Positions 1 through 64,000 of a stretch of 64,000 nucleotides of DNA are shown here, piece by piece (within the stretch, counting starts at the first letter, position 1; every line of letters begins with the position of its first letter). The notes under the pieces were generated by a model. The model made no database searches. It was not told where the DNA came from and was given only the letters and a program-made list of their open reading frames with translations. A program made the position numbers and the translations under genes. Origin of the DNA: Ignavibacteriales bacterium (GTDB lineage: Bacteria; Bacteroidota; Ignavibacteria; Ignavibacteriales; Melioribacteraceae); assembly GCA_016177735.1 (NCBI GenBank), contig JACOUS010000017.1, positions 1 to 64,000 of the forward strand. Reading direction: 5' to 3'.

Positions 1-309
1 TACCCCCTGAAGTAAAATCTAAAGTTACATTACTTGGTATAGTTAAATTTTCTGTAAGTGAATTTATTCCTACAGGCATTCGTATTGTCCTTGGGGCAGT
101 AGATATATACGCAAGCGCACTATCCATATTAGCCTTAAAAGTAGCACCATTAAATTGGTTCAGGCTAATTACCCCGCTATGGTTCTGTAACCAATAGGGT
201 GTAACATAATAACCGCTCTGCGCTTTATTTGAGTCCGCAACATTTACCTTGTCCTGAGCAAACATTAACAATGGTAGAAAGTACATTACAAAAAATATTT
301 TTTTCATAT
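1..309 (-). CDS. Secreted right-handed beta-helix protein, N-terminal part only
   Basis: The gene runs off the left edge of the window, so only the first 103 codons are visible. An AAGGAGAG ribosome binding site lies just upstream of the ATG, which fixes the start. The product begins with two lysines and a hydrophobic stretch ending near FAQD, a clear signal peptide, so the protein is exported. Residues about 55-103 (ALAYISTAPRTIRMPVG, then NLTIPSNVTLDF) have the pattern of the first coils of pectate-lyase-like or tailspike-like beta-helix proteins, which bind or cleave polysaccharides. The beta-helix assignment comes from sequence pattern only and the specificity cannot be judged from the fragment. 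It lies at the 3' end of the polysaccharide locus, so a role in handling the surface glycan is possible. Confidence 0.7.
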
Positions 310-475
310 TCTCTCCTTGAATTCATTTGCAGAGAATTTGTAGTCACTTAAAAACAGTTGCACACGAAAGAATTTTATTCTATATCTATAATAGAAATAT
401 TTATCAGAGTGAACCATTAAGGGGGTACAATTTTTCCAATCGTAATACTTTGAATTTGACAACAAAACTTATCGC

Positions 476-1174
476 TCATAGCATTTTCCTTACTTTGAGC
501 AATTGTTTGAAAAGTCTGAAACCATGTTTTAAAAACTTAAATGCTTTCACACTAGGTTCGCCGCCAAATCTCTTCCGGAAACCAATGCTTACCCAGTGTA
601 TATCGTCATGTTTATTTTGAAGAATACTAAGCAATATGTTGGCTAAATAAAAATCAGGCGGAATTCTATCAATAACTTTTTGAAGAGTATCTCTTTTCAT
701 TAAACGAAAAGGAACATTAGCATCTTTGACAAAATTGTAAGTAGTAAAAAAAATTAAAATGGTTACAACACGAGAAATAATCTTTCGTACAAAACCGTCC
801 TCGCGATATATCCTGTATCCATAAATTACATCATGTTTTTTAGAACAAGATAGAAAATGTGGAAAGTACTTTGGATCGCATTGTCCATCAGAATCTATTT
901 GAAATATCCAATCGTATCCATTTACCAAAGCAATTCTATATCCGCATAAACAACTTTGACCGTGTCCTGAATTTTCTTTGTTCACTATTTTCAACTCTTT
1001 AGTGTTTGTAGCTAAGCTTTCGAGTATAGAAAGTGTGTTGTCTGTTGAACCATCGTTGCATACTATAATATTAAAACTAAGTTTCTGATTTCTTAGCATA
1101 GCAAGCCACTCATTCAAAACTTTTTCAATATTAGCTTCCTCATTATATACCGGCATTACTACAGCTAGATTCAA
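476..1174 (-). CDS. Glycosyltransferase family 2 (DPM1/dolichol-phosphate-mannose-synthase-like)
   Basis: GT-A fold glycosyltransferase of 232 residues. The N-terminus shows the family signature MPVYNEE (residues 7-13), the nucleotide-binding DGSTD (41-45) and the metal-binding DSDG (94-97). A moderately hydrophobic stretch lies near residues 131-148. The start codon is TTG: the conserved strand begins straight after it and AAGGGA lies about nine bases upstream. The next gene upstream is a GtrA-family membrane protein, six bases away. GT2 plus GtrA is the usual pairing for a polyprenyl-phosphate sugar synthase and its flippase, so this enzyme probably loads a sugar onto undecaprenyl phosphate on the cytoplasmic side. 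Sugar identity is unknown. Confidence 0.88.
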   Translation of the reverse strand: MNLAVVMPVYNEEANIEKVLNEWLAMLRNQKLSFNIIVCNDGSTDNTLSILESLATNTKELKIVNKENSGHGQSCLCGYRIALVNGYDWIFQIDSDGQCDPKYFPHFLSCSKKHDVIYGYRIYREDGFVRKIISRVVTILIFFTTYNFVKDANVPFRLMKRDTLQKVIDRIPPDFYLANILLSILQNKHDDIHWVSIGFRKRFGGEPSVKAFKFLKHGFRLFKQLLKVRKML

Positions 1175-1180
1175 AATAAA

Positions 1181-1627
1181 TTATCCCTTAAAGACTATGA
1201 ATTTTTTAGAAAGGAAATTAAAAACAGTTACGACCACAATTGAATTACCCTTTGAAAAAATAACCGGCAAGCTGAATTTTTCGACAGAGACATATATAAC
1301 GAGCTGATTGAGTAATAAGGCAACAGTGGAAGTTAAAAGAAAGATTGTCAGTTCGAGGCTTTGGAATCGATATTTCCCGTTAATGAATACCCATCTTATA
1401 CTGATTAGATAATTAATTAGGCTGCCAACAAGAAAACCAAATGCGGCTGCTACCAGATAATTAACATTAAGCAATTTATAAAGTAGAAAAAGAATTAATA
1501 GGTCAATAGAAACAGTAAAAGCACCAGTTATAACAAACCTTAATGGCTGGATAACTGTTTTCGTATTGGGAGATAAAGTGAAAAGTTGATGAAAATAATT
1601 TAATAAGGCACTATTTTTTTTGTACAT
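1181..1627 (-). CDS. GtrA family membrane protein
   Basis: A 148-residue integral membrane protein with four predicted helices (roughly residues 28-50, 55-75, 90-110 and 120-142). The first half matches GtrA: a phenylalanine-valine-rich first helix (RFVITGAFTVSIDLL), then the LINYLISIRWVF segment typical of the family. GtrA-like proteins are thought to flip polyprenyl-phosphate-linked monosaccharides across the cytoplasmic membrane. Its first 17 bases overlap the end of the upstream UDP-galactopyranose mutase gene, and the GT2 gene follows immediately, so the three genes are probably co-translated. The lipid-linked sugar would then be used outside by a membrane GT such as the GT39-like protein two genes upstream. 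Confidence 0.85.
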   Translation of the reverse strand: MYKKNSALLNYFHQLFTLSPNTKTVIQPLRFVITGAFTVSIDLLILFLLYKLLNVNYLVAAAFGFLVGSLINYLISIRWVFINGKYRFQSLELTIFLLTSTVALLLNQLVIYVSVEKFSLPVIFSKGNSIVVVTVFNFLSKKFIVFKG

Positions 1628-2747
1628 AATTTTTAAACTTAGCCATTGCAGACGCTATAACCTGGTGCATATCATAATATCTGTATTCAGCTAACCTCCC
1701 TAGAAATATCACTGACTTTTCTGCTGAGGTTAAATTTTCATACTTCTTGAAGATAGAATCATTCTCTGAATTTCTAATTGGATAGTAAGGTTCGTGCGCG
1801 CTGTCTGCTTTATCTGAAAATTCTATAAAAGCCACCGAAAGCTTGTGCTTATTTTCCGGTAAAAACCATTTATACTCTGTGATTCGTGTAAAAGGCTTGC
1901 TGTAATCAGTATAATTCATTTGAGCAACCCCCTGAATCTCTTTGTCAACTACACGTTCAAATCGTAGTGTTCTATAAGGCAATACTCCGAATTGATAATC
2001 AAAATATTCATCAACGGAACCAGTGTACACCAATACTCTATAGCAACTTCTCCAATTTTTATATTCTTGTTTGAAATCGGTATTAAGCAACAATTTAATT
2101 TTATCCGACGCAAGAATTCGACTAAAGAGTGTTGTATAACCATCCAATGGAATACCTTGATAAATATCTTCAAAATAATTGTCATTATAATTAAACCTAA
2201 TAGGTAATCTCTTGGCTACACTAATATTTATTTTTTTAGGATCACACCCCCATTGCTTAATAGAATAATATTTGTAAAAAGCTTCATATAATTCTATCCC
2301 TACCGAGGCAGTCACAAATTCTTCAAAATTAGAGATTCTAGCATGTTTGATACGCACTGATTCAATATACTGGAAGGCTTCCACTGGAGAAAATTTCTTT
2401 TTAAAAAATTGATTTATAGTGTGCAAATTAATCGGCAATGAATAGACCGAACCATTGGAATTAGCTTTCACCCTATGTGTATAATTAGTAAAAGCAGAAA
2501 ATTTATTCACCCAATTCCATATTTCTTTTGAACTAGTATGAAAAATGTGGGGACCATATTTATGTACTTCAATATTCGTTTCTTCATCTTTATATGAAAA
2601 ACAATTCCCTCCAAGATGATTTCTTTTATCAATTATATGACATGTATAACCAGTATCAGCGGCTAAACGGGCAAATGTAGCTCCACTAAAACCGGCTCCA
2701 ACAATTAAAAAATCCGCCTTAAAAGAGGGTCGGATCTTATCATTCAT
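1611..2747 (-). CDS. glf: UDP-galactopyranose mutase
   Basis: FAD-dependent mutase of 378 residues that interconverts UDP-galactopyranose and UDP-galactofuranose in the cytoplasm. The dinucleotide-binding motif GAGFSG is at residues 17-22, followed by the family motif HLGGNCF (44-50) and KYGPHIFHTS. The C-terminal FLGRLAEYRYYDMHQVIASAM is the highly conserved Glf end and includes the arginine that binds the UDP phosphates. Length is normal for the family. It overlaps the upstream membrane GT by eight bases and the downstream GtrA gene by seventeen. Its presence indicates that the glycan made by this locus contains galactofuranose. Confidence 0.95.
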   Translation of the reverse strand: MNDKIRPSFKADFLIVGAGFSGATFARLAADTGYTCHIIDKRNHLGGNCFSYKDEETNIEVHKYGPHIFHTSSKEIWNWVNKFSAFTNYTHRVKANSNGSVYSLPINLHTINQFFKKKFSPVEAFQYIESVRIKHARISNFEEFVTASVGIELYEAFYKYYSIKQWGCDPKKINISVAKRLPIRFNYNDNYFEDIYQGIPLDGYTTLFSRILASDKIKLLLNTDFKQEYKNWRSCYRVLVYTGSVDEYFDYQFGVLPYRTLRFERVVDKEIQGVAQMNYTDYSKPFTRITEYKWFLPENKHKLSVAFIEFSDKADSAHEPYYPIRNSENDSIFKKYENLTSAEKSVIFLGRLAEYRYYDMHQVIASAMAKFKNYVQKK

Positions 2748-4275
2748 AGATTATAAAATCCTTGTTCTCTAAAATTGGGATAAATTTATGTGACTTTAAC
2801 AATAATTCCTTCTCTAAACCTATATCAAATAAATCGTGCTTCTTTGAATAAATCACAATTGCCTTACCAGGATATAAATCTTGGTTAAGTGTTCCCTGAA
2901 TAATTAATTTGGCTTTTCGAATTGATATCCAATTTTTAGGTTTTTCAAAATTTTCGAAGTCTAATCCATAATATGCAGCCGTTTTCATATCACCAACGAA
3001 ATAAACTGTTTTACTCATCTCATAATTATTGAGGACATGGTTAATTGTATTTTTATAATCATCTTTTTGATAGGAGGGATTAAATCTTAATTGAATGGAT
3101 GAAAAGGACAAAAATATTATTGACATACTAAAAAAGAATATCATTTTATTTTTTGTCGCAAGCGAAGTCAATTCCTCACTTAACTCTGATATATAAAAAA
3201 TTAGAAATGGAAGAACAAAAGCCAAATGCCTTCCAAGAAATCTAAAACTAAAAAGAAATGAAAAGACAAAGAAAAGTACACTTATAAACATTGCAGATAC
3301 GAACAACGGGTGGAAAATATATTTCTTAATTATTTTCCTATTAGCAAGGAAGAATAATGCAATTATTGAAAAAGAGATCACTAATAATGAGAAAGATACA
3401 ACCAAAATAAACTGTAAGTAATTAATCTCTGTACCTAAATTACGCAGTGTATTTCTAGGCGGACCTAAGCCTAACATTCCAAGAAATTCATAAAACACAA
3501 AAGCCAAGTTCCCCAAACTAGGTAATTGCTTCATCCCACCTGAACCACTTTTGAGAGTATAATAATAATAGACCGCAATCACAGCAAATAACGGCAAAGC
3601 AAGTATTATTTGGGCAGACCAATTCTTTAACAATAATTTTATTGTACTATACTTGTCCCTCCCAATAATATAGACGTATAAGATTATTCCGGGGACAAAG
3701 AAAAGGAAAAGCATATTTAAACTTAATCCTACGAGTAACAGAAAAATTGTTAGATATTTTTTTTTGTTACTGATTATATTTCCTTTCACAATTATTAATA
3801 AAGTACCGGCTAACGAAAACATTGCAATTGTAGATCTGGCTTCATTCATGTTGTACCAAATAAATGGATGAACCATAACAAAAACCATCACAAACATTTT
3901 TACAAATTTTGAGTAATCGGAATTGATCAGAGCATACAAAAAAAGATAAATGAAAAAAATATTTGTCGTACGCAGTAGGTATTCACCGTGCCCTAAGATT
4001 TTTTCAAAGCCCCACATGGCAAAAAGATAGCCTGGCATCTGAGCTTCTGAACTCAAAGCAGACGAAATTTTGACAACTAAGTTGTTCAAATTATTTTGTG
4101 ATGCATAAAATGCAGTTGCTGCTTCATCTATCCAGAGGCTGTGATTGTTTATCATTAAAAACGGTAAAAAAATTATTAGTAAATAGACTGCAACTATTCG
4201 AAACTTCATTTGATTGCCCAACATTCCTTTAAGAAAGACGATTACAGTTTTTTCAGCTGTTTGTACGATCTTCAT
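2740..4275 (-). CDS. Membrane glycosyltransferase, GT39/ArnT-like
   Basis: A 511-residue polytopic membrane protein with about eleven hydrophobic segments between residues 25 and 400 and a soluble C-terminal tail. It has the features of the ArnT/PMT superfamily: an acidic WIDEAAT just after the first helix (the expected catalytic aspartate loop), a MPGYLFAMWGF segment in the first extracytoplasmic loop, and NEARSTIAMF at the start of the fourth helix. Such enzymes transfer sugars from polyprenyl-phosphate carriers on the outer face of the membrane, which fits the GT2 plus GtrA pair downstream. The start is uncertain: no good ribosome binding site is visible, and the methionine at residue 23 is an alternative. 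Base composition looks more AT-rich than the genes from 4,301 onward. Confidence 0.8.
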   Translation of the reverse strand: MKIVQTAEKTVIVFLKGMLGNQMKFRIVAVYLLIIFLPFLMINNHSLWIDEAATAFYASQNNLNNLVVKISSALSSEAQMPGYLFAMWGFEKILGHGEYLLRTTNIFFIYLFLYALINSDYSKFVKMFVMVFVMVHPFIWYNMNEARSTIAMFSLAGTLLIIVKGNIISNKKKYLTIFLLLVGLSLNMLFLFFVPGIILYVYIIGRDKYSTIKLLLKNWSAQIILALPLFAVIAVYYYYTLKSGSGGMKQLPSLGNLAFVFYEFLGMLGLGPPRNTLRNLGTEINYLQFILVVSFSLLVISFSIIALFFLANRKIIKKYIFHPLFVSAMFISVLFFVFSFLFSFRFLGRHLAFVLPFLIFYISELSEELTSLATKNKMIFFFSMSIIFLSFSSIQLRFNPSYQKDDYKNTINHVLNNYEMSKTVYFVGDMKTAAYYGLDFENFEKPKNWISIRKAKLIIQGTLNQDLYPGKAIVIYSKKHDLFDIGLEKELLLKSHKFIPILENKDFIIYE

Positions 4276-4300
4276 CGCAATCGACTAACAAGATTATTTT

Positions 4301-5143
4301 TTACTTCTCAGCTATAATGATTAACTGCTGGAAAGGAAATCTTTTCGGGGTTATTCTGTCGAACAGAAACAATACACTCAACGGCATAATACCGAAGAAG
4401 AGCCGCATCATTCTAAAAATTATGTTTTTAAAAGTCGTTGCAATTCCCTTTTGTTCATGTTTGATAAACCAACCGGTTAAACGGTCAGTTAGAAATATTT
4501 CCTTAACAGTAAATCCAGCTTTATCAAGCATATTCTCTGCGGTTATTTCACTGTAATTATGAACATGCTTCGGATCTTGCCAGACTTCATTGATTGGAAG
4601 ATTTAACAGCAGAGTTCCGCCGTCTTCCAAATTCATGTGGAATGTTTTAAGCAGTTCTCTGTCGTTAATTACATGTTCCAAAACATGCGAACATGAAATT
4701 ATATCGAATCTCTTTCCCTGATTGTTTGCCATAAATTCTTCTATTGAAATCGTTTTAATATTTTTTTTTAGAAGACCGGCAATGTTAGATAAATTTCTGA
4801 GTGAGTTCGAGGAAATATCTGCCGCATATAATTCCATACTTGAATTCATTTTCAGAAGCAGTGAGCCGTGCCCGCACCCGTAATCGAGATATTTTACTTT
4901 TTTATTTCTTCGTTGATAAGCATTGAGAATACTTTTCAAATAGAAATAATTTCTTTTGGATTTCGATTGCTGATCATACGAGACTAATGAATGCAGTAAG
5001 GCAATTATCGAATATTTTTTCTTGTAGAGTTTCTCGTAATAATCAATATTCAGTTCTTCGATTTGATTGGTAATCACTGTTGTTCCAACTGATATTATGT
5101 TTTTTCTTAGCTCTTTACACTTTGCGAGAAAATGATTCAACAC
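4301..5143 (-). CDS. Class I SAM-dependent methyltransferase
   Basis: A 280-residue Rossmann methyltransferase. Motif I is DYGCGHG (residues 87-93), an acidic residue follows in LYAADIS, and the motif IV region reads CSHVLEHV, the usual Methyltransf_11/23 pattern. The C-terminal part is hydrophobic (residues 245-265) and may sit on the membrane. It starts with GTG four bases after the stop codon of the upstream GT2 gene and has no obvious ribosome binding site, so translation is probably coupled to that gene. It likely methylates a sugar or a lipid-linked intermediate; the substrate is not apparent. Confidence 0.85.
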   Translation of the reverse strand: MLNHFLAKCKELRKNIISVGTTVITNQIEELNIDYYEKLYKKKYSIIALLHSLVSYDQQSKSKRNYFYLKSILNAYQRRNKKVKYLDYGCGHGSLLLKMNSSMELYAADISSNSLRNLSNIAGLLKKNIKTISIEEFMANNQGKRFDIISCSHVLEHVINDRELLKTFHMNLEDGGTLLLNLPINEVWQDPKHVHNYSEITAENMLDKAGFTVKEIFLTDRLTGWFIKHEQKGIATTFKNIIFRMMRLFFGIMPLSVLFLFDRITPKRFPFQQLIIIAEK

Positions 5144-5147
5144 AAAA

Positions 5148-5924
5148 TCAGAAATAAGAACCGTTTAAAAACTTTTTGATGATTCTTTTGGTTTTGTAAA
5201 AACGGGACGCGGTATAGACAACATATTTATTAGAGATTATTCCGCTTGTGCTTGCATGAAATATTTGGTTAACATGTTTTTCAACTTCGGATGTGCCGGC
5301 AATCGATTTGCTTTGATTGTGAAATCTGTAAGCGCCCCAAATTTTATTTGCATGAATAATTTTGCAATTATTCTGCCCGAGACGTAAATAGAATTCATAA
5401 TCCATTGCATACTGCAAATCTTCCCGCAATCCGCCGAATTTTTCAAAACATCTTTTTCTGAAAAATCCGGCACAGTTGGCATGGTAACATCCTTTCGACC
5501 AGAGATATATTTTATAATCGTACGGAATTTCTTTCCGCGTTCTCAGCACTATATCGTTTTCATCGATGAAATTATAGTTGCTGAATACAACATCAACATC
5601 GGGATGATTTTCAAAAATTTTCGCGCTTTCTTTAATTGCATTGGGATAATAAATATCATCCGAGTTGAGCCAGCCGATTATTTCGCCGGTCGCATGTTCC
5701 AATCCTTTGTTGAATGCGTGACTCTGTCCTCTGTCTTTCTCGCTTACCCAATAAGAAATTTTATCCTGATATTTTTTTATCACTTCAACAGAACCGTCTG
5801 TTGAGCCGCCGTCAATTATGATAAACTCCAACTCGCTGTAATTCTGTCCGAGTATACTCTGGATCGTTTTTTCGAGAAACTTTGACTGATTAAAAGACGG
5901 TGTTATGATTGAGTATTTTAACAT
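5148..5924 (-). CDS. Glycosyltransferase family 2
   Basis: A 258-residue cytoplasmic GT-A glycosyltransferase. TPSFNQ (8-13), DGGSTDGS (38-45), GWLNSDD (84-90, the metal-binding acidic motif) and the downstream AMDYEFYLRLG (family ED/DxE region) are all intact. This is the WcaA/WbbL-like GT2 group that adds one sugar to a growing lipid-linked glycan. The next gene downstream (the methyltransferase) begins four bases after its stop. Acceptor and donor sugars cannot be read from sequence. Confidence 0.92.
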   Translation of the reverse strand: MLKYSIITPSFNQSKFLEKTIQSILGQNYSELEFIIIDGGSTDGSVEVIKKYQDKISYWVSEKDRGQSHAFNKGLEHATGEIIGWLNSDDIYYPNAIKESAKIFENHPDVDVVFSNYNFIDENDIVLRTRKEIPYDYKIYLWSKGCYHANCAGFFRKRCFEKFGGLREDLQYAMDYEFYLRLGQNNCKIIHANKIWGAYRFHNQSKSIAGTSEVEKHVNQIFHASTSGIISNKYVVYTASRFYKTKRIIKKFLNGSYF

Positions 5925-5959
5925 AACAAAACGTATCTCAACTATTTTTTAATTTTATG

Positions 5960-6007
5960 CAACGCGGATGTTATCAGCGGAAATCCGCCTTCTATTTTTC
6001 TTTTCTT
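5960..6007. repeat. Short derivative of an intergenic GCGGAT palindrome
   Basis: This segment holds AACGCGGATG, then GCGG, AATCCGCC and a tail TTCTATTTTTCTTTT. The left end and the tail match the ends of the longer element at 19,741-19,885, so it looks like an internally deleted copy. It lies between a GT2 gene and a GT4 gene, both on the minus strand. Confidence 0.6.
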
Positions 6008-6018
6008 CTGCATAGATA

Positions 6019-7191
6019 TTAATTTTTCTCTATCGTTTTGAGGATAACCTTTGTCCAATTGCCGATAAAATTTTCTACGGATAATTCTTTTGTACGTTCA
6101 AATCCTTTCTCCCTCAATTCCACTCTAATTTCTTTATCGTTCCACACTTCTAAAATTTTTTCCGCTATATCATCAACATCGAAAGGATCGAACAGAAGTC
6201 CGGCACAGCCAAGCTGCTGCGGCATGGAAAATTTATTCGAGCACAAAACCGGCGTGCCCAAAACCATTGCTTCCAAGACCGGCAGATTTGTGTATTCGGC
6301 AAAGCTTGCAAACACAAGTGCAACAGCTTTCTTGTACAAAGCAACTAAATCCTTTTCCGGAATGTAACCGAGACATTTAATTTGATCATTCATGCCAAGT
6401 TCGTTAATCAATTCAACAACGTTGCCGTAATTTTGCCATTCGGCACCGGCAAATACTGCGTCAACTGTTGTGTTGTATTTTATTTTTAATAGATGGATTG
6501 CCTTCACCAATCGTTTGTGATTTTTGTGCGACCAAAATTGCGCCGGATAAAAAATAAAATTCTCCGGCAATTTGTATTTATCACAAATCTCATCAACTTC
6601 CTTTTCCGGCAAATTTTTGTATTGATAAATATGAGGCGGTGCGCACATAGGGATCGGAATCAGTTTGTCTGCTTTGACATTGAAAAAAGAAATTAAGTCT
6701 TCGGCGTTTTCGTTGGAGTCAACAACAACATAATCGGAATATTTTAATAATTTTCTCGTCGAAATATCGCGTATCAAATTTCCGTTCCGTGAATACTCGG
6801 GTAAATTCGGATAGTATCGGTACATCACATCACCGATGAAACTTATTGTCGGGACTTCAAGTTGAAATCCAATATTCGAACCGAAGCTTATCAACAAATC
6901 CATTTCCATTTTTTTGATTTTTTCATATCTGCCAAGCAGCGGAGATTTGATTCCAAAATATGTCGAACCGCCGCGGATTATCTTCGGGAAGATATTTTCG
7001 TGCTCACCAATGTAGATGCGCTCAAAACTATTTGTTCCATTAAATTTATTTTCAAAATTGATATCATCATAAAAAACATGGAGATGAAATTTTTTATCTT
7101 TTTTAAGTCCTTCGAGCAGACTCATGATATAATGGAATCCGCCGCCGGTGCTTAAAACTTTCGTGAAATTTAATATCCCGATTTTATACAT
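6019..7191 (-). CDS. Glycosyltransferase family 4 (GT-B)
   Basis: A 390-residue GT-B enzyme. The N-terminal glycine-rich acceptor loop reads STGGGFHY (residues 14-21). The donor domain contains FIFYPAQFWSHKNH (the NxKN-like strand), VFAGAEWQNYG, and the conserved EYTNLPVLEAMVLGTPVL, the E-x7-E motif of retaining GT4 transferases, here with N in the place of the usual G. An AGGAAA ribosome binding site precedes the ATG. It probably adds a hexose to the nascent repeat unit at the inner face of the membrane. Confidence 0.9.
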   Translation of the reverse strand: MYKIGILNFTKVLSTGGGFHYIMSLLEGLKKDKKFHLHVFYDDINFENKFNGTNSFERIYIGEHENIFPKIIRGGSTYFGIKSPLLGRYEKIKKMEMDLLISFGSNIGFQLEVPTISFIGDVMYRYYPNLPEYSRNGNLIRDISTRKLLKYSDYVVVDSNENAEDLISFFNVKADKLIPIPMCAPPHIYQYKNLPEKEVDEICDKYKLPENFIFYPAQFWSHKNHKRLVKAIHLLKIKYNTTVDAVFAGAEWQNYGNVVELINELGMNDQIKCLGYIPEKDLVALYKKAVALVFASFAEYTNLPVLEAMVLGTPVLCSNKFSMPQQLGCAGLLFDPFDVDDIAEKILEVWNDKEIRVELREKGFERTKELSVENFIGNWTKVILKTIEKN

Positions 7192-7207
7192 GGTTTCCTG
7201 AACTGTT

Positions 7208-7306
7208 GAGTTGCCTCAAAAGTAAATTTCTTTTAAAGAATAGCTCACAGATCAAATCTGATAGAACTGATTTGCACGGATTTTTGGTATTACTTTTGAG
7301 ACAGTT
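7208..7306. repeat. Intergenic element bounded by an 11-bp inverted repeat
   Basis: CTCAAAAGTAA at 7,215-7,225 and its exact complement TTACTTTTGAG at 7,290-7,300 bracket about 64 bases. Inside is a smaller palindrome, CAGATCAAATCTG (7,248-7,260). No open reading frame is present. It may be a remnant of a small transposable element or a family of intergenic repeat; only one copy is visible in this window. Confidence 0.5.
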
Positions 7307-7313
7307 TCTACAA

Positions 7314-8471
7314 TTATGTATATGAATTGGTTAGTGAGTTTATTACATCAAGGAAATTTTCGGCGACATATTCCAAATCTTCACCGGATAAATTTGGTCC
7401 GGAGGGGAGATAAAATCCCGAGTAAGCAACATCATTTGCAGCCGGGCATTCATCGAATTGAACAAATCCTTTTTCAATAAAAACATTTTGCATGTTGTAG
7501 GGTATAAATCCCTCACGCGTTTCAATTCTGCATTCCGTCAAATGATTCATTACAATTTCTCTTTTCCCTTTCAAAATTCCTTTCAACACAACATGATACA
7601 TCCAGTAAACATTTTTTGCATAATCTTTTTCTACCGGTAATTGCAAATATGGATTGTCCGCAAATTTTTCACTATAGAATTGTGCGACTTTGCGTTTGTT
7701 ATCGATGATGTTTTCAATTCGTTCAAGCTGGGCGCAGCCGAGTGCGGCTTGCAAGTTGGTCATTCTATAATTGTAACCGATATCCTGATGCATGAATTTA
7801 TTCTTAACGCCGAACGCAAGACTTTTGAGCACGGCAGCTTTTTCTGCATATGCAGAATTGTTGGTTATTATCATTCCGCCTTCGCCCGTCGTGAGAATTT
7901 TGTTTGCATAAAAGCTGAAACATCCGATATCTCCAAAACTTCCGACCTTCTTTCCTTTATATTCAGCGCCGTGTGCTTGTGCACAATCTTCTACCAGAAA
8001 TAAATTATGTCTGCGTGCAATTTCTGTTACCGGGTCCATATCAACCGGATGCCCGAAAAGATGAACAACAAGTATTGCTTTTGTTTGTTCCGTAATTTTT
8101 TCTTCAATCAATTTCGGATCGATGTTCAATGTATCTTTTTCGATATCAACCGGGATTGGTTTAGCGCCGGTGTAAAGAACGGCAAAAAATGTTGCCATAT
8201 TTGTCAATGAAGAAACAAGCACTTCATCGCCTGCACCGATTGATAAAGACAACATTGCAAGATGAAGAGCCGTTGTTCCGCTTGTTGTTGTTACTCCGTA
8301 TTTACAGCCGCAATACTCTGCAAAACCGTTTTCAAATTTTGAAAGATACTCTCCGTAAAAACCGGAGATTGCGTTATCTCTCAAAGCTTTGTTAACATAT
8401 TCCGATTCAAGTTCTCCCAAAACCGGCTGGGAAACCGGGACATGTTTTTTTGTTTCTGTGTTTGTTTGCAT
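7314..8471 (-). CDS. DegT/DnrJ/EryC1 aminotransferase (perosamine-synthetase-like)
   Basis: PLP-dependent sugar aminotransferase of 385 residues. The N-terminal pattern PVLGELESEYVNKAL, the TTSGTTALHLAML helix start, VEDCAQAHGA and the PLP lysine segment FYANKILTTGEGG are all intact. Overall it reads most like RfbE/PerA, which converts GDP-4-keto-6-deoxymannose to GDP-perosamine. A GDP-mannose 4,6-dehydratase that would supply the substrate is encoded at 43,235-44,473, so GDP-perosamine is a reasonable but unproven product. AAAGGA lies eight bases before the ATG. Confidence 0.88.
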   Translation of the reverse strand: MQTNTETKKHVPVSQPVLGELESEYVNKALRDNAISGFYGEYLSKFENGFAEYCGCKYGVTTTSGTTALHLAMLSLSIGAGDEVLVSSLTNMATFFAVLYTGAKPIPVDIEKDTLNIDPKLIEEKITEQTKAILVVHLFGHPVDMDPVTEIARRHNLFLVEDCAQAHGAEYKGKKVGSFGDIGCFSFYANKILTTGEGGMIITNNSAYAEKAAVLKSLAFGVKNKFMHQDIGYNYRMTNLQAALGCAQLERIENIIDNKRKVAQFYSEKFADNPYLQLPVEKDYAKNVYWMYHVVLKGILKGKREIVMNHLTECRIETREGFIPYNMQNVFIEKGFVQFDECPAANDVAYSGFYLPSGPNLSGEDLEYVAENFLDVINSLTNSYT

Positions 8472-8498
8472 CTACTTAATCCTTTGTGTCAAACCCAT

Positions 8499-8655
8499 TG
8501 TGTGAATTAATTTATCAACCGTTCAAACGGTTTTTTTTATTTTTTATCCATTAACACACGGCTTAAGCCGTGTGTTAATAAGAACTGATTCACTTTTGCA
8601 CAACTGTTTTAACAGTTTTTTATTCTTGTTTTTTAGTTCACATAACGGATTGTAC
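8499..8655. repeat. Array of three intergenic palindromes
   Basis: Three hairpins lie head to tail: AACCGTT-CA-AACGGTT (8,517-8,532), a perfect 30-bp palindrome centred at 8,564/8,565 (8,550-8,579), and AACTGTT-TT-AACAGTT (8,602-8,617). Each of the two outer hairpins is followed by a T-rich tract on the plus strand, which is the wrong direction to terminate the minus-strand genes here. A related but decayed copy lies at 17,601-17,680, so this is a dispersed repeat rather than a unique regulatory site. Confidence 0.7.
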
Positions 8656-8656
8656 A

Positions 8657-9034
8657 TTATTTCGAGATTGGTTTTTCCAAACGGTAAGTGTCTTCTTCAT
8701 ATTGTTTGCCGGCACGCGGCCCATCACAGCAAGCAATCAGCATAGAATTTTCGAGAGCTTTAAAAGCATGTTTCTCATTCGGTGGAGAAATAACAAGATC
8801 ACCTTTCTCAATTATTTTTGACTGCACATCTTCTCCGCCGTTCTGAATAAATAATTCAAACTTGCCGCTCAATACGTATGTGTATTGTGTAGTTTTTTTA
8901 TGATAATGATTTCCGCGCACGCTTCCTTTTTTGCACGTTATAACCGTAATACTGTTCACATCGATTCCATAAACAATATCAGTCACTTCACCGCGTTCAT
9001 CAACAAAATCAGGTACTTTATGAATGATCTGCAT
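8657..9034 (-). CDS. Cupin-fold sugar-modifying protein (WxcM/FdtA-like)
   Basis: A 125-residue single-domain cupin. The metal or substrate-binding strands read RGNHYHKKTTQYTYVLSG (cupin motif 1, residues about 41-58) and ISPPNEKHAFKAL (motif 2). It resembles sugar 3,4-ketoisomerases of the FdtA/WxcM type, which act on nucleotide-activated 4-keto-6-deoxy sugars. It lies between a DegT aminotransferase and a C-methyltransferase, the usual company of such enzymes. GAGG precedes the ATG. Isomerase versus epimerase function cannot be decided from the sequence. Confidence 0.8.
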   Translation of the reverse strand: MQIIHKVPDFVDERGEVTDIVYGIDVNSITVITCKKGSVRGNHYHKKTTQYTYVLSGKFELFIQNGGEDVQSKIIEKGDLVISPPNEKHAFKALENSMLIACCDGPRAGKQYEEDTYRLEKPISK

Positions 9035-9143
9035 AGCGCCCTCAATGCTGATTTATTTTTATGTGTTGTATTGACAAATTCGAAAATTGTCCAAAACAGT
9101 TTTTATTCATACTTTTTTAAGTCATTTAAGCGGACATTTATTG

Positions 9144-10367
9144 TCATTCGACAATTTTAGGAACAGGAATAGGAATAATAAATTTTCCGCCTCGTGCACG
9201 GTACTCGGAAAGATTCTTCATTATTTCATCGGCAAAATTCCATGCGAGCAGAAGTGCATAATCCGGCATACGGTTTAGTAGTTCTGAATCCGGCAGAACC
9301 GGTATATGTGTACCCGGTGCATACTTTCCGATTTTCAATTTCGATTTCTCCGTAAGAAATTCCAAGGTCTCCGTTCCGATCTTACAATAATTTAATAACG
9401 TCATTCCCTTTGCCGGCGCACTAACTCCGGCGATCCGTTTCCCTTCCCGTTTAAGAGATTGCAAAAGCCAAACAAGTTTATTTTTATGTTCTGCAACATC
9501 AGCCGCAAATTTTTTCAAGTAATCTATACTGTAAATGTCTTTTGATTTTTCTCTTTCAAGATATTCGCCGATTCTTTCACTCGCCGGGTAATCATTTTTT
9601 CTTGCGATATGATACCGCAGTGTTCCACCGTGAATAGTTTGTTCTTCGAGATCAATAATTTCCATTCCGAATTGTTCAAATAATTTCATCATCGGCTGAA
9701 CGGATAAATATGATAAATGCTCGTGGTAAATTGTGTCGTACTCGAGATTTTCCAGTAAGTGAACAAGATACGGCGCTTCAAAAACAAAGACACCTTTTTC
9801 ATCGAGCAGAATTTCCAAACCTTTTGCAAGCGCGTGAAGATTATCGATGTGAGCGACAACATTCGTCCCGGTAACAATTTTTGCGCGCCCTCTGCCTATC
9901 ACAATTTGGCTTGCAAGTTTGTCGCTGAAAAATTCATTTATCGTTTCGATGCCGTTGTTGTTTGCAATCTCGCACATGTTGTTTGCCGGCTCGATTCCCA
10001 AAACATTTACTCCGTTCTTTTTGAATCCGGCAAGCAGAACACCAACATTGCTGCCAATATCTACAGCAAGATCTTCGGAATCGAGATTGTATTTAAGTAC
10101 AATTTCTTTTGCGAGTTTGTAATAATGATTTCTGCCCGTTTCGGTAGTTGATGATTCATACGGATATTCATTTTGAAATAAAATTTCGGGAGGCACAACA
10201 TGTCCGAGTTGAATTAAGCCGCAATCGTTGCAAACGAGAACATTTAGCGGGTAATAAACTTCCGGTTCATGCAGACGATCAGGAGATAAAAAATCGTCTG
10301 CCGGAGGAGTAAACCCGAGATCCAAAAACTGCGACATATTATCATTCTTACAAACACGGCATTTCAT
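9144..10367 (-). CDS. SAM-dependent sugar C-methyltransferase (NovU/TylCIII-like)
   Basis: A 407-residue three-domain methyltransferase. The N-terminal zinc-binding domain has CRVC (residues 3-6) and CNDC; the SAM domain has DIGSNVGVLL and TNVVAHI; the catalytic loop reads IYHEHLSY; and the C-terminal domain has GVSAPAKGMTLL. This architecture matches C-3 methyltransferases that make branched deoxysugars on TDP/GDP-4-keto intermediates. I start it at 10,367 because GGAGA lies six bases upstream. An in-frame start farther upstream would translate an intergenic repeat (10,447-10,499) and is rejected. A paralogue is encoded at 29,271-30,491. Confidence 0.9.
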   Translation of the reverse strand: MKCRVCKNDNMSQFLDLGFTPPADDFLSPDRLHEPEVYYPLNVLVCNDCGLIQLGHVVPPEILFQNEYPYESSTTETGRNHYYKLAKEIVLKYNLDSEDLAVDIGSNVGVLLAGFKKNGVNVLGIEPANNMCEIANNNGIETINEFFSDKLASQIVIGRGRAKIVTGTNVVAHIDNLHALAKGLEILLDEKGVFVFEAPYLVHLLENLEYDTIYHEHLSYLSVQPMMKLFEQFGMEIIDLEEQTIHGGTLRYHIARKNDYPASERIGEYLEREKSKDIYSIDYLKKFAADVAEHKNKLVWLLQSLKREGKRIAGVSAPAKGMTLLNYCKIGTETLEFLTEKSKLKIGKYAPGTHIPVLPDSELLNRMPDYALLLAWNFADEIMKNLSEYRARGGKFIIPIPVPKIVE

Positions 10368-10446
10368 TTTATTCTCCATCTTTGTCACATAGAAATTATA
10401 TAGGTTATTGAGATGATAATTGTATGAGAAGTAATCTGAAATATTT

Positions 10447-10499
10447 TTCTCGCAGAGGCGCAAAGTTCGCAAAGAATCATATTTTGCTAAGACGCGAAA
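10447..10499. repeat. CGCAAAG-type intergenic repeat
   Basis: The segment CTCGCAGAGGCGCAAAG, then TTCGCAAAG, then a diverged AAGACGCGAAA half is built of the tandem heptamer-like unit (A)CGCAAAG that is common as a short intergenic repeat in many bacteria. It lies exactly between the stop of the polymerase gene and the C-methyltransferase gene. Confidence 0.5.
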
Positions 10500-11855
10500 T
10501 TACTTTTGAAATTGTATCTGCAAATTTTGCTGCTGCTGGAATTCTCCGTTAACCCATCTTCGTAATGGTTTTAGGAGCCCTGCGGTTAAAAAGAAAACAA
10601 TCATGAATGTACGATCTGATGTAACCGGCTGGAACATTAACGGTTGGTAGAAATAAAGTAGAGCCATAGCAACAGCAAGAACATTTATTTTGTCTTTTGT
10701 GCTAATTGTTGATGCTTGGAGAAGTTTAATCAGGTCAGAAATTATAAAAACATTCACTATAATAAATAGAAATAAACCAAAAATGCCGGAACGCCCCCAA
10801 ATATCGAGAAACATGTTATGTGCTTGTTTATTCGTTACATACGCAAATGCAGCCCCTTTAGATTCACCTACCCCCCATAAAAAAATCTCAGAACTGGAAA
10901 AAATTCTATAAATATATTCACTGTAACTTTGCGTTCTTGCATTGAATCCCCCAGTTCTCTCTGCACCACTCCATCCCTCAGAAAATAAAATTGAAATTTC
11001 AGTAGCTCTTTCTATATGTGTTTTAGAATAATTATCTTTTTCAGCCAACTTTTCACCAAATGGCGCCCACAAATATATAGTGGCTAATAAAACACCTATT
11101 AATAAACTAAAAAAAACTTTTTTCCCAAACATGCTATTATCCCTTTTTAGGAGAAGAATAAAGATTGGTGCTACCAGGACATAAAGAAAAGTTCCGCGAC
11201 TCCCACCCCCCCCAGCTATTTGAAGCAGTAACCATATTGAACTAATTATTTTATAGATTGTTTTCGTTTTCGCAAAAAGGATAGCAAATGCGATGCCTAT
11301 CGAAAAAGCTCTCCATACGGTTATAGTACGTTCTTGATAATCTAGGTCGGGGCTCTGAAATTTATTGGCATTTATATATCTGCTTAAATCAACGTAACCG
11401 GCAAGTTCTTTTTCTCCCCATCTCAGAAGACCCATTTGACTTAACAATGAAATTAGGCACCCAATCATAAGTAACCTAAAAACAATTTTATTATCGATTC
11501 GAGATTCACGAACAACAAAATAAATGATCGGCGTTAGAAAGGTAAAAGACATCCCAAGCAATACTCGCAAACTGTCAGTACGATAAGAAATCGAATAATC
11601 TATAAGAAGTCGAACGACAATAAAACAGATTGTTAAAAGTATTAACCATTGCACTTTTTTCTCGATGTGTCTTTGCCAGCTAAGTTTTATAAAGTAAAGC
11701 ACGCTCCAAACAAATACGAGGTCCACCAGCCGGAACCTGTAAAAGCCAATTGAAAAGTCAAAAACAAATCCCAAACCAACAGCCGTACAAATAAACCACA
11801 ACTCGTTTGGGAAACGACTATAATATTTTTTACTTGCACTAATAACTTCGTCCAA
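10500..11855 (-). CDS. O-antigen polymerase/ligase-like membrane protein (Wzy/WaaL superfamily)
   Basis: A 451-residue membrane protein with about eleven hydrophobic helices and one large periplasmic loop (residues about 265-345). The segment GGGSRGTFLYVLVAP is the hallmark arginine motif of the O-antigen ligase/polymerase family (Wzy_C), and the large loop ends in KQAHNMFLDIWGRSGIFG with the conserved H-N pair. It either polymerises repeat units or ligates the finished glycan. The start is TTG, supported by GGAG five bases upstream. The sequence looks more AT-rich than its downstream neighbour, as is common for Wzy genes acquired by transfer. Confidence 0.85.
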   Translation of the reverse strand: MDEVISASKKYYSRFPNELWFICTAVGLGFVFDFSIGFYRFRLVDLVFVWSVLYFIKLSWQRHIEKKVQWLILLTICFIVVRLLIDYSISYRTDSLRVLLGMSFTFLTPIIYFVVRESRIDNKIVFRLLMIGCLISLLSQMGLLRWGEKELAGYVDLSRYINANKFQSPDLDYQERTITVWRAFSIGIAFAILFAKTKTIYKIISSIWLLLQIAGGGGSRGTFLYVLVAPIFILLLKRDNSMFGKKVFFSLLIGVLLATIYLWAPFGEKLAEKDNYSKTHIERATEISILFSEGWSGAERTGGFNARTQSYSEYIYRIFSSSEIFLWGVGESKGAAFAYVTNKQAHNMFLDIWGRSGIFGLFLFIIVNVFIISDLIKLLQASTISTKDKINVLAVAMALLYFYQPLMFQPVTSDRTFMIVFFLTAGLLKPLRRWVNGEFQQQQNLQIQFQK

Positions 11856-11921
11856 AATTTCTCCGATGGAAAAAATACTTCGATAGATTTATTTTTCTTA
11901 AGCTTTCCAAACTAAATTCCT

Positions 11922-12626
11922 TTAACTACACACACTTAATCTCTCAATACCAACTACATATTTCGAACTGCGGACAAGACGGAAAGGCAATGAATTTGTG
12001 ACATGTTCTGCAGTTGTTTCAAACAAGTGATCATATTTTAATTCGAGAACTATATTTTGGTAATCGGTATGATTATCTAAAAAATTGTTGTTCAGAATAT
12101 TTATTCTGTGAAAAGACAAATCATTGTCTAAAGTAATGCGGAATTTTCTATCCGAGGATTGGAAATATTTTCTTTTATACCGATTGAGCAAAACCGGGAA
12201 CAAATAATTAAACCGATATTTAATCTCAGCCGGCATTTCCGATTCGAATAAAATATCTCTGATTTTCTTTGCGCTGAAATTTTTATCGAGTACAAATGGT
12301 TTCACGGAAAAAGACAATTTTCTGCCGGTGATGCCTTCTTTAATTTTTAATTCAAGTACAGGTTTCTTTATCTCTCCGAATAATTCATCGTACCAGCGGA
12401 TACGGATTTTTACTCTGTAAGAAGAACCGTGAATTGAATCGTAATAATTCTGTAGATCGACCGAATCAAAATAAATATTGTTAACAAAACGGGTGTGAAA
12501 TATTTCATAAAACATAGACGGATGTTTCTTTACAAAATCATCAACCTCGTGAACCGATAATTCCGGAATACTGAATTTCCGCTCGAAACGGTAATTATTT
12601 ACTGCTCTTTCCGTATTGTACACCAT
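11922..12626 (-). CDS. VTC-domain protein (polyphosphate-polymerase-like)
   Basis: A 234-residue protein made almost wholly of a VTC/CYTH-like tunnel domain. Basic and acidic strand motifs in order: RFERKFSI (12-19), NIYFDS, YRVKIRIRWY, VLELKIKEG, RYKRKYF, ITLDNDL and VLELKYD near the C-terminus. These are the residues that line the triphosphate tunnel in Vtc4. It overlaps the upstream CotH gene by 32 bases, and a DUF4956 membrane protein precedes that. CotH, VTC and DUF4956 proteins recur together in bacteria. True polyphosphate synthesis is not established for these short bacterial forms. Confidence 0.85.
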   Translation of the reverse strand: MVYNTERAVNNYRFERKFSIPELSVHEVDDFVKKHPSMFYEIFHTRFVNNIYFDSVDLQNYYDSIHGSSYRVKIRIRWYDELFGEIKKPVLELKIKEGITGRKLSFSVKPFVLDKNFSAKKIRDILFESEMPAEIKYRFNYLFPVLLNRYKRKYFQSSDRKFRITLDNDLSFHRINILNNNFLDNHTDYQNIVLELKYDHLFETTAEHVTNSLPFRLVRSSKYVVGIERLSVCS

Positions 12627-15294
12627 ATAACATATCTTTTATTTTGTTTTCATTAGGTTCAATAATTTTCCCTTCGATAATAACTGTAGATTTTTTTTCT
12701 ATTAGATACGGTGCTCCAACATTTGCCATTGCAACATTGTCGGCTTCAATCGAACTTGGTCCATATTCCGGTTTCTTCTGATAGGCTGTAAAACCAACTT
12801 TGCAAGAATTAATTTCAACACCATTTATCTTCATCTTAGACAAATCTTTGGAAGCAAATGCAAGTTCGCCTCCATCAACTTTAATGTTCTTCCCGCTCAC
12901 AAAACTTTTTTCGCCGGCACTTACACCCTTGTCCCCAGGCTTAACGATATAAATGTTTTCCAAGTTAATAACTGTGCCCGATATATCGATGGCATCGTTG
13001 CCGGGTTCGTAAAAAGATGTATTTATTATTCTGCCTTTTGAAAAATCAGAATCTATTGCGTCTGCTTGGGTATTGCTAAAAACAGTATTCTCAATATTAA
13101 AGGCAGACCGCACAAGATTGAGAGCATCCTCCGAACGCGATTCAACAAATCTGCAATTGGAAAAGGTAACCGGAGAATTATAAAACGTAACGGCTCCGGT
13201 CAATTCCCATCCGTTATGGGTTGGATTCGATAAATTTTTAAAAAGGACATATTTGAATAAAGATTCCTCACCGGCGTTCATAATCACAATTCCTTGTCCT
13301 TTGGCATCTGAGGAATAAATTTCTATCGGACTTTCTTTTTCTCCAACGAACTGAAATGGTGAGTATGAAAGTATTACTGCAGAATTAGACAGATTTAATT
13401 TTGTCCCTCTTCCGCAAACAATTTTATATCCCTCCGGGAAAATTAAATTATGATCGACAATCCATGAACCGGGTTTTATGTTTATTAATTTCTCTGCTTC
13501 TCTTATATCAAGAAATTTGAATTTACCAAAGTTAGGCTTCGATCTAACTAAATCATCAGTGACTGTTTTTTTTTCTATTCGTAACCACGGATAAATTTCG
13601 ACAGTCTTTACCTCTTTTGCCCCTAAAATCTTGTAGCTTATTTTCATTATTGTGTTATTATTTATTGTGTTTCTGTCAGCAAAATTGAATTCAATGATTT
13701 TGTAATCGGGCACTTCCGAGGGAACTGCTGATAATTTTTTGGGAAAGATTATATTCTTTTCATTAGGAAACAAATTAACAAGCTCTCCTTTTGAAGAGTA
13801 TGATAGATTCAAGATTTCAATAGGGAAAACCTCAAAATTGCCTACCTCAACACTAATTTTGTTCGATGACAACTTATAAATGTATGCGTGAACCCTTTCT
13901 GGAAACTGATGAAACAACTCCTTAATAAAGTACTGTATTTTATAAAAACCATCTTTGGTAAATTTAAATAGGTCAGGTCCGGAAGAATTTATACGTGCCA
14001 CTCCTAAAGGTGCATCCATGTGGAGTAAAATTAAATTTCTTTCTAATTCTTCACCAACGTCCTTAAAGAAATTATTCAGATATTTTTCGTTAGTTATGCG
14101 CTCCAAAGTCTGTATATACTTTTCAAAGAATACCCGATCAAAATTAGAAGGGTCGTTAAATAATAATTTGAACCACTCTCGATAATTAGAAAAATATGAA
14201 TTTTCATCTAGCGCAAAAGTCGAGGTCAACAGATTCTCTTTTATTTCAGTGTCTGATAAATTCCCATGTTGCCCGTCAAACCCAATAGGTTCCAATCTTG
14301 ATGTTATTGGATTATAATAGAAGCGCATACTTTTCCATAATGCGGCATGTTGTGTGCCCAGCAAATCTGTAATAGCGAAAAACTTTGCAAGTTTTTCCAC
14401 ATCAAATACCTGGCTAGTTTTTAATTTGCCCAATCTGAATGCTTCTAATAAGTTTACAGCTTTATCAACCAATATAATTCCATCCGGCTGCGACCATTGC
14501 GAACTGTTAAAAGGTACTATCGGGGCTTCAGATAAGTTTTCACTATTACCATAAGTTTCATCGAATCTAATAATCGGGCCGTCACGCCTCATATTACTTT
14601 CAATAAGATATTTATCAAAATGCTCTTCCAATGCATATACTCCTAAATCTTTACCGTTAAAAATAACCTTAACAAATTTGTATCTCAGAGAAAGTATTCC
14701 TTCTTTCTCAAGCATTTTATGGAATATCCATTCATATATATAATTTCTCGTAACCGGTTTTTGTACTGAAAATTCTTTCATATTAAACAGAGTCTTATCT
14801 TCTTTCACTTTAATTCTGAAAGACCACTTATCTTTATCTGCATAATGAATTGGTCGGTCGCCTTTCAAGCGCAATTTTACCTGATATATATTTTGATTAT
14901 AGTTTATTTCAGCCGGCACAAATTCGAAAAACATAAGTTTTCTTTGTCCATTCAGAGCACTTTCACTTTGATATTCCAATTTCTGCACATCCTTAAATTT
15001 TACGTTAATATCCAAAACATCAATATTCTCTGTGAGACTTTTCATTTTATATTTCAATTGGGTCAATAAATTTTGAGGGTATTCAAGTAGGCTTGTATGA
15101 AACTTTTCCATTTTCATTTGTAAAAGATCGGAGCCCATTTCTTTCGAGTACGAATAAACACCGAGATAAAGTCCGATCATAAAGAGAATAAACAGAAAGG
15201 CAAAGATTATAAGTTTATAGAAGAGTCTTATCTTAACAATGTGTGTAAAAAATAATTTGAAATAACTTTCTCTACTTACACTTTTAATTAACAT
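12595..15294 (-). CDS. CotH kinase family protein with C-terminal beta-helix
   Basis: An 899-residue membrane-anchored protein. A single transmembrane segment is at about residues 26-46. The CotH kinase-like domain (about 120-480) shows WSFRIKVK, the lysine-bearing strand KFVKVIFNGKDLGVYALEEH, and the active-site acidic region IGFDGQHGNL. Residues about 640-850 form a run of parallel beta-helix rungs (for example NCRFVESRSEDALNLV, then NTQADAIDSDF, then YEPGNDAIDISG), suggesting an exported sugar-binding module. I start at the ATG at 15,294, with AGGA six bases upstream; the GTG one codon earlier is less likely. CotH of Bacillus phosphorylates spore-coat proteins; the target here is unknown. 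Confidence 0.88.
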   Translation of the reverse strand: MLIKSVSRESYFKLFFTHIVKIRLFYKLIIFAFLFILFMIGLYLGVYSYSKEMGSDLLQMKMEKFHTSLLEYPQNLLTQLKYKMKSLTENIDVLDINVKFKDVQKLEYQSESALNGQRKLMFFEFVPAEINYNQNIYQVKLRLKGDRPIHYADKDKWSFRIKVKEDKTLFNMKEFSVQKPVTRNYIYEWIFHKMLEKEGILSLRYKFVKVIFNGKDLGVYALEEHFDKYLIESNMRRDGPIIRFDETYGNSENLSEAPIVPFNSSQWSQPDGIILVDKAVNLLEAFRLGKLKTSQVFDVEKLAKFFAITDLLGTQHAALWKSMRFYYNPITSRLEPIGFDGQHGNLSDTEIKENLLTSTFALDENSYFSNYREWFKLLFNDPSNFDRVFFEKYIQTLERITNEKYLNNFFKDVGEELERNLILLHMDAPLGVARINSSGPDLFKFTKDGFYKIQYFIKELFHQFPERVHAYIYKLSSNKISVEVGNFEVFPIEILNLSYSSKGELVNLFPNEKNIIFPKKLSAVPSEVPDYKIIEFNFADRNTINNNTIMKISYKILGAKEVKTVEIYPWLRIEKKTVTDDLVRSKPNFGKFKFLDIREAEKLINIKPGSWIVDHNLIFPEGYKIVCGRGTKLNLSNSAVILSYSPFQFVGEKESPIEIYSSDAKGQGIVIMNAGEESLFKYVLFKNLSNPTHNGWELTGAVTFYNSPVTFSNCRFVESRSEDALNLVRSAFNIENTVFSNTQADAIDSDFSKGRIINTSFYEPGNDAIDISGTVINLENIYIVKPGDKGVSAGEKSFVSGKNIKVDGGELAFASKDLSKMKINGVEINSCKVGFTAYQKKPEYGPSSIEADNVAMANVGAPYLIEKKSTVIIEGKIIEPNENKIKDMLYGVQYGKSSK

Positions 15295-15318
15295 CACTTT
15301 TCCTTTTTGGCAAAAAAC

Positions 15319-16011
15319 TTAGAGTGACGAAACTCCTCTATTATCTAAAAATAGGATCTTCATTTTGCCGTCTAATTTTTGCAAAGCTTGTTTTGTTTCA
15401 TTAAACTGCTGGAAATCATCAAATTCTACTAAAAAAGATGCTTCAAGAAATTCGGCGGTCTCATCAACCCTTTTTAGATTAATTGTTGAGCAGTGTGTTT
15501 TTAATGTATCAACAATTTCTTCCACATTAATAACTTTTGGATTATCTACACTAATTGTTAGATGCAGATTCTGTTCATCGCCGGCTTTTCTCGAAATCTT
15601 TTTAATAATAATTATCATTAATGTTATTACGATAAAAGCAGCTATAGTAATTACTCCTTGATCAGCACCAAAACCGAGTCCGATACTAATTGCGAGAAAT
15701 AAATATGATAATTCTTCAGGTTCCTTAATTGCTGCTCTGAATCTTATTATGGAAAGTGCGCCTACGAGCCCTAACGATAAAGCTAAAGATGATTTAACAA
15801 CTGTAATAATAAGCATTGTTGTCATTGCTATACTTAAAAAATTTCTACCAAATAATTTTCTATTTGATAGTGAATTCCCATATTTAAAATAAACTTGAGC
15901 TAAAATTAGCGAGAGTATAGCAGTCAATAACAAGTTGAAAATAAATGCAACTATCGGTATTTGGGACCTATTAGTTGCTAAAAAATCTTGAAATGTCTGT
16001 AACGAGTCCAT
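15319..16011 (-). CDS. DUF4956 membrane protein
   Basis: A membrane protein of 230 residues with four N-terminal helices and a soluble ACT-like C-terminal domain. The central SLGLVGALSIIRFRAAIKEP followed by LGFGADQG is the DUF4956 signature. The family has no assigned reaction but is repeatedly encoded next to CotH and VTC-domain genes, as here, 24 bases upstream of CotH. I favour the ATG at 16,011 because GGAA lies seven bases upstream; a TTG at 16,038 would add nine residues and has no ribosome binding site. Confidence 0.85.
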   Translation of the reverse strand: MDSLQTFQDFLATNRSQIPIVAFIFNLLLTAILSLILAQVYFKYGNSLSNRKLFGRNFLSIAMTTMLIITVVKSSLALSLGLVGALSIIRFRAAIKEPEELSYLFLAISIGLGFGADQGVITIAAFIVITLMIIIIKKISRKAGDEQNLHLTISVDNPKVINVEEIVDTLKTHCSTINLKRVDETAEFLEASFLVEFDDFQQFNETKQALQKLDGKMKILFLDNRGVSSL

Positions 16012-16168
16012 TATTGAATTCCAATTTTCTGATTGCAATTAGTTAGTTAAAATAAATTGCCCAAGACTTTATAAGGTTGTGCTAATTTTCGGCTGAAATT
16101 AAATTGGAAAAATTTTGAATCGTAGTGTACCTATTTATTCAATGAAACATCACTTAGATAAATCGAGT

Positions 16169-16597
16169 TTATCTAATTCTTTTGAGTAACATCGAAGTAT
16201 CGGCACCAAATACAATTGGTCGTGCCCGCCATCGGGTCGAAAACATTTCTAATTTTATCAAATCTCTATCGAAAAACTCGACAATTGTATAGAGAGAATA
16301 GTTAGTTTCTACGATACTTTTAATAGCTACTGGAATCGGCTTTTTTGAAAAATCTACTACATAAGTTCCGGTAAGGATAGTATTACTACTCGATCTTAAA
16401 TCAGTAAAATTTAGTTCACAAGAACCGTCTTTGTTAAACATAAATTTTACTTCCACATTGGCACGTTTGCCGATCCATGTTCCGTACAAATCCCATCTTT
16501 TATTCTCATGTTTATTATTAAATACTATCCATAATGTCAGGACAAACATCAAATAAAATATCCCAAACTTGTACGCCTTTAAAAAATTCTTTGTCAT
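16169..16597 (-). CDS. Membrane-anchored protein of unknown function
   Basis: I do not recognise this 142-residue protein. It has one hydrophobic helix at residues 12-27 and then a beta-rich soluble domain beginning WDLYGTWIGKRANVEVKF, with evenly spaced beta strands (a lipocalin-like or TIGR03067-like pattern, GTW then GTYVVDF). It is predicted to be anchored in the inner membrane with the domain outside. It starts 16 bases after the upstream GNAT/FemAB-like gene and lacks a ribosome binding site of its own, so it is probably co-translated. A small hairpin, AGATAAA/TTTATCT (16,156-16,174), overlaps its stop codon but lacks a T-run. Confidence 0.6.
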   Translation of the reverse strand: MTKNFLKAYKFGIFYLMFVLTLWIVFNNKHENKRWDLYGTWIGKRANVEVKFMFNKDGSCELNFTDLRSSSNTILTGTYVVDFSKKPIPVAIKSIVETNYSLYTIVEFFDRDLIKLEMFSTRWRARPIVFGADTSMLLKRIR

Positions 16598-16613
16598 TTG
16601 ACTATGAGTGTAC

Positions 16614-17579
16614 TTAAATATATTTCCTTACCATCCGGTAAACCTTTACCAGTTTCGAACTTGTTCTTGTTATTTCAAAAAAAGGTACTTGGCGCGCACC
16701 GAATGCAAGTATAAATCTTTCTATCGGTTCGTTCCACGAACCGCAGAAATCAAAATTTTTGTTCATGCTAATTGCGTATTCAATTGCTTTCCAGACAAGT
16801 AAAGAATTTGCGCCGCTGTTACGTAACTGCGGATCGCTTCCCCTAAGTATTGAGTAAACAGTAGTATTATCCCAAACAAGATAAACGCCGGCATGTGCTC
16901 TTCCTTTTTCATCGTCGGCAAGTAAAATTTTTCTTGCTTCACGTTTGCTGCATTCACTATCAATTCTGACCAGCATTTCTACGGCAAAAGGCATTTGTAT
17001 TCCCTGATGCTGAAAAGTTTTTTGCTCTAATTCGAAAAAGCGTGTTACATCTTCTTCTTCAACTATTCTTAAAATGTTTTGCGCTTTGCGAATATCTGTT
17101 CGGATATTTGCACGTGTTCCGTTCCATATTTCATCAATATTTTTTGATGCATCAATAATGTATGTATAACGCGTTGTCTGCATAAAATTATTCCAGTAGA
17201 ACGGGAGCCAATTAGTAACATTGGGATGAAGCCACAGATTGAACACGGCAAAGTCAGGCAGTTTGTTTATCAACTCCGCCATGATTTGTTTTTCTTCGCT
17301 CATATTGCGTGAATATTTCGCAGTACCGTTTTTAATCCACGGTCCTTGATATGAAAAAACTAACGGCAAATCTTGCAAGCGGTATTTACCCAATCGTGTT
17401 TTATAAGTGAACGGCAGAACACCTGCAATATCATCTCCTCTTTTAGCAACTGAATATCCCCACTGCCCCGGTGATACAGCTTCAAGCCACCACGGCTGAA
17501 AGAAAATGCATACGTCCTCCAAAAACTTTATTAACTCCGGCGAAAGATTGTTATTCAACAATTGCTTCCCGTTTTTCAT
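16614..17579 (-). CDS. GNAT-fold acyltransferase (FemAB/BioF2-like)
   Basis: A 321-residue protein with the double-GNAT layout of the FemAB superfamily: N-terminal FFQPWWLEAVSPGQWG (14 onward), the IRKAQNILRIVEEEDVTRFF helix bridge, and the second GNAT core containing AHAGVYLVWDNTTVYSILRGSDP followed by GANSLLVWKAIEYA. Proteins of this group transfer acyl or aminoacyl groups; in polysaccharide loci they are often annotated as GNAT acetyltransferases that acylate amino sugars. The neighbouring DegT aminotransferases would provide amino groups. Donor and acceptor are unknown. Confidence 0.8.
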   Translation of the reverse strand: MKNGKQLLNNNLSPELIKFLEDVCIFFQPWWLEAVSPGQWGYSVAKRGDDIAGVLPFTYKTRLGKYRLQDLPLVFSYQGPWIKNGTAKYSRNMSEEKQIMAELINKLPDFAVFNLWLHPNVTNWLPFYWNNFMQTTRYTYIIDASKNIDEIWNGTRANIRTDIRKAQNILRIVEEEDVTRFFELEQKTFQHQGIQMPFAVEMLVRIDSECSKREARKILLADDEKGRAHAGVYLVWDNTTVYSILRGSDPQLRNSGANSLLVWKAIEYAISMNKNFDFCGSWNEPIERFILAFGARQVPFFEITRTSSKLVKVYRMVRKYI

Positions 17580-17600
17580 CCGATTATCAATTATGATTTA

Positions 17601-17680
17601 GCTGGTTGTGTTAATGAAACCCGATTCACTTTTATAACTGTTTCAACAGTTTATATTTTTTTGTTTTCTAATTCATACAA
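17601..17680. repeat. Second, decayed copy of the palindrome array
   Basis: Contains GATTCACTTTT, AACTGTT-TC-AACAGTT (17,636-17,651), a T-rich stretch and TAATTCATACAACG in the same order as 8,588-8,645. The neighbouring TTGTGTTAAT matches the end of the 30-bp palindrome at 8,550-8,579, but the other arm is degenerate. The repeat supplies the stop codon of the GT9 gene ending at 17,673. Confidence 0.65.
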
Positions 17681-18830
17681 CGAGTTGATTCACATTCAAC
17701 AGTTCAACGCATTTATTGTAAACAGAATCAACTGTAACAGCTTTCATACATTCAGGTACAGGACAAAGTTTTGCGGATTCTTCTTCAGTTAAAAAAGAAA
17801 ACTTGCCCGGGAATAATCCCTGACATGGCGAGCAAGAAATTCTTTTTCTGATGATGTGACACGTCGATAAATTGACTGCATAAATATCCGGATCGGACGG
17901 ACCGTAGATTGCAATTGTATTTTTTTTGAGTGCATTGCCGAGATGAAGCAGTCCGCTGTCGTGGCAAATTAATAGCTTGCTGTTCGATATTAATGACTTC
18001 ACTTCGTTGAGAGTTGTTTTGCCGGCAAGATTCAAAAAATTTACGGATGAAATATTTCTACAAACATTATTCACAACTTCTGAGTCGCCGGTATCACCAA
18101 TTGTAACGATTTTGAATCCTGGAAAATCTTTTGCCAATCTTTCAATGAGCGACTTAAAATTTTCTTCGAGCCATCTTTTGGTTGTTACCATTCCATTTGA
18201 ACTTCCGATTTGTAAACAGACATACTTTCCACGCTGCAATCCGAATTTCTGCAGAGCGTTTCCGTTTAAATGCATATTCACAAACGGTTTATAATCTCTT
18301 GTGATTCTTCTGCTGGATAACGCTGCGAGCAAATCATAATTGATATCGAGTTCGCTTCGAATCTTTCTAAGTTTCAACGGGACTTTTATTGTGTAATAAT
18401 AATCGGGTATATATTCATCGCTGAAAATATGACCAACGCGAACTGGGATTCCCGCAAGAATGGAACCGCGAATCAAAAACGGAGGTGCGGCGTCAATCGG
18501 CATTATTATGGCATCAAATTTTTCTCTGCGCAATTTCAAAAAGAAAATATTTTTTTTTAGTGTGCCGCTTTCTTGTTTCAAAATAAAAGCGGGATAATTA
18601 TCGAGAACAAATTCATTCCCGAATGAATTGCCGGTAATGATATATATTTTAACGCCGGGATAGAGTTCTTCAATTTTTTGAATAAGCACCGATTTCAAAA
18701 TAAAATGACCGAGACCCGTGTAACCGGATAGCAAAATTTTCCTAATTTTTGTATGCGGCTTGGGCATGAGCAGCTTTGCAAAAATTATTCTGAAGAAAAA
18801 GTGAAATATTTTTTTGAGTGAGTTTTTCAT
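17673..18830 (-). CDS. Glycosyltransferase family 9 (heptosyltransferase-like)
   Basis: A 385-residue GT-B enzyme of the ADP-heptose:LPS heptosyltransferase family. It shows the N-terminal GYTGLGHFIL loop, a donor-domain KRWLEENFKSLIERL segment preceded by QIGSSNG, and the family hallmark CHDSGLLHLGNALKKNTIAIYG. The C-terminal region holds a cluster of cysteines (CSPC, then LCPVPEC) found in many GT9 proteins. With an HldE-like enzyme encoded at 23,265-24,701, an ADP-heptose donor is plausible. The last codons and stop lie inside an intergenic repeat. Confidence 0.9.
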   Translation of the reverse strand: MKNSLKKIFHFFFRIIFAKLLMPKPHTKIRKILLSGYTGLGHFILKSVLIQKIEELYPGVKIYIITGNSFGNEFVLDNYPAFILKQESGTLKKNIFFLKLRREKFDAIIMPIDAAPPFLIRGSILAGIPVRVGHIFSDEYIPDYYYTIKVPLKLRKIRSELDINYDLLAALSSRRITRDYKPFVNMHLNGNALQKFGLQRGKYVCLQIGSSNGMVTTKRWLEENFKSLIERLAKDFPGFKIVTIGDTGDSEVVNNVCRNISSVNFLNLAGKTTLNEVKSLISNSKLLICHDSGLLHLGNALKKNTIAIYGPSDPDIYAVNLSTCHIIRKRISCSPCQGLFPGKFSFLTEEESAKLCPVPECMKAVTVDSVYNKCVELLNVNQLVV

Positions 18831-18867
18831 GCTTTAGTAACTAAGTAACATAGTTCTTAAGACAATT

Positions 18868-19701
18868 TTACACAGTAGTGAACTTGTTCACATTGATTCT
18901 TTTGCAGTGAACTTCAGGAACTACAGCTATAAAATCGACCCACTGATAAAAAATGCCGGGTACTGTTTTAGAATCGAGCGAAACAAATTCTAATCCGCTT
19001 GGTGAGATCCAGTAAATTTGATATCCGCCGATTTCGTTTAGATACTTGAACATATCACGCGGATGATAATCAAAATCGTTCGTCCACCTTTCGTATGCCT
19101 CAAACATTAATATTGGCGGATTTTTGCTCTTCAATAATTTTTCAGCACCCTTGAATACAAAAAATTCGCAGCCCTCAACATCACATTTTATAAACGAAAT
19201 GTTCCCGGTTAATTTCCCATCAAAAACAGTCTCAAGTGTTTTAACTTCGCACACTTCGGGAAAATATTTATCGTTCTCTTTTCCAAAATCTTTCCACGCT
19301 TCATCGTGGTGCGGAATTAAAGTTGCTTCCGTGTCCCTCTCTTTCGGAACGGTAAAAGTCGCAGTGTAATTTTTATCGCTTAATCCCATTTTGTAAAGAA
19401 CGGTTCTCGATTCCATACCGGCAATTTTCACGTTCGTACTTAGTTCTTCATAATTTTTTTGTATCGGTTCGAAGCTGTGAACTGTTCCGTTAGCTCCGAC
19501 AAGTTCGGCAAGTTTAATTGTTATCTCGCCGATGTTTGCACCAATATCAATTACGGTGTCGTTCTTTCTAACAAGAAAAGGAAGTAGAAAGAGCTGCGCC
19601 ATCGGATTGCCCATCACGCTTCTTAAATTCCAGCGGATGCTCGTATAAAATTTGGGGTCAATTGCCCTTAAAAGTTTTCCAATCATTCTTGTTGGTTTCA
19701 T
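18868..19701 (-). CDS. FkbM family methyltransferase
   Basis: A 277-residue SAM-dependent O-methyltransferase. Motif I is VIDIGANIGEITIKLAE (residues about 50-66), followed by VHSFEPIQKNYEEL, then the FkbM signature ISFIKCDVEGCEFFVFKGAE. FkbM enzymes methylate hydroxyl groups, often on sugars of surface glycans. A second FkbM-family gene is at 39,568-40,362. The upstream intergenic region contains a 140-bp palindromic repeat. Confidence 0.92.
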   Translation of the reverse strand: MKPTRMIGKLLRAIDPKFYTSIRWNLRSVMGNPMAQLFLLPFLVRKNDTVIDIGANIGEITIKLAELVGANGTVHSFEPIQKNYEELSTNVKIAGMESRTVLYKMGLSDKNYTATFTVPKERDTEATLIPHHDEAWKDFGKENDKYFPEVCEVKTLETVFDGKLTGNISFIKCDVEGCEFFVFKGAEKLLKSKNPPILMFEAYERWTNDFDYHPRDMFKYLNEIGGYQIYWISPSGLEFVSLDSKTVPGIFYQWVDFIAVVPEVHCKRINVNKFTTV

Positions 19702-19740
19702 ATTATGTTTTATTCTAACGATTCAATCTCTTATTCCACG

Positions 19741-19885
19741 TGGATAGAACGCGGATCAAATACGATCGAGCGGATAAGAGCGGATTTAATCAGTTACTAA
19801 TTTTTTTGTTTTCGTTGCCAAAGATTTTCCATTTCAAATCCGTGATAATCCGCTTAATCAGATTTTATCCGCGTTCTATTTTTCT
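19741..19885. repeat. Long GCGGAT-type intergenic inverted repeat
   Basis: ATAGAACGCGGAT (19,744-19,756) is exactly complementary to ATCCGCGTTCTAT (19,867-19,879). Just inside, the arm carrying AGCGGATAAGAGCGGATTT pairs imperfectly with AAATCCGTGATAATCCGCT. The loop is about 46 bases. The right end runs into TTTTTCTTTT. The same ends occur in the short copy at 5,960-6,007, which marks this as a mobile or amplifiable intergenic element. Confidence 0.75.
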
Positions 19886-19899
19886 TTTAAACACAAAGG

Positions 19900-20589
19900 T
19901 CAATAAATTCTTCGTGCGAGATCAATTTCGTTTACACGCATGCTTTTATAGTCAGAGCACAATTTGAAAATAAAATCGGCGGCTTCAACAGTGCTGATGC
20001 ATTTTTCTTTATCTTTTCTTCCGTTAACCATGTCCGTATTCATGGCGCCGAGATAAACATCAATAATTCTAATTCCGGCACGCACTGCATCATATTGAAT
20101 TGAATTTGTAAATCCGCGCAGACCGTGTTTGCTTGCACAGTAAGCCGATTCGCCGTCGCTTCCGTTTTTACCGGCAAATGAATTAATGTTGATAATTGCA
20201 CCTTCGCCCTTTCGTTCAAAAAACGGGAACAATTGTTTAATCAAAAAAATCGGTGCAAGTAAATTTGATTCAATTACATTCCGGTAATCTTCGAATGAAG
20301 TTTCCGTCAATGATTTTTTTAGATAAACTGCGGCGTTGTTAATTAGTATATCGATATTTTTTGCTTCGGCAGTTTCGGCAAGCGAGTAAATCGTTTTTAT
20401 GCTTTTAAGATCGCCGGCGGCAATAAAACATTCAACACCTTCTTTCAAAACAGCTTCTTGCAATGCTTCCAATCTTTTTATATCTCTGCCGTGAATGATT
20501 ATGTTGTAATTATTCTTCGAAAAAATTTTGGCAAGTTGTTCACCAAGTCCTTTGCTTGCACCGGTAATGAGAACTGTTTTAGTATTCAT
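19900..20589 (-). CDS. Short-chain dehydrogenase/reductase
   Basis: A classical SDR of 229 residues: cofactor motif TGASKGLG (residues 10-17), ILINNAAVY, catalytic serine in INSFAG, and the active-site pair in YCASKHG. It would oxidise or reduce a hydroxyl/keto group with NAD(P)H in the cytoplasm. It begins the gene group that continues upstream into the split transketolase, a zinc-type dehydrogenase and an HldE-like enzyme, so it probably acts on the sugar made by that set. Confidence 0.9.
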   Translation of the reverse strand: MNTKTVLITGASKGLGEQLAKIFSKNNYNIIIHGRDIKRLEALQEAVLKEGVECFIAAGDLKSIKTIYSLAETAEAKNIDILINNAAVYLKKSLTETSFEDYRNVIESNLLAPIFLIKQLFPFFERKGEGAIININSFAGKNGSDGESAYCASKHGLRGFTNSIQYDAVRAGIRIIDVYLGAMNTDMVNGRKDKEKCISTVEAADFIFKLCSDYKSMRVNEIDLARRIY

Positions 20590-20620
20590 ATTTTTTCTAA
20601 TGATATTTTAATATGCACCC

Positions 20621-20842
20621 GGAGTTACGCAGAATTTATTTTTTATTGCCCCGGCATTTTCCGTGTAAACGGGATCCCGCATAGCGGTGATATGCCGGAG
20701 GGAACAATAAACACATCCATTTCGGCTTTAGCAAAAATTGGTTTTAATTGTGGCTGAAGCCACTTTTTCTTAGTGAATATACTTCCACGACCTGAAGGTC
20801 GTGGCAATAATAGGTATCCGAACATAGATTTTGCGTAACACC
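20621..20842. mobile_element. 222-bp composite palindromic element (MITE-like)
   Basis: The ends are a 22-bp imperfect terminal inverted repeat (20,621-20,642 and 20,821-20,842, 18 of 22 matching, core GTTACGCA). Inside are nested hairpins: an outer TTATTG / CAATAA with CCGGCAT / ATGCCGG (20,643-20,710), then CCGT/ACGG and CCGC/GCGG inside it, then GTGGCT-GA-AGCCAC (20,750-20,763), and CCACGACCT-GA-AGGTCGTGG (20,785-20,804). No real gene is present. The structure suggests a non-autonomous element mobilised by a transposase encoded elsewhere; no target duplication is obvious. Confidence 0.65.
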
Positions 20843-20883
20843 AGTATGTAAATCGAAACTGGCACAGCACTTACAAAAACAAA

Positions 20884-21366
20884 TCAGAAAAACGGAAGCC
20901 CGTCTTTCTTCAAACTGATTATTGCCGGGCTACCGATAAGATAAGCATCAATCATTGCTTTCTTTGTTTCATCGGAGTTGCGCGGAAAATAGCCGGTAAT
21001 ATTTTTAAATAAAGCAACAAGCCCTTCGGCATTGAGCGGGCGGTGTGTTGGTCCATGAGTCGGATAATCTGCAAAGCCGATCAGAATAACCGGCAAGTTT
21101 TGTTCATCGATATCAATTTTGATCTGTTCAAACGGGCGTTCGATTAAAAAAGGAGTTATCGAATACACAATCGGACGCAAACCTTCGAGAGCCATTCCGG
21201 CTGCCATACTAATCATCGTTTGCTCGCAAAGCCCGGTGTTATAATATCTGTCCGGAAATTTTTGGATAAACTCTTTCATTTCTTGTTCAACATCTCCGAA
21301 TAGGAGAGTGATTCTTTCATCTTTTTCTGCGAGATCAACAAGCGTTTTACCAAATTGTTTTCTCAT
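20884..21366 (-). CDS. Transketolase second subunit, pyrimidine-binding domain only
   Basis: A 160-residue protein matching the pyrimidine-binding domain of transketolase/DXS. NTGLCEQTMISMAAGMA carries the glutamate that activates thiamin diphosphate, and GPTHRPLNAEGL is the conserved substrate/cofactor histidine region. It ends at AYLIGSPAIISLKKD, so the roughly 120-150-residue C-terminal transketolase domain of normal second subunits (about 300 residues) is absent. It overlaps the first-subunit gene by four bases (ATGA), so the two products should be made together and assemble. Confidence 0.88.
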   Translation of the reverse strand: MRKQFGKTLVDLAEKDERITLLFGDVEQEMKEFIQKFPDRYYNTGLCEQTMISMAAGMALEGLRPIVYSITPFLIERPFEQIKIDIDEQNLPVILIGFADYPTHGPTHRPLNAEGLVALFKNITGYFPRNSDETKKAMIDAYLIGSPAIISLKKDGLPFF

Positions 21367-22118
21367 AACAACTCCTTCATTGCTTGTTCTTCTTGTTCTT
21401 TATCCGGCCATTTTGAATGCCACTCGGGTCTGCCTTCCATAAAACTTACGCCTCTTCCTTTTATGGTATGCGCAATTATCATTTTGGGTTTTTCAACAGA
21501 ATCTTCTTTCAGTACAGTCAGCAGCTCATGCTTTGAGTGCCCGTCAACTTCGAAAACATGCCAGCCGATTATCTCTGCAATTTTTCCGATGCCGTTAATC
21601 GGGAGAATATCTTTCACAAATCCCGAACCCTGAATTTTGTTGTAATCAATTATCACTGTTAGATTATCGAGTTTTCTGTGAGCGGCGGTAAGCATCGATT
21701 CCCACGTTGTTCCTTCCTGGCTTTCGCCGTCACCGATTAAAACGTAAATGTGTCCGTCAATTTTTTTTTGTTTGCGTGCGAGCGCCATTCCGATGCCGGT
21801 TGGAAATCCGTGTCCTTCGCTTCCGGTTGTGCAGTGAACTCCGTTTTTCTCATCGAGGTGCGGATGCCCTTCAAGTTTGGGATTGTTACCTCTTTCGCGT
21901 AGAAGAACATAGTAGGGCCAGCAAGCGTGACCTTTGCTCAAAATAAATTTGTCGTTGCCGGCTAAAATATTGTCGTAAAGACAAATCAATATTTCCGTTG
22001 CTGAGAAACTTCCTCCGTAATGATAACCGCCGTTTGCTTTGGAAAGCTTAAATGTTTCTCGTCTAATTTTTTTTGATCTTTCATCGAGTACAGTTACTGC
22101 AGATTTGATATCATGCAT
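21363..22118 (-). CDS. Transketolase first subunit (thiamin-diphosphate-binding)
   Basis: A 251-residue protein covering the pyrophosphate-binding half of transketolase. FILSKGHACWPYYVLL, TTGSEGHGFPTGIGMAL and the ThDP/Mg motif GDGESQEG followed by IIDYNKIQGSG are intact. I start at the ATG at 22,118 because GAGGAG lies seven bases upstream; a TTG five codons earlier falls on that ribosome binding site. Together with the downstream partner it would transfer a two-carbon ketol unit. Its placement in a sugar-nucleotide locus suggests dedicated sugar synthesis rather than the pentose phosphate pathway. Confidence 0.92.
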   Translation of the reverse strand: MHDIKSAVTVLDERSKKIRRETFKLSKANGGYHYGGSFSATEILICLYDNILAGNDKFILSKGHACWPYYVLLRERGNNPKLEGHPHLDEKNGVHCTTGSEGHGFPTGIGMALARKQKKIDGHIYVLIGDGESQEGTTWESMLTAAHRKLDNLTVIIDYNKIQGSGFVKDILPINGIGKIAEIIGWHVFEVDGHSKHELLTVLKEDSVEKPKMIIAHTIKGRGVSFMEGRPEWHSKWPDKEQEEQAMKELL

Positions 22119-22194
22119 AAAATTTCTCCTCAATGTTCAGAACATTTTAGAATTGATTTGGTTATGTCTATTTCTTTTCGCCGGAAGAATGAAA

Positions 22195-23238
22195 TTAAAA
22201 CTCAATTATACAGCGCCCCGTCTCGCCGTTTCTGATTTTATCGAGCGCGGTATTTATGTGGTCGAGTTTGAAACTGTGTGTAATCAATTTATCGAGATTT
22301 AATTTTCCTTTCTGATAAAGATTCAGGTAGCGTGGAATATCAGTTGTGGGATTTGACTGCCCGCCCTGGCTGTCCATCAAAATTTTCCCGGTAAAATTTC
22401 TCACCATAGAAGGAAGTACAAGATCGTGTTCATGCTGCGGCTGACCGACTAAAATTGTTTTCCCTTTTGCAGCAGTCAATTCGTAACCGATTCCGATAAT
22501 ATCAACTTTGCCGGTACAGTCAACAAAAACATCTACACCGCCTTTGCCGGCAATTTGTTTCACTGCTTGTCGTATATCTTCTTTTGATGAATTGATAATA
22601 TTTGTTGCACCGAATTCGTGAGCCATTTTCAATTTGTTGTCGTAAAGATCGATAGCAATGATCGGGTCTGCAGAAGCCATTGCCGCGCCTTGAATTATAT
22701 TAAGTCCGACTCCGCCGCATCCGGCAACAGCAATCGACTGCCCCATTTTCAAATTGGCTTCGTTGTTGATCAAGCCAAGTGCAGTGGTAACAGAGCATCC
22801 AAGCAATGCAGCAATTTGAAATGGAATTTCTCTTGGAATTGCAGTCAATCTGTTTTCAGAAACAAGTGCAAACTCGTTAAAAGTAGTAACCCATCCGCCG
22901 CCAACAAAACCGCCGTTGCGCGGGTATTTTGGCGGAGCGGCTTCAATGCCTTCCCCTTTTCGCCAATGCATTACAACATGATCATTAACTTTTACGTGCG
23001 AAACACCGGGTCCAACATCAACAACAATTCCGCCGCCTTCATGCCCAAGCAAATGAGGAAGATATTTGTCTTCACCTTTAACGCCGGAAATTTCGCCGAG
23101 TTGTGCGCCGCAGATTCCGCTTCGCTCTACTTTAACAAGCACTTGCCCGCACTTCAATTCCGGTAATTGAACTTGATCTAAAATCAGAGGTGAGTTTAAT
23201 TTTTCCAAAACAGCCGCTTTAATTTCATGCCCGATCAT
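22195..23238 (-). CDS. Zinc-type medium-chain alcohol/sugar dehydrogenase
   Basis: A 347-residue MDR dehydrogenase. Catalytic-zinc ligands are visible in SGICGAQ (the cysteine), LLGHEGGG (histidine) and GCSVTTALG; the Rossmann motif is AGCGGVGLN, followed by the acidic residue in IAIDLYD. The loop that normally carries four structural-zinc cysteines has none here: it reads MHWRKGEGIEAAPP and then NGGFVGGGWVTTF. It likely oxidises a hydroxyl of a sugar or sugar phosphate made with the adjacent transketolase and kinase/nucleotidyltransferase. AAAGGA precedes the ATG. Confidence 0.88.
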   Translation of the reverse strand: MIGHEIKAAVLEKLNSPLILDQVQLPELKCGQVLVKVERSGICGAQLGEISGVKGEDKYLPHLLGHEGGGIVVDVGPGVSHVKVNDHVVMHWRKGEGIEAAPPKYPRNGGFVGGGWVTTFNEFALVSENRLTAIPREIPFQIAALLGCSVTTALGLINNEANLKMGQSIAVAGCGGVGLNIIQGAAMASADPIIAIDLYDNKLKMAHEFGATNIINSSKEDIRQAVKQIAGKGGVDVFVDCTGKVDIIGIGYELTAAKGKTILVGQPQHEHDLVLPSMVRNFTGKILMDSQGGQSNPTTDIPRYLNLYQKGKLNLDKLITHSFKLDHINTALDKIRNGETGRCIIEF

Positions 23239-23264
23239 ATTTTATCCTTTAGAAAAAATTTATC

Positions 23265-24701
23265 CTATGAATTTGTCTGCCGTGTTAAAAGTGGAACAAG
23301 ATGAACGGAGCCGCCGTATGATTCAACAAAATTTTTACCGGCTACTTCTTCAAGTTTGTGATCGGAACCTTTAACAATCACATGCGGCTTAATCATCTTG
23401 ATAATCTGCAATGGTGTGTCGTCTTCGAACGGAATTATAATGTCGATAAAATTGAGTGCCGAAAGGACACCAATGCGGTCTTGTTCATGCAATACCGGAA
23501 AGCTGCTTCCTTTTTTATTTTTTACGGAACTATCTTTCCGCACACCAACAATCAGTCTATCGCCCAAATTTTTTGCTACGTGCAATGTGTGAATATGCCC
23601 AGAATGAAGTACATCGAAACTTCCGTAAGTAAAAACAATTTTTTCTCCATTGGCTTGCCAGCTTTTGATTTTTACTTCTGCTGAACTAAGAGTATGATTT
23701 TTCCCGTTGCCTATTCCTTTTGCGCCGAGTTCAATCAAACGAAGTTCAGTTTCCAGTTCTCTTAACTGTACCGGCTGTGAACCAACTTTGCCGACTATAA
23801 TTCCGGCTGCTGTATTTGCAATCTCTGCCGATTCTTTAAAATCTTTCCCGGCGGCAATGCAAGCGCTTAACACTGCAACAACAGTATCGCCGGCACCGGT
23901 AACATCAAACACTTCCCGTGCAGCAGATTTGATGAAATATGCTTCTTCATCCGCATCGATTAAACACATGCCGTCTGCTCCAAGTGTAATCACAAGTCTT
24001 TCGAACAAAAATTTATTGCGCAGAAGATTCGCTTCCGAGATTAATTTGTTCATATCTCCATCGATACTTTTGCCGGTTACTTCCTCGAACTCGGATAAAT
24101 TCGGGGTGATGTAAGCAGCACCGGCATAACGTTCCCAATTCATTCTTTTTGGATCGATCAACACCGGAATATTTTTACTTCTGCATAATTTAATAATTGT
24201 CTGCGGCAGATTTCCTTTCAACACACCTTTGTTGTAATCCGAAAGAATCACAGCATCGGCTTCATCAATTTTATTTTTGAATTGTGCCAACAGCAGTTCG
24301 GAATCTTTGTTTCTAATTTCCCACGGTTCCTCTTCATCGAGCCGCAGTAATTGTTGACCTTGCCCGATAATTCTCGTTTTCCTTGTTGTCGGTTTTGTTT
24401 GATCGATCAAAAGGAAATCGCCGATCTCATTCGCAGAAAGAATTTCCGAAATTTTTTCCCCGCCGTCATCGTTTCCACGAATGCCGAAAAGATTTACAGA
24501 GCATCCCAAACTTTTTAAGTTCAGCGCAACGTTGCCCGAACCGCCAAGAGTGTTTGTTTTTGTTTTAACGTGCACAATCGGTACGGGCGCTTCCGGCGAA
24601 AGTCGTTTAACTTCACCCAAGAGATATTCATCGAGCATCACATCACCAACAACGAAAACTTTAGTACTGCCAAAATTCAGTTCTGAATATTTTTTTCTCA
24701 T
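23265..24701 (-). CDS. hldE: HldE-like bifunctional sugar-phosphate kinase / nucleotidyltransferase
   Basis: A 478-residue two-domain protein in HldE/RfaE order. The PfkB/ribokinase-like kinase (about 1-320) has the glycine segment LGGSGNVALNL and the anion-hole motif VFDVTGAGDTVVA; the C-terminal nucleotidyltransferase (about 345-478) has FTYGSFDVLHSGHIHTL (the family GxFDxxHxGH motif) and a later KGSDH. HldE phosphorylates D-glycero-D-manno-heptose 7-phosphate at C1 and adenylylates it to ADP-heptose. No gmhA, gmhB or hldD is adjacent, so a different substrate made by the neighbouring transketolase is possible. It overlaps the upstream epimerase by four bases. Confidence 0.82.
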   Translation of the reverse strand: MRKKYSELNFGSTKVFVVGDVMLDEYLLGEVKRLSPEAPVPIVHVKTKTNTLGGSGNVALNLKSLGCSVNLFGIRGNDDGGEKISEILSANEIGDFLLIDQTKPTTRKTRIIGQGQQLLRLDEEEPWEIRNKDSELLLAQFKNKIDEADAVILSDYNKGVLKGNLPQTIIKLCRSKNIPVLIDPKRMNWERYAGAAYITPNLSEFEEVTGKSIDGDMNKLISEANLLRNKFLFERLVITLGADGMCLIDADEEAYFIKSAAREVFDVTGAGDTVVAVLSACIAAGKDFKESAEIANTAAGIIVGKVGSQPVQLRELETELRLIELGAKGIGNGKNHTLSSAEVKIKSWQANGEKIVFTYGSFDVLHSGHIHTLHVAKNLGDRLIVGVRKDSSVKNKKGSSFPVLHEQDRIGVLSALNFIDIIIPFEDDTPLQIIKMIKPHVIVKGSDHKLEEVAGKNFVESYGGSVHLVPLLTRQTNS

Positions 24702-25681
24702 AAAACCGCATCGCCTATTTTTTGTTTTTGATGTTGAAAAGTTTTTCCGCTTCTGCTTGCAATTAAAAGATTAATCGTCTCTGCGATACTCTCTTTGATG
24801 CTCCCGTGATATTCAAATCCTTGTTCGATAAAACGCGAATTAGAAACTTCATACGATAACTGATTCATAATTTCGCTGTCAACATATTTTATATCAATCT
24901 GCGGTATGCGAAGTTCGATAAAATCAATTATCGATTTCACCGTTAAATTTTCGGTGAGCACGTTGTAAACTTTGCCGTCAAACAGATTTTTTCTAACAAT
25001 AAATTTAATTGCGTTGATTGCATCGGAAAGAACGAGATAAGGACGTTTCTGATTTAAAGCAGTACGCCAAACTGTTAACGGCTGTCCGTGCACGGCTTGC
25101 CAGCAAAATTTATTTATTGCAGTATGAAAACGCATCCCTATGGATGAACCGGAAATCGTACCGAATCTACACGCGACAAATTTCAGTCTGTCCGTTTTTT
25201 CTAATGAGGCTAACAGCTGTTCCGACTTTAATTTGTACTCCGCATACGGGCTTTGCGGTTTTAAATCTTCGATGCCGCAATCTTCACCGACTAACTCCTT
25301 CTGCGTCCCGTACACACTTGTTGTTGAAGGGAAAAATAATTTCACATTGTTTTTGATACATGCTTCTGAAATTCGTTTCGTGCCTTCATAATTTACTTTT
25401 TCAACTTCGTCTTTTTTTTGAAAACTTGCTGCGGCATCCGTAATAGCTGCAAGGTGAATAACAACATCAATGTTTTGCAGATGCAAATCCAAATCTGCGG
25501 TACAAATATCATCCTCGATAAAAGAAAATTTAACACCGCCGGGAAGATTGAATAACGATGAATAACGCAGAGTTGATAAATTATCAATCATACGCACTGT
25601 TTCAAATTCGCCGGATACCAGACTATGAATAAACTTGGAACCGATATGACCCAGCGCCCCGGTAATTAATAATGACTGCAT
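24698..25681 (-). CDS. NAD-dependent epimerase/dehydratase (extended SDR) 1
   Basis: A 327-residue extended SDR: TGALGHIGSKF (glycine motif), catalytic STTSVYG, and the active pair in YAEYK. The C-terminal substrate domain includes PYLVLSDAINAIKFIV. It probably epimerises, reduces or dehydrates a nucleotide sugar. It is the first of three neighbouring extended SDR genes in the same direction (with 25,705-26,679 and 26,733-27,731). Since they are clearly divergent in sequence, they are likely consecutive steps on one or more activated sugars. AAGGA precedes the ATG; the next gene overlaps by four bases. Confidence 0.88.
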   Translation of the reverse strand: MQSLLITGALGHIGSKFIHSLVSGEFETVRMIDNLSTLRYSSLFNLPGGVKFSFIEDDICTADLDLHLQNIDVVIHLAAITDAAASFQKKDEVEKVNYEGTKRISEACIKNNVKLFFPSTTSVYGTQKELVGEDCGIEDLKPQSPYAEYKLKSEQLLASLEKTDRLKFVACRFGTISGSSIGMRFHTAINKFCWQAVHGQPLTVWRTALNQKRPYLVLSDAINAIKFIVRKNLFDGKVYNVLTENLTVKSIIDFIELRIPQIDIKYVDSEIMNQLSYEVSNSRFIEQGFEYHGSIKESIAETINLLIASRSGKTFQHQKQKIGDAVL

Positions 25682-25704
25682 TTATAAATCCTTATTTTTT
25701 TTAT

Positions 25705-26679
25705 TTACCGTAAATATTCATTGAGACACGATTCAAAATATTTTTTTGTTCTCGTCAATCCGTCGTCCATGCAAATCTTCGGCGACCAGTTCAAAGATTC
25801 TTTTAGTTTCTTATTACTGATTACGGCGTCTCCGATATCCGTAGCTTTTCTATCGCGGGGCCAATCAATATACTTTACCGAACCGCCGATTATCCCGGCA
25901 GTCTTTTCTGCAATTTCTGCAACACTAATGTGATTATCTCCGGCGGCAAAAAAAGTTTCTTTATTTGTTTTGTCCGATAATGCCGTTGCGATCAATGCTT
26001 CGACAGCATCATCCACATATAAAACATTACGAAGCTGCGAGCCGGGTTTATAAATCGTAATCGGTTTGCCTTGCAGTGCTAGTCCGATAAAATAATTGTT
26101 GAACGTAAAATCCGAATTGTGAATGCTTGCCCGGGGACCAAAAATATTTGATAACCGTACAACAGTAAGATTGAGATTGTGTGCTTTCGCATAAATGAGC
26201 ACATACTTTTCCGAAACCATTTTATTGGCTGAATAAATGTCCGTAGGAAATTCCGGATGAATTTCATCTGCCGGTTTGTACTGAAGAGGTCCCAATTGTG
26301 TGCTTGTGCCAAGATGAACAAACTTTACTTCTCTGTTAAAACGTCTTATCGCTTCGAGGATATTAATAACACCTCTGCTGTTAACATCGAGATCAATCCA
26401 CGGTTCTTTCATCGAAAACGGATGGGAAGTTGAAGCGGCACAATTAAAAATAATATCCTTGTTATCAATTTCTTTTGATAAATGATCGAAGTTCAGAATA
26501 TCGTTGTAATGAAGCTGACAATAATTTTTGATGTCTTTAACATTGTATAAATTTCCGCCGGAACGTGGATCGAGATTATCGTAAATGAAAACTTCGGCGC
26601 CAAGTTCCAAACATCTGTGAGCAAGATTACTGCCGATAAATCCCAGTCCACCGATTATAAGTACCTTCTGCCCTTTCAA
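25705..26679 (-). CDS. NAD-dependent epimerase/dehydratase (extended SDR) 2
   Basis: A 324-residue extended SDR with GGLGFIGSNLAHRC near the N-terminus, the serine/threonine-rich HLGTSTQLGPL in place of the usual SS.YG, and the catalytic pair in YSANK. The start is TTG with GGAGG seven bases upstream, and the dinucleotide-binding strand begins five codons later, so TTG is well supported. It reads like CDP/GDP-sugar 4,6-dehydratase or 2-epimerase relatives, but the precise reaction cannot be fixed. It sits between two other extended SDR genes. Confidence 0.88.
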   Translation of the reverse strand: MKGQKVLIIGGLGFIGSNLAHRCLELGAEVFIYDNLDPRSGGNLYNVKDIKNYCQLHYNDILNFDHLSKEIDNKDIIFNCAASTSHPFSMKEPWIDLDVNSRGVINILEAIRRFNREVKFVHLGTSTQLGPLQYKPADEIHPEFPTDIYSANKMVSEKYVLIYAKAHNLNLTVVRLSNIFGPRASIHNSDFTFNNYFIGLALQGKPITIYKPGSQLRNVLYVDDAVEALIATALSDKTNKETFFAAGDNHISVAEIAEKTAGIIGGSVKYIDWPRDRKATDIGDAVISNKKLKESLNWSPKICMDDGLTRTKKYFESCLNEYLR

Positions 26680-26732
26680 TTTATTCCCTCCAAAGGAGTT
26701 GATTTATTTCTAAAAAGAAATTTTGCGGACAT

Positions 26733-27731
26733 TCAATTAGTTAAAGAGGTGATTTGAAAAAAATCGATTGTACGGTCAATGCCTTCGCTCAAAGAATATT
26801 TCGGCTGCCAGTTTGTTAATTGATAAAACTTGTTTGAGTCACCGACAAAGTTTCGTGAATTGATAGGCGTCTGTGAATCCGGCGGAGGTACACTCACTAC
26901 TTGAACACTTGTGCCGGTTTTAATTTTAATCCGTTCCGTCACCAAACTAAATGCGTCCATCAAAGAAAAACCTTTGCCGGTACCGATTACAAAATGACTG
27001 CCGTTTATTTCATTAATGTTTACTGCCGCTATTAAAAATGCACGGACAACATCTTCAACAAAAATATAATCGCGTAAATTTTCACCGCTGCCATAGAGAG
27101 TAAGATCTTCGCCGTGCAAAGCTTTTTTTATCATCAAGTTTAATATGCCCCTATCTGCGCTGCTGCTTGCCGGACCGGGACCGTAAACATTTGCCAGACG
27201 GAGTACGGCGCCTTTACCAACTCCTTGTTCGACATAAAATTTCAAATAGTTCTCGGCAATCAATTTGTGCAAGTCGTAAATAGTTATCGGTTTATCGGGA
27301 TGAGTTTCATCAACCGGTTTGCGTATGGGCAGCCCGATTTCGGTAGCGGTTCCAGAAAAGATAATTGTTGGTTTGTAATTTCTTCTTCTGCAAGTTTCCA
27401 ATAATTTCAACATCGGCAAAACATTAATTTGAAAATCTTCGACGGGATTTTCATCGGCTTTGTAAACGCTTGTCTGTGCCGCAAAATGGAATATTATATC
27501 GGCGCCGTACAAAAGACCTTCCCAAAATTCACCTATCCGGATATCTCCGCTGATATTTTTTATCTCAGCTTTACTTTTTTCAAGCGCCGGAACAGTTTCT
27601 ATTTTATCAACGCGGATTATTTTGCATTCAACATCTTTCAAAACATTAATCAGGTTCGAACCGAGATATCCTCTTCCGCCGGTAACCAAAATTTTTTTGC
27701 CTTCAAAATATTTTAAATAATCTTCCGGCAT
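26733..27731 (-). CDS. NAD-dependent epimerase/dehydratase (extended SDR) 3
   Basis: A 332-residue extended SDR: TGGRGYLGSNL (cofactor loop), FSGTATEIGLP with catalytic threonine, and the YDLHK pair. The C-terminal half includes LYGSGENLRDYIFVEDVVRAF, typical of nucleotide-sugar epimerases. It starts two bases from the stop of the RmlC-like gene upstream, and AAAGGA lies before its ATG. It presumably works with that 3,5-epimerase-like protein and the aminotransferase in the same operon. Confidence 0.88.
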   Translation of the reverse strand: MPEDYLKYFEGKKILVTGGRGYLGSNLINVLKDVECKIIRVDKIETVPALEKSKAEIKNISGDIRIGEFWEGLLYGADIIFHFAAQTSVYKADENPVEDFQINVLPMLKLLETCRRRNYKPTIIFSGTATEIGLPIRKPVDETHPDKPITIYDLHKLIAENYLKFYVEQGVGKGAVLRLANVYGPGPASSSADRGILNLMIKKALHGEDLTLYGSGENLRDYIFVEDVVRAFLIAAVNINEINGSHFVIGTGKGFSLMDAFSLVTERIKIKTGTSVQVVSVPPPDSQTPINSRNFVGDSNKFYQLTNWQPKYSLSEGIDRTIDFFQITSLTN

Positions 27732-27733
27732 AT

Positions 27734-28186
27734 TTATTCCTTTAACCAGTTAAACCCGATTTGCTCTTCGTTATGCGGAATTCTTATTTCATCATTAAGA
27801 TCATACACGCCCGATGTTACATAAATAATGTGCATCGGACCTTCCAAGCATTTGTAACCGTGCAGAACACCAGCCGGAAAGAAATAAGCTTTTCTTTCTT
27901 CGTCATTACCGGCAATAAATTCCATTGTTTGTTTGTAGGTAGGAGAACTCTCACGGTTATCATGCAGAGCAACATGTACCCTTCCCGAAACAACATAATT
28001 CCATTGTGATTGCACTTTGTGCCCGTGCCATGCTTTTAAAATTCCTTTATGAACAAGACTGTGGCTTATCTGACCAACATCTACATTTTGAAATTCTTCG
28101 GAGAAGCGAAACACTTCGCGGAAGAATCCGCGTTCATCGGAATGAGTAATAAGATTTTTGATAACAACCCCTTCGATTACTCTCAT
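27734..28186 (-). CDS. dTDP-4-dehydrorhamnose-3,5-epimerase-like cupin
   Basis: A 150-residue RmlC-family cupin. It keeps the early [11 protein letters not shown] motif, a histidine at the catalytic base position in [10 protein letters not shown] (RmlC has RGLHYQ), and the late [13 protein letters not shown]. It is shorter than RmlC proper (about 180 residues) and the second strand ([13 protein letters not shown]) differs in detail, so it may be an epimerase or ketoisomerase on another nucleotide 4-keto sugar. It overlaps the upstream aminotransferase gene by four bases. Confidence 0.8.
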
Positions 28187-29274
28187 GCTTTAAATTCTTT
28201 GATGGTATTTACTACAAGTTCAATTTCTTCACGGGATAATTCCGGATAGATCGGCAAGGATAGAATTTCGTTTGCAACGCGCTCGGTTGCTTTTAGATAA
28301 TCATTAGCAAATTTTTTGTATGCCGGCTGTAAATGAACCGGAAGTGGATAATGAACAGCCGCTTGCACTCCATTACTTTTTAAATGCTGGATCAGCCTTT
28401 CGCGGTTCTGTGTTCTTATAACATAAAGATGATACACATGCTGCGAATCTTTTCTTTGCGCCGGAATTATAATTCCGTTGTTGCACAAAATTGTATTGTA
28501 AAGTTTTGCCGTTCGCACTCTTTTTTTATTATCACTGTCGAGATATTTGAGTTTAACTCTCAATATTGCCGCTTGAATTTCATCGAGCCTCGTGTTCCAT
28601 CCCGAATAATGACTAACGTAACGTTCCTTCCAGCCGTATTCACGAAGCAGACGGACTTTGTTTGCAAGTTCTTCGTCGTTCGTAACAACCATGCCGCCGT
28701 CTCCGATAGCGCCCAAATTTTTTGTAGGATAAAAACTAAAACATCCGGCATCTCCCATCGAACCGGTACGTCTATTTTTATAAAGTGCACCGTGTGCTTG
28801 CGCACTGTCTTCAATTACTTTTAAGGAATATCTTTTGGCAATTTCCAAAATAGGTTCCATATCAGCCGGTTGCCCGTAAAGATGAACCGGTATTATTGCT
28901 TTGGTTCTGTTTGAAACTACTTTTAAAATTTTTGAGGGGTCTATAGTATAGTACTTTGAATCGATGTCAACGAAAACCGGGACTGCGCCGGTTTGCTCAA
29001 TTGCGGAAACAGTTGCAACTGCAGTGTGAGAAACAGTAATTACTTCATCTCCCTCGCCGATGCCCGTGGCAATTAATGCAATGCGCAAAGCTTCTGTTCC
29101 GTTTGCAACACCAATTCCGTACTTCGCACCGATGTAGCCGGCAAATTCATTTTCAAACAACGATACTTCTTCCCCTAAAATATAACGACCGTTTTCAAGC
29201 ACGTTGTTGATTGCACAGTCAATTTCTTCTTTATAGGAAAAATATTGTGCTTTAGGATTTGCGCAGAGTATCAT
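28183..29274 (-). CDS. DegT/DnrJ/EryC1 aminotransferase (FdtB/QdtB-like)
   Basis: A 363-residue PLP-dependent sugar aminotransferase. It shows [17 protein letters not shown] near the N-terminus, [30 protein letters not shown] and the PLP-lysine segment [14 protein letters not shown]. This set resembles FdtB/QdtB enzymes that aminate C3 of dTDP-3-keto-6-deoxyhexoses. It shares four-base overlaps with the C-methyltransferase upstream and the RmlC-like gene downstream, so the three are one coupled unit. The N-terminal donor nucleotide preference is not readable. Confidence 0.9.
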
Positions 29275-30491
29275 TGCAATACTTTAACCTCCGGTACGTA
29301 AAGAATCCATTTTCCGCCTTGATCGACAAAGCGTGTTTCTTTCTTCATGATTTCTTCCATGTGGTTGTATGCAAACAGCAGAGCATAATCGGGATAACTA
29401 TTTGAAAAATTTTCGTATGCTTTTACCGGAATGTGTGCACCGGGACTAAATTTATTTTGTTTGATTGGAGTTGTATCGCAGATGTAATCAAGCTGATCGG
29501 CTGTAATTCCGCAGTAATTAATAATTGTTGTACTTTTTGAAGTTGCCGCATAACCGGCAATACTTTTACCGTCTTTCTTAATATCGTTTAATAGATTCAC
29601 CAAATCGTGTTTAAATTTTTCACAGTTATTCTTGAACATATAATAAGTACCGATAGAACCGATCCCGAGATTTTTTTCTTTTTCAAGATACTTTTGAACA
29701 TTGCTTGAGACTGAACGCTTTTCTTTATGCCCGATTATATAACGCATCGAGCCGCCGTGTGTTTCTTGCGGTTCAACGTCAACGAGTTCCATGTTGTGCA
29801 TATTGAATAAATATTGAATCGAATGAACGGAAAAAAGAAACGCGTGTTCATCATAAATTTGATCGTACGAAGTTTTTTCAATCACATCGCCGAGGTACGG
29901 ATCCTCAAACATCACAATTCCTTCAGGCTTCAAAAGCAATTTGATCCCTTCCACAATAGAATGCAGATACGGGATGTGACACATCACATTCGCGCCGAGA
30001 AATGCATCCGCTTGACCGTATTCATTAACAATCTTGTGTGCGAGATCTTCGTCAAAAAATTCGCAGATTGTATTCACGCCGTTTTCAATAGCGGCTTTGG
30101 CTACATTTGCCGAAGGCTCTATTCCCAAATGTTTATGCCCGGCTGATGCAAAATTTTTCAGCATAATTCCATCATTACTGCCGAGTTCTACCACAAAAGA
30201 TTTTTCCGAAGGCAGATATTTTTTCATTACGGTTTCAGCAAACTGCTTAAAATGTAATTTCATGTTTTGTGAAGTGGATGAATAGAAAGCATAATTTTCA
30301 TGGAACATCATTTCGCGGTTCGGCTGATTAACAATCTGCACCATCTTACATTCGGGACAAAAACCAACTTGCAATTCAAAGAAGTATTCTGCATCAAATT
30401 GTTCTTTTGTCAGGAAGCCGTTTGCAATCGGCATGTTACCGAATGACAAAAAAGGATCATAGTTTGTTTTGCAAATTCTGCATGAAGGCAT
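29271..30491 (-). CDS. SAM-dependent sugar C-methyltransferase (NovU/TylCIII-like), second copy
   Basis: A 406-residue paralogue of the protein encoded at 9,144-10,367: zinc ligands CRIC and CPEC in the N-terminal domain, SAM motif [22 protein letters not shown], catalytic-loop DEHAFLFSV and C-terminal [17 protein letters not shown] start at the ATG at 30,491, with GGAG six bases upstream; a TTG four codons earlier overlaps that site. It probably installs a branching methyl group on a 4-keto sugar before or after the aminotransferase step encoded next door. Confidence 0.9.
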
Positions 30492-30553
30492 CAAACACTC
30501 CAAATAATTTTTAATACCGGCAATGCCGGTTCGAGAAAGAAAAAGTAAGAGGT

Positions 30554-31924
30554 TTATAAAGTGCTGGATAATTTATCGGCTAATGTAAAAGCTCTCTTCA
30601 TACATTTATCAATATCCATGTACATGAATTCCCCCAACCTTCCCAAAGTGGATAACATTTTCCGTTCGTTGATATAGTTCGACAATTTTTTTAGATGCGC
30701 CGCATAATCGATTCGATAAACAGGGTAAGCATAGGGTTCTTTAATTATCAGCAAGCGCTTTACATCGCCCGGCAGAAGTACGCCGTCTTTCGACAAACTG
30801 CCGATACACATTTCGAAAAGTTCTTCCTTTGTTGCATTCCATGCAGCGCTATTCATCAAGCACGGTATTTCGAGAAGGATAATGTTTTCCCCTTTCGGAC
30901 TTGTCTTCGGGCTGAAGCGATTCATTTCCGAAATTCTGTTGTAAGGGCGGTTCAACACGTACATGTAACTGCAATTCAGGATATTTTGTTTTTCGGTAAC
31001 CATGCCCAAAGCAATGAAAGAGCGGTAATCAAGTTTTTCTGCCGAGACAAGTACATCATAAGGAGGAGGAGGCTTCAGCATTTTAACAAAATTATTTAAC
31101 GGAATCGTTGATACGATATGAGTGCCGGTCATTTCTTTTACTTCTCCATTTTTTTCGTATCGAACAACTACTGTTGAATCCGGCAGCTCCTCTACCTCAA
31201 TAACATTGCATTCTTTTAATATTTTTGTGCCGGCTTTTACTGCGGCATCGGCAACACGCTCGGGAATTTCTCCGTATCCGGTATCCGGATAATAAGTAGG
31301 AAGCATCTCGCGTTCTACAAGTGAAGAGCCTCTTTTAGCCAAACGTTTCTGAACAAGCAGACGCAAAGTATTGAGAAAACTTGTACGCGTATGTGCCGGA
31401 ATTGAACGCGCCGATAATTCTTTGCATGATATCTTCCAGAATTGTTCGGTGTACGGTTTGAAAAAAGTTTGATATAAATGTTTTCCAAAACTGCCGATTG
31501 CCCAATCTTCAACACTCTGTTCGTGGTTGTTGCTTTTATAATTATTCCTAAAGAATAATTTGCTGTTCAAAAAACTAAAGCCGGCTCGCATGCCGGAAAT
31601 TATTCCCATTTGAAAAAGTACGCTGAATGCAGTGAGCGGGTAATCAAGATATTTTCCCTGATAATAAAATTTCACTCGCCGCGGTTCCGGATGCAATGAA
31701 TTATTGAAAAGATTGATAACAGTATCGCGTATCTCGGCATCCTCGGAAAAAAATGAATGCGGACCAACATCCATGCAGTAACCGTTTTCGCGTTCCGTTC
31801 TCGCAAGTCCGCCTACAATTTTAGCTTTTTCAAGAACAGTAACTTGAAATCCGTTGCTGCTTAGTTTCCACGCGAGACTTAATCCGGAAATGCCGCCGCC
31901 CAAAACAATAATTTGTGATTTCAT
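30554..31924 (-). CDS. FAD-dependent amine-oxidase-type oxidoreductase (protoporphyrinogen-oxidase-like)
   Basis: A 456-residue flavoprotein. The FAD-binding Rossmann motif is VLGGGISGLSLAWKL (7-21), followed by the glutamate in VLEKAKIVGGLARTE and DVGPHSFFS. The C-terminal GRLGEFMYMDIDKCM closes the FAD site in the same way as in UDP-galactopyranose mutase-like and carotenoid/protoporphyrinogen oxidase-like proteins. Homologues in polysaccharide loci are common but uncharacterised. It overlaps the next gene upstream by four bases, linking it to a flippase-like membrane protein. Confidence 0.82.
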   Translation of the reverse strand: MKSQIIVLGGGISGLSLAWKLSSNGFQVTVLEKAKIVGGLARTERENGYCMDVGPHSFFSEDAEIRDTVINLFNNSLHPEPRRVKFYYQGKYLDYPLTAFSVLFQMGIISGMRAGFSFLNSKLFFRNNYKSNNHEQSVEDWAIGSFGKHLYQTFFKPYTEQFWKISCKELSARSIPAHTRTSFLNTLRLLVQKRLAKRGSSLVEREMLPTYYPDTGYGEIPERVADAAVKAGTKILKECNVIEVEELPDSTVVVRYEKNGEVKEMTGTHIVSTIPLNNFVKMLKPPPPYDVLVSAEKLDYRSFIALGMVTEKQNILNCSYMYVLNRPYNRISEMNRFSPKTSPKGENIILLEIPCLMNSAAWNATKEELFEMCIGSLSKDGVLLPGDVKRLLIIKEPYAYPVYRIDYAAHLKKLSNYINERKMLSTLGRLGEFMYMDIDKCMKRAFTLADKLSSTL

Positions 31925-32910
31925 ATATCGCTGTTTTCTATTTTTATTTTGGCTTTGCTTCTTTCACCTTCAAGCAGAAAAAGAATTCCGCCTACGGCAA
32001 AAACAATTATCTCAAGAGTTACAAAAAGATTGAAAACATCCGCGCCATTACTATAACCGATCATGCTATACAAAGAATCAAAAGCGGCATGACCGACACC
32101 AATTCCAACCGGAGCCAGCGGAATTACAGTCGTTATCAAGCCCAATGGAATTACCATAAATAAATTCGCCAATGATATATCTGCTACTCCGAAAAGGGAT
32201 GTTATTTGATAAAAGACAAAAAGATTACCGGCTTGGTCTAATAGAGAAAGGAACAACGCTCTAAAAAGTATCTGTTTTTCATCGCGGTATATTTTAAGCG
32301 CATAGTAAAGTTTGATAAAAAATTCGCTCGCCGGTAATTTGGAAATGATTTTTAGAAATGGATCCTTTCCGTTATTAAATTTCATAAACACCAATAGGTA
32401 TAATAGTGCCGTCCCAAAAAATAACCCGCTGATTATCCAAGCAAATGTTTTTGTTTCGGGTTGCTGCGAAAAGAATCCAAGGTTGAATACCAATATTATA
32501 AACGAAATAAAGATGAGGCTCGACATCCCTATGAAGCGGTCGATAAGTAAAGCCATCAAGATATTTGTTTTGCTGTTTGATTTATCATCCTTAAAAACAT
32601 AATACCCTTTTACTACATCCCCGCTGATTGAACCCGGAAGTCCCAAACTGAAAAAGTATCCGATCCACGTCAGTTTAAAAGCTTTCGAATATGAAAAATT
32701 TATTTGAACCGTTCGGAGTAAAAGCCACCACCGTAATGAGATCAGAGGCAGAGACCAAAAAATAAAAACTATAAATAACAGTAAGAATAAACCGGGCGTG
32801 CGTAAGAAAAAATCCAAACGGGTAAAATCCAAACGACCACTTTGAATCATAAAATAAAGGATCGCAAACGTGATTATAATTTTTAAAATGTTGATAAGAA
32901 TTTTTTTCAT
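31921..32910 (-). CDS. LPG-synthase-TM / YbhN-like membrane protein
   Basis: A 329-residue integral membrane protein with about eight hydrophobic helices. The pattern GYFFSLGLPGSISGDVVKGYYVFKD, and later FMVIPLGLITTVIPLAPVGIGVGHAAFDSLY, is the signature of the LPG_synthase_TM (UPF0104/AglD) family. Members act in lipid transport or in lipid-linked glycan assembly. It is sandwiched between an FAD oxidoreductase and a GT39-like transferase, so a role on a lipid-linked intermediate is likely. Confidence 0.85.
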   Translation of the reverse strand: MKKILINILKIIITFAILYFMIQSGRLDFTRLDFFLRTPGLFLLLFIVFIFWSLPLISLRWWLLLRTVQINFSYSKAFKLTWIGYFFSLGLPGSISGDVVKGYYVFKDDKSNSKTNILMALLIDRFIGMSSLIFISFIILVFNLGFFSQQPETKTFAWIISGLFFGTALLYLLVFMKFNNGKDPFLKIISKLPASEFFIKLYYALKIYRDEKQILFRALFLSLLDQAGNLFVFYQITSLFGVADISLANLFMVIPLGLITTVIPLAPVGIGVGHAAFDSLYSMIGYSNGADVFNLFVTLEIIVFAVGGILFLLEGERSKAKIKIENSDI

Positions 32911-32924
32911 GTAGTTACGCTGTG

Positions 32925-34469
32925 CTATTTATTCACAGTAATGATTGAAAGAAATGATAAAGTATCGGACACACCCCATTGATGATTTTCTTGCCCCCTC
33001 ATCATATCGCTGCCTATTTCCACCGGGAATTTTTTATAGTAAACTATTTTGCCGTTTTCGTTAATAAAATTTCTCGGACTGCCGGAAGTATAATTGATGT
33101 TGAGATCGTTGCAGTCAATTATATATTGAATTCCTTGCCGGTTTAGATAATGAGAAAAGCTGTCTTTTACTGCACGGTATTCAAGATCGCGGACACCAAC
33201 AAGATTCACATCCGGTACGGCAAACCACAATGATTCTTTTGCAAGCACTTTTGCTTCACGCGGTATATAATTTTCAACAGCATTTTTTATTTGCGAAAGA
33301 GAATCCATTTGTTTCCGGTAACCCCAAATATTTTTTGCGGTTATCGAAATATTTGCCGCGGCTGTAATAATAATAAACAGTGCCATAAAAACTTTTTTGT
33401 TCTTCATTAATTTTGCGAATGCATGGAACACACTCAAATAGCAGAGAGGCAGTATCATACGGAGGTAACCAAGATTGATTCTTCCTACGATCAAAAACAA
33501 AACAACAACTACTACAATAAATAAATTTAACTTGCGCCACTCAGATGATTCTTCATTTTTCATAATTACAGAAAATGTCGATGCGAATATTCCGGTTACA
33601 AGAAAGAGAACATCCACAATGTTTTTTTTGCCATACTGCATCTGCTCGTAAATTCTTATCGGGAAAATCAGAAAGCGGTCAAAGAAGCCGGCAGTGATTC
33701 CGTAAAATTTTTGTACGTCAAAAGAATCACCGTTATCCACTGAGTTTTTTGTTTGTATCAAATTATCAACGAATGTGAATGTATCGTATTCTATCCGCAG
33801 CAACAAAAGCCACACAATGCCTGAGATGCAGAGAGAAGAGAAAATCAATATAGTTTTTCGAAAACCACCCCCGCTCAAAAACGGGATAAGACAAAACGCA
33901 AAAGCAAAAATTAAATACGGCAAATGAACGTGAATCAACAATGCCGATAACAAGCATACCGGAAATATTTTATTGTCGCTCTGCTTGCTCATCAGCAGAA
34001 ACAAAATTATTAGGATGAACAACATGCCGAGCGCTTCGGGTCTTGCATGCCGGAATTCAACAAAGTTGAGCGATGAAGCGATAGCAATTGTCAATCCCAA
34101 AGCAACCAAATTGTTTTCTCCGAGTCTGCATATCATAAAAAATAAAACCGGTATGCTTGCCAACAATGAAATGAATGAAAGGATACGGACATTCGTAAGA
34201 GTGATCCCAAATTGATTACTAATTGTTCCAGAAAACAGCATGAAAAGTCTGCCGTATTCCAACGGCATGAAAGAACTTTCGGGATGAAAATTATCTACAC
34301 CTTTGCCGGTTTTTATATAGTCGTAAGAAATTTTTTGAAAGCCGGCTTCGTCTTGCGAAGGACCGGGAACGCTGCCCAAAGTAAGCCAGCCAACTATTCC
34401 GAAAATCAGCATAAACAAAATTAGTAGTACAAAATATTTTTTCTCTTGGCTTTGTATGGCTTGGTTCAT
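32925..34469 (-). CDS. Membrane glycosyltransferase, GT39/ArnT-like (second)
   Basis: A 514-residue polytopic protein with about ten helices up to residue 400, then a soluble tail. The first extracytoplasmic loop contains PSQDEAGFQKISYDY, with the acidic pair expected in ArnT/PMT enzymes, and a later FRHARPEALGMLFILI matches the second conserved region. It likely transfers a sugar from a polyprenyl-phosphate donor outside the membrane. A tail segment, YLNRQGIQYIIDCND, resembles the soluble domain found in uncharacterised members of this family. It differs strongly from the protein encoded at 2,740-4,275. Confidence 0.8.
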   Translation of the reverse strand: MNQAIQSQEKKYFVLLILFMLIFGIVGWLTLGSVPGPSQDEAGFQKISYDYIKTGKGVDNFHPESSFMPLEYGRLFMLFSGTISNQFGITLTNVRILSFISLLASIPVLFFMICRLGENNLVALGLTIAIASSLNFVEFRHARPEALGMLFILIILFLLMSKQSDNKIFPVCLLSALLIHVHLPYLIFAFAFCLIPFLSGGGFRKTILIFSSLCISGIVWLLLLRIEYDTFTFVDNLIQTKNSVDNGDSFDVQKFYGITAGFFDRFLIFPIRIYEQMQYGKKNIVDVLFLVTGIFASTFSVIMKNEESSEWRKLNLFIVVVVVLFLIVGRINLGYLRMILPLCYLSVFHAFAKLMKNKKVFMALFIIITAAANISITAKNIWGYRKQMDSLSQIKNAVENYIPREAKVLAKESLWFAVPDVNLVGVRDLEYRAVKDSFSHYLNRQGIQYIIDCNDLNINYTSGSPRNFINENGKIVYYKKFPVEIGSDMMRGQENHQWGVSDTLSFLSIITVNK

Positions 34470-34528
34470 AAATGTATTGCTGTAATTATAAAATTCTTTT
34501 GTGGATGAAATTGATTTTTTAGAAAAGT

Positions 34529-36067
34529 TTAGTTCAGATAACCGATAACTTGTTTGGTTAATGTTTCGGGTAAAGTTTCCGGGCAGAAAAAATTCTCTGA
34601 TTCAATTTTTGTTTTTACAAAATAATCACGGCTTAACGTTTCAATATCTTCGTACTTAACTTTATGAGCGTAACCGTCCTCTACCAAATCTTCGAGATGT
34701 TTATACTCGGTGTCGAGTATCCATATTATTTTGTTGTATGGAAGCATTTCGTAAACAAGTGTTGTCATCGCGCCGGCAACAATATCTATTTTTCTCATCA
34801 ACTCTTTATCAAGTTTTCCGGCAACGATTATTTTGCCGAGAGTCTCATCCGACAAACAATAAGCGGCTAATTGATCCTTCACTTCTTCGTCTGGACGCGG
34901 TTTGAAATAAACATTGTAACCGAATTCCAAAAATTTTTCTATGTATCTGCCGATTTTATATGTGTTCCCCACGAATTCGTACGGTATCAAAATATTTTTT
35001 TGATGCCCATTCGTATTTTCAGTCAGCGAATAATCATATTTAATTTTACTGCTGCCAATAACAATTTTTTCATCGGAATAAACTTTCGAGATGGCAAGCA
35101 AATGATTTTTCCAATATTTTCCCCACACAATAATTTTATCGAACCATTTGTAATCTTCTTTTTCAATTCCTTCCATTATATATCCCGCGTGACGTTTAAC
35201 GTAAGCTCCGTGCTGGTGTGCAATTGTTGGAATGCCGTTTTTGTTTAGCGCATACAACAATGGGAAAATATATTCGTTGCAATCGTCAAATCCGTACAAA
35301 ACTTTTATGGCAGATTTACGAATTAATTTGTCGTGTACCTTAAATTCATTTATTGAAGCCGATATTGTTTTTTCTATATAATCGATTGCTTTGATGAATA
35401 TAATTTTTGTATGCTGGTCACAATTGCTCAAATCGTATTGGAACTTGAAACGGTTTCTGAAGGCGATCCCTCTGTAATAATAGTACGGCTCTTTCTTCAG
35501 CATATATTTTAATATTTCTTTAGTTCTACCGGGTGGCACGACCTGAATATATTTGACTCCGAGTTTATCAAGCGCGTTACGAATTTCAACCGAACGAAAA
35601 TCATCAAACGAAAAACGGAAAAACATCATTTTATAGGGGAAGCGTTTTATGGTAAGTAAATTATTTATGCGAAGCAGAATATAGAATATCAAAAGCTTCA
35701 CTCTAAGTTTGAAAATATTTTCAGTCATAACACGGTAGATGCTATAAAACACATCTTTGTTCTGAAAATCAACTATTGTTTTTTTATCAATCAAATCATG
35801 CAAAAGAGTTTTATATCTCACGTACGGGAAGAAACAGCGCCAGTAAAGAAACGATACCATCGTTGGATACCAGTTGTACCCCATGTGTTTGTAATTATCT
35901 TTTAGAAGTTTTCCATTCTCACATCTCAATTCTTGAAATTCAAGTAACAGCTCTCTTGTCTTTTCGAGATCGGAATCGGGAATATATCTTTCTTCAGTGC
36001 CGTTGTTTTTAGAAAGATACAATATGCCGGTATTTCCTTCTTTAATTCTTATTCGATCAACTGCCAT
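34529..36067 (-). CDS. Putative GT-B-type surface polysaccharide transferase
   Basis: A 512-residue soluble protein that I only place by fold. The C-terminal half reads like the GT-B donor domain of capsule transferases of the KpsC/KpsS or CDP-glycerol-transferase kind: TIAHQHGAYVKRHAGYI, KIIVWGKYWKNHL, VYFKPRPDE and AGAMTTLVYEMLPYNKIIWIL. The N-terminal 170 residues are unlike anything I recognise and include a hydrophobic patch near 120-145. It overlaps the HAD phosphatase gene by 19 bases, so it belongs to the group that also encodes a KdsB-like CMP-transferase; a CMP-ulosonate donor is therefore a reasonable guess. Confidence 0.6.
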   Translation of the reverse strand: MAVDRIRIKEGNTGILYLSKNNGTEERYIPDSDLEKTRELLLEFQELRCENGKLLKDNYKHMGYNWYPTMVSFLYWRCFFPYVRYKTLLHDLIDKKTIVDFQNKDVFYSIYRVMTENIFKLRVKLLIFYILLRINNLLTIKRFPYKMMFFRFSFDDFRSVEIRNALDKLGVKYIQVVPPGRTKEILKYMLKKEPYYYYRGIAFRNRFKFQYDLSNCDQHTKIIFIKAIDYIEKTISASINEFKVHDKLIRKSAIKVLYGFDDCNEYIFPLLYALNKNGIPTIAHQHGAYVKRHAGYIMEGIEKEDYKWFDKIIVWGKYWKNHLLAISKVYSDEKIVIGSSKIKYDYSLTENTNGHQKNILIPYEFVGNTYKIGRYIEKFLEFGYNVYFKPRPDEEVKDQLAAYCLSDETLGKIIVAGKLDKELMRKIDIVAGAMTTLVYEMLPYNKIIWILDTEYKHLEDLVEDGYAHKVKYEDIETLSRDYFVKTKIESENFFCPETLPETLTKQVIGYLN

Positions 36068-36687
36068 GCTTTCTCTACTTCGTAAAAATTATTAAAAGAT
36101 TGAACCTCATCCGGAAATTGAATTGCATTGCTCTTAATTCCTATAAAATTAACGCCGGCATTTCTTGCCGCATTATAATCTGTGAGCGCATCACCGATAA
36201 AAACCAGATCACTCCTTTCATAATTATTCTCGTGCAATATCTCTTCAATTATTTCTTTCTTTGTTTTGGGCGAGCCGTAAACTTTTTTGAAATACTTCGC
36301 GAGTTTTTTCTCTTCGATTATTTTTATGATCTCTTCTTCGGGCGTTCCCGAAGCTACATAATTAGCAGTATGTAGTTTTTGTTTTTCCAAAAATTCAACA
36401 GCACCGGGAATAGCCGGTGCATTCACAACTTCGCGGTAAACCAATTCCGAAAATTTTTCCCCCAATTGTTTGAGCTGTTCTTCGCTCAGTTCTATTCCAA
36501 GGAATTCCTTATAGTAGTATCTAAATTTTTCGAAGCGGGAAATGCCGCCGTTTGCAAGATGATGAGCAACTACTTTTGCTTTAATTGCGTCTCCGTAATC
36601 TTCAAACATTTTTGCAAATGCATTTGTTTTTACATTTACCGAATCGAGTATCACTCCGTCGAAATCAAAAACTATTGCTCTCGTCAT
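36049..36687 (-). CDS. HAD-superfamily phosphatase (subfamily IA)
   Basis: A 212-residue HAD hydrolase with all four motifs: DFDGVILDS (nucleophile Asp), ASGT, the lysine in GSPKTKK, and GDALTDYNAA. A helical cap between motifs I and II makes it a PGP-like subfamily IA enzyme, not the tetrameric KdsC type. In this position (between a GT-B-like transferase and an epimerase, near a pyruvate aldolase and a KdsB-like gene) it probably removes a phosphate from a sugar or ulosonic-acid phosphate. Both flanking genes overlap it. Confidence 0.9.
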   Translation of the reverse strand: MTRAIVFDFDGVILDSVNVKTNAFAKMFEDYGDAIKAKVVAHHLANGGISRFEKFRYYYKEFLGIELSEEQLKQLGEKFSELVYREVVNAPAIPGAVEFLEKQKLHTANYVASGTPEEEIIKIIEEKKLAKYFKKVYGSPKTKKEIIEEILHENNYERSDLVFIGDALTDYNAARNAGVNFIGIKSNAIQFPDEVQSFNNFYEVEKAWQLIE

Positions 36688-37616
36688 TTAACTTCCGCTT
36701 CCCTAAAATTATTCTTCTCCAAATCAAATTTTGTTTTGATTCCATCTTTCGATAGTTGTTTGTACGTATCATAAATACAGTCCAAAATTCCTTGACCGAG
36801 ATCGTAGTGGTAATCGAGTATAAGTTTTTTTGCTACGCGCGGTTTGAACGAATACGGTGTTATTTCATAATGACCGAGCATCTTCTCATCATTAAACTCA
36901 ATCTCAATTGAATTGTTTAGCATCTCTTTTATCATTGCAAGTAGATCACCGACTCTCATTGTTTGTGTACCGGTAACCATCACGTAGGAATTGCGATACT
37001 CATTCTCAAGAATTTTAACGCTCGCCCGTGCCGCGTCGAGTACGTTAACGTAGTCGCGTATTTCAGTGCCGCCGCCGTTGCGTATTATTCTGCCTTCCGT
37101 GAGTGCTTGTTTGATTGCATTGTGGATATAATTAAATTCATTTGCCCTTCTGCCGTAGAGAGAACCAAAACGAAGTATTGTAAAATCCACTCCGTAAATT
37201 TCGCTGTAATTTTCAATGAGCAGTTCGACAGCTTGCTTACTGCTTCTATAAAACGAACCCTTATCGCTGTAAACATAAATGGAACTCGAATAGATAAATC
37301 TTTTTATTTTGTACTCACGGCATGCGTCCAAAATATAAGCTGCAGATAGTATGTTATTCTTCACTGTTTCAACCGGATTATTTTGCGCTTCGAGAATATC
37401 TGCGGTGCCGGCAAAATGATAAACTATGTCCGCGTTTTTGATACACTCGTTTACTTCAGCATGATTTTGAATATCGCCGATAATTAATTTTTGTTCTTTC
37501 TTCCGGTAAACAGAATCGCGTTTATCAAATATTGTAACATCATAATCCGCTGATGTGAGTGCATCTGCAACATGACTTCCCAAAAATCCCGATCCGCCGA
37601 ATACTAATGCTTTCAT
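36684..37616 (-). CDS. NAD-dependent epimerase/dehydratase (extended SDR) 4
   Basis: A 310-residue extended SDR: GGSGFLGSHVADAL, an aspartate in IFDKRD that would select NAD(H), catalytic YSSSIYVYS and the YRSSK pair. The region IRDYVNVLDAARASVKIL is typical of nucleotide-sugar epimerases. Its gene overlaps the HAD phosphatase by four bases. It probably epimerises the aldehyde precursor or the activated sugar of the surrounding module. Confidence 0.88.
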   Translation of the reverse strand: MKALVFGGSGFLGSHVADALTSADYDVTIFDKRDSVYRKKEQKLIIGDIQNHAEVNECIKNADIVYHFAGTADILEAQNNPVETVKNNILSAAYILDACREYKIKRFIYSSSIYVYSDKGSFYRSSKQAVELLIENYSEIYGVDFTILRFGSLYGRRANEFNYIHNAIKQALTEGRIIRNGGGTEIRDYVNVLDAARASVKILENEYRNSYVMVTGTQTMRVGDLLAMIKEMLNNSIEIEFNDEKMLGHYEITPYSFKPRVAKKLILDYHYDLGQGILDCIYDTYKQLSKDGIKTKFDLEKNNFREAEVK

Positions 37617-37680
37617 TATGTGTTTTATTTTAAAAGTTAATGAGCAGCGAAATAGATTTTGTTTTGTTGGTTATTGTTTT

Positions 37681-39453
37681 TTACGATACAACCGCATTGA
37701 GATATTCTTCTTCCGGCACTGTGCGTACCAATGGTTCGTTTTTAACAAACCTGATCGCTTCTTCGGTCGCAAGTATTTCCATTGCAGAGCGGCAATCGTT
37801 TGTCATTGAACCCATGTGACATGTTAAAAAGCAGTTATCGAGTTCGATAAGTTTTCCGGTGTACGGTTCGTTTTCAAAAACATCTACTGCAGCAGCGGCA
37901 ATTCTGTTTTTTGAAAGCGCATCGTAAAGATCATTTTCATTTATAATTCCGCCGCGAGAAGTGTTAATCAAAAAACTATTTTTCTTCATCAACTCAATTT
38001 CATTTTTCGCGATGAGATTATAAGTCAAATTCGTTAGCGGCACATGCAGCGTAATCAAATCCGCTTCTTTATAAATTGTTTCCTTATCAACATGAACGGC
38101 ATTGTACATTTCGTATAAGTTGAAATCCGGCTTGAGATCGTTCACCAAAATTCTTTTTGGATTAAATCCTTGCAAATGTTTTAATACTCTGCTTCCAACG
38201 CGTCCGGTGCCGATAATTCCAACAGTCATATTTGATAATCTTTCGCCGTGAATTCTCTGCCAGATACCCGAACGAAGTTTACGGTCAACAAGCGGAACGC
38301 GTCGCAAAATGTTTATCATCTGCCCGATAACTAGTTCGGCAACTGCCGGTGCCGGTGCATCGGGCGTGTAAGAAACTTTTATATCAAAATCTCTTGCCGC
38401 TTTCAGATCTACATTATCCAAACCGATTCCAACTCGTGAAATCAATTTTAATTTTTTTGCATGCTCAAGAACTTTGCGGGTTATCGGTTCGGTACCCGCA
38501 ATCATAATATCAAAATCCGTTACTAACTCTGCAAGTTCGTCTTCTTTTAATTTTCTTCCAATCGGATTAATTACGTAATCTAAATTCGGAGTGCTCTCCA
38601 GCAAGCGGAGCGGCAGAGGATTTATATTCCCGAACGGAATTGTTGTAATCAGTACTTTGCTCGCTGTACCGTTGTTTGAATTTCCCGATTTATTTCTACT
38701 CTGAAAAGTGAAACGTTTTGAGAGAGGATTTTCAAATTTATCGTAAGGTGTTTCCGAATCATTAAAACCGTTCTGTTTCAGCCAGCGTTCTATCATCGGT
38801 ATTTGCCAGATATAATCGATATCCCAAATTCCCTCTTGCTGTAGTACCGGATAAATATTATTACCGAGTACACTTTCGATGTAATTACTTTCCGTATTGC
38901 AATTAAGAATGTTATCCGTTCTAATTACTATAACGCGGTGATCGAGGAAATAAATATTCTCATGAAAGGATAAATATTGCTTATCTTGTTTTAACTGTGT
39001 CCCGTTTACAGTAAACATTCGTGCCGGACTGAATTCACTTCTTTTCATTGCAGAAACAACAGAATCAATTTTTTTATTCTCTGTTAGAAAAGAGAAAGCG
39101 TTAAACAACAGAGTGTTCGTAATGCAAGGAGAATTTGCAAACATGATTGCTATATTCTGCGGATAGTATCCCAATTCGTTTTTTACTTTTTCTAGTGCGG
39201 CTTTAATTTCTTCGGTTAAAGTCAGTCCGGGCAGATCGCGCGTTAATATTTTTAGTCCTTCTATTTCCCGGCATAAAGAAAGAAGCGACTGCGAATCTGT
39301 AGAAAGGTATGTTTGCTGTATTAAAGAAGTGTGCTTCGCTGCCAGGATCGGATACATCACTACCGGTCTGTTCAATATCGGGAAGGTGTATCTGTTAAAA
39401 TTTGTCTTCTCTTTCTTCCCAAAAATGATTGCTATATTTTTGATTTTTTTCAT
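37681..39453 (-). CDS. Fusion of NeuA-like nucleotidyltransferase and D-2-hydroxyacid dehydrogenase
   Basis: A 590-residue two-domain protein. Residues about 5-235 follow the CMP-sugar synthetase fold: NIAIIFGKKEK in place of the usual ARxGSK loop, LNRPVVMYPILAA, TYLSTDSQ and IMFANSPCITNTLL. The changed loop raises doubt about catalysis. A linker (240-265) leads to a phosphoglycerate-dehydrogenase-like domain (268-590) with GIIGTGRVG (412-420), catalytic Arg500 in NTSRGG, Glu529 in FENEP and His546 in CHMGS, all intact. Phosphoglycerate dehydrogenases have no such N-terminal domain. The GGAG site fixes the ATG. Confidence 0.82.
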   Translation of the reverse strand: MKKIKNIAIIFGKKEKTNFNRYTFPILNRPVVMYPILAAKHTSLIQQTYLSTDSQSLLSLCREIEGLKILTRDLPGLTLTEEIKAALEKVKNELGYYPQNIAIMFANSPCITNTLLFNAFSFLTENKKIDSVVSAMKRSEFSPARMFTVNGTQLKQDKQYLSFHENIYFLDHRVIVIRTDNILNCNTESNYIESVLGNNIYPVLQQEGIWDIDYIWQIPMIERWLKQNGFNDSETPYDKFENPLSKRFTFQSRNKSGNSNNGTASKVLITTIPFGNINPLPLRLLESTPNLDYVINPIGRKLKEDELAELVTDFDIMIAGTEPITRKVLEHAKKLKLISRVGIGLDNVDLKAARDFDIKVSYTPDAPAPAVAELVIGQMINILRRVPLVDRKLRSGIWQRIHGERLSNMTVGIIGTGRVGSRVLKHLQGFNPKRILVNDLKPDFNLYEMYNAVHVDKETIYKEADLITLHVPLTNLTYNLIAKNEIELMKKNSFLINTSRGGIINENDLYDALSKNRIAAAAVDVFENEPYTGKLIELDNCFLTCHMGSMTNDCRSAMEILATEEAIRFVKNEPLVRTVPEEEYLNAVVS

Positions 39454-39567
39454 GGAGTAACTCCACTTACTTTCAAAAACAGCAGCGGTGATTCACTGTT
39501 CAGTTACACAGAGGGGGAAAAAAAATCAAGAAAAGATGAATAATGAATGGAAACGATTTTGGGAAAA

Positions 39568-40362
39568 TCAGTTCTGTTTAAGAAACAAAATATTGGAAAT
39601 ATCGCCGTTACCGTTATTCCAAGTTTCCCGTTTAACTTCTTTAAAATTTGAGCCGGCAATAATTCTTTCTGTTGTACCTTTGCTGATATTGTGGCTCACT
39701 TCAATCATAATAGATTTCAACCGGTTGTCTGAAAGAACATTCCGACTCGCTTCAATAATTTTAGTTTCGTAGCCGTCAACATCAATCTTAATATGATTTG
39801 GGAAAACCGGTTCAAGCAATCTTGTTAGTTCCGGAAGCGTGTACGAAGAAATTCCCTGAATACGTTTTGGTTTGAAAAAAAGACCGTCGCTGAAAGGTTC
39901 ATTTACGGAATGAGTTGCCGAGCCGAATTCTTCGGACGACACATAAAAATTTGTGAGTCCGGTTTGTCCGCCCAGCGCGATTGGGAATGGGATCATATTT
40001 GTAAAACAATTCAAAGAAATATTTTTATTCAGTTTATAAAAATTTCCGGCTTCAGGCTCAAAAGAATAAATTGTAGAATTCTTATTCTTTGCAGCAATCA
40101 ATAAAGAATAGATACCAACATTTGCGCCGATATCGAACACAGTATCGCCGTCTCTGATAATATTTTCGATCCAGTACATCGTAACTTTCTCGGCATCGAA
40201 ATCACGTGCACGATTGTAAAGTTCTATCTTTGAATTTACGCTCACTTTAAATTTTGCGCCGTCGTAATTTATTTTGCGGATTAATCCCTTCGCGGTATAA
40301 ATGCCCAGCATTTCGGAATAATATTTCAATCTTCTGTATCCGCTCTTAAAAAGATTTTTCAT
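39568..40362 (-). CDS. FkbM family methyltransferase (second)
   Basis: A 264-residue SAM-dependent O-methyltransferase: VFDIGANVGIYSLLIA (motif I), IYSFEPEAGNFYKL, then IKIDVDGYETKIIEA, which is the FkbM signature. It shares four bases with the KdsB-like gene upstream. It likely O-methylates a sugar of the glycan, perhaps the ulosonic acid of the same group. It differs clearly from the FkbM protein encoded at 18,868-19,701. Confidence 0.9.
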   Translation of the reverse strand: MKNLFKSGYRRLKYYSEMLGIYTAKGLIRKINYDGAKFKVSVNSKIELYNRARDFDAEKVTMYWIENIIRDGDTVFDIGANVGIYSLLIAAKNKNSTIYSFEPEAGNFYKLNKNISLNCFTNMIPFPIALGGQTGLTNFYVSSEEFGSATHSVNEPFSDGLFFKPKRIQGISSYTLPELTRLLEPVFPNHIKIDVDGYETKIIEASRNVLSDNRLKSIMIEVSHNISKGTTERIIAGSNFKEVKRETWNNGNGDISNILFLKQN

Positions 40363-41126
40363 AAATATTTCCCAATCAACGGATCGTTTTTCATTAATCC
40401 GGCTGTATGAATTAAATCCTCTTTTGTATCAACGGAATATGTAAGCTGATCAACATAAACCATTTTTATACGCATTCCGTTTTCAAGAATTCTGTTCATA
40501 TCAATTGATTCAATTATTTCGAGAGTTGTTGACGGCATAGAATTGTATTGCAATAAAAAATCTCTTTCAAAAGGGATAACACATACTTGCTTGTAAAGCG
40601 GAACATCTTTTTGAACTTTTTTCCGCGAAGGAATCGGCTCACGTGAGAAATAAAGCGCAAAATTATTTTTATCAACAACTACTTTTATTTCATTCGGATC
40701 TTCGTGCTCTTCTCTGCTTGTGATTTTCGACATCAGGTTGCAGACTTTAATTCCGCCGTTGTTCATCAAGGGTTTTATTGATTCGGAAATCATCTGCGGT
40801 GTAATCATCGGTTCATCGCCTTGAATCATCACGACAATATCAACTTTTTTATTTGTCTCTTTCTCGATCTTCAACAAAGCTTCTGCAGTTCTATCGGAAG
40901 CTCTTTCATGTTTATCGGAAGTCATTATCACTTTTCCGCCGATTGATTCCATATAATTTTTAATTTCTTCATCGCAAGTTGCGGTATAAACTTCCGATAA
41001 ATCTTTGCACATTTTACTGCGGTAGTAAACGTGTGCAATCATCGGCAAGCCTAAAATTTTTTCGAGCGGTTTGTTTGGAAATCTTGTGGAAGCAAGCCGC
41101 GCCGGAATAATGCCGATTATATTCAC
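40359..41126 (-). CDS. KdsB-like CMP-ulosonate cytidylyltransferase
   Basis: A 255-residue nucleotidyltransferase closely patterned on 3-deoxy-manno-octulosonate cytidylyltransferase: IIPARLASTRFPNKPLE (the CTP loop), TSDKHERASDRTAEAL (KdsB has a similar TS-x-H-x-SGTDR) and MIQGDEPMI with the metal-binding aspartate. It transfers CMP from CTP to a 2-keto-3-deoxy acid. It is not sure to be the housekeeping kdsB: its GTG start overlaps a HpcH/HpaI aldolase gene (GTGA), and no kdsA, kdsC or kdsD is nearby, so the substrate may be a related ulosonic acid. Confidence 0.85.
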   Translation of the reverse strand: MNIIGIIPARLASTRFPNKPLEKILGLPMIAHVYYRSKMCKDLSEVYTATCDEEIKNYMESIGGKVIMTSDKHERASDRTAEALLKIEKETNKKVDIVVMIQGDEPMITPQMISESIKPLMNNGGIKVCNLMSKITSREEHEDPNEIKVVVDKNNFALYFSREPIPSRKKVQKDVPLYKQVCVIPFERDFLLQYNSMPSTTLEIIESIDMNRILENGMRIKMVYVDQLTYSVDTKEDLIHTAGLMKNDPLIGKYL

Positions 41127-41869
41127 GAAAGTTTTTCCTTTATCTTTTTGACTTGTTCATTACAGAGTGTACCGAGAAATAACGTATCGAGACTGAACGC
41201 GATAAAATTATATCCGGAATTTAATTTCTCAATCACCAAATTGTAATCCGGTTTTATCACATGAAAACCGATCAGCTTGTTATAATTTTTTGTTTTGCTT
41301 TCATAAACGGTCAGCGCTTCTTTAACTTCCGCATCATCGAAACGACCCGGTTTTCCCATCGAAGCAGATAAATCGTACGGACCAATGATTGTTCCATCAA
41401 CTCCTTCAACAGATAAAATTTCATCGAGATTTTTTATCGCATCGATATGTTCAATCTGAACAATAATTTTTATTTTGTCAATAATTTTATCGCGGTACTC
41501 TTCAAATCCGAATCCGTATTTTTGTGCGCGAGCGAGTCCAACACCTCTTTTCCCTTTCGGTGGATATTTTACGGCATCAACTGCTCTTTGTGCTTCCCCG
41601 GCAGAGTTAACCATCGGCACTATTATTCCTTCTGCGCCGGCATCGAGCACACGTTTAATAATTCTTGAATTGTTTTCTCCAACGCGTACATACGGAGTAA
41701 TTTTATTTGCTTTGATAGATGCGATCAAAACTTCCGCATCGTAATAATCAATTACCGAATGCTCCATATCAATACAGAGCCAGTCGAAACCGGCATGCGC
41801 CATAATTTCAACTATAGAAAAATGATTTAATGTTATCCAGCTGCCGAGAGAAATTTTTCTTGAATTCAT
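41123..41869 (-). CDS. HpcH/HpaI family pyruvate aldolase
   Basis: A 248-residue class II pyruvate aldolase. GFDWLCIDMEHSVID, TPYVRVGENN (the pyruvate-binding arginine), GAEGIIVPMVNSAGEA, KYPPKGKRGVG and VQIEHIDAIKNLDEI with the metal-binding glutamate match the 4-hydroxy-2-oxoheptanedioate / 2-dehydro-3-deoxyglucarate aldolase group. In catabolism these enzymes cleave; here, coupled to a KdsB-like cytidylyltransferase by a GTGA overlap and to the flippase by ATGA, it more likely condenses pyruvate with an aldehyde to make a 3-deoxy-2-ulosonic acid. Confidence 0.9.
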   Translation of the reverse strand: MNSRKISLGSWITLNHFSIVEIMAHAGFDWLCIDMEHSVIDYYDAEVLIASIKANKITPYVRVGENNSRIIKRVLDAGAEGIIVPMVNSAGEAQRAVDAVKYPPKGKRGVGLARAQKYGFGFEEYRDKIIDKIKIIVQIEHIDAIKNLDEILSVEGVDGTIIGPYDLSASMGKPGRFDDAEVKEALTVYESKTKNYNKLIGFHVIKPDYNLVIEKLNSGYNFIAFSLDTLFLGTLCNEQVKKIKEKLS

Positions 41870-43218
41870 TTAACAGCCTCGATAAGTTTTTCCTTTCTGC
41901 CGGCAAACGAAAACCACGGCATCGGGTATGCTTTATTATTTATGTGCCATGCAGAAATTGCTGTAATCAAATATGCAACAAAAGTGGCTTGTGCGGCTCC
42001 AATAGGACCGACAGTCTTTATCAGAAAATATGTGAGCGGTAACTTTATTAATGCCGCGAGAAAATCTGTCCTAAAAGCAACCATCTTTGTTTTCTTTGTG
42101 TAGATAACATATATCCCAAACATTTGATAAGCCGCAAGCATCGCATAACCAAGTGCAATCCACAAAACGTAAACGTAAGCATCTTGAAATTTTTCACCGA
42201 CAAAAAACGGAAAAATAGTCTTTGCCACAAAATAAAGCCCGACTGAGCAGATTATAAAAAATGTAATGTACATGTAAGTTATCTTCACCAATTTGCTTTT
42301 CACTTCATCCGAATCTTTTGTCTTGCTCAAATTTTCAAAAGCGTACGGCATAAAAACTTTGTGAAAAGCACCGTGCAAAATCATTAACAATCCGCCGAAT
42401 GTAAATCCGACACTGTACAAGCCGGCGGCTGAAACACTTACCATCGAAGAAAGGAAGAAGCGGTCGGAGAGAACCAATACAAATCCGCCGATTGAATGTG
42501 GAATCAACGGAATACCGAAATTCAAAAAATCTTTTATATTTTTTTTGTCAACCAATTTCAAAGAAAAATTAATTAGTCTATTCTTGACCAATAAAATTAT
42601 TCCAATAGCAGCAACAATAAAAGAACTGATAAGAAGCGCCATTATCCTTCCTTCCCAGTTCCAAAGAAATAGCGCAACTAGAATTACAGATAAACCCAAG
42701 TTCATGATCGTCTGCAATATTTGAAACATCGAATATTCTTTCGCCCTTTTCTTTGCCTGGTAAAAACTCAATGTTATATCAATAATAACCTGGCAGATTG
42801 AAATGAATGGAATAATCAAAAGCCAGCCAATCGGTATTTCAAGTTCCTTCTTTATGATGCCGCTGAAAATCAAAAGCAAAAAGAACGTAACTAATGTCAT
42901 TGCGATGTTAACAAAGAATGTATTTGAGATTGATTTTTTGTTTTCGTCATTATTCAAAAAGAAATGATTCCTAAAAACATAACCGATACAGCTTAACGAA
43001 ACAAAGTAACTTGCAATTGTGAATATGGCTGTATAATTGGAAACTATACCGTAATCGTGCGGAGTTAAATAGCGTGTTAAAATCGGTACCAAAAAGAAAG
43101 CCACACCGGTTCCCGCAATTGACGAGAACAAGTAGATGAAAGACGATCTAACTTCTTTATTCCCCATAAACTGTTCTAAAAGTTTCAAGCCGGTTTCTTT
43201 TTTAATTATGAAATTCAT
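41866..43218 (-). CDS. Wzx-like polysaccharide flippase
   Basis: A 450-residue membrane protein of the MOP/PST superfamily with about twelve to fourteen helices. The N-terminal helix region SFIYLFSSIAGTGVAFFLVPILTRYL and LTPHDYGIVSNY fit the Polysacc_synt family. It would flip the undecaprenyl-pyrophosphate-linked repeat unit to the periplasm for the Wzy-like polymerase encoded at 10,500-11,855. It shares four bases with the aldolase gene downstream. Confidence 0.9.
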   Translation of the reverse strand: MNFIIKKETGLKLLEQFMGNKEVRSSFIYLFSSIAGTGVAFFLVPILTRYLTPHDYGIVSNYTAIFTIASYFVSLSCIGYVFRNHFFLNNDENKKSISNTFFVNIAMTLVTFFLLLIFSGIIKKELEIPIGWLLIIPFISICQVIIDITLSFYQAKKRAKEYSMFQILQTIMNLGLSVILVALFLWNWEGRIMALLISSFIVAAIGIILLVKNRLINFSLKLVDKKNIKDFLNFGIPLIPHSIGGFVLVLSDRFFLSSMVSVSAAGLYSVGFTFGGLLMILHGAFHKVFMPYAFENLSKTKDSDEVKSKLVKITYMYITFFIICSVGLYFVAKTIFPFFVGEKFQDAYVYVLWIALGYAMLAAYQMFGIYVIYTKKTKMVAFRTDFLAALIKLPLTYFLIKTVGPIGAAQATFVAYLITAISAWHINNKAYPMPWFSFAGRKEKLIEAVK

Positions 43219-43234
43219 TTATCGTTGCTATTAT

Positions 43235-44473
43235 TTATGAATTTGGAGATTCTACTTTGGCTCCGTTATGCGGAATTAAATTTTTCCCAAACTGCATTTG
43301 TAAATCTGCTCCAACCATTATTCGCACTAGTTCATTGAATTTAACTTTCGGCTGCCAACCAAGTTCCTTACTCGCTTTTGAATAATCTCCGATCAGGTAA
43401 TCAACTTCTGCCGGACGAAAATATTCGGCACCGACATTTATTATTTCTGTTCCTTCGTTTAAATCCGAAATCCTTTGCAGCAAAAATTCCTTATTTATGA
43501 AAGCACCGTTATTATCCGAACCGGACTTAAATGCTTTGTGATCATTTTTGTTATGATTAGAGTTATTTAATGAATCACCCAATTCTACTATTTTGTTTTT
43601 ATCAATTGATTTGATAACGCCTCTTTCATTTTCATTTTTGCCATGCCATTCAATTCCAATTCCCAGACAATCGAATGCTTCTTCACAAAATTCTCGTACA
43701 GTATGAGTCTCGCCGGTTGCCAAAATAAAATCTTCAGGCTGCTCGTGTTGTAGAATCTGCCACATCCCTTCGCAATATTCGGGTGCATAGCCCCAATCGC
43801 GGTTAGCATTTAAGTTGCCAAGAATTAATTTTTCTTTCATGCCCAATACAATTTCAGCGGCGGTCTTTGTAATTTTTCTCGTAACAAAATTTTCTCCGCG
43901 TCTCGGCGATTCATGATTGAAAAGAATTCCGTTGCATGCAAAAATGTTGTAAGCCTCTCTGTAATTAACAACCGACCAATAAGCAAAAAGTTTTGAAACA
44001 GCATACGGAGAACGGGGATAAAACGGAGTCTTTTCGGATTGCGGACTTTCAACCGCTTTGCCGTACAATTCGCTTGTTGATGCTTGGTAAAATTTAGTCT
44101 GTTTGCCAAGTCCTGTCTCTCTAATTGCATCTAAAAATCTCAAAGTTCCCAAAGCATCTACTTGCGCTGTATAGTCGGGAATTTCAAAAGAAATTTTAAC
44201 ATGGCTTTGTGCGGCAAGATTATAAATTTCATCGGGCTCTGTCTTTTCTAAAATTCTGTGGAGACTGCTTGTATCTACAACATCGCCGTAGTACATAAAA
44301 AATTTTGAATCGCGGTACTGCGGATTGTTATAGTACAGGTGATCTATCCGAGTTGTATTTATTGTGCTGCTTCTTCTGATAATGCCGTGAACTTCGTAAC
44401 CTTTTGCAAGCAGAAGTTCTGTTAGATAACTCCCATCTTGACCGGTGATGCCGGTTATTAATGCTTTTTTCAT
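43235..44473 (-). CDS. gmd: GDP-mannose 4,6-dehydratase with an insertion
   Basis: A 412-residue extended SDR that converts GDP-mannose to GDP-4-keto-6-deoxymannose. The family motifs are near-perfect: [65 protein letters not shown] and EYFRPAEVD. The normal length is about 340-375 residues; the extra comes from a low-complexity insertion at roughly residues 288-344, rich in N, K, S and D, just before the C-terminal substrate motif. Its product feeds GDP-perosamine, GDP-fucose or GDP-rhamnose pathways; the RfbE-like DegT at 7,314-8,471 suggests perosamine. Confidence 0.95.
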
Positions 44474-44645
44474 TTGGGATATTTTTTTTTTGATAAATAA
44501 CCTAATTGCGAAAAATATCAGCCATAAATTTTCAGAATATCTTTTTCAGAATGTTCAAAAAATTTGTCAGCGATAAAATCGCATCAAGAGGATATTATAA
44601 TCGGATAAGGGAAAAAAGAATGAAATGAGAAAGAAAGGGACGGGA

Positions 44646-46025
44646 TTAAATTTTCAGGATATTGTTCCCGGAAATTTTACGAGAGTTGAAAGCATTCCTT
44701 GTATCAACAATAAACTTTGCACTTCGAGCAAGCAGAGCATAATCAAAATCATCATGATCGGTTACGAGCAGTAAAAGATCGTAAGATTGGATAGACTCAT
44801 AGTTTAATTGAACAGAATGCAGATTGAATTTATATTTTCTTGTAGGAGGGAGCTTAGGGAAAAAAGGATCGGAGTAATCAACACGCGCAGCTTTTTCTTG
44901 AAATAATTCGATCAACTTTAACGCCGGTGATTCGCGCATGTCGTCAATATTTTTTTTGTAACTGACACCAAGTATCAAAATTTTAGATTGTGTAATCGGC
45001 ACATTAAATTTATTCAATGCTTCGATAGCTTTTTCAACAACATAATACGGCTGATAAGTATTTACTTCGCCGGCAAGTTCAATAAATTTTGTGTTGATAT
45101 CGTATTCGCGTGCTTTCCAAGTTAGATAAAAAGGATCTATCGGAATGCAGTGTCCGCCTAATCCGGGTCCGGGATAAAAAGGCTGATATCCAAACGGTTT
45201 AGTTTTTGCCGCCTCGATCACTTCCCAAATATCAATATTCATCCGGCTGAAAACCATTTTAAGTTCATTAACCAGAGCAATATTAACCGAGCGGTAAATA
45301 TTCTCAAGTAATTTTGCGGCTTCGGCAACACGAGGCGAAGAAACTTGGACAACTTGAACAACTATTGAATCATACAGTTTTGAAGCAGTTTCGAGGCAAT
45401 TGGGTGTAACTCCGCCAACTATTTTGGGAATGTTGCTTGTATTATATGATTCGTTGCCGGGATCTTCGCGTTCGGGGCTGAATGCGAGGAAAAAATCTTT
45501 GCCAACTTCAAGTTTCGAGCTTTCGAAAAGCGGAAGTAAAATTTCTTCCGTCGTCCCGGGATAAGTAGAAGATTCGAGAACAATTAATTGTCCGGCTCGC
45601 AAAAAATTTGCGATCTCTTTTCCCGAATTTTTTATGTAGGAAATATCTGGTTCGCGGTGTTCATCTAATGGTGTTGGAACACAAACAATTATGCAATCAC
45701 ACGACACTAATTGCGAAAAATTGTTAACGGCTTTAAATTTTTTACTGGTTACTGTCTTCTCTATTCTGTCTTCCGAAATATGTTTAATATAACTCCGTCC
45801 TGAATTCAAAACGGGAATTTTCTTTTCATCAATATCAAAACCAATCACATTAAAATCTTTTTCGGCAAAAGTAAGTGCGAGCGGCAAGCCAACATAGCCA
45901 AGCCCGATAATGCCAATAACAGCAGTCTTTGTATCAATTCTTTTAATCAGTTCGTTTTTGTAATCCGGCTTTTGTTCCATTTCTTCTACATTTTCTGTTT
46001 CGAACACTGCGTTATTGTTTTTCAT
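44646..46025 (-). CDS. Nucleotide sugar dehydrogenase (UDP-HexNAc 6-dehydrogenase, WbpA-like)
   Basis: A 459-residue UDP-glucose/GDP-mannose dehydrogenase-family enzyme. GIIGLGYVGLPLALTFAE (cofactor), VPTPLDEHREPD, ESSTYPGTT, FSPEREDPGN (a WecC/WbpA motif) and the catalytic-cysteine motif GLGGHCIPIDPFYL are all intact. It oxidises C6 of a UDP-N-acetylhexosamine twice to the uronic acid. It is the 5'-most gene of the large polysaccharide run; the 172 bases between it and gmd contain no gene. Confidence 0.92.
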   Translation of the reverse strand: MKNNNAVFETENVEEMEQKPDYKNELIKRIDTKTAVIGIIGLGYVGLPLALTFAEKDFNVIGFDIDEKKIPVLNSGRSYIKHISEDRIEKTVTSKKFKAVNNFSQLVSCDCIIVCVPTPLDEHREPDISYIKNSGKEIANFLRAGQLIVLESSTYPGTTEEILLPLFESSKLEVGKDFFLAFSPEREDPGNESYNTSNIPKIVGGVTPNCLETASKLYDSIVVQVVQVSSPRVAEAAKLLENIYRSVNIALVNELKMVFSRMNIDIWEVIEAAKTKPFGYQPFYPGPGLGGHCIPIDPFYLTWKAREYDINTKFIELAGEVNTYQPYYVVEKAIEALNKFNVPITQSKILILGVSYKKNIDDMRESPALKLIELFQEKAARVDYSDPFFPKLPPTRKYKFNLHSVQLNYESIQSYDLLLLVTDHDDFDYALLARSAKFIVDTRNAFNSRKISGNNILKI

Positions 46026-46104
46026 ACAGTAAATTATTTATACACTATTTTTTTTCTTATAACAAATCTACTCGAAATAAAAACAGTATTGGTGCTGACA
46101 TCTG

Positions 46105-46668
46105 TTATTCAATTTTAAGAGCTTCTTCCCATTCTTTTTCCAAACCAAATTGAGCCAGTTTAGCTTGCAAAAAATGATCGTTGATGATATCACCGGATTC
46201 TCTCAGCATTGCAGCAATATCCGAAAGATGTTTTTGTGATTTCCCTTCTTTATAAAATTCAAGTTTCTTTATGATAACATATTCAACTGGAGCTATTGGA
46301 AGCAACGAAGTACCAAATTTTATTTCTCGTCTGTTTTGAATAGCCCATTTTTGAAATTCATCATTACCCGAAAGATAAACATCAGCTTTAAATCCGGTAT
46401 CAGCATGAATAATATTAAAATGACCTCTGCTGCTTCTATTTATTTCAAGATTGATAACATCTTTTGGCGGCAAATAGAATTCTCCATTCGGAAAAATATC
46501 AACAAGTTTATCTATATCACCTTTTGTAAGTTCTATTACAAGATCAATATCATGTGTCACTCTAGGATCACCATAAACAATCGATGCAACCGAACCGGTA
46601 ATAATGAAATCAATACTCAACGATTGAAAACGGTTAGTAAAAATCTGAAACAGCTCAAGATCTTGCAT
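46105..46668 (-). CDS. Nucleotidyltransferase-fold protein (possible toxin-antitoxin partner)
   Basis: A 187-residue protein with a minimal nucleotidyltransferase core: ITGSVASIVYGDPRVTHDIDLVI holds the G-S and the D-x-D metal ligands. A second half has IKKLEFYKEGKSQKHLSDIAAMLRES, which is characteristic of DUF6036/AbiEii-like nucleotidyltransferases that require a lysine-rich helix. A small gene ends 14 bases inside it on the same strand. Such pairs include toxin-antitoxin systems, but there is no direct evidence of toxicity here. Confidence 0.8.
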   Translation of the reverse strand: MQDLELFQIFTNRFQSLSIDFIITGSVASIVYGDPRVTHDIDLVIELTKGDIDKLVDIFPNGEFYLPPKDVINLEINRSSRGHFNIIHADTGFKADVYLSGNDEFQKWAIQNRREIKFGTSLLPIAPVEYVIIKKLEFYKEGKSQKHLSDIAAMLRESGDIINDHFLQAKLAQFGLEKEWEEALKIE

Positions 46669-46855
46669 TTAGAAATATCTCTTTTACTTTTTTTTCAATT
46701 TGCTCATCACTCATTTCCGGATGCAGTGTTCGCAAAGCTGCGATTTTTAATTTCCTTGCAGAATGGTATAATTCCATTGAAAGTAATAATTTTTTTTCGG
46801 GCGAGAAGTTTTTAAAACGTGCATTTTTTTTAATGTTATCTGTACTATTCTCCAT
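46655..46855 (-). CDS. Small alpha-helical protein paired with the nucleotidyltransferase
   Basis: A 66-residue charged helical protein: FSPEKKLLLSMELYHSARKLKIAAL (given here in two runs: FSPEKKLLLSMELY, then HSARKLKIAAL) followed by HPEMSDEQIEKKVKEIFL. Small genes of this kind often precede nucleotidyltransferase genes in bacteria. The ATG at 46,855 is favoured because GGGA lies six bases upstream; a GTG four codons earlier has no site. Its stop overlaps the start of the nucleotidyltransferase gene by 14 bases, so the two are translated together. It may be an antitoxin or adaptor; that is inference. Confidence 0.7.
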   Translation of the reverse strand: MENSTDNIKKNARFKNFSPEKKLLLSMELYHSARKLKIAALRTLHPEMSDEQIEKKVKEIFLNARS

Positions 46856-47198
46856 TTCCTTTCCCACATTAAAAAATTTTTCTAACGTAAAACAGAGATT
46901 TATTAAACTTTGATTTACGGATTTGAAGAAATAAGAAACCTGAATTAGAAATCATACCGAAAAATCAAATTTATTTTTTTTGTTTAACAAACATACCAAA
47001 AATTATAAAATGAATTCCTAATACAGCTTCGCCACGTCACCCACATGACAAGAATTATACGGCATGAAAAAAACTGAAAAGGGCCCTCAGGGAAAGGAAT
47101 CTATTACTGAACTTAATTTATTAAAATAGAATTTAAATGCAAACGAATTTATTGCAAAAATAGTTTGTAAATAAAGATTTTAGGGTCTATTATGCAAT
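46856..47198. other. Gene-free spacer
   Basis: About 340 bases between two minus-strand genes. I find no open reading frame with a ribosome binding site. A short GGGCCC palindrome (47,082-47,087) within AAAAGGGCCCTCAG and T-rich runs are present, but no convincing terminator or promoter. The stretch is distinctly AT-rich. Confidence 0.5.
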
Positions 47199-48137
47199 TT
47201 ACCGGTTACTTGTGAACTTGAGAATAACAGATTCTTTCTCTCGATCAGAGAGCCCCTCTGATTTTTGAGTACTTTTAAAAAGATCGAAAACGCTATTCAA
47301 TTGCTGATCATTAGTTTTCAGGTGCTGCTTCAGAATTTCTGCAGCGTGTTCGGTAACCTTATCGCGATTATTCTGATTCTTCTCTGTGCCGGGTCGGTAT
47401 TCATCTGCAATATTCAAAGCTTGTTTGAGAATGGTAATAATTTCTTCCCGCAAATCTTGAACTTTGTGTGAATCCGGCGGCAAAGGTAAAGATAAACTAC
47501 TGTGTACGGCTGTACTGTCTTCAGAAATATTGTTTAATGAAGTGATTGTATCAGGAAGAGTTTTAGAAGTTGTTGATTCAGTTTTTACGTTTGAATCGGC
47601 TGGAATTTCTTTTCTATCATCAAATTCTTTGTCGATAAAATCCGGATCGAAAGCAAAAATTGCATCTGCAAAAATTTTATCGTTTTGGTGTTGTGCTTCA
47701 ACGGCTTTGAGATCAAAACTGTATATTTCCGCAAAATCCGGTTCGCTTTCCCATCGTGTTAATGATGTTAAACCAACTTGCTGAATTTTGAAGCGGAATC
47801 TCTGCGGATCCAAATCGAATCTCAGATGCCGCAAATCTTTAATTGCAAAAATCGGGTCGAAGTAAACGAGTTCTATTTTGCCATTAATCTTAATAAAATA
47901 CCCGTACTTTGTAGAATAAGCATCGAGATTATTAACGTTTGTTAAAAGTCTGTAGATCAATAAATTTTTCGGGGATGGGTCTTTCACATAATTACATACA
48001 TCAAAATAGCTGATGTGATGAGGTCTTTTTACTTTATCTTTTTTGTAGATGATCTTAAAACTATCATTGAAGTTGAATAGGTTCTGCGAGTAAATCAGAA
48101 TATCGTTTGTTTTCAAATCCAATGTTTCTAACAACAT
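47199..48137 (-). CDS. Protein of unknown function
   Basis: I do not recognise this 312-residue protein. The N-terminal half (1-175) looks globular, with alternating strands (GYFIKINGKIELVYFDP and DLRHLRFDLDPQRFRFKIQ). Residues about 185-235 are low-complexity, rich in S, T, D and P. The C-terminal 75 residues are charged helices (REEIITILKQALNIADEY, later KVTEHAAEILKQHLK). No signal peptide or transmembrane helix is apparent. It stands alone between the glucan phosphorylase and the nucleotidyltransferase pair. The region upstream contains repeated TTGCATGAAT words that could be a binding site. Confidence 0.75.
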   Translation of the reverse strand: MLLETLDLKTNDILIYSQNLFNFNDSFKIIYKKDKVKRPHHISYFDVCNYVKDPSPKNLLIYRLLTNVNNLDAYSTKYGYFIKINGKIELVYFDPIFAIKDLRHLRFDLDPQRFRFKIQQVGLTSLTRWESEPDFAEIYSFDLKAVEAQHQNDKIFADAIFAFDPDFIDKEFDDRKEIPADSNVKTESTTSKTLPDTITSLNNISEDSTAVHSSLSLPLPPDSHKVQDLREEIITILKQALNIADEYRPGTEKNQNNRDKVTEHAAEILKQHLKTNDQQLNSVFDLFKSTQKSEGLSDREKESVILKFTSNR

Positions 48138-48200
48138 ATACTCACTCTCATTAGTTATGTAGATTCATCACTACACATTGTGTAAATGCTAAACAGTAAG

Positions 48201-48257
48201 TTGCATGAATAAATAATTGCATGAATGCATGATTTTTAAAACCACACATCATGCATT
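48201..48257. repeat. TGCATGA repeats and 10-bp inverted repeat
   Basis: TTGCATGAAT occurs at 48,201-48,210 and 48,217-48,226, overlapping AATGCATGAT (48,224-48,233), whose exact complement ATCATGCATT lies at 48,248-48,257. These lie in the 143-bp gap between two minus-strand genes, upstream of the 312-residue gene. They may be an operator or a weak hairpin. Confidence 0.45.
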
Positions 48258-48280
48258 TTTCATACTTCGTACATTTTTTA

Positions 48281-50845
48281 TTACGCCCAGCGGATAAGCC
48301 CGAGTTCAAATTTATTAATCATCATATCGTGCTTTGGTAAGATACGCAAAGTATAACCAAATTGCCCTGTATCTTTGCAATCTATTTCACCGCGGTAAAC
48401 ATATCTGCCGTCTTTGCTTTTCCGCGGTTGATTAGACATTGTTACGGAACCCCGGTTAGCTTGCGAACCGTTTTCAACTTTACCAAAATAAATTTGTACT
48501 TCAACATCATTTGGTTTTAGATCGCCCAGTTCAACCTCGGCAATAATCGGATATTTATTGCCAACGGTAAACTCGTTGTTTTTGTCTTCTTGTTCAATGC
48601 TTACAAATTTTAGCTTGTGCCAGTTTTCAAAAACTTTACCCCTCCACTCTGAAAAAGCTTTTCCCTTTTCCCAATTATTTTTCATCAGCTCGGTTCTTTT
48701 TTCATACGATATAAAATAAAATTTCTCTGCATATTCTCTAACCATGCGGTGAGTATTATAAACCGGTCCAAGATTCTTCATGGAATTTTTCATCATTGCA
48801 ATCCAATTACGCGGAAGTTTATCTTCCCCTCTATTATAGAATATCGGAACAATTTCTTTTTCGATCATTTCATAAATCAATCTCGATTCGACTTCGTCCT
48901 GATAATCAAGATTATCATATTCTTCGGCGTTGCCGATTTTCCAACCGACATCGTAGCTGTAAGCTTCATCCCACCAGCCGTCGAGCACACTTAAATTCAA
49001 CCCGCCGTTGGCAATTATTTTCATTCCGGAAGTTCCGCTTGCTTCCAAAGGTCTTCGCGGATTGTTGAGCCAAATGTCGCAGCCTTCAACCATGTAACGT
49101 GCAATGTTCATATCGTAATTTTCGAGAAAGACAATTTTTTTTCGAAGATGATAATCTTTAGTCATCGCAATAATTTCTTGAATTAATTTTTTGCCTTCTT
49201 CGTCTTTTGGATGTGCTTTACCGGCAATAATAAATTGTACGGGATAATCGGGATTACTGATTATGCTCGCAAGTCTTTCAATATCTTTGAATATTAGTGT
49301 TGCTCTTTTGTAAGTAGCGAACCTTCTCGCAAATCCGATAGTAATAGCTTGAGCATCGAGCACTTCTTTTGCAGAAGCAATTTCGGAAGCTGAGCCGCCG
49401 CGCGCAACCACTTGTTTAACTAATCTTTTGCGTGCAAAAGCAACAAGTCTTTCTCTTCTTCTTTCGTGCGTACGCCATAATTCTTCGTCGGGAATTTCAT
49501 CAACGCGTGTCCAAACTTCCTGATCGGAAGGATTACGCATAAATTTTTCGCCGAGGTATCTGTAAAGCAATTCTTGTATATCGTTCGATAAATGCGAGTG
49601 TGTATGAATTCCGTTCGTTACATAATCAATAGGAATTTCATCAAAAGGAATATCGATGAAACCGGCTTGCCACATTTTTTTGGAAACTTTTCCGTGAAGT
49701 TTGCTTACGCCGTTCACAAAACCAGCCATGTTCATCGCGAGATGAGCCATGTTAAAATTAGCCGGAGCTTTGTCTTTAATTATTGAGCCGAGACTATAAA
49801 ATGTTTTATCCGAAATTCCCAGTTCAGTGCGGTAGTAATTGCCAAAATATTTTTCCACAAGATCGTTCGGGAAAATATCAATTCCAGCCGGGACCGGCGT
49901 GTGTGTAGTAAATACGTTGGAATAAAAATTCACATCTTTCGCTTCTGTAAAAGTTAAGTAGTGAAGCTTCATCAAAAGTCTGATTCTTTCGAGCGCGAGA
50001 AATGCCGAATGTCCTTCATTCATATGGCAAACAACCGGTTTGGTTCCCATTGCCTGTAAAGCACGTATGCCGCCAATTCCCAGAACTATTTCTTGCTGTA
50101 TTCTCGTTTCGGTATTTCCGCCGTACAATGTGCGTGTAATTTTTTTGTCTTCATCGTTGTTTTCGGGAACGTTTGTATCCAGCAAATATAATGGTACTCT
50201 CCCGATCTGTATTTTCCAGACTTGCATACTTACTTTTCTTCCCGGAAAATCGAGTTCAATCCTTAAAGGTGTTTTATCACTTTTTGTTACGAGAGCCATC
50301 GGTTGATTATAAAAATCAGTAATCTCATATCTTTCTTGCTGCCAGCCGTCGTGTGTTAAATATTGCTGGAAATATCCTTCCTTGTAACACAAGCCTACAC
50401 CAACAAGAGGCAATCCGAGATCGCTTGCAGATTTTAAATGATCGCCGGACAAAACTCCCAAGCCGCCGGAATAAATTTGGAGGCATTCGGTTAAACCGAA
50501 CTCTGCTGAAAAGTATGCGATAATATTTTCTTTATCATATTTGTAATTTTTTTGGTACCATGTTTTTTCTTCAACATAAATATTCATTTGAACAAAAACG
50601 CGGTTCATGTGCGAAATAAAACTATCATCGAGAGCAATCTCATTCAAACGCTCTTGACTAATCTTTCCGAGCATTAGTACGGGATTGTGATGGGTCTCTT
50701 CCCACAATTTGCCGTCAAGTCTTCTGAACATTTCGATAGCATCTTGATTCCACGTCCAGAACAAATTGTAAACAATTTCCCTAAGCGGTTCTAATTTTTC
50801 GGGTAACGAAGGTACTACATTAAATCTGCCGATATAATTTACCAT
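48281..50845 (-). CDS. glgP: Alpha-glucan phosphorylase (DUF3417/GT35 type)
   Basis: An 854-residue PLP-dependent phosphorylase that releases glucose 1-phosphate from glycogen. The first ~100 residues form the DUF3417 domain (LREIVYNLFWTWNQDA), followed by the GT35 catalytic core with YFSAEFGL, VCHMNEGHSAFLALERI and, near residue 609, the PLP lysine in EASGTSGMK. GGAG lies six bases before the ATG. The length and order match the shorter bacterial/archaeal form rather than E. coli GlgP/MalP. The promoter region is shared with the divergent plsY. Confidence 0.95.
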   Translation of the reverse strand: MVNYIGRFNVVPSLPEKLEPLREIVYNLFWTWNQDAIEMFRRLDGKLWEETHHNPVLMLGKISQERLNEIALDDSFISHMNRVFVQMNIYVEEKTWYQKNYKYDKENIIAYFSAEFGLTECLQIYSGGLGVLSGDHLKSASDLGLPLVGVGLCYKEGYFQQYLTHDGWQQERYEITDFYNQPMALVTKSDKTPLRIELDFPGRKVSMQVWKIQIGRVPLYLLDTNVPENNDEDKKITRTLYGGNTETRIQQEIVLGIGGIRALQAMGTKPVVCHMNEGHSAFLALERIRLLMKLHYLTFTEAKDVNFYSNVFTTHTPVPAGIDIFPNDLVEKYFGNYYRTELGISDKTFYSLGSIIKDKAPANFNMAHLAMNMAGFVNGVSKLHGKVSKKMWQAGFIDIPFDEIPIDYVTNGIHTHSHLSNDIQELLYRYLGEKFMRNPSDQEVWTRVDEIPDEELWRTHERRRERLVAFARKRLVKQVVARGGSASEIASAKEVLDAQAITIGFARRFATYKRATLIFKDIERLASIISNPDYPVQFIIAGKAHPKDEEGKKLIQEIIAMTKDYHLRKKIVFLENYDMNIARYMVEGCDIWLNNPRRPLEASGTSGMKIIANGGLNLSVLDGWWDEAYSYDVGWKIGNAEEYDNLDYQDEVESRLIYEMIEKEIVPIFYNRGEDKLPRNWIAMMKNSMKNLGPVYNTHRMVREYAEKFYFISYEKRTELMKNNWEKGKAFSEWRGKVFENWHKLKFVSIEQEDKNNEFTVGNKYPIIAEVELGDLKPNDVEVQIYFGKVENGSQANRGSVTMSNQPRKSKDGRYVYRGEIDCKDTGQFGYTLRILPKHDMMINKFELGLIRWA

Positions 50846-51050
50846 TTACTTCTCCATTAGTGAGTAACGAAATTATAAACTGCAATTTAATATTTTTTTT
50901 AAAGTTGCAAAGAAGATGAAAAATTTTTTTTTGGGAACCATTATTAAATTTCAACAATACAATCGAAAAAATTTTTCTATCGATTAAACACGATTGTTTT
51001 TATAACCTTACTTATTTTCTTAAATTTGTTTTACACTAATCCCTAATCCA

Positions 51051-51671
51051 ATGGAATATTTATTAAGTATTGCCGCCGGTTTTCTGCTGGGTTCTTTTCC
51101 AACAGCATTTGTGCTGTTAAAAAAAATTAAAGGCATTGATATAACACAGAACGGCAGCGCTAACGTTGGTGCGTTTAATTCATATGTTGTGACAAAATCA
51201 AAAATGATTGGACTCGCTGTATTAATTATTGATGCGCTCAAAGGTTTGGTGACCGTGCTTGTTATAAGAAACTTAATCGGCACCGAATTCATTTTCGAAA
51301 TGCTCGGTTTAATTGCCGCGGTATTGAGCCACTGTTTTTCTTTTTGGATCGGCTTCAAAGGCGGAAGAGGTTTGGCAGTAGCCGCCGGCGGTGCTTTGAT
51401 TCTTTCGATTCCGGTTCTTTCAATTTGGCTGATTCTTTGGCTCGTTGCTTACGTGTTCAGAAAAAATATTCACTTTGCAAATTTTGCCGCAACACTGCTG
51501 ACTGTTGGATTAAGTTTTTCGAATGCATCTATTATGAATAAATATACTACTCCGCCGGCAGCGAGCAATATGGAATTTTCTATAACAGTCTCAATGATGT
51601 TGACTATTATTCTCATCAAACATTTTAAACCAATTAAAGAATATTTCACAACACAGAACAAAAAAAATTAA
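51051..51671 (+). CDS. plsY: Glycerol-3-phosphate acyltransferase PlsY
   Basis: A 206-residue integral membrane protein. LLGSFPTAFVLLKKIKGIDI and NGSANVGAFNSY match the conserved acyl-phosphate and glycerol-phosphate loops of PlsY (family GSIPTAY, GSGNVGATN), and the third loop has GFKGGRGLAVAAG. Five helices are visible. It transfers an acyl group from acyl phosphate to glycerol 3-phosphate, the first step of phospholipid synthesis. It is the first gene of a plus-strand group with the protease and purB. Confidence 0.95.
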   Translation: MEYLLSIAAGFLLGSFPTAFVLLKKIKGIDITQNGSANVGAFNSYVVTKSKMIGLAVLIIDALKGLVTVLVIRNLIGTEFIFEMLGLIAAVLSHCFSFWIGFKGGRGLAVAAGGALILSIPVLSIWLILWLVAYVFRKNIHFANFAATLLTVGLSFSNASIMNKYTTPPAASNMEFSITVSMMLTIILIKHFKPIKEYFTTQNKKN

Positions 51672-51682
51672 GGATGATAAAA

Positions 51683-52861
51683 ATGAATAGGCTCAAACCT
51701 ATTATTCTTTCTTCTGCAATAACATTAGTAGTTGCTTCGGCAGTATTTGCGCTGATTATAAACAACAAAGGGATCGGCAGCACCTCGTTAAGTTCATTGT
51801 GGAACGATACAAGCATGGATGCCCACGCGGCAAACAAGCAGCAATTACTTGATGATATTTCAAATTCGCGTCAAACAATAATTACAAAAACTGTTGAACA
51901 AGTCAGCCCGGCAGTTGTTGGAATAAACGTCACAGAAATTCGTCAGTACCGCGATATCTTTTCAACCGATCCGATCTACAGATATTTCTTCGGCGATAGA
52001 GTTTATAATCAGCAGATAAAAAGTTTGGGATCGGGGGCAATCATTTCTCCCGACGGCTACATACTTACAAACGATCACGTTGCCGGCAACGCTGTTGAAG
52101 CAATCGTAACAATGACTGACGGTACACAACACGAAGCAAAAATTATTGGAAGCGATCCGGTCTCGGATATCTGCCTTCTTAAAATAGATGGCGGCAATCT
52201 TCCATACATAAAACTTGGCGATTCCGACAGCATATTAACCGGCGAGTGGGCTGTTGCACTCGGTAATCCTTTCGGTCTCTTTGATATCAATGATCAGCCG
52301 ACTGTTACAGTCGGTGTTATCAGCGCAAAAGGAATGAATCTCGGTTCCGATCAAAACAGATATTACGTTAATATGCTTCAAACAGATGCGGCAATTAATT
52401 CGGGCAACAGCGGCGGACCGCTTGTAAACGCGTTCGGCGAATTGATCGGCATGAACACATTAATTTACACTGCCGGTTCGCAAGGAAATATCGGACTTGG
52501 TTTTGCAATTCCGGTCAACCGCATCAAAAAAATTGTTGCTGAAATAAAAGAAAACGGAAAAGTTGACCGCGATTTTTGGACAGGGCTCAGCATTCAAACA
52601 ATTGACCAATCAATTGCAAAAGCTTATAATTTGAAAAGCAGCCGCGGTGTAATAATAACTGAAATACTTCGCAACTCGCCGGCACAAAAATCCGGTCTGC
52701 AAATCTATGATATTATTACCGGCGTTAATAATTTTAAAGTTAACGACGAAAATACTCTCATCGGCATTCTTCAAGAATTCAGAAGAAGCGATGAGATTGA
52801 GATTCACATTTTGAGAGACAACAAACCGATGACTACAAAAATGAAATTGGAGAAAAGATAA
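51683..52861 (+). CDS. DegP/HtrA-type trypsin-like serine protease
   Basis: A 392-residue envelope protease with an N-terminal transmembrane signal anchor (residues 6-27), then a trypsin-like domain with catalytic His132 (TNDHV), Asp162 (SDICLL) and Ser243 (NSGNSGGPL), and a C-terminal PDZ domain (about 290-385). It degrades or refolds misfolded periplasmic proteins. The start at 51,683 is supported by AAGGA eight bases upstream; the ATG at 51,674 lies on that site. Only one PDZ domain is present, as in DegS-like or short HtrA forms. Confidence 0.94.
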   Translation: MNRLKPIILSSAITLVVASAVFALIINNKGIGSTSLSSLWNDTSMDAHAANKQQLLDDISNSRQTIITKTVEQVSPAVVGINVTEIRQYRDIFSTDPIYRYFFGDRVYNQQIKSLGSGAIISPDGYILTNDHVAGNAVEAIVTMTDGTQHEAKIIGSDPVSDICLLKIDGGNLPYIKLGDSDSILTGEWAVALGNPFGLFDINDQPTVTVGVISAKGMNLGSDQNRYYVNMLQTDAAINSGNSGGPLVNAFGELIGMNTLIYTAGSQGNIGLGFAIPVNRIKKIVAEIKENGKVDRDFWTGLSIQTIDQSIAKAYNLKSSRGVIITEILRNSPAQKSGLQIYDIITGVNNFKVNDENTLIGILQEFRRSDEIEIHILRDNKPMTTKMKLEKR

Positions 52862-54163
52862 ATGATTGCCCGTTATACACGTCCTGAAATGGGGAAAATT
52901 TGGGAAGACCAATTCAAATATGAAACTTGGCTGAAGATCGAAATACTTGCTTGCGAAGCCCGCTCTGAAATGGGCGATATTCCGAAAGAAGATTTGGAAC
53001 AGATAAAATCAAAAGCAAACTTCGATATCAACCGCATTCTTGAAATTGAAGAAACTACAAAACATGATGTGATTGCTTTCCTGACAAACGTTGCAGAATA
53101 TGTTGGTCCGGCTTCACGGCATATTCATTACGGAATGACATCTTCCGATATTCTCGATACTGCTCTCGCCTATCAAATGAAAACTGCCGGAGAAATTCTT
53201 TTAAAAGATTTGATCGATTTCAAAAATATTTTAAAGAAAAGAGCAATCGAACATAAAAGAACAATCTGCGTCGGCAGAAGTCACGGCATTCACGCAGAAG
53301 CATATTCGATGGGATTAAAATTTGCACTTTGGTTTGAAGAAGCAAAAAGAAATATTGCCCGGCTCGAAAAAGCAATCGAAATAATTGGTGCCGGAAAAAT
53401 TTCAGGCGCGGTCGGAACGTTCGATCATCTTTCCCCGAAAGTTGAAGAGTACGTTTGCAAAAAACTTGGATTAAAACCGGAACCGGTTGCAACACAAGTT
53501 GTTCAGCGTGACCGTCATGCAGAATTTTTGAACACGATTGCAATTATCGGTGCATCTCTCGAAAAAGTTGCAATCGAGATACGCCACCTTCAACGCACAG
53601 AAGTTTTAGAGGCTGAAGAATATTTTTCGAAGGGACAAAAAGGATCATCTGCAATGCCGCACAAACGCAATCCGATAGTTAGCGAAAGAATAACCGGCTT
53701 GGCTCGTTTACTACGCGGCAATGCTATGGCTGGCTTGGAAAATGTTGCTCTCTGGCACGAACGCGACATCTCACATTCTTCCGTTGAAAGAGTTATCGTT
53801 CCCGATAGCTGCATCACTTTGGATTACATGTTCGGTTTAATTACACGTTTAGTTGATAACTTGATTATCTATCCCGAAAACATGTTGAAAAATTTAAATC
53901 TAACGCGCGGATTAATTTTCTCTCAGACAGTTCTTCTCAAACTTGTTGAAAAAGGAATTACACGCGAAGAAGCATACAAAATTGTTCAGGATTCTGCTAT
54001 GAATGTTTGGCAGAATTCGACTCACAATCTTAAAGATGAATTACAGAAATCCGAATCGGCTATGAAATTCTTATCCCAAAAAGATTTAGATGAAATTTTT
54101 GATCCGGACAAAATGTTAAAAAATTTGGATTATATTTTTTCGAGAAGTGTTGATAGCGACTAA
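52862..54163 (+). CDS. purB: Adenylosuccinate lyase
   Basis: A 433-residue enzyme of the fumarase/aspartase superfamily that cleaves adenylosuccinate and SAICAR in purine synthesis. GMTSSDILDTA, VGRSHGIHAEAYSMGLK (the catalytic histidine) and the signature SSAMPHKRNPI in the flexible catalytic loop are all intact. It begins directly after the protease stop codon, with GGAG nine bases upstream inside that gene, so the two are coupled. Confidence 0.96.
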   Translation: MIARYTRPEMGKIWEDQFKYETWLKIEILACEARSEMGDIPKEDLEQIKSKANFDINRILEIEETTKHDVIAFLTNVAEYVGPASRHIHYGMTSSDILDTALAYQMKTAGEILLKDLIDFKNILKKRAIEHKRTICVGRSHGIHAEAYSMGLKFALWFEEAKRNIARLEKAIEIIGAGKISGAVGTFDHLSPKVEEYVCKKLGLKPEPVATQVVQRDRHAEFLNTIAIIGASLEKVAIEIRHLQRTEVLEAEEYFSKGQKGSSAMPHKRNPIVSERITGLARLLRGNAMAGLENVALWHERDISHSSVERVIVPDSCITLDYMFGLITRLVDNLIIYPENMLKNLNLTRGLIFSQTVLLKLVEKGITREEAYKIVQDSAMNVWQNSTHNLKDELQKSESAMKFLSQKDLDEIFDPDKMLKNLDYIFSRSVDSD

Positions 54164-54216
54164 CAATACATTTCTTTATTTCAAAACGAAGCAGTAAACT
54201 TTCCTAATAAAAATTG

Positions 54217-54257
54217 GCAGTTCGGATTTCAGAAAAATTTGGACTGCATTTTTTTTT
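54217..54257 (+). terminator. Probable intrinsic terminator after purB
   Basis: GCAGTTC (54,217-54,223) can pair with GGACTGC (54,241-54,247) around a 17-base loop and is followed by nine T residues. The stem is short with one G-U pair, so efficiency is uncertain. Confidence 0.55.
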
Positions 54258-54296
54258 ACTATTACCCTTTCATAAATTTCTTTTTTAAACCAATTC

Positions 54297-54325
54297 TTGA
54301 CAAAACTTCAATCAATACATATTTT
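54297..54325 (+). promoter_or_regulatory. groES-groEL promoter
   Basis: A consensus -35 box TTGACA at 54,297-54,302 is followed after 17 bases by TATTTT (54,320-54,325). The -10 box abuts the CIRCE operator, so repressor binding would block RNA polymerase. This indicates a standard housekeeping sigma factor in this organism. Confidence 0.7.
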
Positions 54326-54350
54326 AGCACTCGCAAATTTAGAGTGCTAA
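54324..54350 (+). promoter_or_regulatory. CIRCE operator (HrcA-binding site)
   Basis: A perfect TTAGCACTC-N9-GAGTGCTAA inverted repeat 28 bases before the groES ATG. It matches the CIRCE consensus, bound by the HrcA repressor, which releases on heat shock. An hrcA gene is not in this window. Confidence 0.97.
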
Positions 54351-54378
54351 TACAAACTAATCAATAATGGAGGTTAAA

Positions 54379-54675
54379 ATGGCTGATTTCAAAATCAAAC
54401 CTTTGGCGGATCGCGTAATTGTAAAACCAAAAGAAGCCGAAGAAACAACAAAAGGGGGAATTATTCTTCCCGATACGGCAAAAGAAAAACCGATTGAAGG
54501 CACTGTTGTAGCAGTCGGCGCCGGCAGAGTTACAGAAGACGGAAAATCAGTTCCCATGAACGTAAAAGCTGGCGATACAATTTTATACGGTAAATATTCG
54601 GGCACAGAAATCAAGATAGAAGGCATTGAATATTTGATCATGCGCGAAAGCGATATTTACGGAATAGTAAAGTAA
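54379..54675 (+). CDS. groES: Co-chaperonin GroES
   Basis: A 98-residue Gro[18 protein letters not shown] at the N-terminus, a mobile loop [14 protein letters not shown], and the C-terminal [13 protein letters not shown]. It caps the GroEL ring. The start is the ATG at 54,379, with GGAGG five bases upstream; the ATG four codons earlier overlaps that site. It is controlled by the CIRCE operator just upstream and transcribed with groEL. Confidence 0.98.
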
Positions 54676-54718
54676 TAGAGCGTTCCTTCAAAAAAGAAAA
54701 CGCAAAAAAAAAGTTTGA

Positions 54719-56371
<1,653 letters not shown>

Positions 56372-56420
56372 GAGCAAGTATAAGTAGTTAGTATAAAGTA
56401 TAAGAAGAAATACATTTACT

Positions 56421-56448
56421 AAAAATCCCGCCTTGGCGGGATTTTTTT
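56421..56448. terminator. Bidirectional intrinsic terminator between groEL and the UXS-like gene
   Basis: AATCCCGC and GCGGGATT form a GC-rich stem around a CTTG tetraloop, with A-rich flanking on one side and a seven-T run on the other. Genes on both sides converge here, so it can serve both groEL (plus) and the minus-strand epimerase. Confidence 0.9.
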
Positions 56449-56475
56449 ATGAATAGAAATAAAATTTACTTTTCC

Positions 56476-57417
56476 CTATCCAACAGATTTTCTAAAATAT
56501 TCCAAAGTAAGTTTTAGTCCTTCTGCTCTGCTTACTTTTGGCTCCCATCCTAAAATTTCTTTTGCGCGTGTAATATCCGGCTGGCGGATTTTCGGATCAT
56601 CAACCGGTAAATCTTTATAAACAATTTTGCTTTTGGAATCACAAAGTTTAATTACTTCTTCTGCAAATTCTTTCAAAGAAATTTCTTCCGGGTTGCCAAT
56701 ATTGACCGGGTTAGCTTCATCGGACATCAGCAATTTGAAAATCCCGTTGATGAGATCATCAACGTAACAAAAGCTTCGAGTCTGCGAGCCGTCGCCGAAT
56801 ACTGTTACATCTTCGTTTTTCAAAGCTTGCGAAAAGAAAGCCGGCAAAGCTCTGCCGTCATCGGTGCGCATGCGCGGACCGTACGTATTAAAAATTCTCA
56901 CGATGCGTGTCTGCAAACCATGATAGCGGTGATACGCCATCGTCATCGCTTCGGCAAAACGTTTGGCTTCATCATAAACACCGCGCGGACCAACCGGGTT
57001 AACATTCCCCCAGTAATCTTCCGTCTGCGGATGAATCAGCGGGTCGCCGTAAACTTCCGAAGTTGAGGCGAGTAAAAAGACTGCCTTTTTTTCTTTCGCT
57101 AATCCGAGTGCTTTGTGGGTGCCAAGCGAACCGACTTTGAGCGTTTGAATCGGAAATTTTAGGTAGTCAATCGGGCTTGCCGGGGATGCAAAGTGAAGTA
57201 CATAATCAACATGAGAAGGGACGTGTATAAAATTTGTTACATCCAATTTTATAAACTGGAATTTCTCGTTGCCGAAAAGATGTTCGATATTTTCAAGCCT
57301 TCCGGTTATGAGGTTATCAATACAAATAGCTTTGATATTTTCGCGAATCAATCGATCGCAAAGATGTGAACCGAGAAAACCGGCACCGCCGGTTACAACA
57401 GCAATTTTAGTGTGCAT
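56476..57417 (-). CDS. UDP-glucuronate decarboxylase-like extended SDR
   Basis: A 313-residue extended SDR of the UXS (UDP-xylose synthase) group: [28 protein letters not shown] (diagnostic for UXS), [20 protein letters not shown] and [10 protein letters not shown]. It would convert UDP-glucuronate to UDP-xylose or the 4-keto-pentose. Its ATG overlaps the stop of the Wzc-like gene (TAATG), so it belongs to that operon. The final substrate may differ, as UXS-like enzymes without the transmembrane domain vary. Confidence 0.9.
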
Positions 57418-59660
57418 TAGGAAGTTTTTATTTTGTTTTTGAGTGAACCATTTACGGGTCGTGAATAATAATAGTAATATTTATAATACGAACTATAGCC
57501 ACTTCTGTAATTGAAATTATTGAGAAGAACGCCGAGAAAAGCGCTCTTATCGCGGTTCAAAATTTCAACCGATTTTTCCAACAAATCCATTTCCGTCTCA
57601 TTTGCCGAAACAACCAAAACTGTTCCGTCCACAACCTGAGCCAGTATTTCCGCATCGGTAACTGCAATAAGCGGCGGAGAATCAATGATAATATAATCAA
57701 ATTGATCCTTTAATTTTTCTAAAAATGCTTCCATCTGCGGCGAGCTTAAAATTTCGGAAGGATTAGGTGGAATTGTTCCGGCTGTAATATAAAACAGATT
57801 GTTTATTTCGGTTGTTCTAATTATCTCGTTGTAGGATGTCTGTCCAAAAAAGTAATCCGTAAAACCGGGGAAACGTTTGGTGTTGAAAACATTATGAACT
57901 CGCGGTTTTCTTAAATCAGCGTCGAGCAATAAAGTTTTTAAATTTGCATGTGCCATACTTCCGGCAAGATTAACCGATGTTGTTGTTTTTCCTTCTTGCG
58001 AAGTCGGCGAAGTTATCAGCAAAGTTTTTAATGTGTCTTTATCAATCTTGGAAAATTTAATCCGCGTACGCAAAGCGCGGTAAGCTTCGCTCGCACTTGA
58101 ATCCGGTTTCTTCGCAACAATAAATTCAAAATCTTTATTCCCGTTATCGATGCCTTCAATCCGCGGAATCCATGCAAGTATGTTTATGTTTTTATTCTGA
58201 ATATCTTCGGGAGTTTTAATCGTGTTATCGAAATGATTTCTTACAAACGCGAAAGAAATTCCAAGTCCGAATCCTAAAATTAATCCGACAATAACAATCA
58301 GCAGTCTATTCGGCTTGGATGGATTTTTCGGAACCAATCCTTTATCAACAATAAACACATTGCCCGGTACAGATTGCTCATTAATTATTGCCTGTTGATA
58401 TCTTTCTTCAACAAGCAGATATAATTTTTCGTAGGCAGTCCGCTCCCTTTCAAGCCGCGCCAAATCAATTGTGCTGGTCGGCAATTTATTTAATCTTTTG
58501 TCGTAATCGCTTACTATCTCACTCAGCTTTTTATAAGATGCAAGCAGTGATTGATATTTAACTTCCTCTTCCAAAACTTTTTTAGTGAGATCTTTGATTT
58601 CTTCCGGGCTTGAAGATAACACACCGGCTCTATAAACCGAAAGTTGATTATTCAACTGTTCCTTTAAAGCATTTATTTTGGCATCGATACCGGTAATCAT
58701 TTCACTTTTTCTTGTACTGCCGGCAGAACCTGATACTGCTCTGTCCCTTTGTGTTTTTAAATCTGCTATCTGTAACTGCAAGTTTTTAATGTACGGTTCA
58801 GTTGCAAAACTTTCGATGTAATTTTTTATTTCGGGGTCTTGCTTGGCAAGTTCATTCTTATACTGATTGAGTGTTTTTTCGGCAACAGTCAGATCTATTT
58901 TTGTTGCATTCATTTTGGATTCAAAATCAGTAGATTGCTCGATGAGTGCTTTAGCTTGGTCCGGCAATTGTACAATGCCTCTTTGTTCCTGATAATTTTT
59001 TAATGTTTCTTCAACTTGACCGAGTTCGTTAAGTTTTTCTTCTTTCTGCTGTGCTAAAAATTCTTTGATGGAAGTTAACAGTTGTCTGTTATAACTAAGA
59101 TTTATTTCGTTATAAGAATCTGCATAAAGGTTTGCAACTAAAGCCGCTTCTACCGGCGAAGTAGATTCAACGGTAATATCAACAATATCAAGTCCTCTTT
59201 TTTGATCTATTGAAACATCTCCTCCTAATGAAGAAATAATTGCATCAATATCTTTAGTACGCGGAACAGTACCTTTATCATCATCTTTAATAATAAGTGC
59301 AAACTTATTTTTTTTTCTGCTTGCCTTAAAGCTATCTATCAATGCGTAAGCTACTTTTTCGCGCAGTTTGTAGCTTTTGAGAATTTCGATTTCATTTGCG
59401 ATGAAGCGGTCACTGCCGAAATCCCGAAATTCGGGAATCAGCGGCGCTTCCAAAATATTTCCTTGCGGTTTGGTAATCTTTAATACCGTTACGGATTTAT
59501 AAATGTTTGGTGCATTAACAGCATAAATAATTGCCACCATTAAAGCCGTCAACGTTATTATAATAATCGGCAGAAGATTCAGTCTGATTAAATTTACGTA
59601 ATCCCTCAGCGAGTGCTGCGCTTCACCGCCAAGATTTCCGTTATTGCTGTTATTGTTCAT
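57417..59660 (-). CDS. Wzc-like polysaccharide co-polymerase and tyrosine kinase
   Basis: A 747-residue inner-membrane protein. The Wzz domain lies at the N-terminus with the first transmembrane helix near residue 35; a long coiled-coil periplasmic part (roughly 190-410) follows; the second helix is near 450-470. The cytoplasmic BY-kinase has Walker [12 protein letters not shown] (551-561), Walker A' [10 protein letters not shown] (577-586) and Walker B YIIIDSPP (656-663). The C-terminal tail is a tyrosine cluster, [12 protein letters not shown] (719-730), the expected autophosphorylation site. It sets chain length and couples polymerisation to export. AGGAG precedes the ATG. Confidence 0.93.
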
Positions 59661-59668
59661 TATTACTC

Positions 59669-60199
59669 CTAATTACGAACGATGTTTAATATCAGAATAG
59701 ATAATGAAATAAGAGCGCTGAAAATTGTAACCCAGATATTGATATAATCTTTTGTGTATAAACGGGGTGCACCGGGAACAACTAAAATATCTCCAGCGTC
59801 AAGATTTGGAATTCTCCGGTATTTACTTCCCAAACTTTGTTCCCACATAACATCGTTAAAATTAATTTTAACGAGTTCGCGCGTTCCGTCTTCTTTAGTA
59901 CGATAGAGTCTCAAATCTTCGAGATCGGAAGCATCGTTTGGTCCGCCGGCAAACGAAAGCAAATCGCTGACAGTTGTATAATTCGGCACAACATATTTAC
60001 CGGGATACTGTACAAATCCCCACACAGCCACTTTAATATTCACGGCATCTGGATCGGATAAATCAAAGTAGCCGGTTTGTTGTGTATATCTGTTTCTCAA
60101 ACTAGAGCCTAGTTCATAATCGGTAATTTGAGAAAAGGTTTGTGTTGTACTTATAAACAAAAAAATAATCAGGCTGAAGAACTTCCGGTAATTGTTCAT
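59669..60199 (-). CDS. Short SLBB-domain polysaccharide export protein
   Basis: A 176-residue protein with a signal peptide (residues 1-23) and an SLBB domain (about 50-145): VAVWGFVQYPGKYVVPNYTTVSDLLSFAGGP and later DAGDILVVPGAP. The Poly_export domain that begins Wza-type proteins is missing. Instead a C-terminal hydrophobic helix (about 155-174) anchors it. Wza proteins are about 350-380 residues, so this is a reduced form, perhaps a partner of a larger export protein elsewhere. It sits directly upstream of the Wzc-like kinase. Confidence 0.85.
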   Translation of the reverse strand: MNNYRKFFSLIIFLFISTTQTFSQITDYELGSSLRNRYTQQTGYFDLSDPDAVNIKVAVWGFVQYPGKYVVPNYTTVSDLLSFAGGPNDASDLEDLRLYRTKEDGTRELVKINFNDVMWEQSLGSKYRRIPNLDAGDILVVPGAPRLYTKDYINIWVTIFSALISLSILILNIVRN

Positions 60200-60213
60200 A
60201 CTGCCGCCTTTTT

Positions 60214-61089
60214 TTATTTATCGAGATCCGACACCTTTAATGTTAAGTTTAGAGACGAAAAATAGCTGCCCACCAAGCCCAGAAAAATTCCAATAGAGAA
60301 AGTGAAAATATGAAGAGTGAATATCTGATGTGAGAATTTAAGATTATTATATACTGCTGTCAACATTGTTAAAATTAAATAATTAATAATTATGCATGCG
60401 GCGGCAGATATAAATCCTATTATAATTCCGTTAATATAGAAGGGTATTTTCAGTGCATTCAATCTTGCACCAACAAGTTTCATTGTAGCATACAATGATT
60501 TTCTATTTTCAAGCTGAAGTTTGTTGTTTGTGTAAACCAAGTAAATCGACAGAAGAATTAATACAAGCGATAGAGCGTAAACAATAACTTTTGCCGATTG
60601 AAATATTCTGAGTATTCTCATAATTACGTTGTAATCATAAACTACATCATCAATTCCTTTTGTTGATGAGATATCGCGAAGATATCTATCAAAATTTTTT
60701 TGATTGATCATATCGTGCTTAAATTTTATTACAAAAGAATTCGGCAGCGGGTTCTCATTTAATACTTTGCGGAAATCTTCACCGGTTTCTCTTATAAATT
60801 CTTCTGCAGCTTCATCTTTGGAAATAAATCTCACAGAAGAAATGTATGTTCTGCCGGCGAATTCATTTTTAACATTTGATATTGTTTGCTGATCTAATCC
60901 TTCCGAAATGTAGGCGGTAACTTCAATTCTTTTGAGCACACGTTCCGAAAATTCGTTCGAAAGAAAGATCATCGAAACGGAAGCCGTGGTTAATATTATC
61001 GCCAAAGTTGTAATTGATATTGTTACAATTGTAGAAAACGGCGACCGTTTAAAAATTCTGAATGCTTCGGAAAAATAAAATGTTATCAT
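60214..61089 (-). CDS. ftsX: Cell division protein FtsX
   Basis: A 291-residue membrane protein with the FtsX layout: an N-terminal helix (residues 20-45), a large periplasmic domain containing YISSVRFISKDEAAEEF and ENPLPNSFVIKFK, then three C-terminal helices. FtsX with the ATPase FtsE governs peptidoglycan hydrolases at the septum. No ftsE gene is adjacent, which is unusual; it may be elsewhere. The polysaccharide export gene follows 14 bases downstream. Confidence 0.92.
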   Translation of the reverse strand: MITFYFSEAFRIFKRSPFSTIVTISITTLAIILTTASVSMIFLSNEFSERVLKRIEVTAYISEGLDQQTISNVKNEFAGRTYISSVRFISKDEAAEEFIRETGEDFRKVLNENPLPNSFVIKFKHDMINQKNFDRYLRDISSTKGIDDVVYDYNVIMRILRIFQSAKVIVYALSLVLILLSIYLVYTNNKLQLENRKSLYATMKLVGARLNALKIPFYINGIIIGFISAAACIIINYLILTMLTAVYNNLKFSHQIFTLHIFTFSIGIFLGLVGSYFSSLNLTLKVSDLDK

Positions 61090-61097
61090 AGCTCGGT

Positions 61098-61595
61098 TTA
61101 GAAATTTGATTCATCAATCCACCGTAATATTTTCCACTTTGCGTCATCGTCTTTTCTCAGCAGCAAGTTAACTCTGCCGTCAACGTAGATAATATCGGTC
61201 GGGTTGAATGTTATTGTTAAATTAAAACTCCTGATAATGTTGGTTGAATCGCCTGTAATAGTGACAATATTATTCCACACGAGATCAAGACTTTGTGTAT
61301 TCTGAAATAAACCGTAAGTAACTTTCATTTCTTCGTCTCTGCCCCATGATACATCGGCACCCAAATCGTAATTCCGGTAACTGAACGTAAAATTTTTATC
61401 CAGCAACTGGCTGTAGATTAAAGTATCCTTAAAAGTATAAGCATACTGAAGATTTCGGAAAACGCCCTCTACGTTTTTTTGATCGCTGATTAATCCTTTT
61501 TCCGCACTGAGGTTTTTATCAATTTGAGGTGCAAAAGGATTGGTACAGCTCCAAACAATAAACACGACAATAATTATATGAAAAAATTTATTAAT
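61098..61595 (-). CDS. Lipoprotein, probable ATT start codon
   Basis: A 165-residue lipoprotein if translation begins at an ATT codon (61,595-61,593). The first residues would be MNKFFHIIIVVFIVWSC, a normal lipoprotein signal with the lipidated cysteine at 17. No ATG, GTG or TTG gives a complete signal: the first GTG (61,565) leaves only six residues before the cysteine. The site AAGGGAGG (61,600-61,607) lies four bases upstream and the ATT overlaps the preceding stop as ATTAA, so translation is coupled. The mature domain (SYRNYDLGADVSWGRDEEMK, then KWKILRWIDESNF) is NTF2-like in pattern. I do not know its function. Confidence 0.75.
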   Translation of the reverse strand: MNKFFHIIIVVFIVWSCTNPFAPQIDKNLSAEKGLISDQKNVEGVFRNLQYAYTFKDTLIYSQLLDKNFTFSYRNYDLGADVSWGRDEEMKVTYGLFQNTQSLDLVWNNIVTITGDSTNIIRSFNLTITFNPTDIIYVDGRVNLLLRKDDDAKWKILRWIDESNF

Positions 61596-62169
61596 ATGTC
61601 CTCCCTTTCAAATCACTCCAGCAAGCGAAGTTATCTTTCTTGCTGTCTTGCCATTCGCCGATAGCCCATTGGTTTCTCGAATCAAGAAATATTTTAAACC
61701 GGCTTGAGCCCTGGTATTCGCCGGCAATTGAAGTGTTGGAGGAATTAACAGTCAATGTGTAATCAAACGAATAAACGGCGCTGTCGCCGAGCGGAGTATT
61801 GACAACATTGCTGTATTTCAAAGATATGCTTGAGCCTGATTGAATTTTCACAATCAAATTATTGAAATACTGCCGCTCGGAGCTGATGCCCCATGAACTT
61901 AATATTGGGTAAAGTACCGTAGAGCTTCCCGATGAAATGAAAGTGTATCTTTTATTTAAAAACGTTGAATCGACAAAACAAGCGAGATAGTTTTCCAAAA
62001 TCTTTTCTTCAACGGAAGATTTTAAATTTTGGAAAAGCAGATCGGGCGTAGTGGGTGTGATAAAATTTAAACCGGCGCTTTTCGGTTCTTCGGGTTCGCG
62101 TGTAGATAAAAGATCGCAAGAGTTTAACACAATTATTAACAGCGGTAATATGAAATATTCTTTTCTCAT
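61591..62169 (-). CDS. Lipoprotein, paralogue of its neighbour
   Basis: A 192-residue lipoprotein: hydrophobic stretch and VLNSC with the lipidated cysteine at 18. The mature part resembles the protein encoded immediately downstream: an early helix (FQNLKSSVEEKILENYLACF here, FRNLQYAYTFKDTLIYSQLL there), a middle strand with DSAVYSFDYTL, and a final RNQWAIGEWQD / DAKWKILRWID motif. These are NTF2-like-fold patterns and suggest a tandem duplication. The role, near ftsX and the envelope, is unknown. Confidence 0.75.
   Translation of the reverse strand: MRKEYFILPLLIIVLNSCDLLSTREPEEPKSAGLNFITPTTPDLLFQNLKSSVEEKILENYLACFVDSTFLNKRYTFISSGSSTVLYPILSSWGISSERQYFNNLIVKIQSGSSISLKYSNVVNTPLGDSAVYSFDYTLTVNSSNTSIAGEYQGSSRFKIFLDSRNQWAIGEWQDSKKDNFACWSDLKGRTY
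61600..61607 (-). promoter_or_regulatory. Ribosome binding site that decides the ATT start
   Basis: AAGGGAGG inside the last codons of the upstream lipoprotein gene, four bases before the ATT. No other in-frame start lies within reach of this site. Confidence 0.7.
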
Positions 62170-62338
62170 TTCATATCTGTTCCAAACTTTTTCGATTAGT
62201 ACTGTTTGCTAAATAATGTAAAATAGCAGCAACACAAAATATTTTGGAGTCTTGTATGTTTTGTAGAATAATATATTAGAAAGAATCGGTTCTATAATTT
62301 TTCTTATTCATATTTAAGAAGTTTGGGGCAACGGCACT

Positions 62339-63073
62339 TCATTTCGAAAAAATTATTATCAATCTCGGTGAATTTTCAATATCAAATTCTTCCCCCGAAT
62401 AATTTCCGAATAGGTTCTTTATTCGATAACCGTATGATAAAAATTTATTTTCGATAACTTCTTTCGAGTAAAGCTTAACCGATTCACAATATCTTACTTC
62501 GCATTCATCCGACGTAATTATGATTTCTTTGTTAACTCTGCCGCCGCTGATATTTCTTATTTCTTTAACTTTTTTATCAGATAAATTCTTTTCCGATTGA
62601 CAAACAATGTTCTTTTTTAAATGCGCTATGTTCATGTAATCGAAAACATACAAACCGTTTTCTTTCAAAAAAGAATGGGCTTCTTTTACAAAATGAAAAT
62701 TGTCATCATCATCTTCAAAATAACCGAAACTTGTGAAAAGATTAAGAACAGCATCAAACTTCTTCTTAAAAGTAATTGTTCTGAAATCAGCACGAAGTAA
62801 ATTGATCCCAATATTTTTTTTTGCGGCTTCTTCTTTCGCTTTGTTCAATAAAGTTGTGCTCAAATCAAAACCGGTAACATTAAATCCTCTTTCAGAAAAA
62901 AGAATTGAATGCCTTCCGGCACCGCATCCAGCATCAAGTAAAAATGATCCGGGTTTCAATCCGGTGTGTTTGATAATCAGATTTACCAATTCCTCGGCAT
63001 CTTTATCATCACGATGACGATAAACATCGAGGTAGTCTTCCGAATCAAACCAGTCTTTAAACCACTCGCCCAT
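62339..63073 (-). CDS. Class I SAM-dependent methyltransferase
   Basis: A 244-residue methyltransferase: LLDAGCGAGRHSILF (motif I) and VTGFDLSTTLLNKA, then FDAVLNLFTSFGYFEDDDDN, the Methyltransf_25/11 pattern in which the FTSFGYF region is common to a family often linked with recR or tRNA/rRNA genes. The substrate is not evident. It overlaps the recR stop codon (TAATG), so it is co-translated with recR. Confidence 0.88.
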   Translation of the reverse strand: MGEWFKDWFDSEDYLDVYRHRDDKDAEELVNLIIKHTGLKPGSFLLDAGCGAGRHSILFSERGFNVTGFDLSTTLLNKAKEEAAKKNIGINLLRADFRTITFKKKFDAVLNLFTSFGYFEDDDDNFHFVKEAHSFLKENGLYVFDYMNIAHLKKNIVCQSEKNLSDKKVKEIRNISGGRVNKEIIITSDECEVRYCESVKLYSKEVIENKFLSYGYRIKNLFGNYSGEEFDIENSPRLIIIFSK

Positions 63074-63669
63074 TACAAAGAAATTCTTCCGATAAAAGCT
63101 CTGCCGATAGTAGCAGCATCGGCAAATTCAAGATCGCCGCCAATCGGCAGCCCGCGTGCAATTCTCGAAATTTTAACAGCGTGTTCTTTTAAAATTCTCG
63201 TGATATAAAGCGAAGTTGTATCACCTTCTGCATCGGGATTTAATGCAAGTATTACTTCTTTTATCCCGTGTTGATCAATTCTATCAACAAGCTCTTTTAT
63301 TTTGAGAGAGTCGGCAGAAACATTTGCCAAAGGATTTAACACGCCGCCGAGCACGTGATACAATCCGTTAAACTCATTTGTGTTTTCTATTGCAATCACA
63401 TCGCTCACTTCTTCAACGACGCAGATAACCGAATGATCCCGTTTCTGACTCCGGCATATCTCACATTTTTCTTCTACAGAAATATTGAAGCAAACCGAAC
63501 AGAAACGAATTTTCGATTTCAACTCGCCCAAAGCATTTATTAAAGCATCTACATTTTCGCTGTCGCTTTTCAAAATATGAAGTGCCAAACGCTGAGCAGT
63601 TTTTCTGCCCACCGACGGAAGTTTGCTCAGCTCGTCAATCGCTTTTTGTAAAGGTTCTGCTATCAGCAA
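63073..63669 (-). CDS. recR: Recombination protein RecR
   Basis: A 198-residue RecR. The helix-hairpin-helix is LPSVGRKTAQRLALHIL; the four-cysteine zinc finger has Cys57, 60, 69 and 72; the Toprim domain carries VVEEVSDVIAIENT and LALNPDAEGDTTSLYI; and the Walker-like RGLPIGGDLEFAD follows. It loads RecA with RecF/RecO during gap repair. The start is TTG, one base after the ybaB stop, with GGGG about eight bases upstream. Confidence 0.95.
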   Translation of the reverse strand: MLIAEPLQKAIDELSKLPSVGRKTAQRLALHILKSDSENVDALINALGELKSKIRFCSVCFNISVEEKCEICRSQKRDHSVICVVEEVSDVIAIENTNEFNGLYHVLGGVLNPLANVSADSLKIKELVDRIDQHGIKEVILALNPDAEGDTTSLYITRILKEHAVKISRIARGLPIGGDLEFADAATIGRAFIGRISL

Positions 63670-63670
63670 A

Positions 63671-63997
63671 TTAAAACCCCGGAATGTTGAAACCTGGAGG
63701 AAGCATTCCTTTTGTTACACTTGCAATTTCTTCTTCAGCCATTTTACCGGCAGATTGAAGTGCTTTGTTTACAGCCGCAACAACAAGATCTTCGAGCATT
63801 TCTTTATCTCCGCTTTTTGCAATTTCATCATCTATAGTAATAGAAACAATTTCTTTTTTTCCGTTGGCTACAGCCTTTACCATTCCGCCGCCGCTTTCTT
63901 CGGTTACAGTTTTGTTTCCCAATTCTTCCTGAACTTTTGCCATATCCGATTGCATTTTTTGAATCTGCTTCAGCATTCCTTGCATATTTAAATTCAT
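63671..63997 (-). CDS. YbaB/EbfC nucleoid-associated protein
   Basis: A 108-residue protein with the family pattern: MQGMLKQIQKMQSDMAKVQEEL (given as MQGMLKQIQKM and SDMAKVQEEL), VTEESGGGMVKAVANGKKEI, and DLVVAAVNKALQSAGKMAEE. EbfC binds DNA as a dimer. The ybaB-recR order is conserved in many bacteria. The start lies three bases from the window edge; TAA immediately upstream may be the stop of the preceding gene, which is out of view. Confidence 0.93.
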   Translation of the reverse strand: MNLNMQGMLKQIQKMQSDMAKVQEELGNKTVTEESGGGMVKAVANGKKEIVSITIDDEIAKSGDKEMLEDLVVAAVNKALQSAGKMAEEEIASVTKGMLPPGFNIPGF

Positions 63998-64000
63998 TTA

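Follow-up and report, generated by a model that had tools for sequence, protein, structure and literature searches.

A conserved aldolase and KdsB-like gene module as a candidate pathway to a CMP-activated ulosonic acid

Introduction

To our knowledge, wherever the biosynthesis of a CMP-activated ulosonic acid has been worked out (Kdo and the sialic, pseudaminic and legionaminic acids), a PEP-dependent synthase builds it. Kdo is made and activated by the KdsD-KdsA-KdsC-KdsB pathway, and the NeuB/NeuA, PseI/PseF and LegI/LegF pathways, which use CTP_transf_3 enzymes, supply surface glycans with CMP-activated ulosonic acids. The phosphonate pathways of PntC and Fom1 likewise use CTP to activate an unusual acid, which in the PntC pathway serves to tailor the surface. 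The enzymes of the HpcH/HpaI aldolase family characterised so far, such as HpaI, YfaU/RhmA and GarL, are catabolic (PMC7610986).

Here we analysed a 64,000-nt stretch of an Ignavibacteriales genome (the window), for which an earlier note had proposed a route to a CMP-ulosonate using neither KdsA nor NeuB. No description of an HpcH/HpaI-KdsB pathway was found in the literature searched, which covered few subscription journals.

Results

Gene families were assigned with Pfam and NCBIfam profiles, and seven minus-strand ORFs were confirmed within 34529-41869 at the positions claimed for them. The row had been described as eight genes; the genes are real and in place, but seven lie inside the interval and the eighth, for a Wzx-type flippase (41866-43218, also minus strand; PF01943, E 7e-21), lies just outside it. 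The start of the gene for the HpcH/HpaI-family class II aldolase, hereafter ALD (41123-41869, 248 aa; PF03328, E 1.4e-36), overlaps the 3' end of the flippase gene by 4 bp. The overlap noted earlier between ALD and the gene for a KdsB-like CMP-ulosonate synthetase paralogue, hereafter KdsBx (40359-41126, 255 aa; PF02348, E 1.4e-48; PRK13368 above cut-off), was also found to be 4 bp, with a GTG start of the KdsBx gene. Overlaps of the same length join KdsBx to an FkbM-family methyltransferase (39568-40362, 264 aa; TIGR01444 above cut-off), and a HAD phosphatase (36049-36687, 212 aa; PF13419, E 1.3e-20; DxD motif) to an extended SDR of the sugar epimerase/dehydrogenase type (36684-37616, 310 aa; PF01370, E 2.7e-42; GGSGFLG and YxxxK). 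The remaining genes encode a NeuA-like/D-2-hydroxyacid dehydrogenase fusion (37681-39453, 590 aa), flanked by gaps of 64 and 114 bp, and a 512-aa protein (34529-36067). The profiles bore out the earlier assignments of the aldolase, KdsB-like, FkbM, SDR and HAD genes. The 64,000-nt window encodes no homologue of KdsA or NeuB, as the note had said of such PEP synthases, and the window's own cluster contains no lactonase.

Since the genome has its own kdsA-kdsC and kdsB at another locus, KdsBx is a paralogue, and the possibility that it is the sole housekeeping KdsB of the genome was ruled out. In the tree, branches supported at 100/96 and 100/95 separate ALD-linked KdsBx from the housekeeping KdsB proteins. 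The motifs SGTDR and KH(I/L)G of housekeeping KdsB are replaced by HERASDR and KQVC in the window's KdsBx and most of its ALD-linked counterparts; the remainder have close variants. The lysine and the two Mg-binding aspartates are conserved in KdsBx as K19, D104 and D233; the Mg-binding aspartates of Aquifex aeolicus KdsB are D95 and D219 (PMC3149649). The best solved relative of KdsBx by sequence is the CMP-Kdo synthetase 1gq9. Like the CMP-Kdo pathway, the cluster combines a KdsB-like CTP enzyme with a HAD phosphatase, but KdsA is missing nearby, a class II aldolase stands in place of the PEP-dependent synthase, the cytidylyltransferase belongs to a separate clade with changed motifs, and the HAD protein falls below the cut-off of the KdsC model.

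In ALD, the residues E36, H37, R62, E140 and D166 (HpaI E44, H45, R70, E149 and D175) are invariant in 79-80 relatives; H37, R62, E140 and D166 are each missing from at most one of 80 sequences. ALD therefore shares the conserved E, H, R, E and D of the metal/pyruvate site, as well as the fold family, with HpaI, YfaU/RhmA and GarL. Its clade differs in the specific residues Y165 and H203, at the positions of HpaI Ala174 and Leu212, and sits in glycan loci, whereas those enzymes act in catabolism. On these sequence features, we propose that ALD forms the C-C bond of an ulosonic acid. Hydroxypyruvate, which the S. wittichii aldolase with its key Phe uses, is a possible partner too, so a 3-deoxy product is not a given. 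A phosphonate pathway was rejected: ALD, a PF03328 protein, carries the catalytic residues of HpaI, and the cluster showed no PEP mutase; the nucleotidyltransferase also belongs to a Pfam family different from that of PntC and Fom1 (PMC6697681).

The fusion protein consists of a NeuA-like region (about residues 1-262) and a D-2-hydroxyacid dehydrogenase of the PGDH type (about 263-590), which matches PF02826 (E 2.8e-49) and PF00389 and keeps the Arg-Glu-His catalytic residues. The same fusion, 62% identical, is present in one related locus (L074), and the dehydrogenase is free-standing elsewhere. The N-terminal half gave only a weak match to CTP_transf_3 (E 4e-5). Its CTP-site Arg/Lys motif near the N-terminus, intact in a free-standing relative (L042), is lost, reading GKKEKTNFNRYT in the window and GKDEENSFNRYT in L074. 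This half looks catalytically dead; the fusion and its dehydrogenase are real, but the active NeuA half once read into it is not supported. The SDR is likewise 62% identical in L074 and L075.

The 512-aa protein, possibly a GT-B glycosyltransferase, had no Pfam match above cut-off, no NCBIfam match and no match to the Capsule_synth profile, and no homologue was found in the 395 genomes searched. Its single-sequence AlphaFold2 model had a pLDDT of 34.5, and its hhalign alignment with a GT-B-fold protein of Nitrosomonas was collinear but weak (E 0.08). With no family match and an orphan sequence, the KpsC/S-like label and the sugar transfer assigned to this protein found no support.

The neighborhood of ALD was compared in a locus set seeded with the aldolase alone, giving 80 loci from many phyla, of which 79 were analysable, with neighbors counted within 10 genes. 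A CTP-transferase-family gene, mostly adjacent, was present in 78 of the 79; a D-2-hydroxyacid dehydrogenase accompanied ALD in 66, an SDR in 55 and a HAD protein in 48. NeuB was nearby in 8/79 loci and KdsA in 0/79. As the loci were chosen by similarity to the ALD of the window and many are near relatives from Nitrosomonas, these counts are not independent events. An independent search seeded with KdsBx recovered the same gene set in two genomes of the same class. As a control, the phylum's remaining HpcH/HpaI loci that had large windows were examined: aldolases of the GPYDL type had a CTP-transferase in 5 of 6 cases, against 0 of 9 for the GPADL, GPRDL, GPHDL and GPTDL types (one of the nine having a short window). 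The linkage is far beyond chance, and the relatives' loci ruled out a gene order fortuitous or unique to this genome. The predicted co-occurrence of aldolase and KdsB-like gene was thus found, and the gene order recurs in relatives.

Dozens of bacteria, only distantly related to this one, share the gene set, as do some archaeal assemblies. Two accessory sets that never occurred together were observed to complete the module, one of SDR and HAD, often with 6-phosphogluconolactonase, and the other of Gfo/Idh, SIS and AroB-like genes. Most of these clusters have no NeuB-type synthase, unlike the sialic, pseudaminic and legionaminic acid pathways, to which a PGDH-type dehydrogenase and an aldolase are foreign.

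Nitrosomonas keeps the KdsBx-aldolase-dehydrogenase-SDR-HAD set. In Nitrosomonadaceae genomes, kdsA, waaA and lpxC were not found, and KdsBx was the only match to the kdsB model; in Nitrosomonas the module cannot serve KdsA-made Kdo. That N. europaea has lost lipid A genes is published (PMC3087551). Replacement of Kdo on lipid A by the product of the module was also dropped, since the genomes lack LpxC and WaaA. A GT-B-fold protein encoded beside the Nitrosomonas operon gave a model of pLDDT 82.9, which matched UDP-GlcNAc 2-epimerases about as well as it did many GT-B enzymes (Z about 19-24), so that its donor is unreadable from the fold.

Discussion

We favor, with a probability of about 0.7, the reading that the cluster is a dedicated aldolase-to-CMP-ulosonate pathway for a surface polysaccharide, because of the linkage across phyla, the separate KdsBx clade, the two accessory sets and the KdsA-independent module of Nitrosomonas. 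Of the route proposed earlier, the conserved aldolase/KdsB-like module and its distinct KdsBx clade stand, but the active NeuA half and transfer by the 512-aa protein are not supported. Linkage alone is no proof that the product of ALD is the substrate of the cytidylyltransferase, and we infer the individual reactions, the sequence in which they run and what they yield as follows. ALD would condense an aldehyde derived from a sugar with a 2-oxo acid, either pyruvate or hydroxypyruvate. The resulting 2-ulosonic acid, distinct from the Kdo that KdsA makes, would then be activated by KdsBx as a CMP derivative for the surface polysaccharide. The most likely role of the SDR and the HAD phosphatase is to prepare the aldehyde or donor, a role that 6-phosphogluconolactonase, or the Gfo/Idh, SIS and AroB-like enzymes, would have in relatives. 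The dehydrogenase does not fit easily into a simple scheme of pyruvate, aldehyde and CTP; it could supply hydroxypyruvate, if that is the partner.

The 2-ulosonic acid might instead be made by oxidation, with SDR and lactonase converting a sugar phosphate to an aldonate phosphate, the dehydrogenase oxidising C2, the HAD protein removing the phosphate and KdsBx adding CMP, while ALD adjusts or salvages the product by retro-aldol cleavage or epimerisation. Of the 22 loci with a true 6-phosphogluconolactonase-family gene, 20 belong to the SDR+HAD type, and 20 loci carry a gene for a Cyclase-family hydrolase. These genes and the retained R/E/H residues of the dehydrogenase are consistent with this scheme. 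However, the cluster of the window has no lactonase, and ALD is unlikely to be accessory because it forms the tightest pair with the cytidylyltransferase, across quite different upstream enzymes; we regard the oxidative scheme as unlikely.

It is less likely still that KdsBx acts as a CMP-Kdo synthetase in a module that reaches Kdo itself, or a closely similar isomer, through a different aldol route. KdsBx does retain the metal ligands, the lysine and the fold family of KdsB, and 1gq9 is a CMP-Kdo synthetase, but the genome already has kdsA, kdsC and kdsB, two KdsB-clade motifs are changed in the KdsBx clade, and the Nitrosomonas carriers lack the Kdo2-lipid A machinery. Least credible of all is that a catabolic ALD and a KdsBx activating a sugar from elsewhere merely share a polysaccharide island. 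Such islands gather unrelated genes, and catabolism is the role of the characterised HpcH/HpaI enzymes (PMC7610986), but linkage in 78/79 loci across phyla, mostly adjacent, and the control aldolases of other subtypes without it argue against this.

Extended beyond this locus, the dedicated aldolase-to-CMP-ulosonate pathway could represent a third, PEP-independent CMP-ulosonate route in bacteria, perhaps also in archaea, in which hydroxypyruvate comes from the PGDH-type dehydrogenase and the product therefore keeps its 3-hydroxyl, serving as an acidic surface sugar where Kdo and lipid A synthesis have been lost, as in Nitrosomonas. We offer this extension as a speculation that is more doubtful than the pathway itself. 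If true, the widespread aldolase route would have been invented separately, and it would account for the orphan 'kdsB' genes of organisms without Kdo, Nitrosomonas among them; many 'kdsB' or PGDH annotations in such clusters would then be misnomers. The cluster provides a clear gene set for expression and assay.

The FkbM methyltransferase is a putative tailoring enzyme that is exchangeable in relatives, where its gene is swapped for another methyltransferase or a hexapeptide acyltransferase; each of these would modify the product of the pathway.

The gene cluster and its genome

The 3.87-Mb genome is divided into 44 contigs, and the window lies on contig C20. Annotation with Pfam and NCBIfam gave, on the minus strand and in transcription order, a flippase (43218-41866), an HpcH/HpaI aldolase (ALD; 41869-41123), a KdsB-like cytidylyltransferase with a GTG start (KdsBx; 41126-40359), an FkbM methyltransferase (40362-39568), a fusion of a NeuA-like domain with a 2-hydroxyacid dehydrogenase (39453-37681), an extended SDR (37616-36684) and a HAD phosphatase (36687-36049). 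The last gene codes a 512-aa protein (36067-34529) with no Pfam match above the cut-off and no NCBIfam match. The earlier note had placed eight such genes at 34529-41869; the genes and strand were confirmed, but seven lie inside that interval. Relatives of the PEP synthases KdsA and NeuB were absent from the window, as it had claimed.

Contig C26 carried KdsA adjoining a small KdsC-type HAD gene, together with a separate KdsB that was only 40% identical to KdsBx. These genes ruled out that the cluster is the housekeeping Kdo pathway, and the second KdsB meant that KdsBx is not the genome's sole housekeeping kdsB, a refuting condition named beforehand. Loci on C24 and C16 paired a CTP-transferase-family gene with what appears from sequence to be NeuB.

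Elsewhere in the window, a predicted GDP-mannose 4,6-dehydratase (43235-44473) differs from the Gmd model by about 50 inserted residues near residues 290-345. In a polysaccharide island, a transketolase split over two genes (20884-22133) adjoins an alcohol dehydrogenase and an HldE-like gene, a neighbourhood possibly serving branched-sugar or heptose chemistry.

Conservation of the gene arrangement

When the phylum was searched with the fusion protein, dehydrogenase orthologues came up at 54-62% identity, several adjoining the same SDR, FkbM and HAD genes. In two genomes of another family, KdsBx (53%), ALD (38-41%), FkbM, SDR and dehydrogenase formed one operon, joined by HAD in one of them. 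A class search with KdsBx gave two close relatives (71% and 63%) in same-class genomes, both neighboured by ALD (70%, 69%), SDR (62%), HAD and dehydrogenase, and one of these loci contained the same fusion. An Acuticoccus plasmid repeated the order, its genes annotated no more specifically than as aldolase, acylneuraminate cytidylyltransferase, phosphoglycerate dehydrogenase, HAD and NAD(P)-dependent oxidoreductase. The gene order is therefore not unique to this genome.

The main sample came from a scan seeded with ALD alone, which gave 80 loci, 79 of them analysable. Bacterial loci were from Bacteroidota, Pseudomonadota (Nitrosomonadaceae), Omnitrophota, Bacillota, Chloroflexota, Thermodesulfobacteriota, Nitrospirota and Campylobacterota; archaeal loci were each a single MAG contig, for which a binning error is possible. 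A CTP_transf_3-type gene, mostly KdsBx and otherwise a NeuA-type enzyme, lay within 10 genes of ALD in 78 of the 79 loci, KdsA in none and NeuB in 8, in a sample picked by ALD similarity whose related loci are not independent. The proposed ALD and KdsB-like neighbourhood without kdsA is thus conserved. Dehydrogenase (66/79), SDR (55/79) and HAD (48/79) were also near ALD.

Two accessory sets were mutually exclusive among the ALD loci: SDR and HAD, often with a 6-phosphogluconolactonase-family gene, or Gfo/Idh, SIS isomerase, classical SDR and an AroB-like enzyme named by NCBIfam 'putative sugar-phosphate phospholyase' (TIGR04425). The second set was seen in L047 (6267-9716), L048, L104, L106, L112, L124, L137 and L152. 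Of other genes, a Cyclase-family hydrolase was present at 20 loci and a YhcH-type protein at 3. Because preparation and tailoring enzymes vary between loci, the constant core is aldolase, cytidylyltransferase and 2-hydroxyacid dehydrogenase.

The control was a set of HpcH/HpaI genes of the phylum, selected with the family profile and viewed in large windows. A CTP-transferase was nearby in 5/6 of the GPYDL type and in 0/9 of the GPADL/GPRDL/GPHDL/GPTDL types (one with a short window only). None of 15 KdsB-type genes outside the module, taken from the KdsBx class search, had ALD within 1.5 kb, and nearly all were flanked by apparent pyrG and gatC-like genes. Most of the genomes sampled from the window's family also carry a conserved PF03328 protein (L230-L257), mostly a frame of about 400 codons; it represents a separate HpcH/HpaI subtype whose 1.5-kb flanks contain no CTP-transferase.

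Enzyme features and proposed chemistry

In alignment with KdsB, the lysine (K19) and the two aspartates that bind Mg (D104, D233; compare PMC3149649) are retained in KdsBx, which has HERASDR where KdsB has SGTDR and KQVC in place of KH(I/L)G. ALD-linked KdsBx split from housekeeping KdsB in the tree (support 100/95-96). Exceptions were a gene at a contig edge, a small second type of copy and a single odd branch of great length. A second KdsB-like copy with a DVRRASDR motif (L079 17816, L082 12727) sits on a long branch of its own within the KdsBx part of the tree. The CTP-site motif is missing from the fusion's NeuA-like half, so KdsBx is the likely activating enzyme.

Our preferred reading, with a probability of about 0.7, is that ALD would form a C-C bond to give a 2-ulosonic acid, which KdsBx would then activate with CMP. 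Equivalents of HpaI His45, Arg70 and the Glu/Asp metal site are kept in effectively all 80 ALD sequences; Y165 (HpaI Ala174) and H203 (HpaI Leu212) are specific to the clade. Pyruvate as donor, giving a 3-deoxy product, is simplest. Hydroxypyruvate supplied by the dehydrogenase, giving a 3-hydroxy product, would better account for that enzyme, a PGDH/hydroxypyruvate reductase family member with its Arg/Glu/His set intact. Wild-type HpcH/HpaI-family aldolases can accept hydroxypyruvate, in one case aided by an active-site aromatic residue (PMC7610986), whose role H203 may share. The main rival is that the 2-keto acid is made oxidatively, with ALD secondary.

The module would thus be a CMP-ulosonate pathway that forms its C-C bond by a different chemistry. 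Searches of a literature collection with few subscription papers gave no account of an HpcH/HpaI-KdsB-type pathway, which is not proof of novelty.

The 512-aa protein, put forward earlier as the transferase, was an orphan among 395 genomes, its structure model was unusable, and its alignment to a protein of GT-B-like fold beside the Nitrosomonas operon was weak (E 0.08); that role is unsupported. A LIC12162-family transferase (TIGR04331; L074 4882-6693, similar genes in L042-L045) recurs near the clusters as a candidate for the enzyme that uses the CMP-sugar.

Independence from Kdo

KdsA was above the cut-off in 12 of 30 carrier genomes, and absent at that cut-off from Nitrosomonas, Nitrosospira, Balneola, Syntrophomonas, Dehalococcoidia and the archaeal MAGs. 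KdsBx alone matched the kdsB model in four Nitrosomonadaceae, and WaaA and LpxC were absent from seven genomes of this family, consistent with a published finding that Kdo2-lipid A genes are almost absent in N. europaea (PMC3087551). The module therefore works independently of KdsA-made Kdo. Its presence in ammonia oxidisers suggests an acidic surface glycan independent of lipid A. In Nitrosomonas and Nitrosospira loci (L154, L132, L148 and others), the operon runs KdsBx-ALD-PGDH-SDR-HAD, in most cases with a 6PGL-family gene after it, and is divergent from a gene for a GT-B-fold protein; several of these loci also have an FkbM gene and an O-antigen-ligase-like gene close by.
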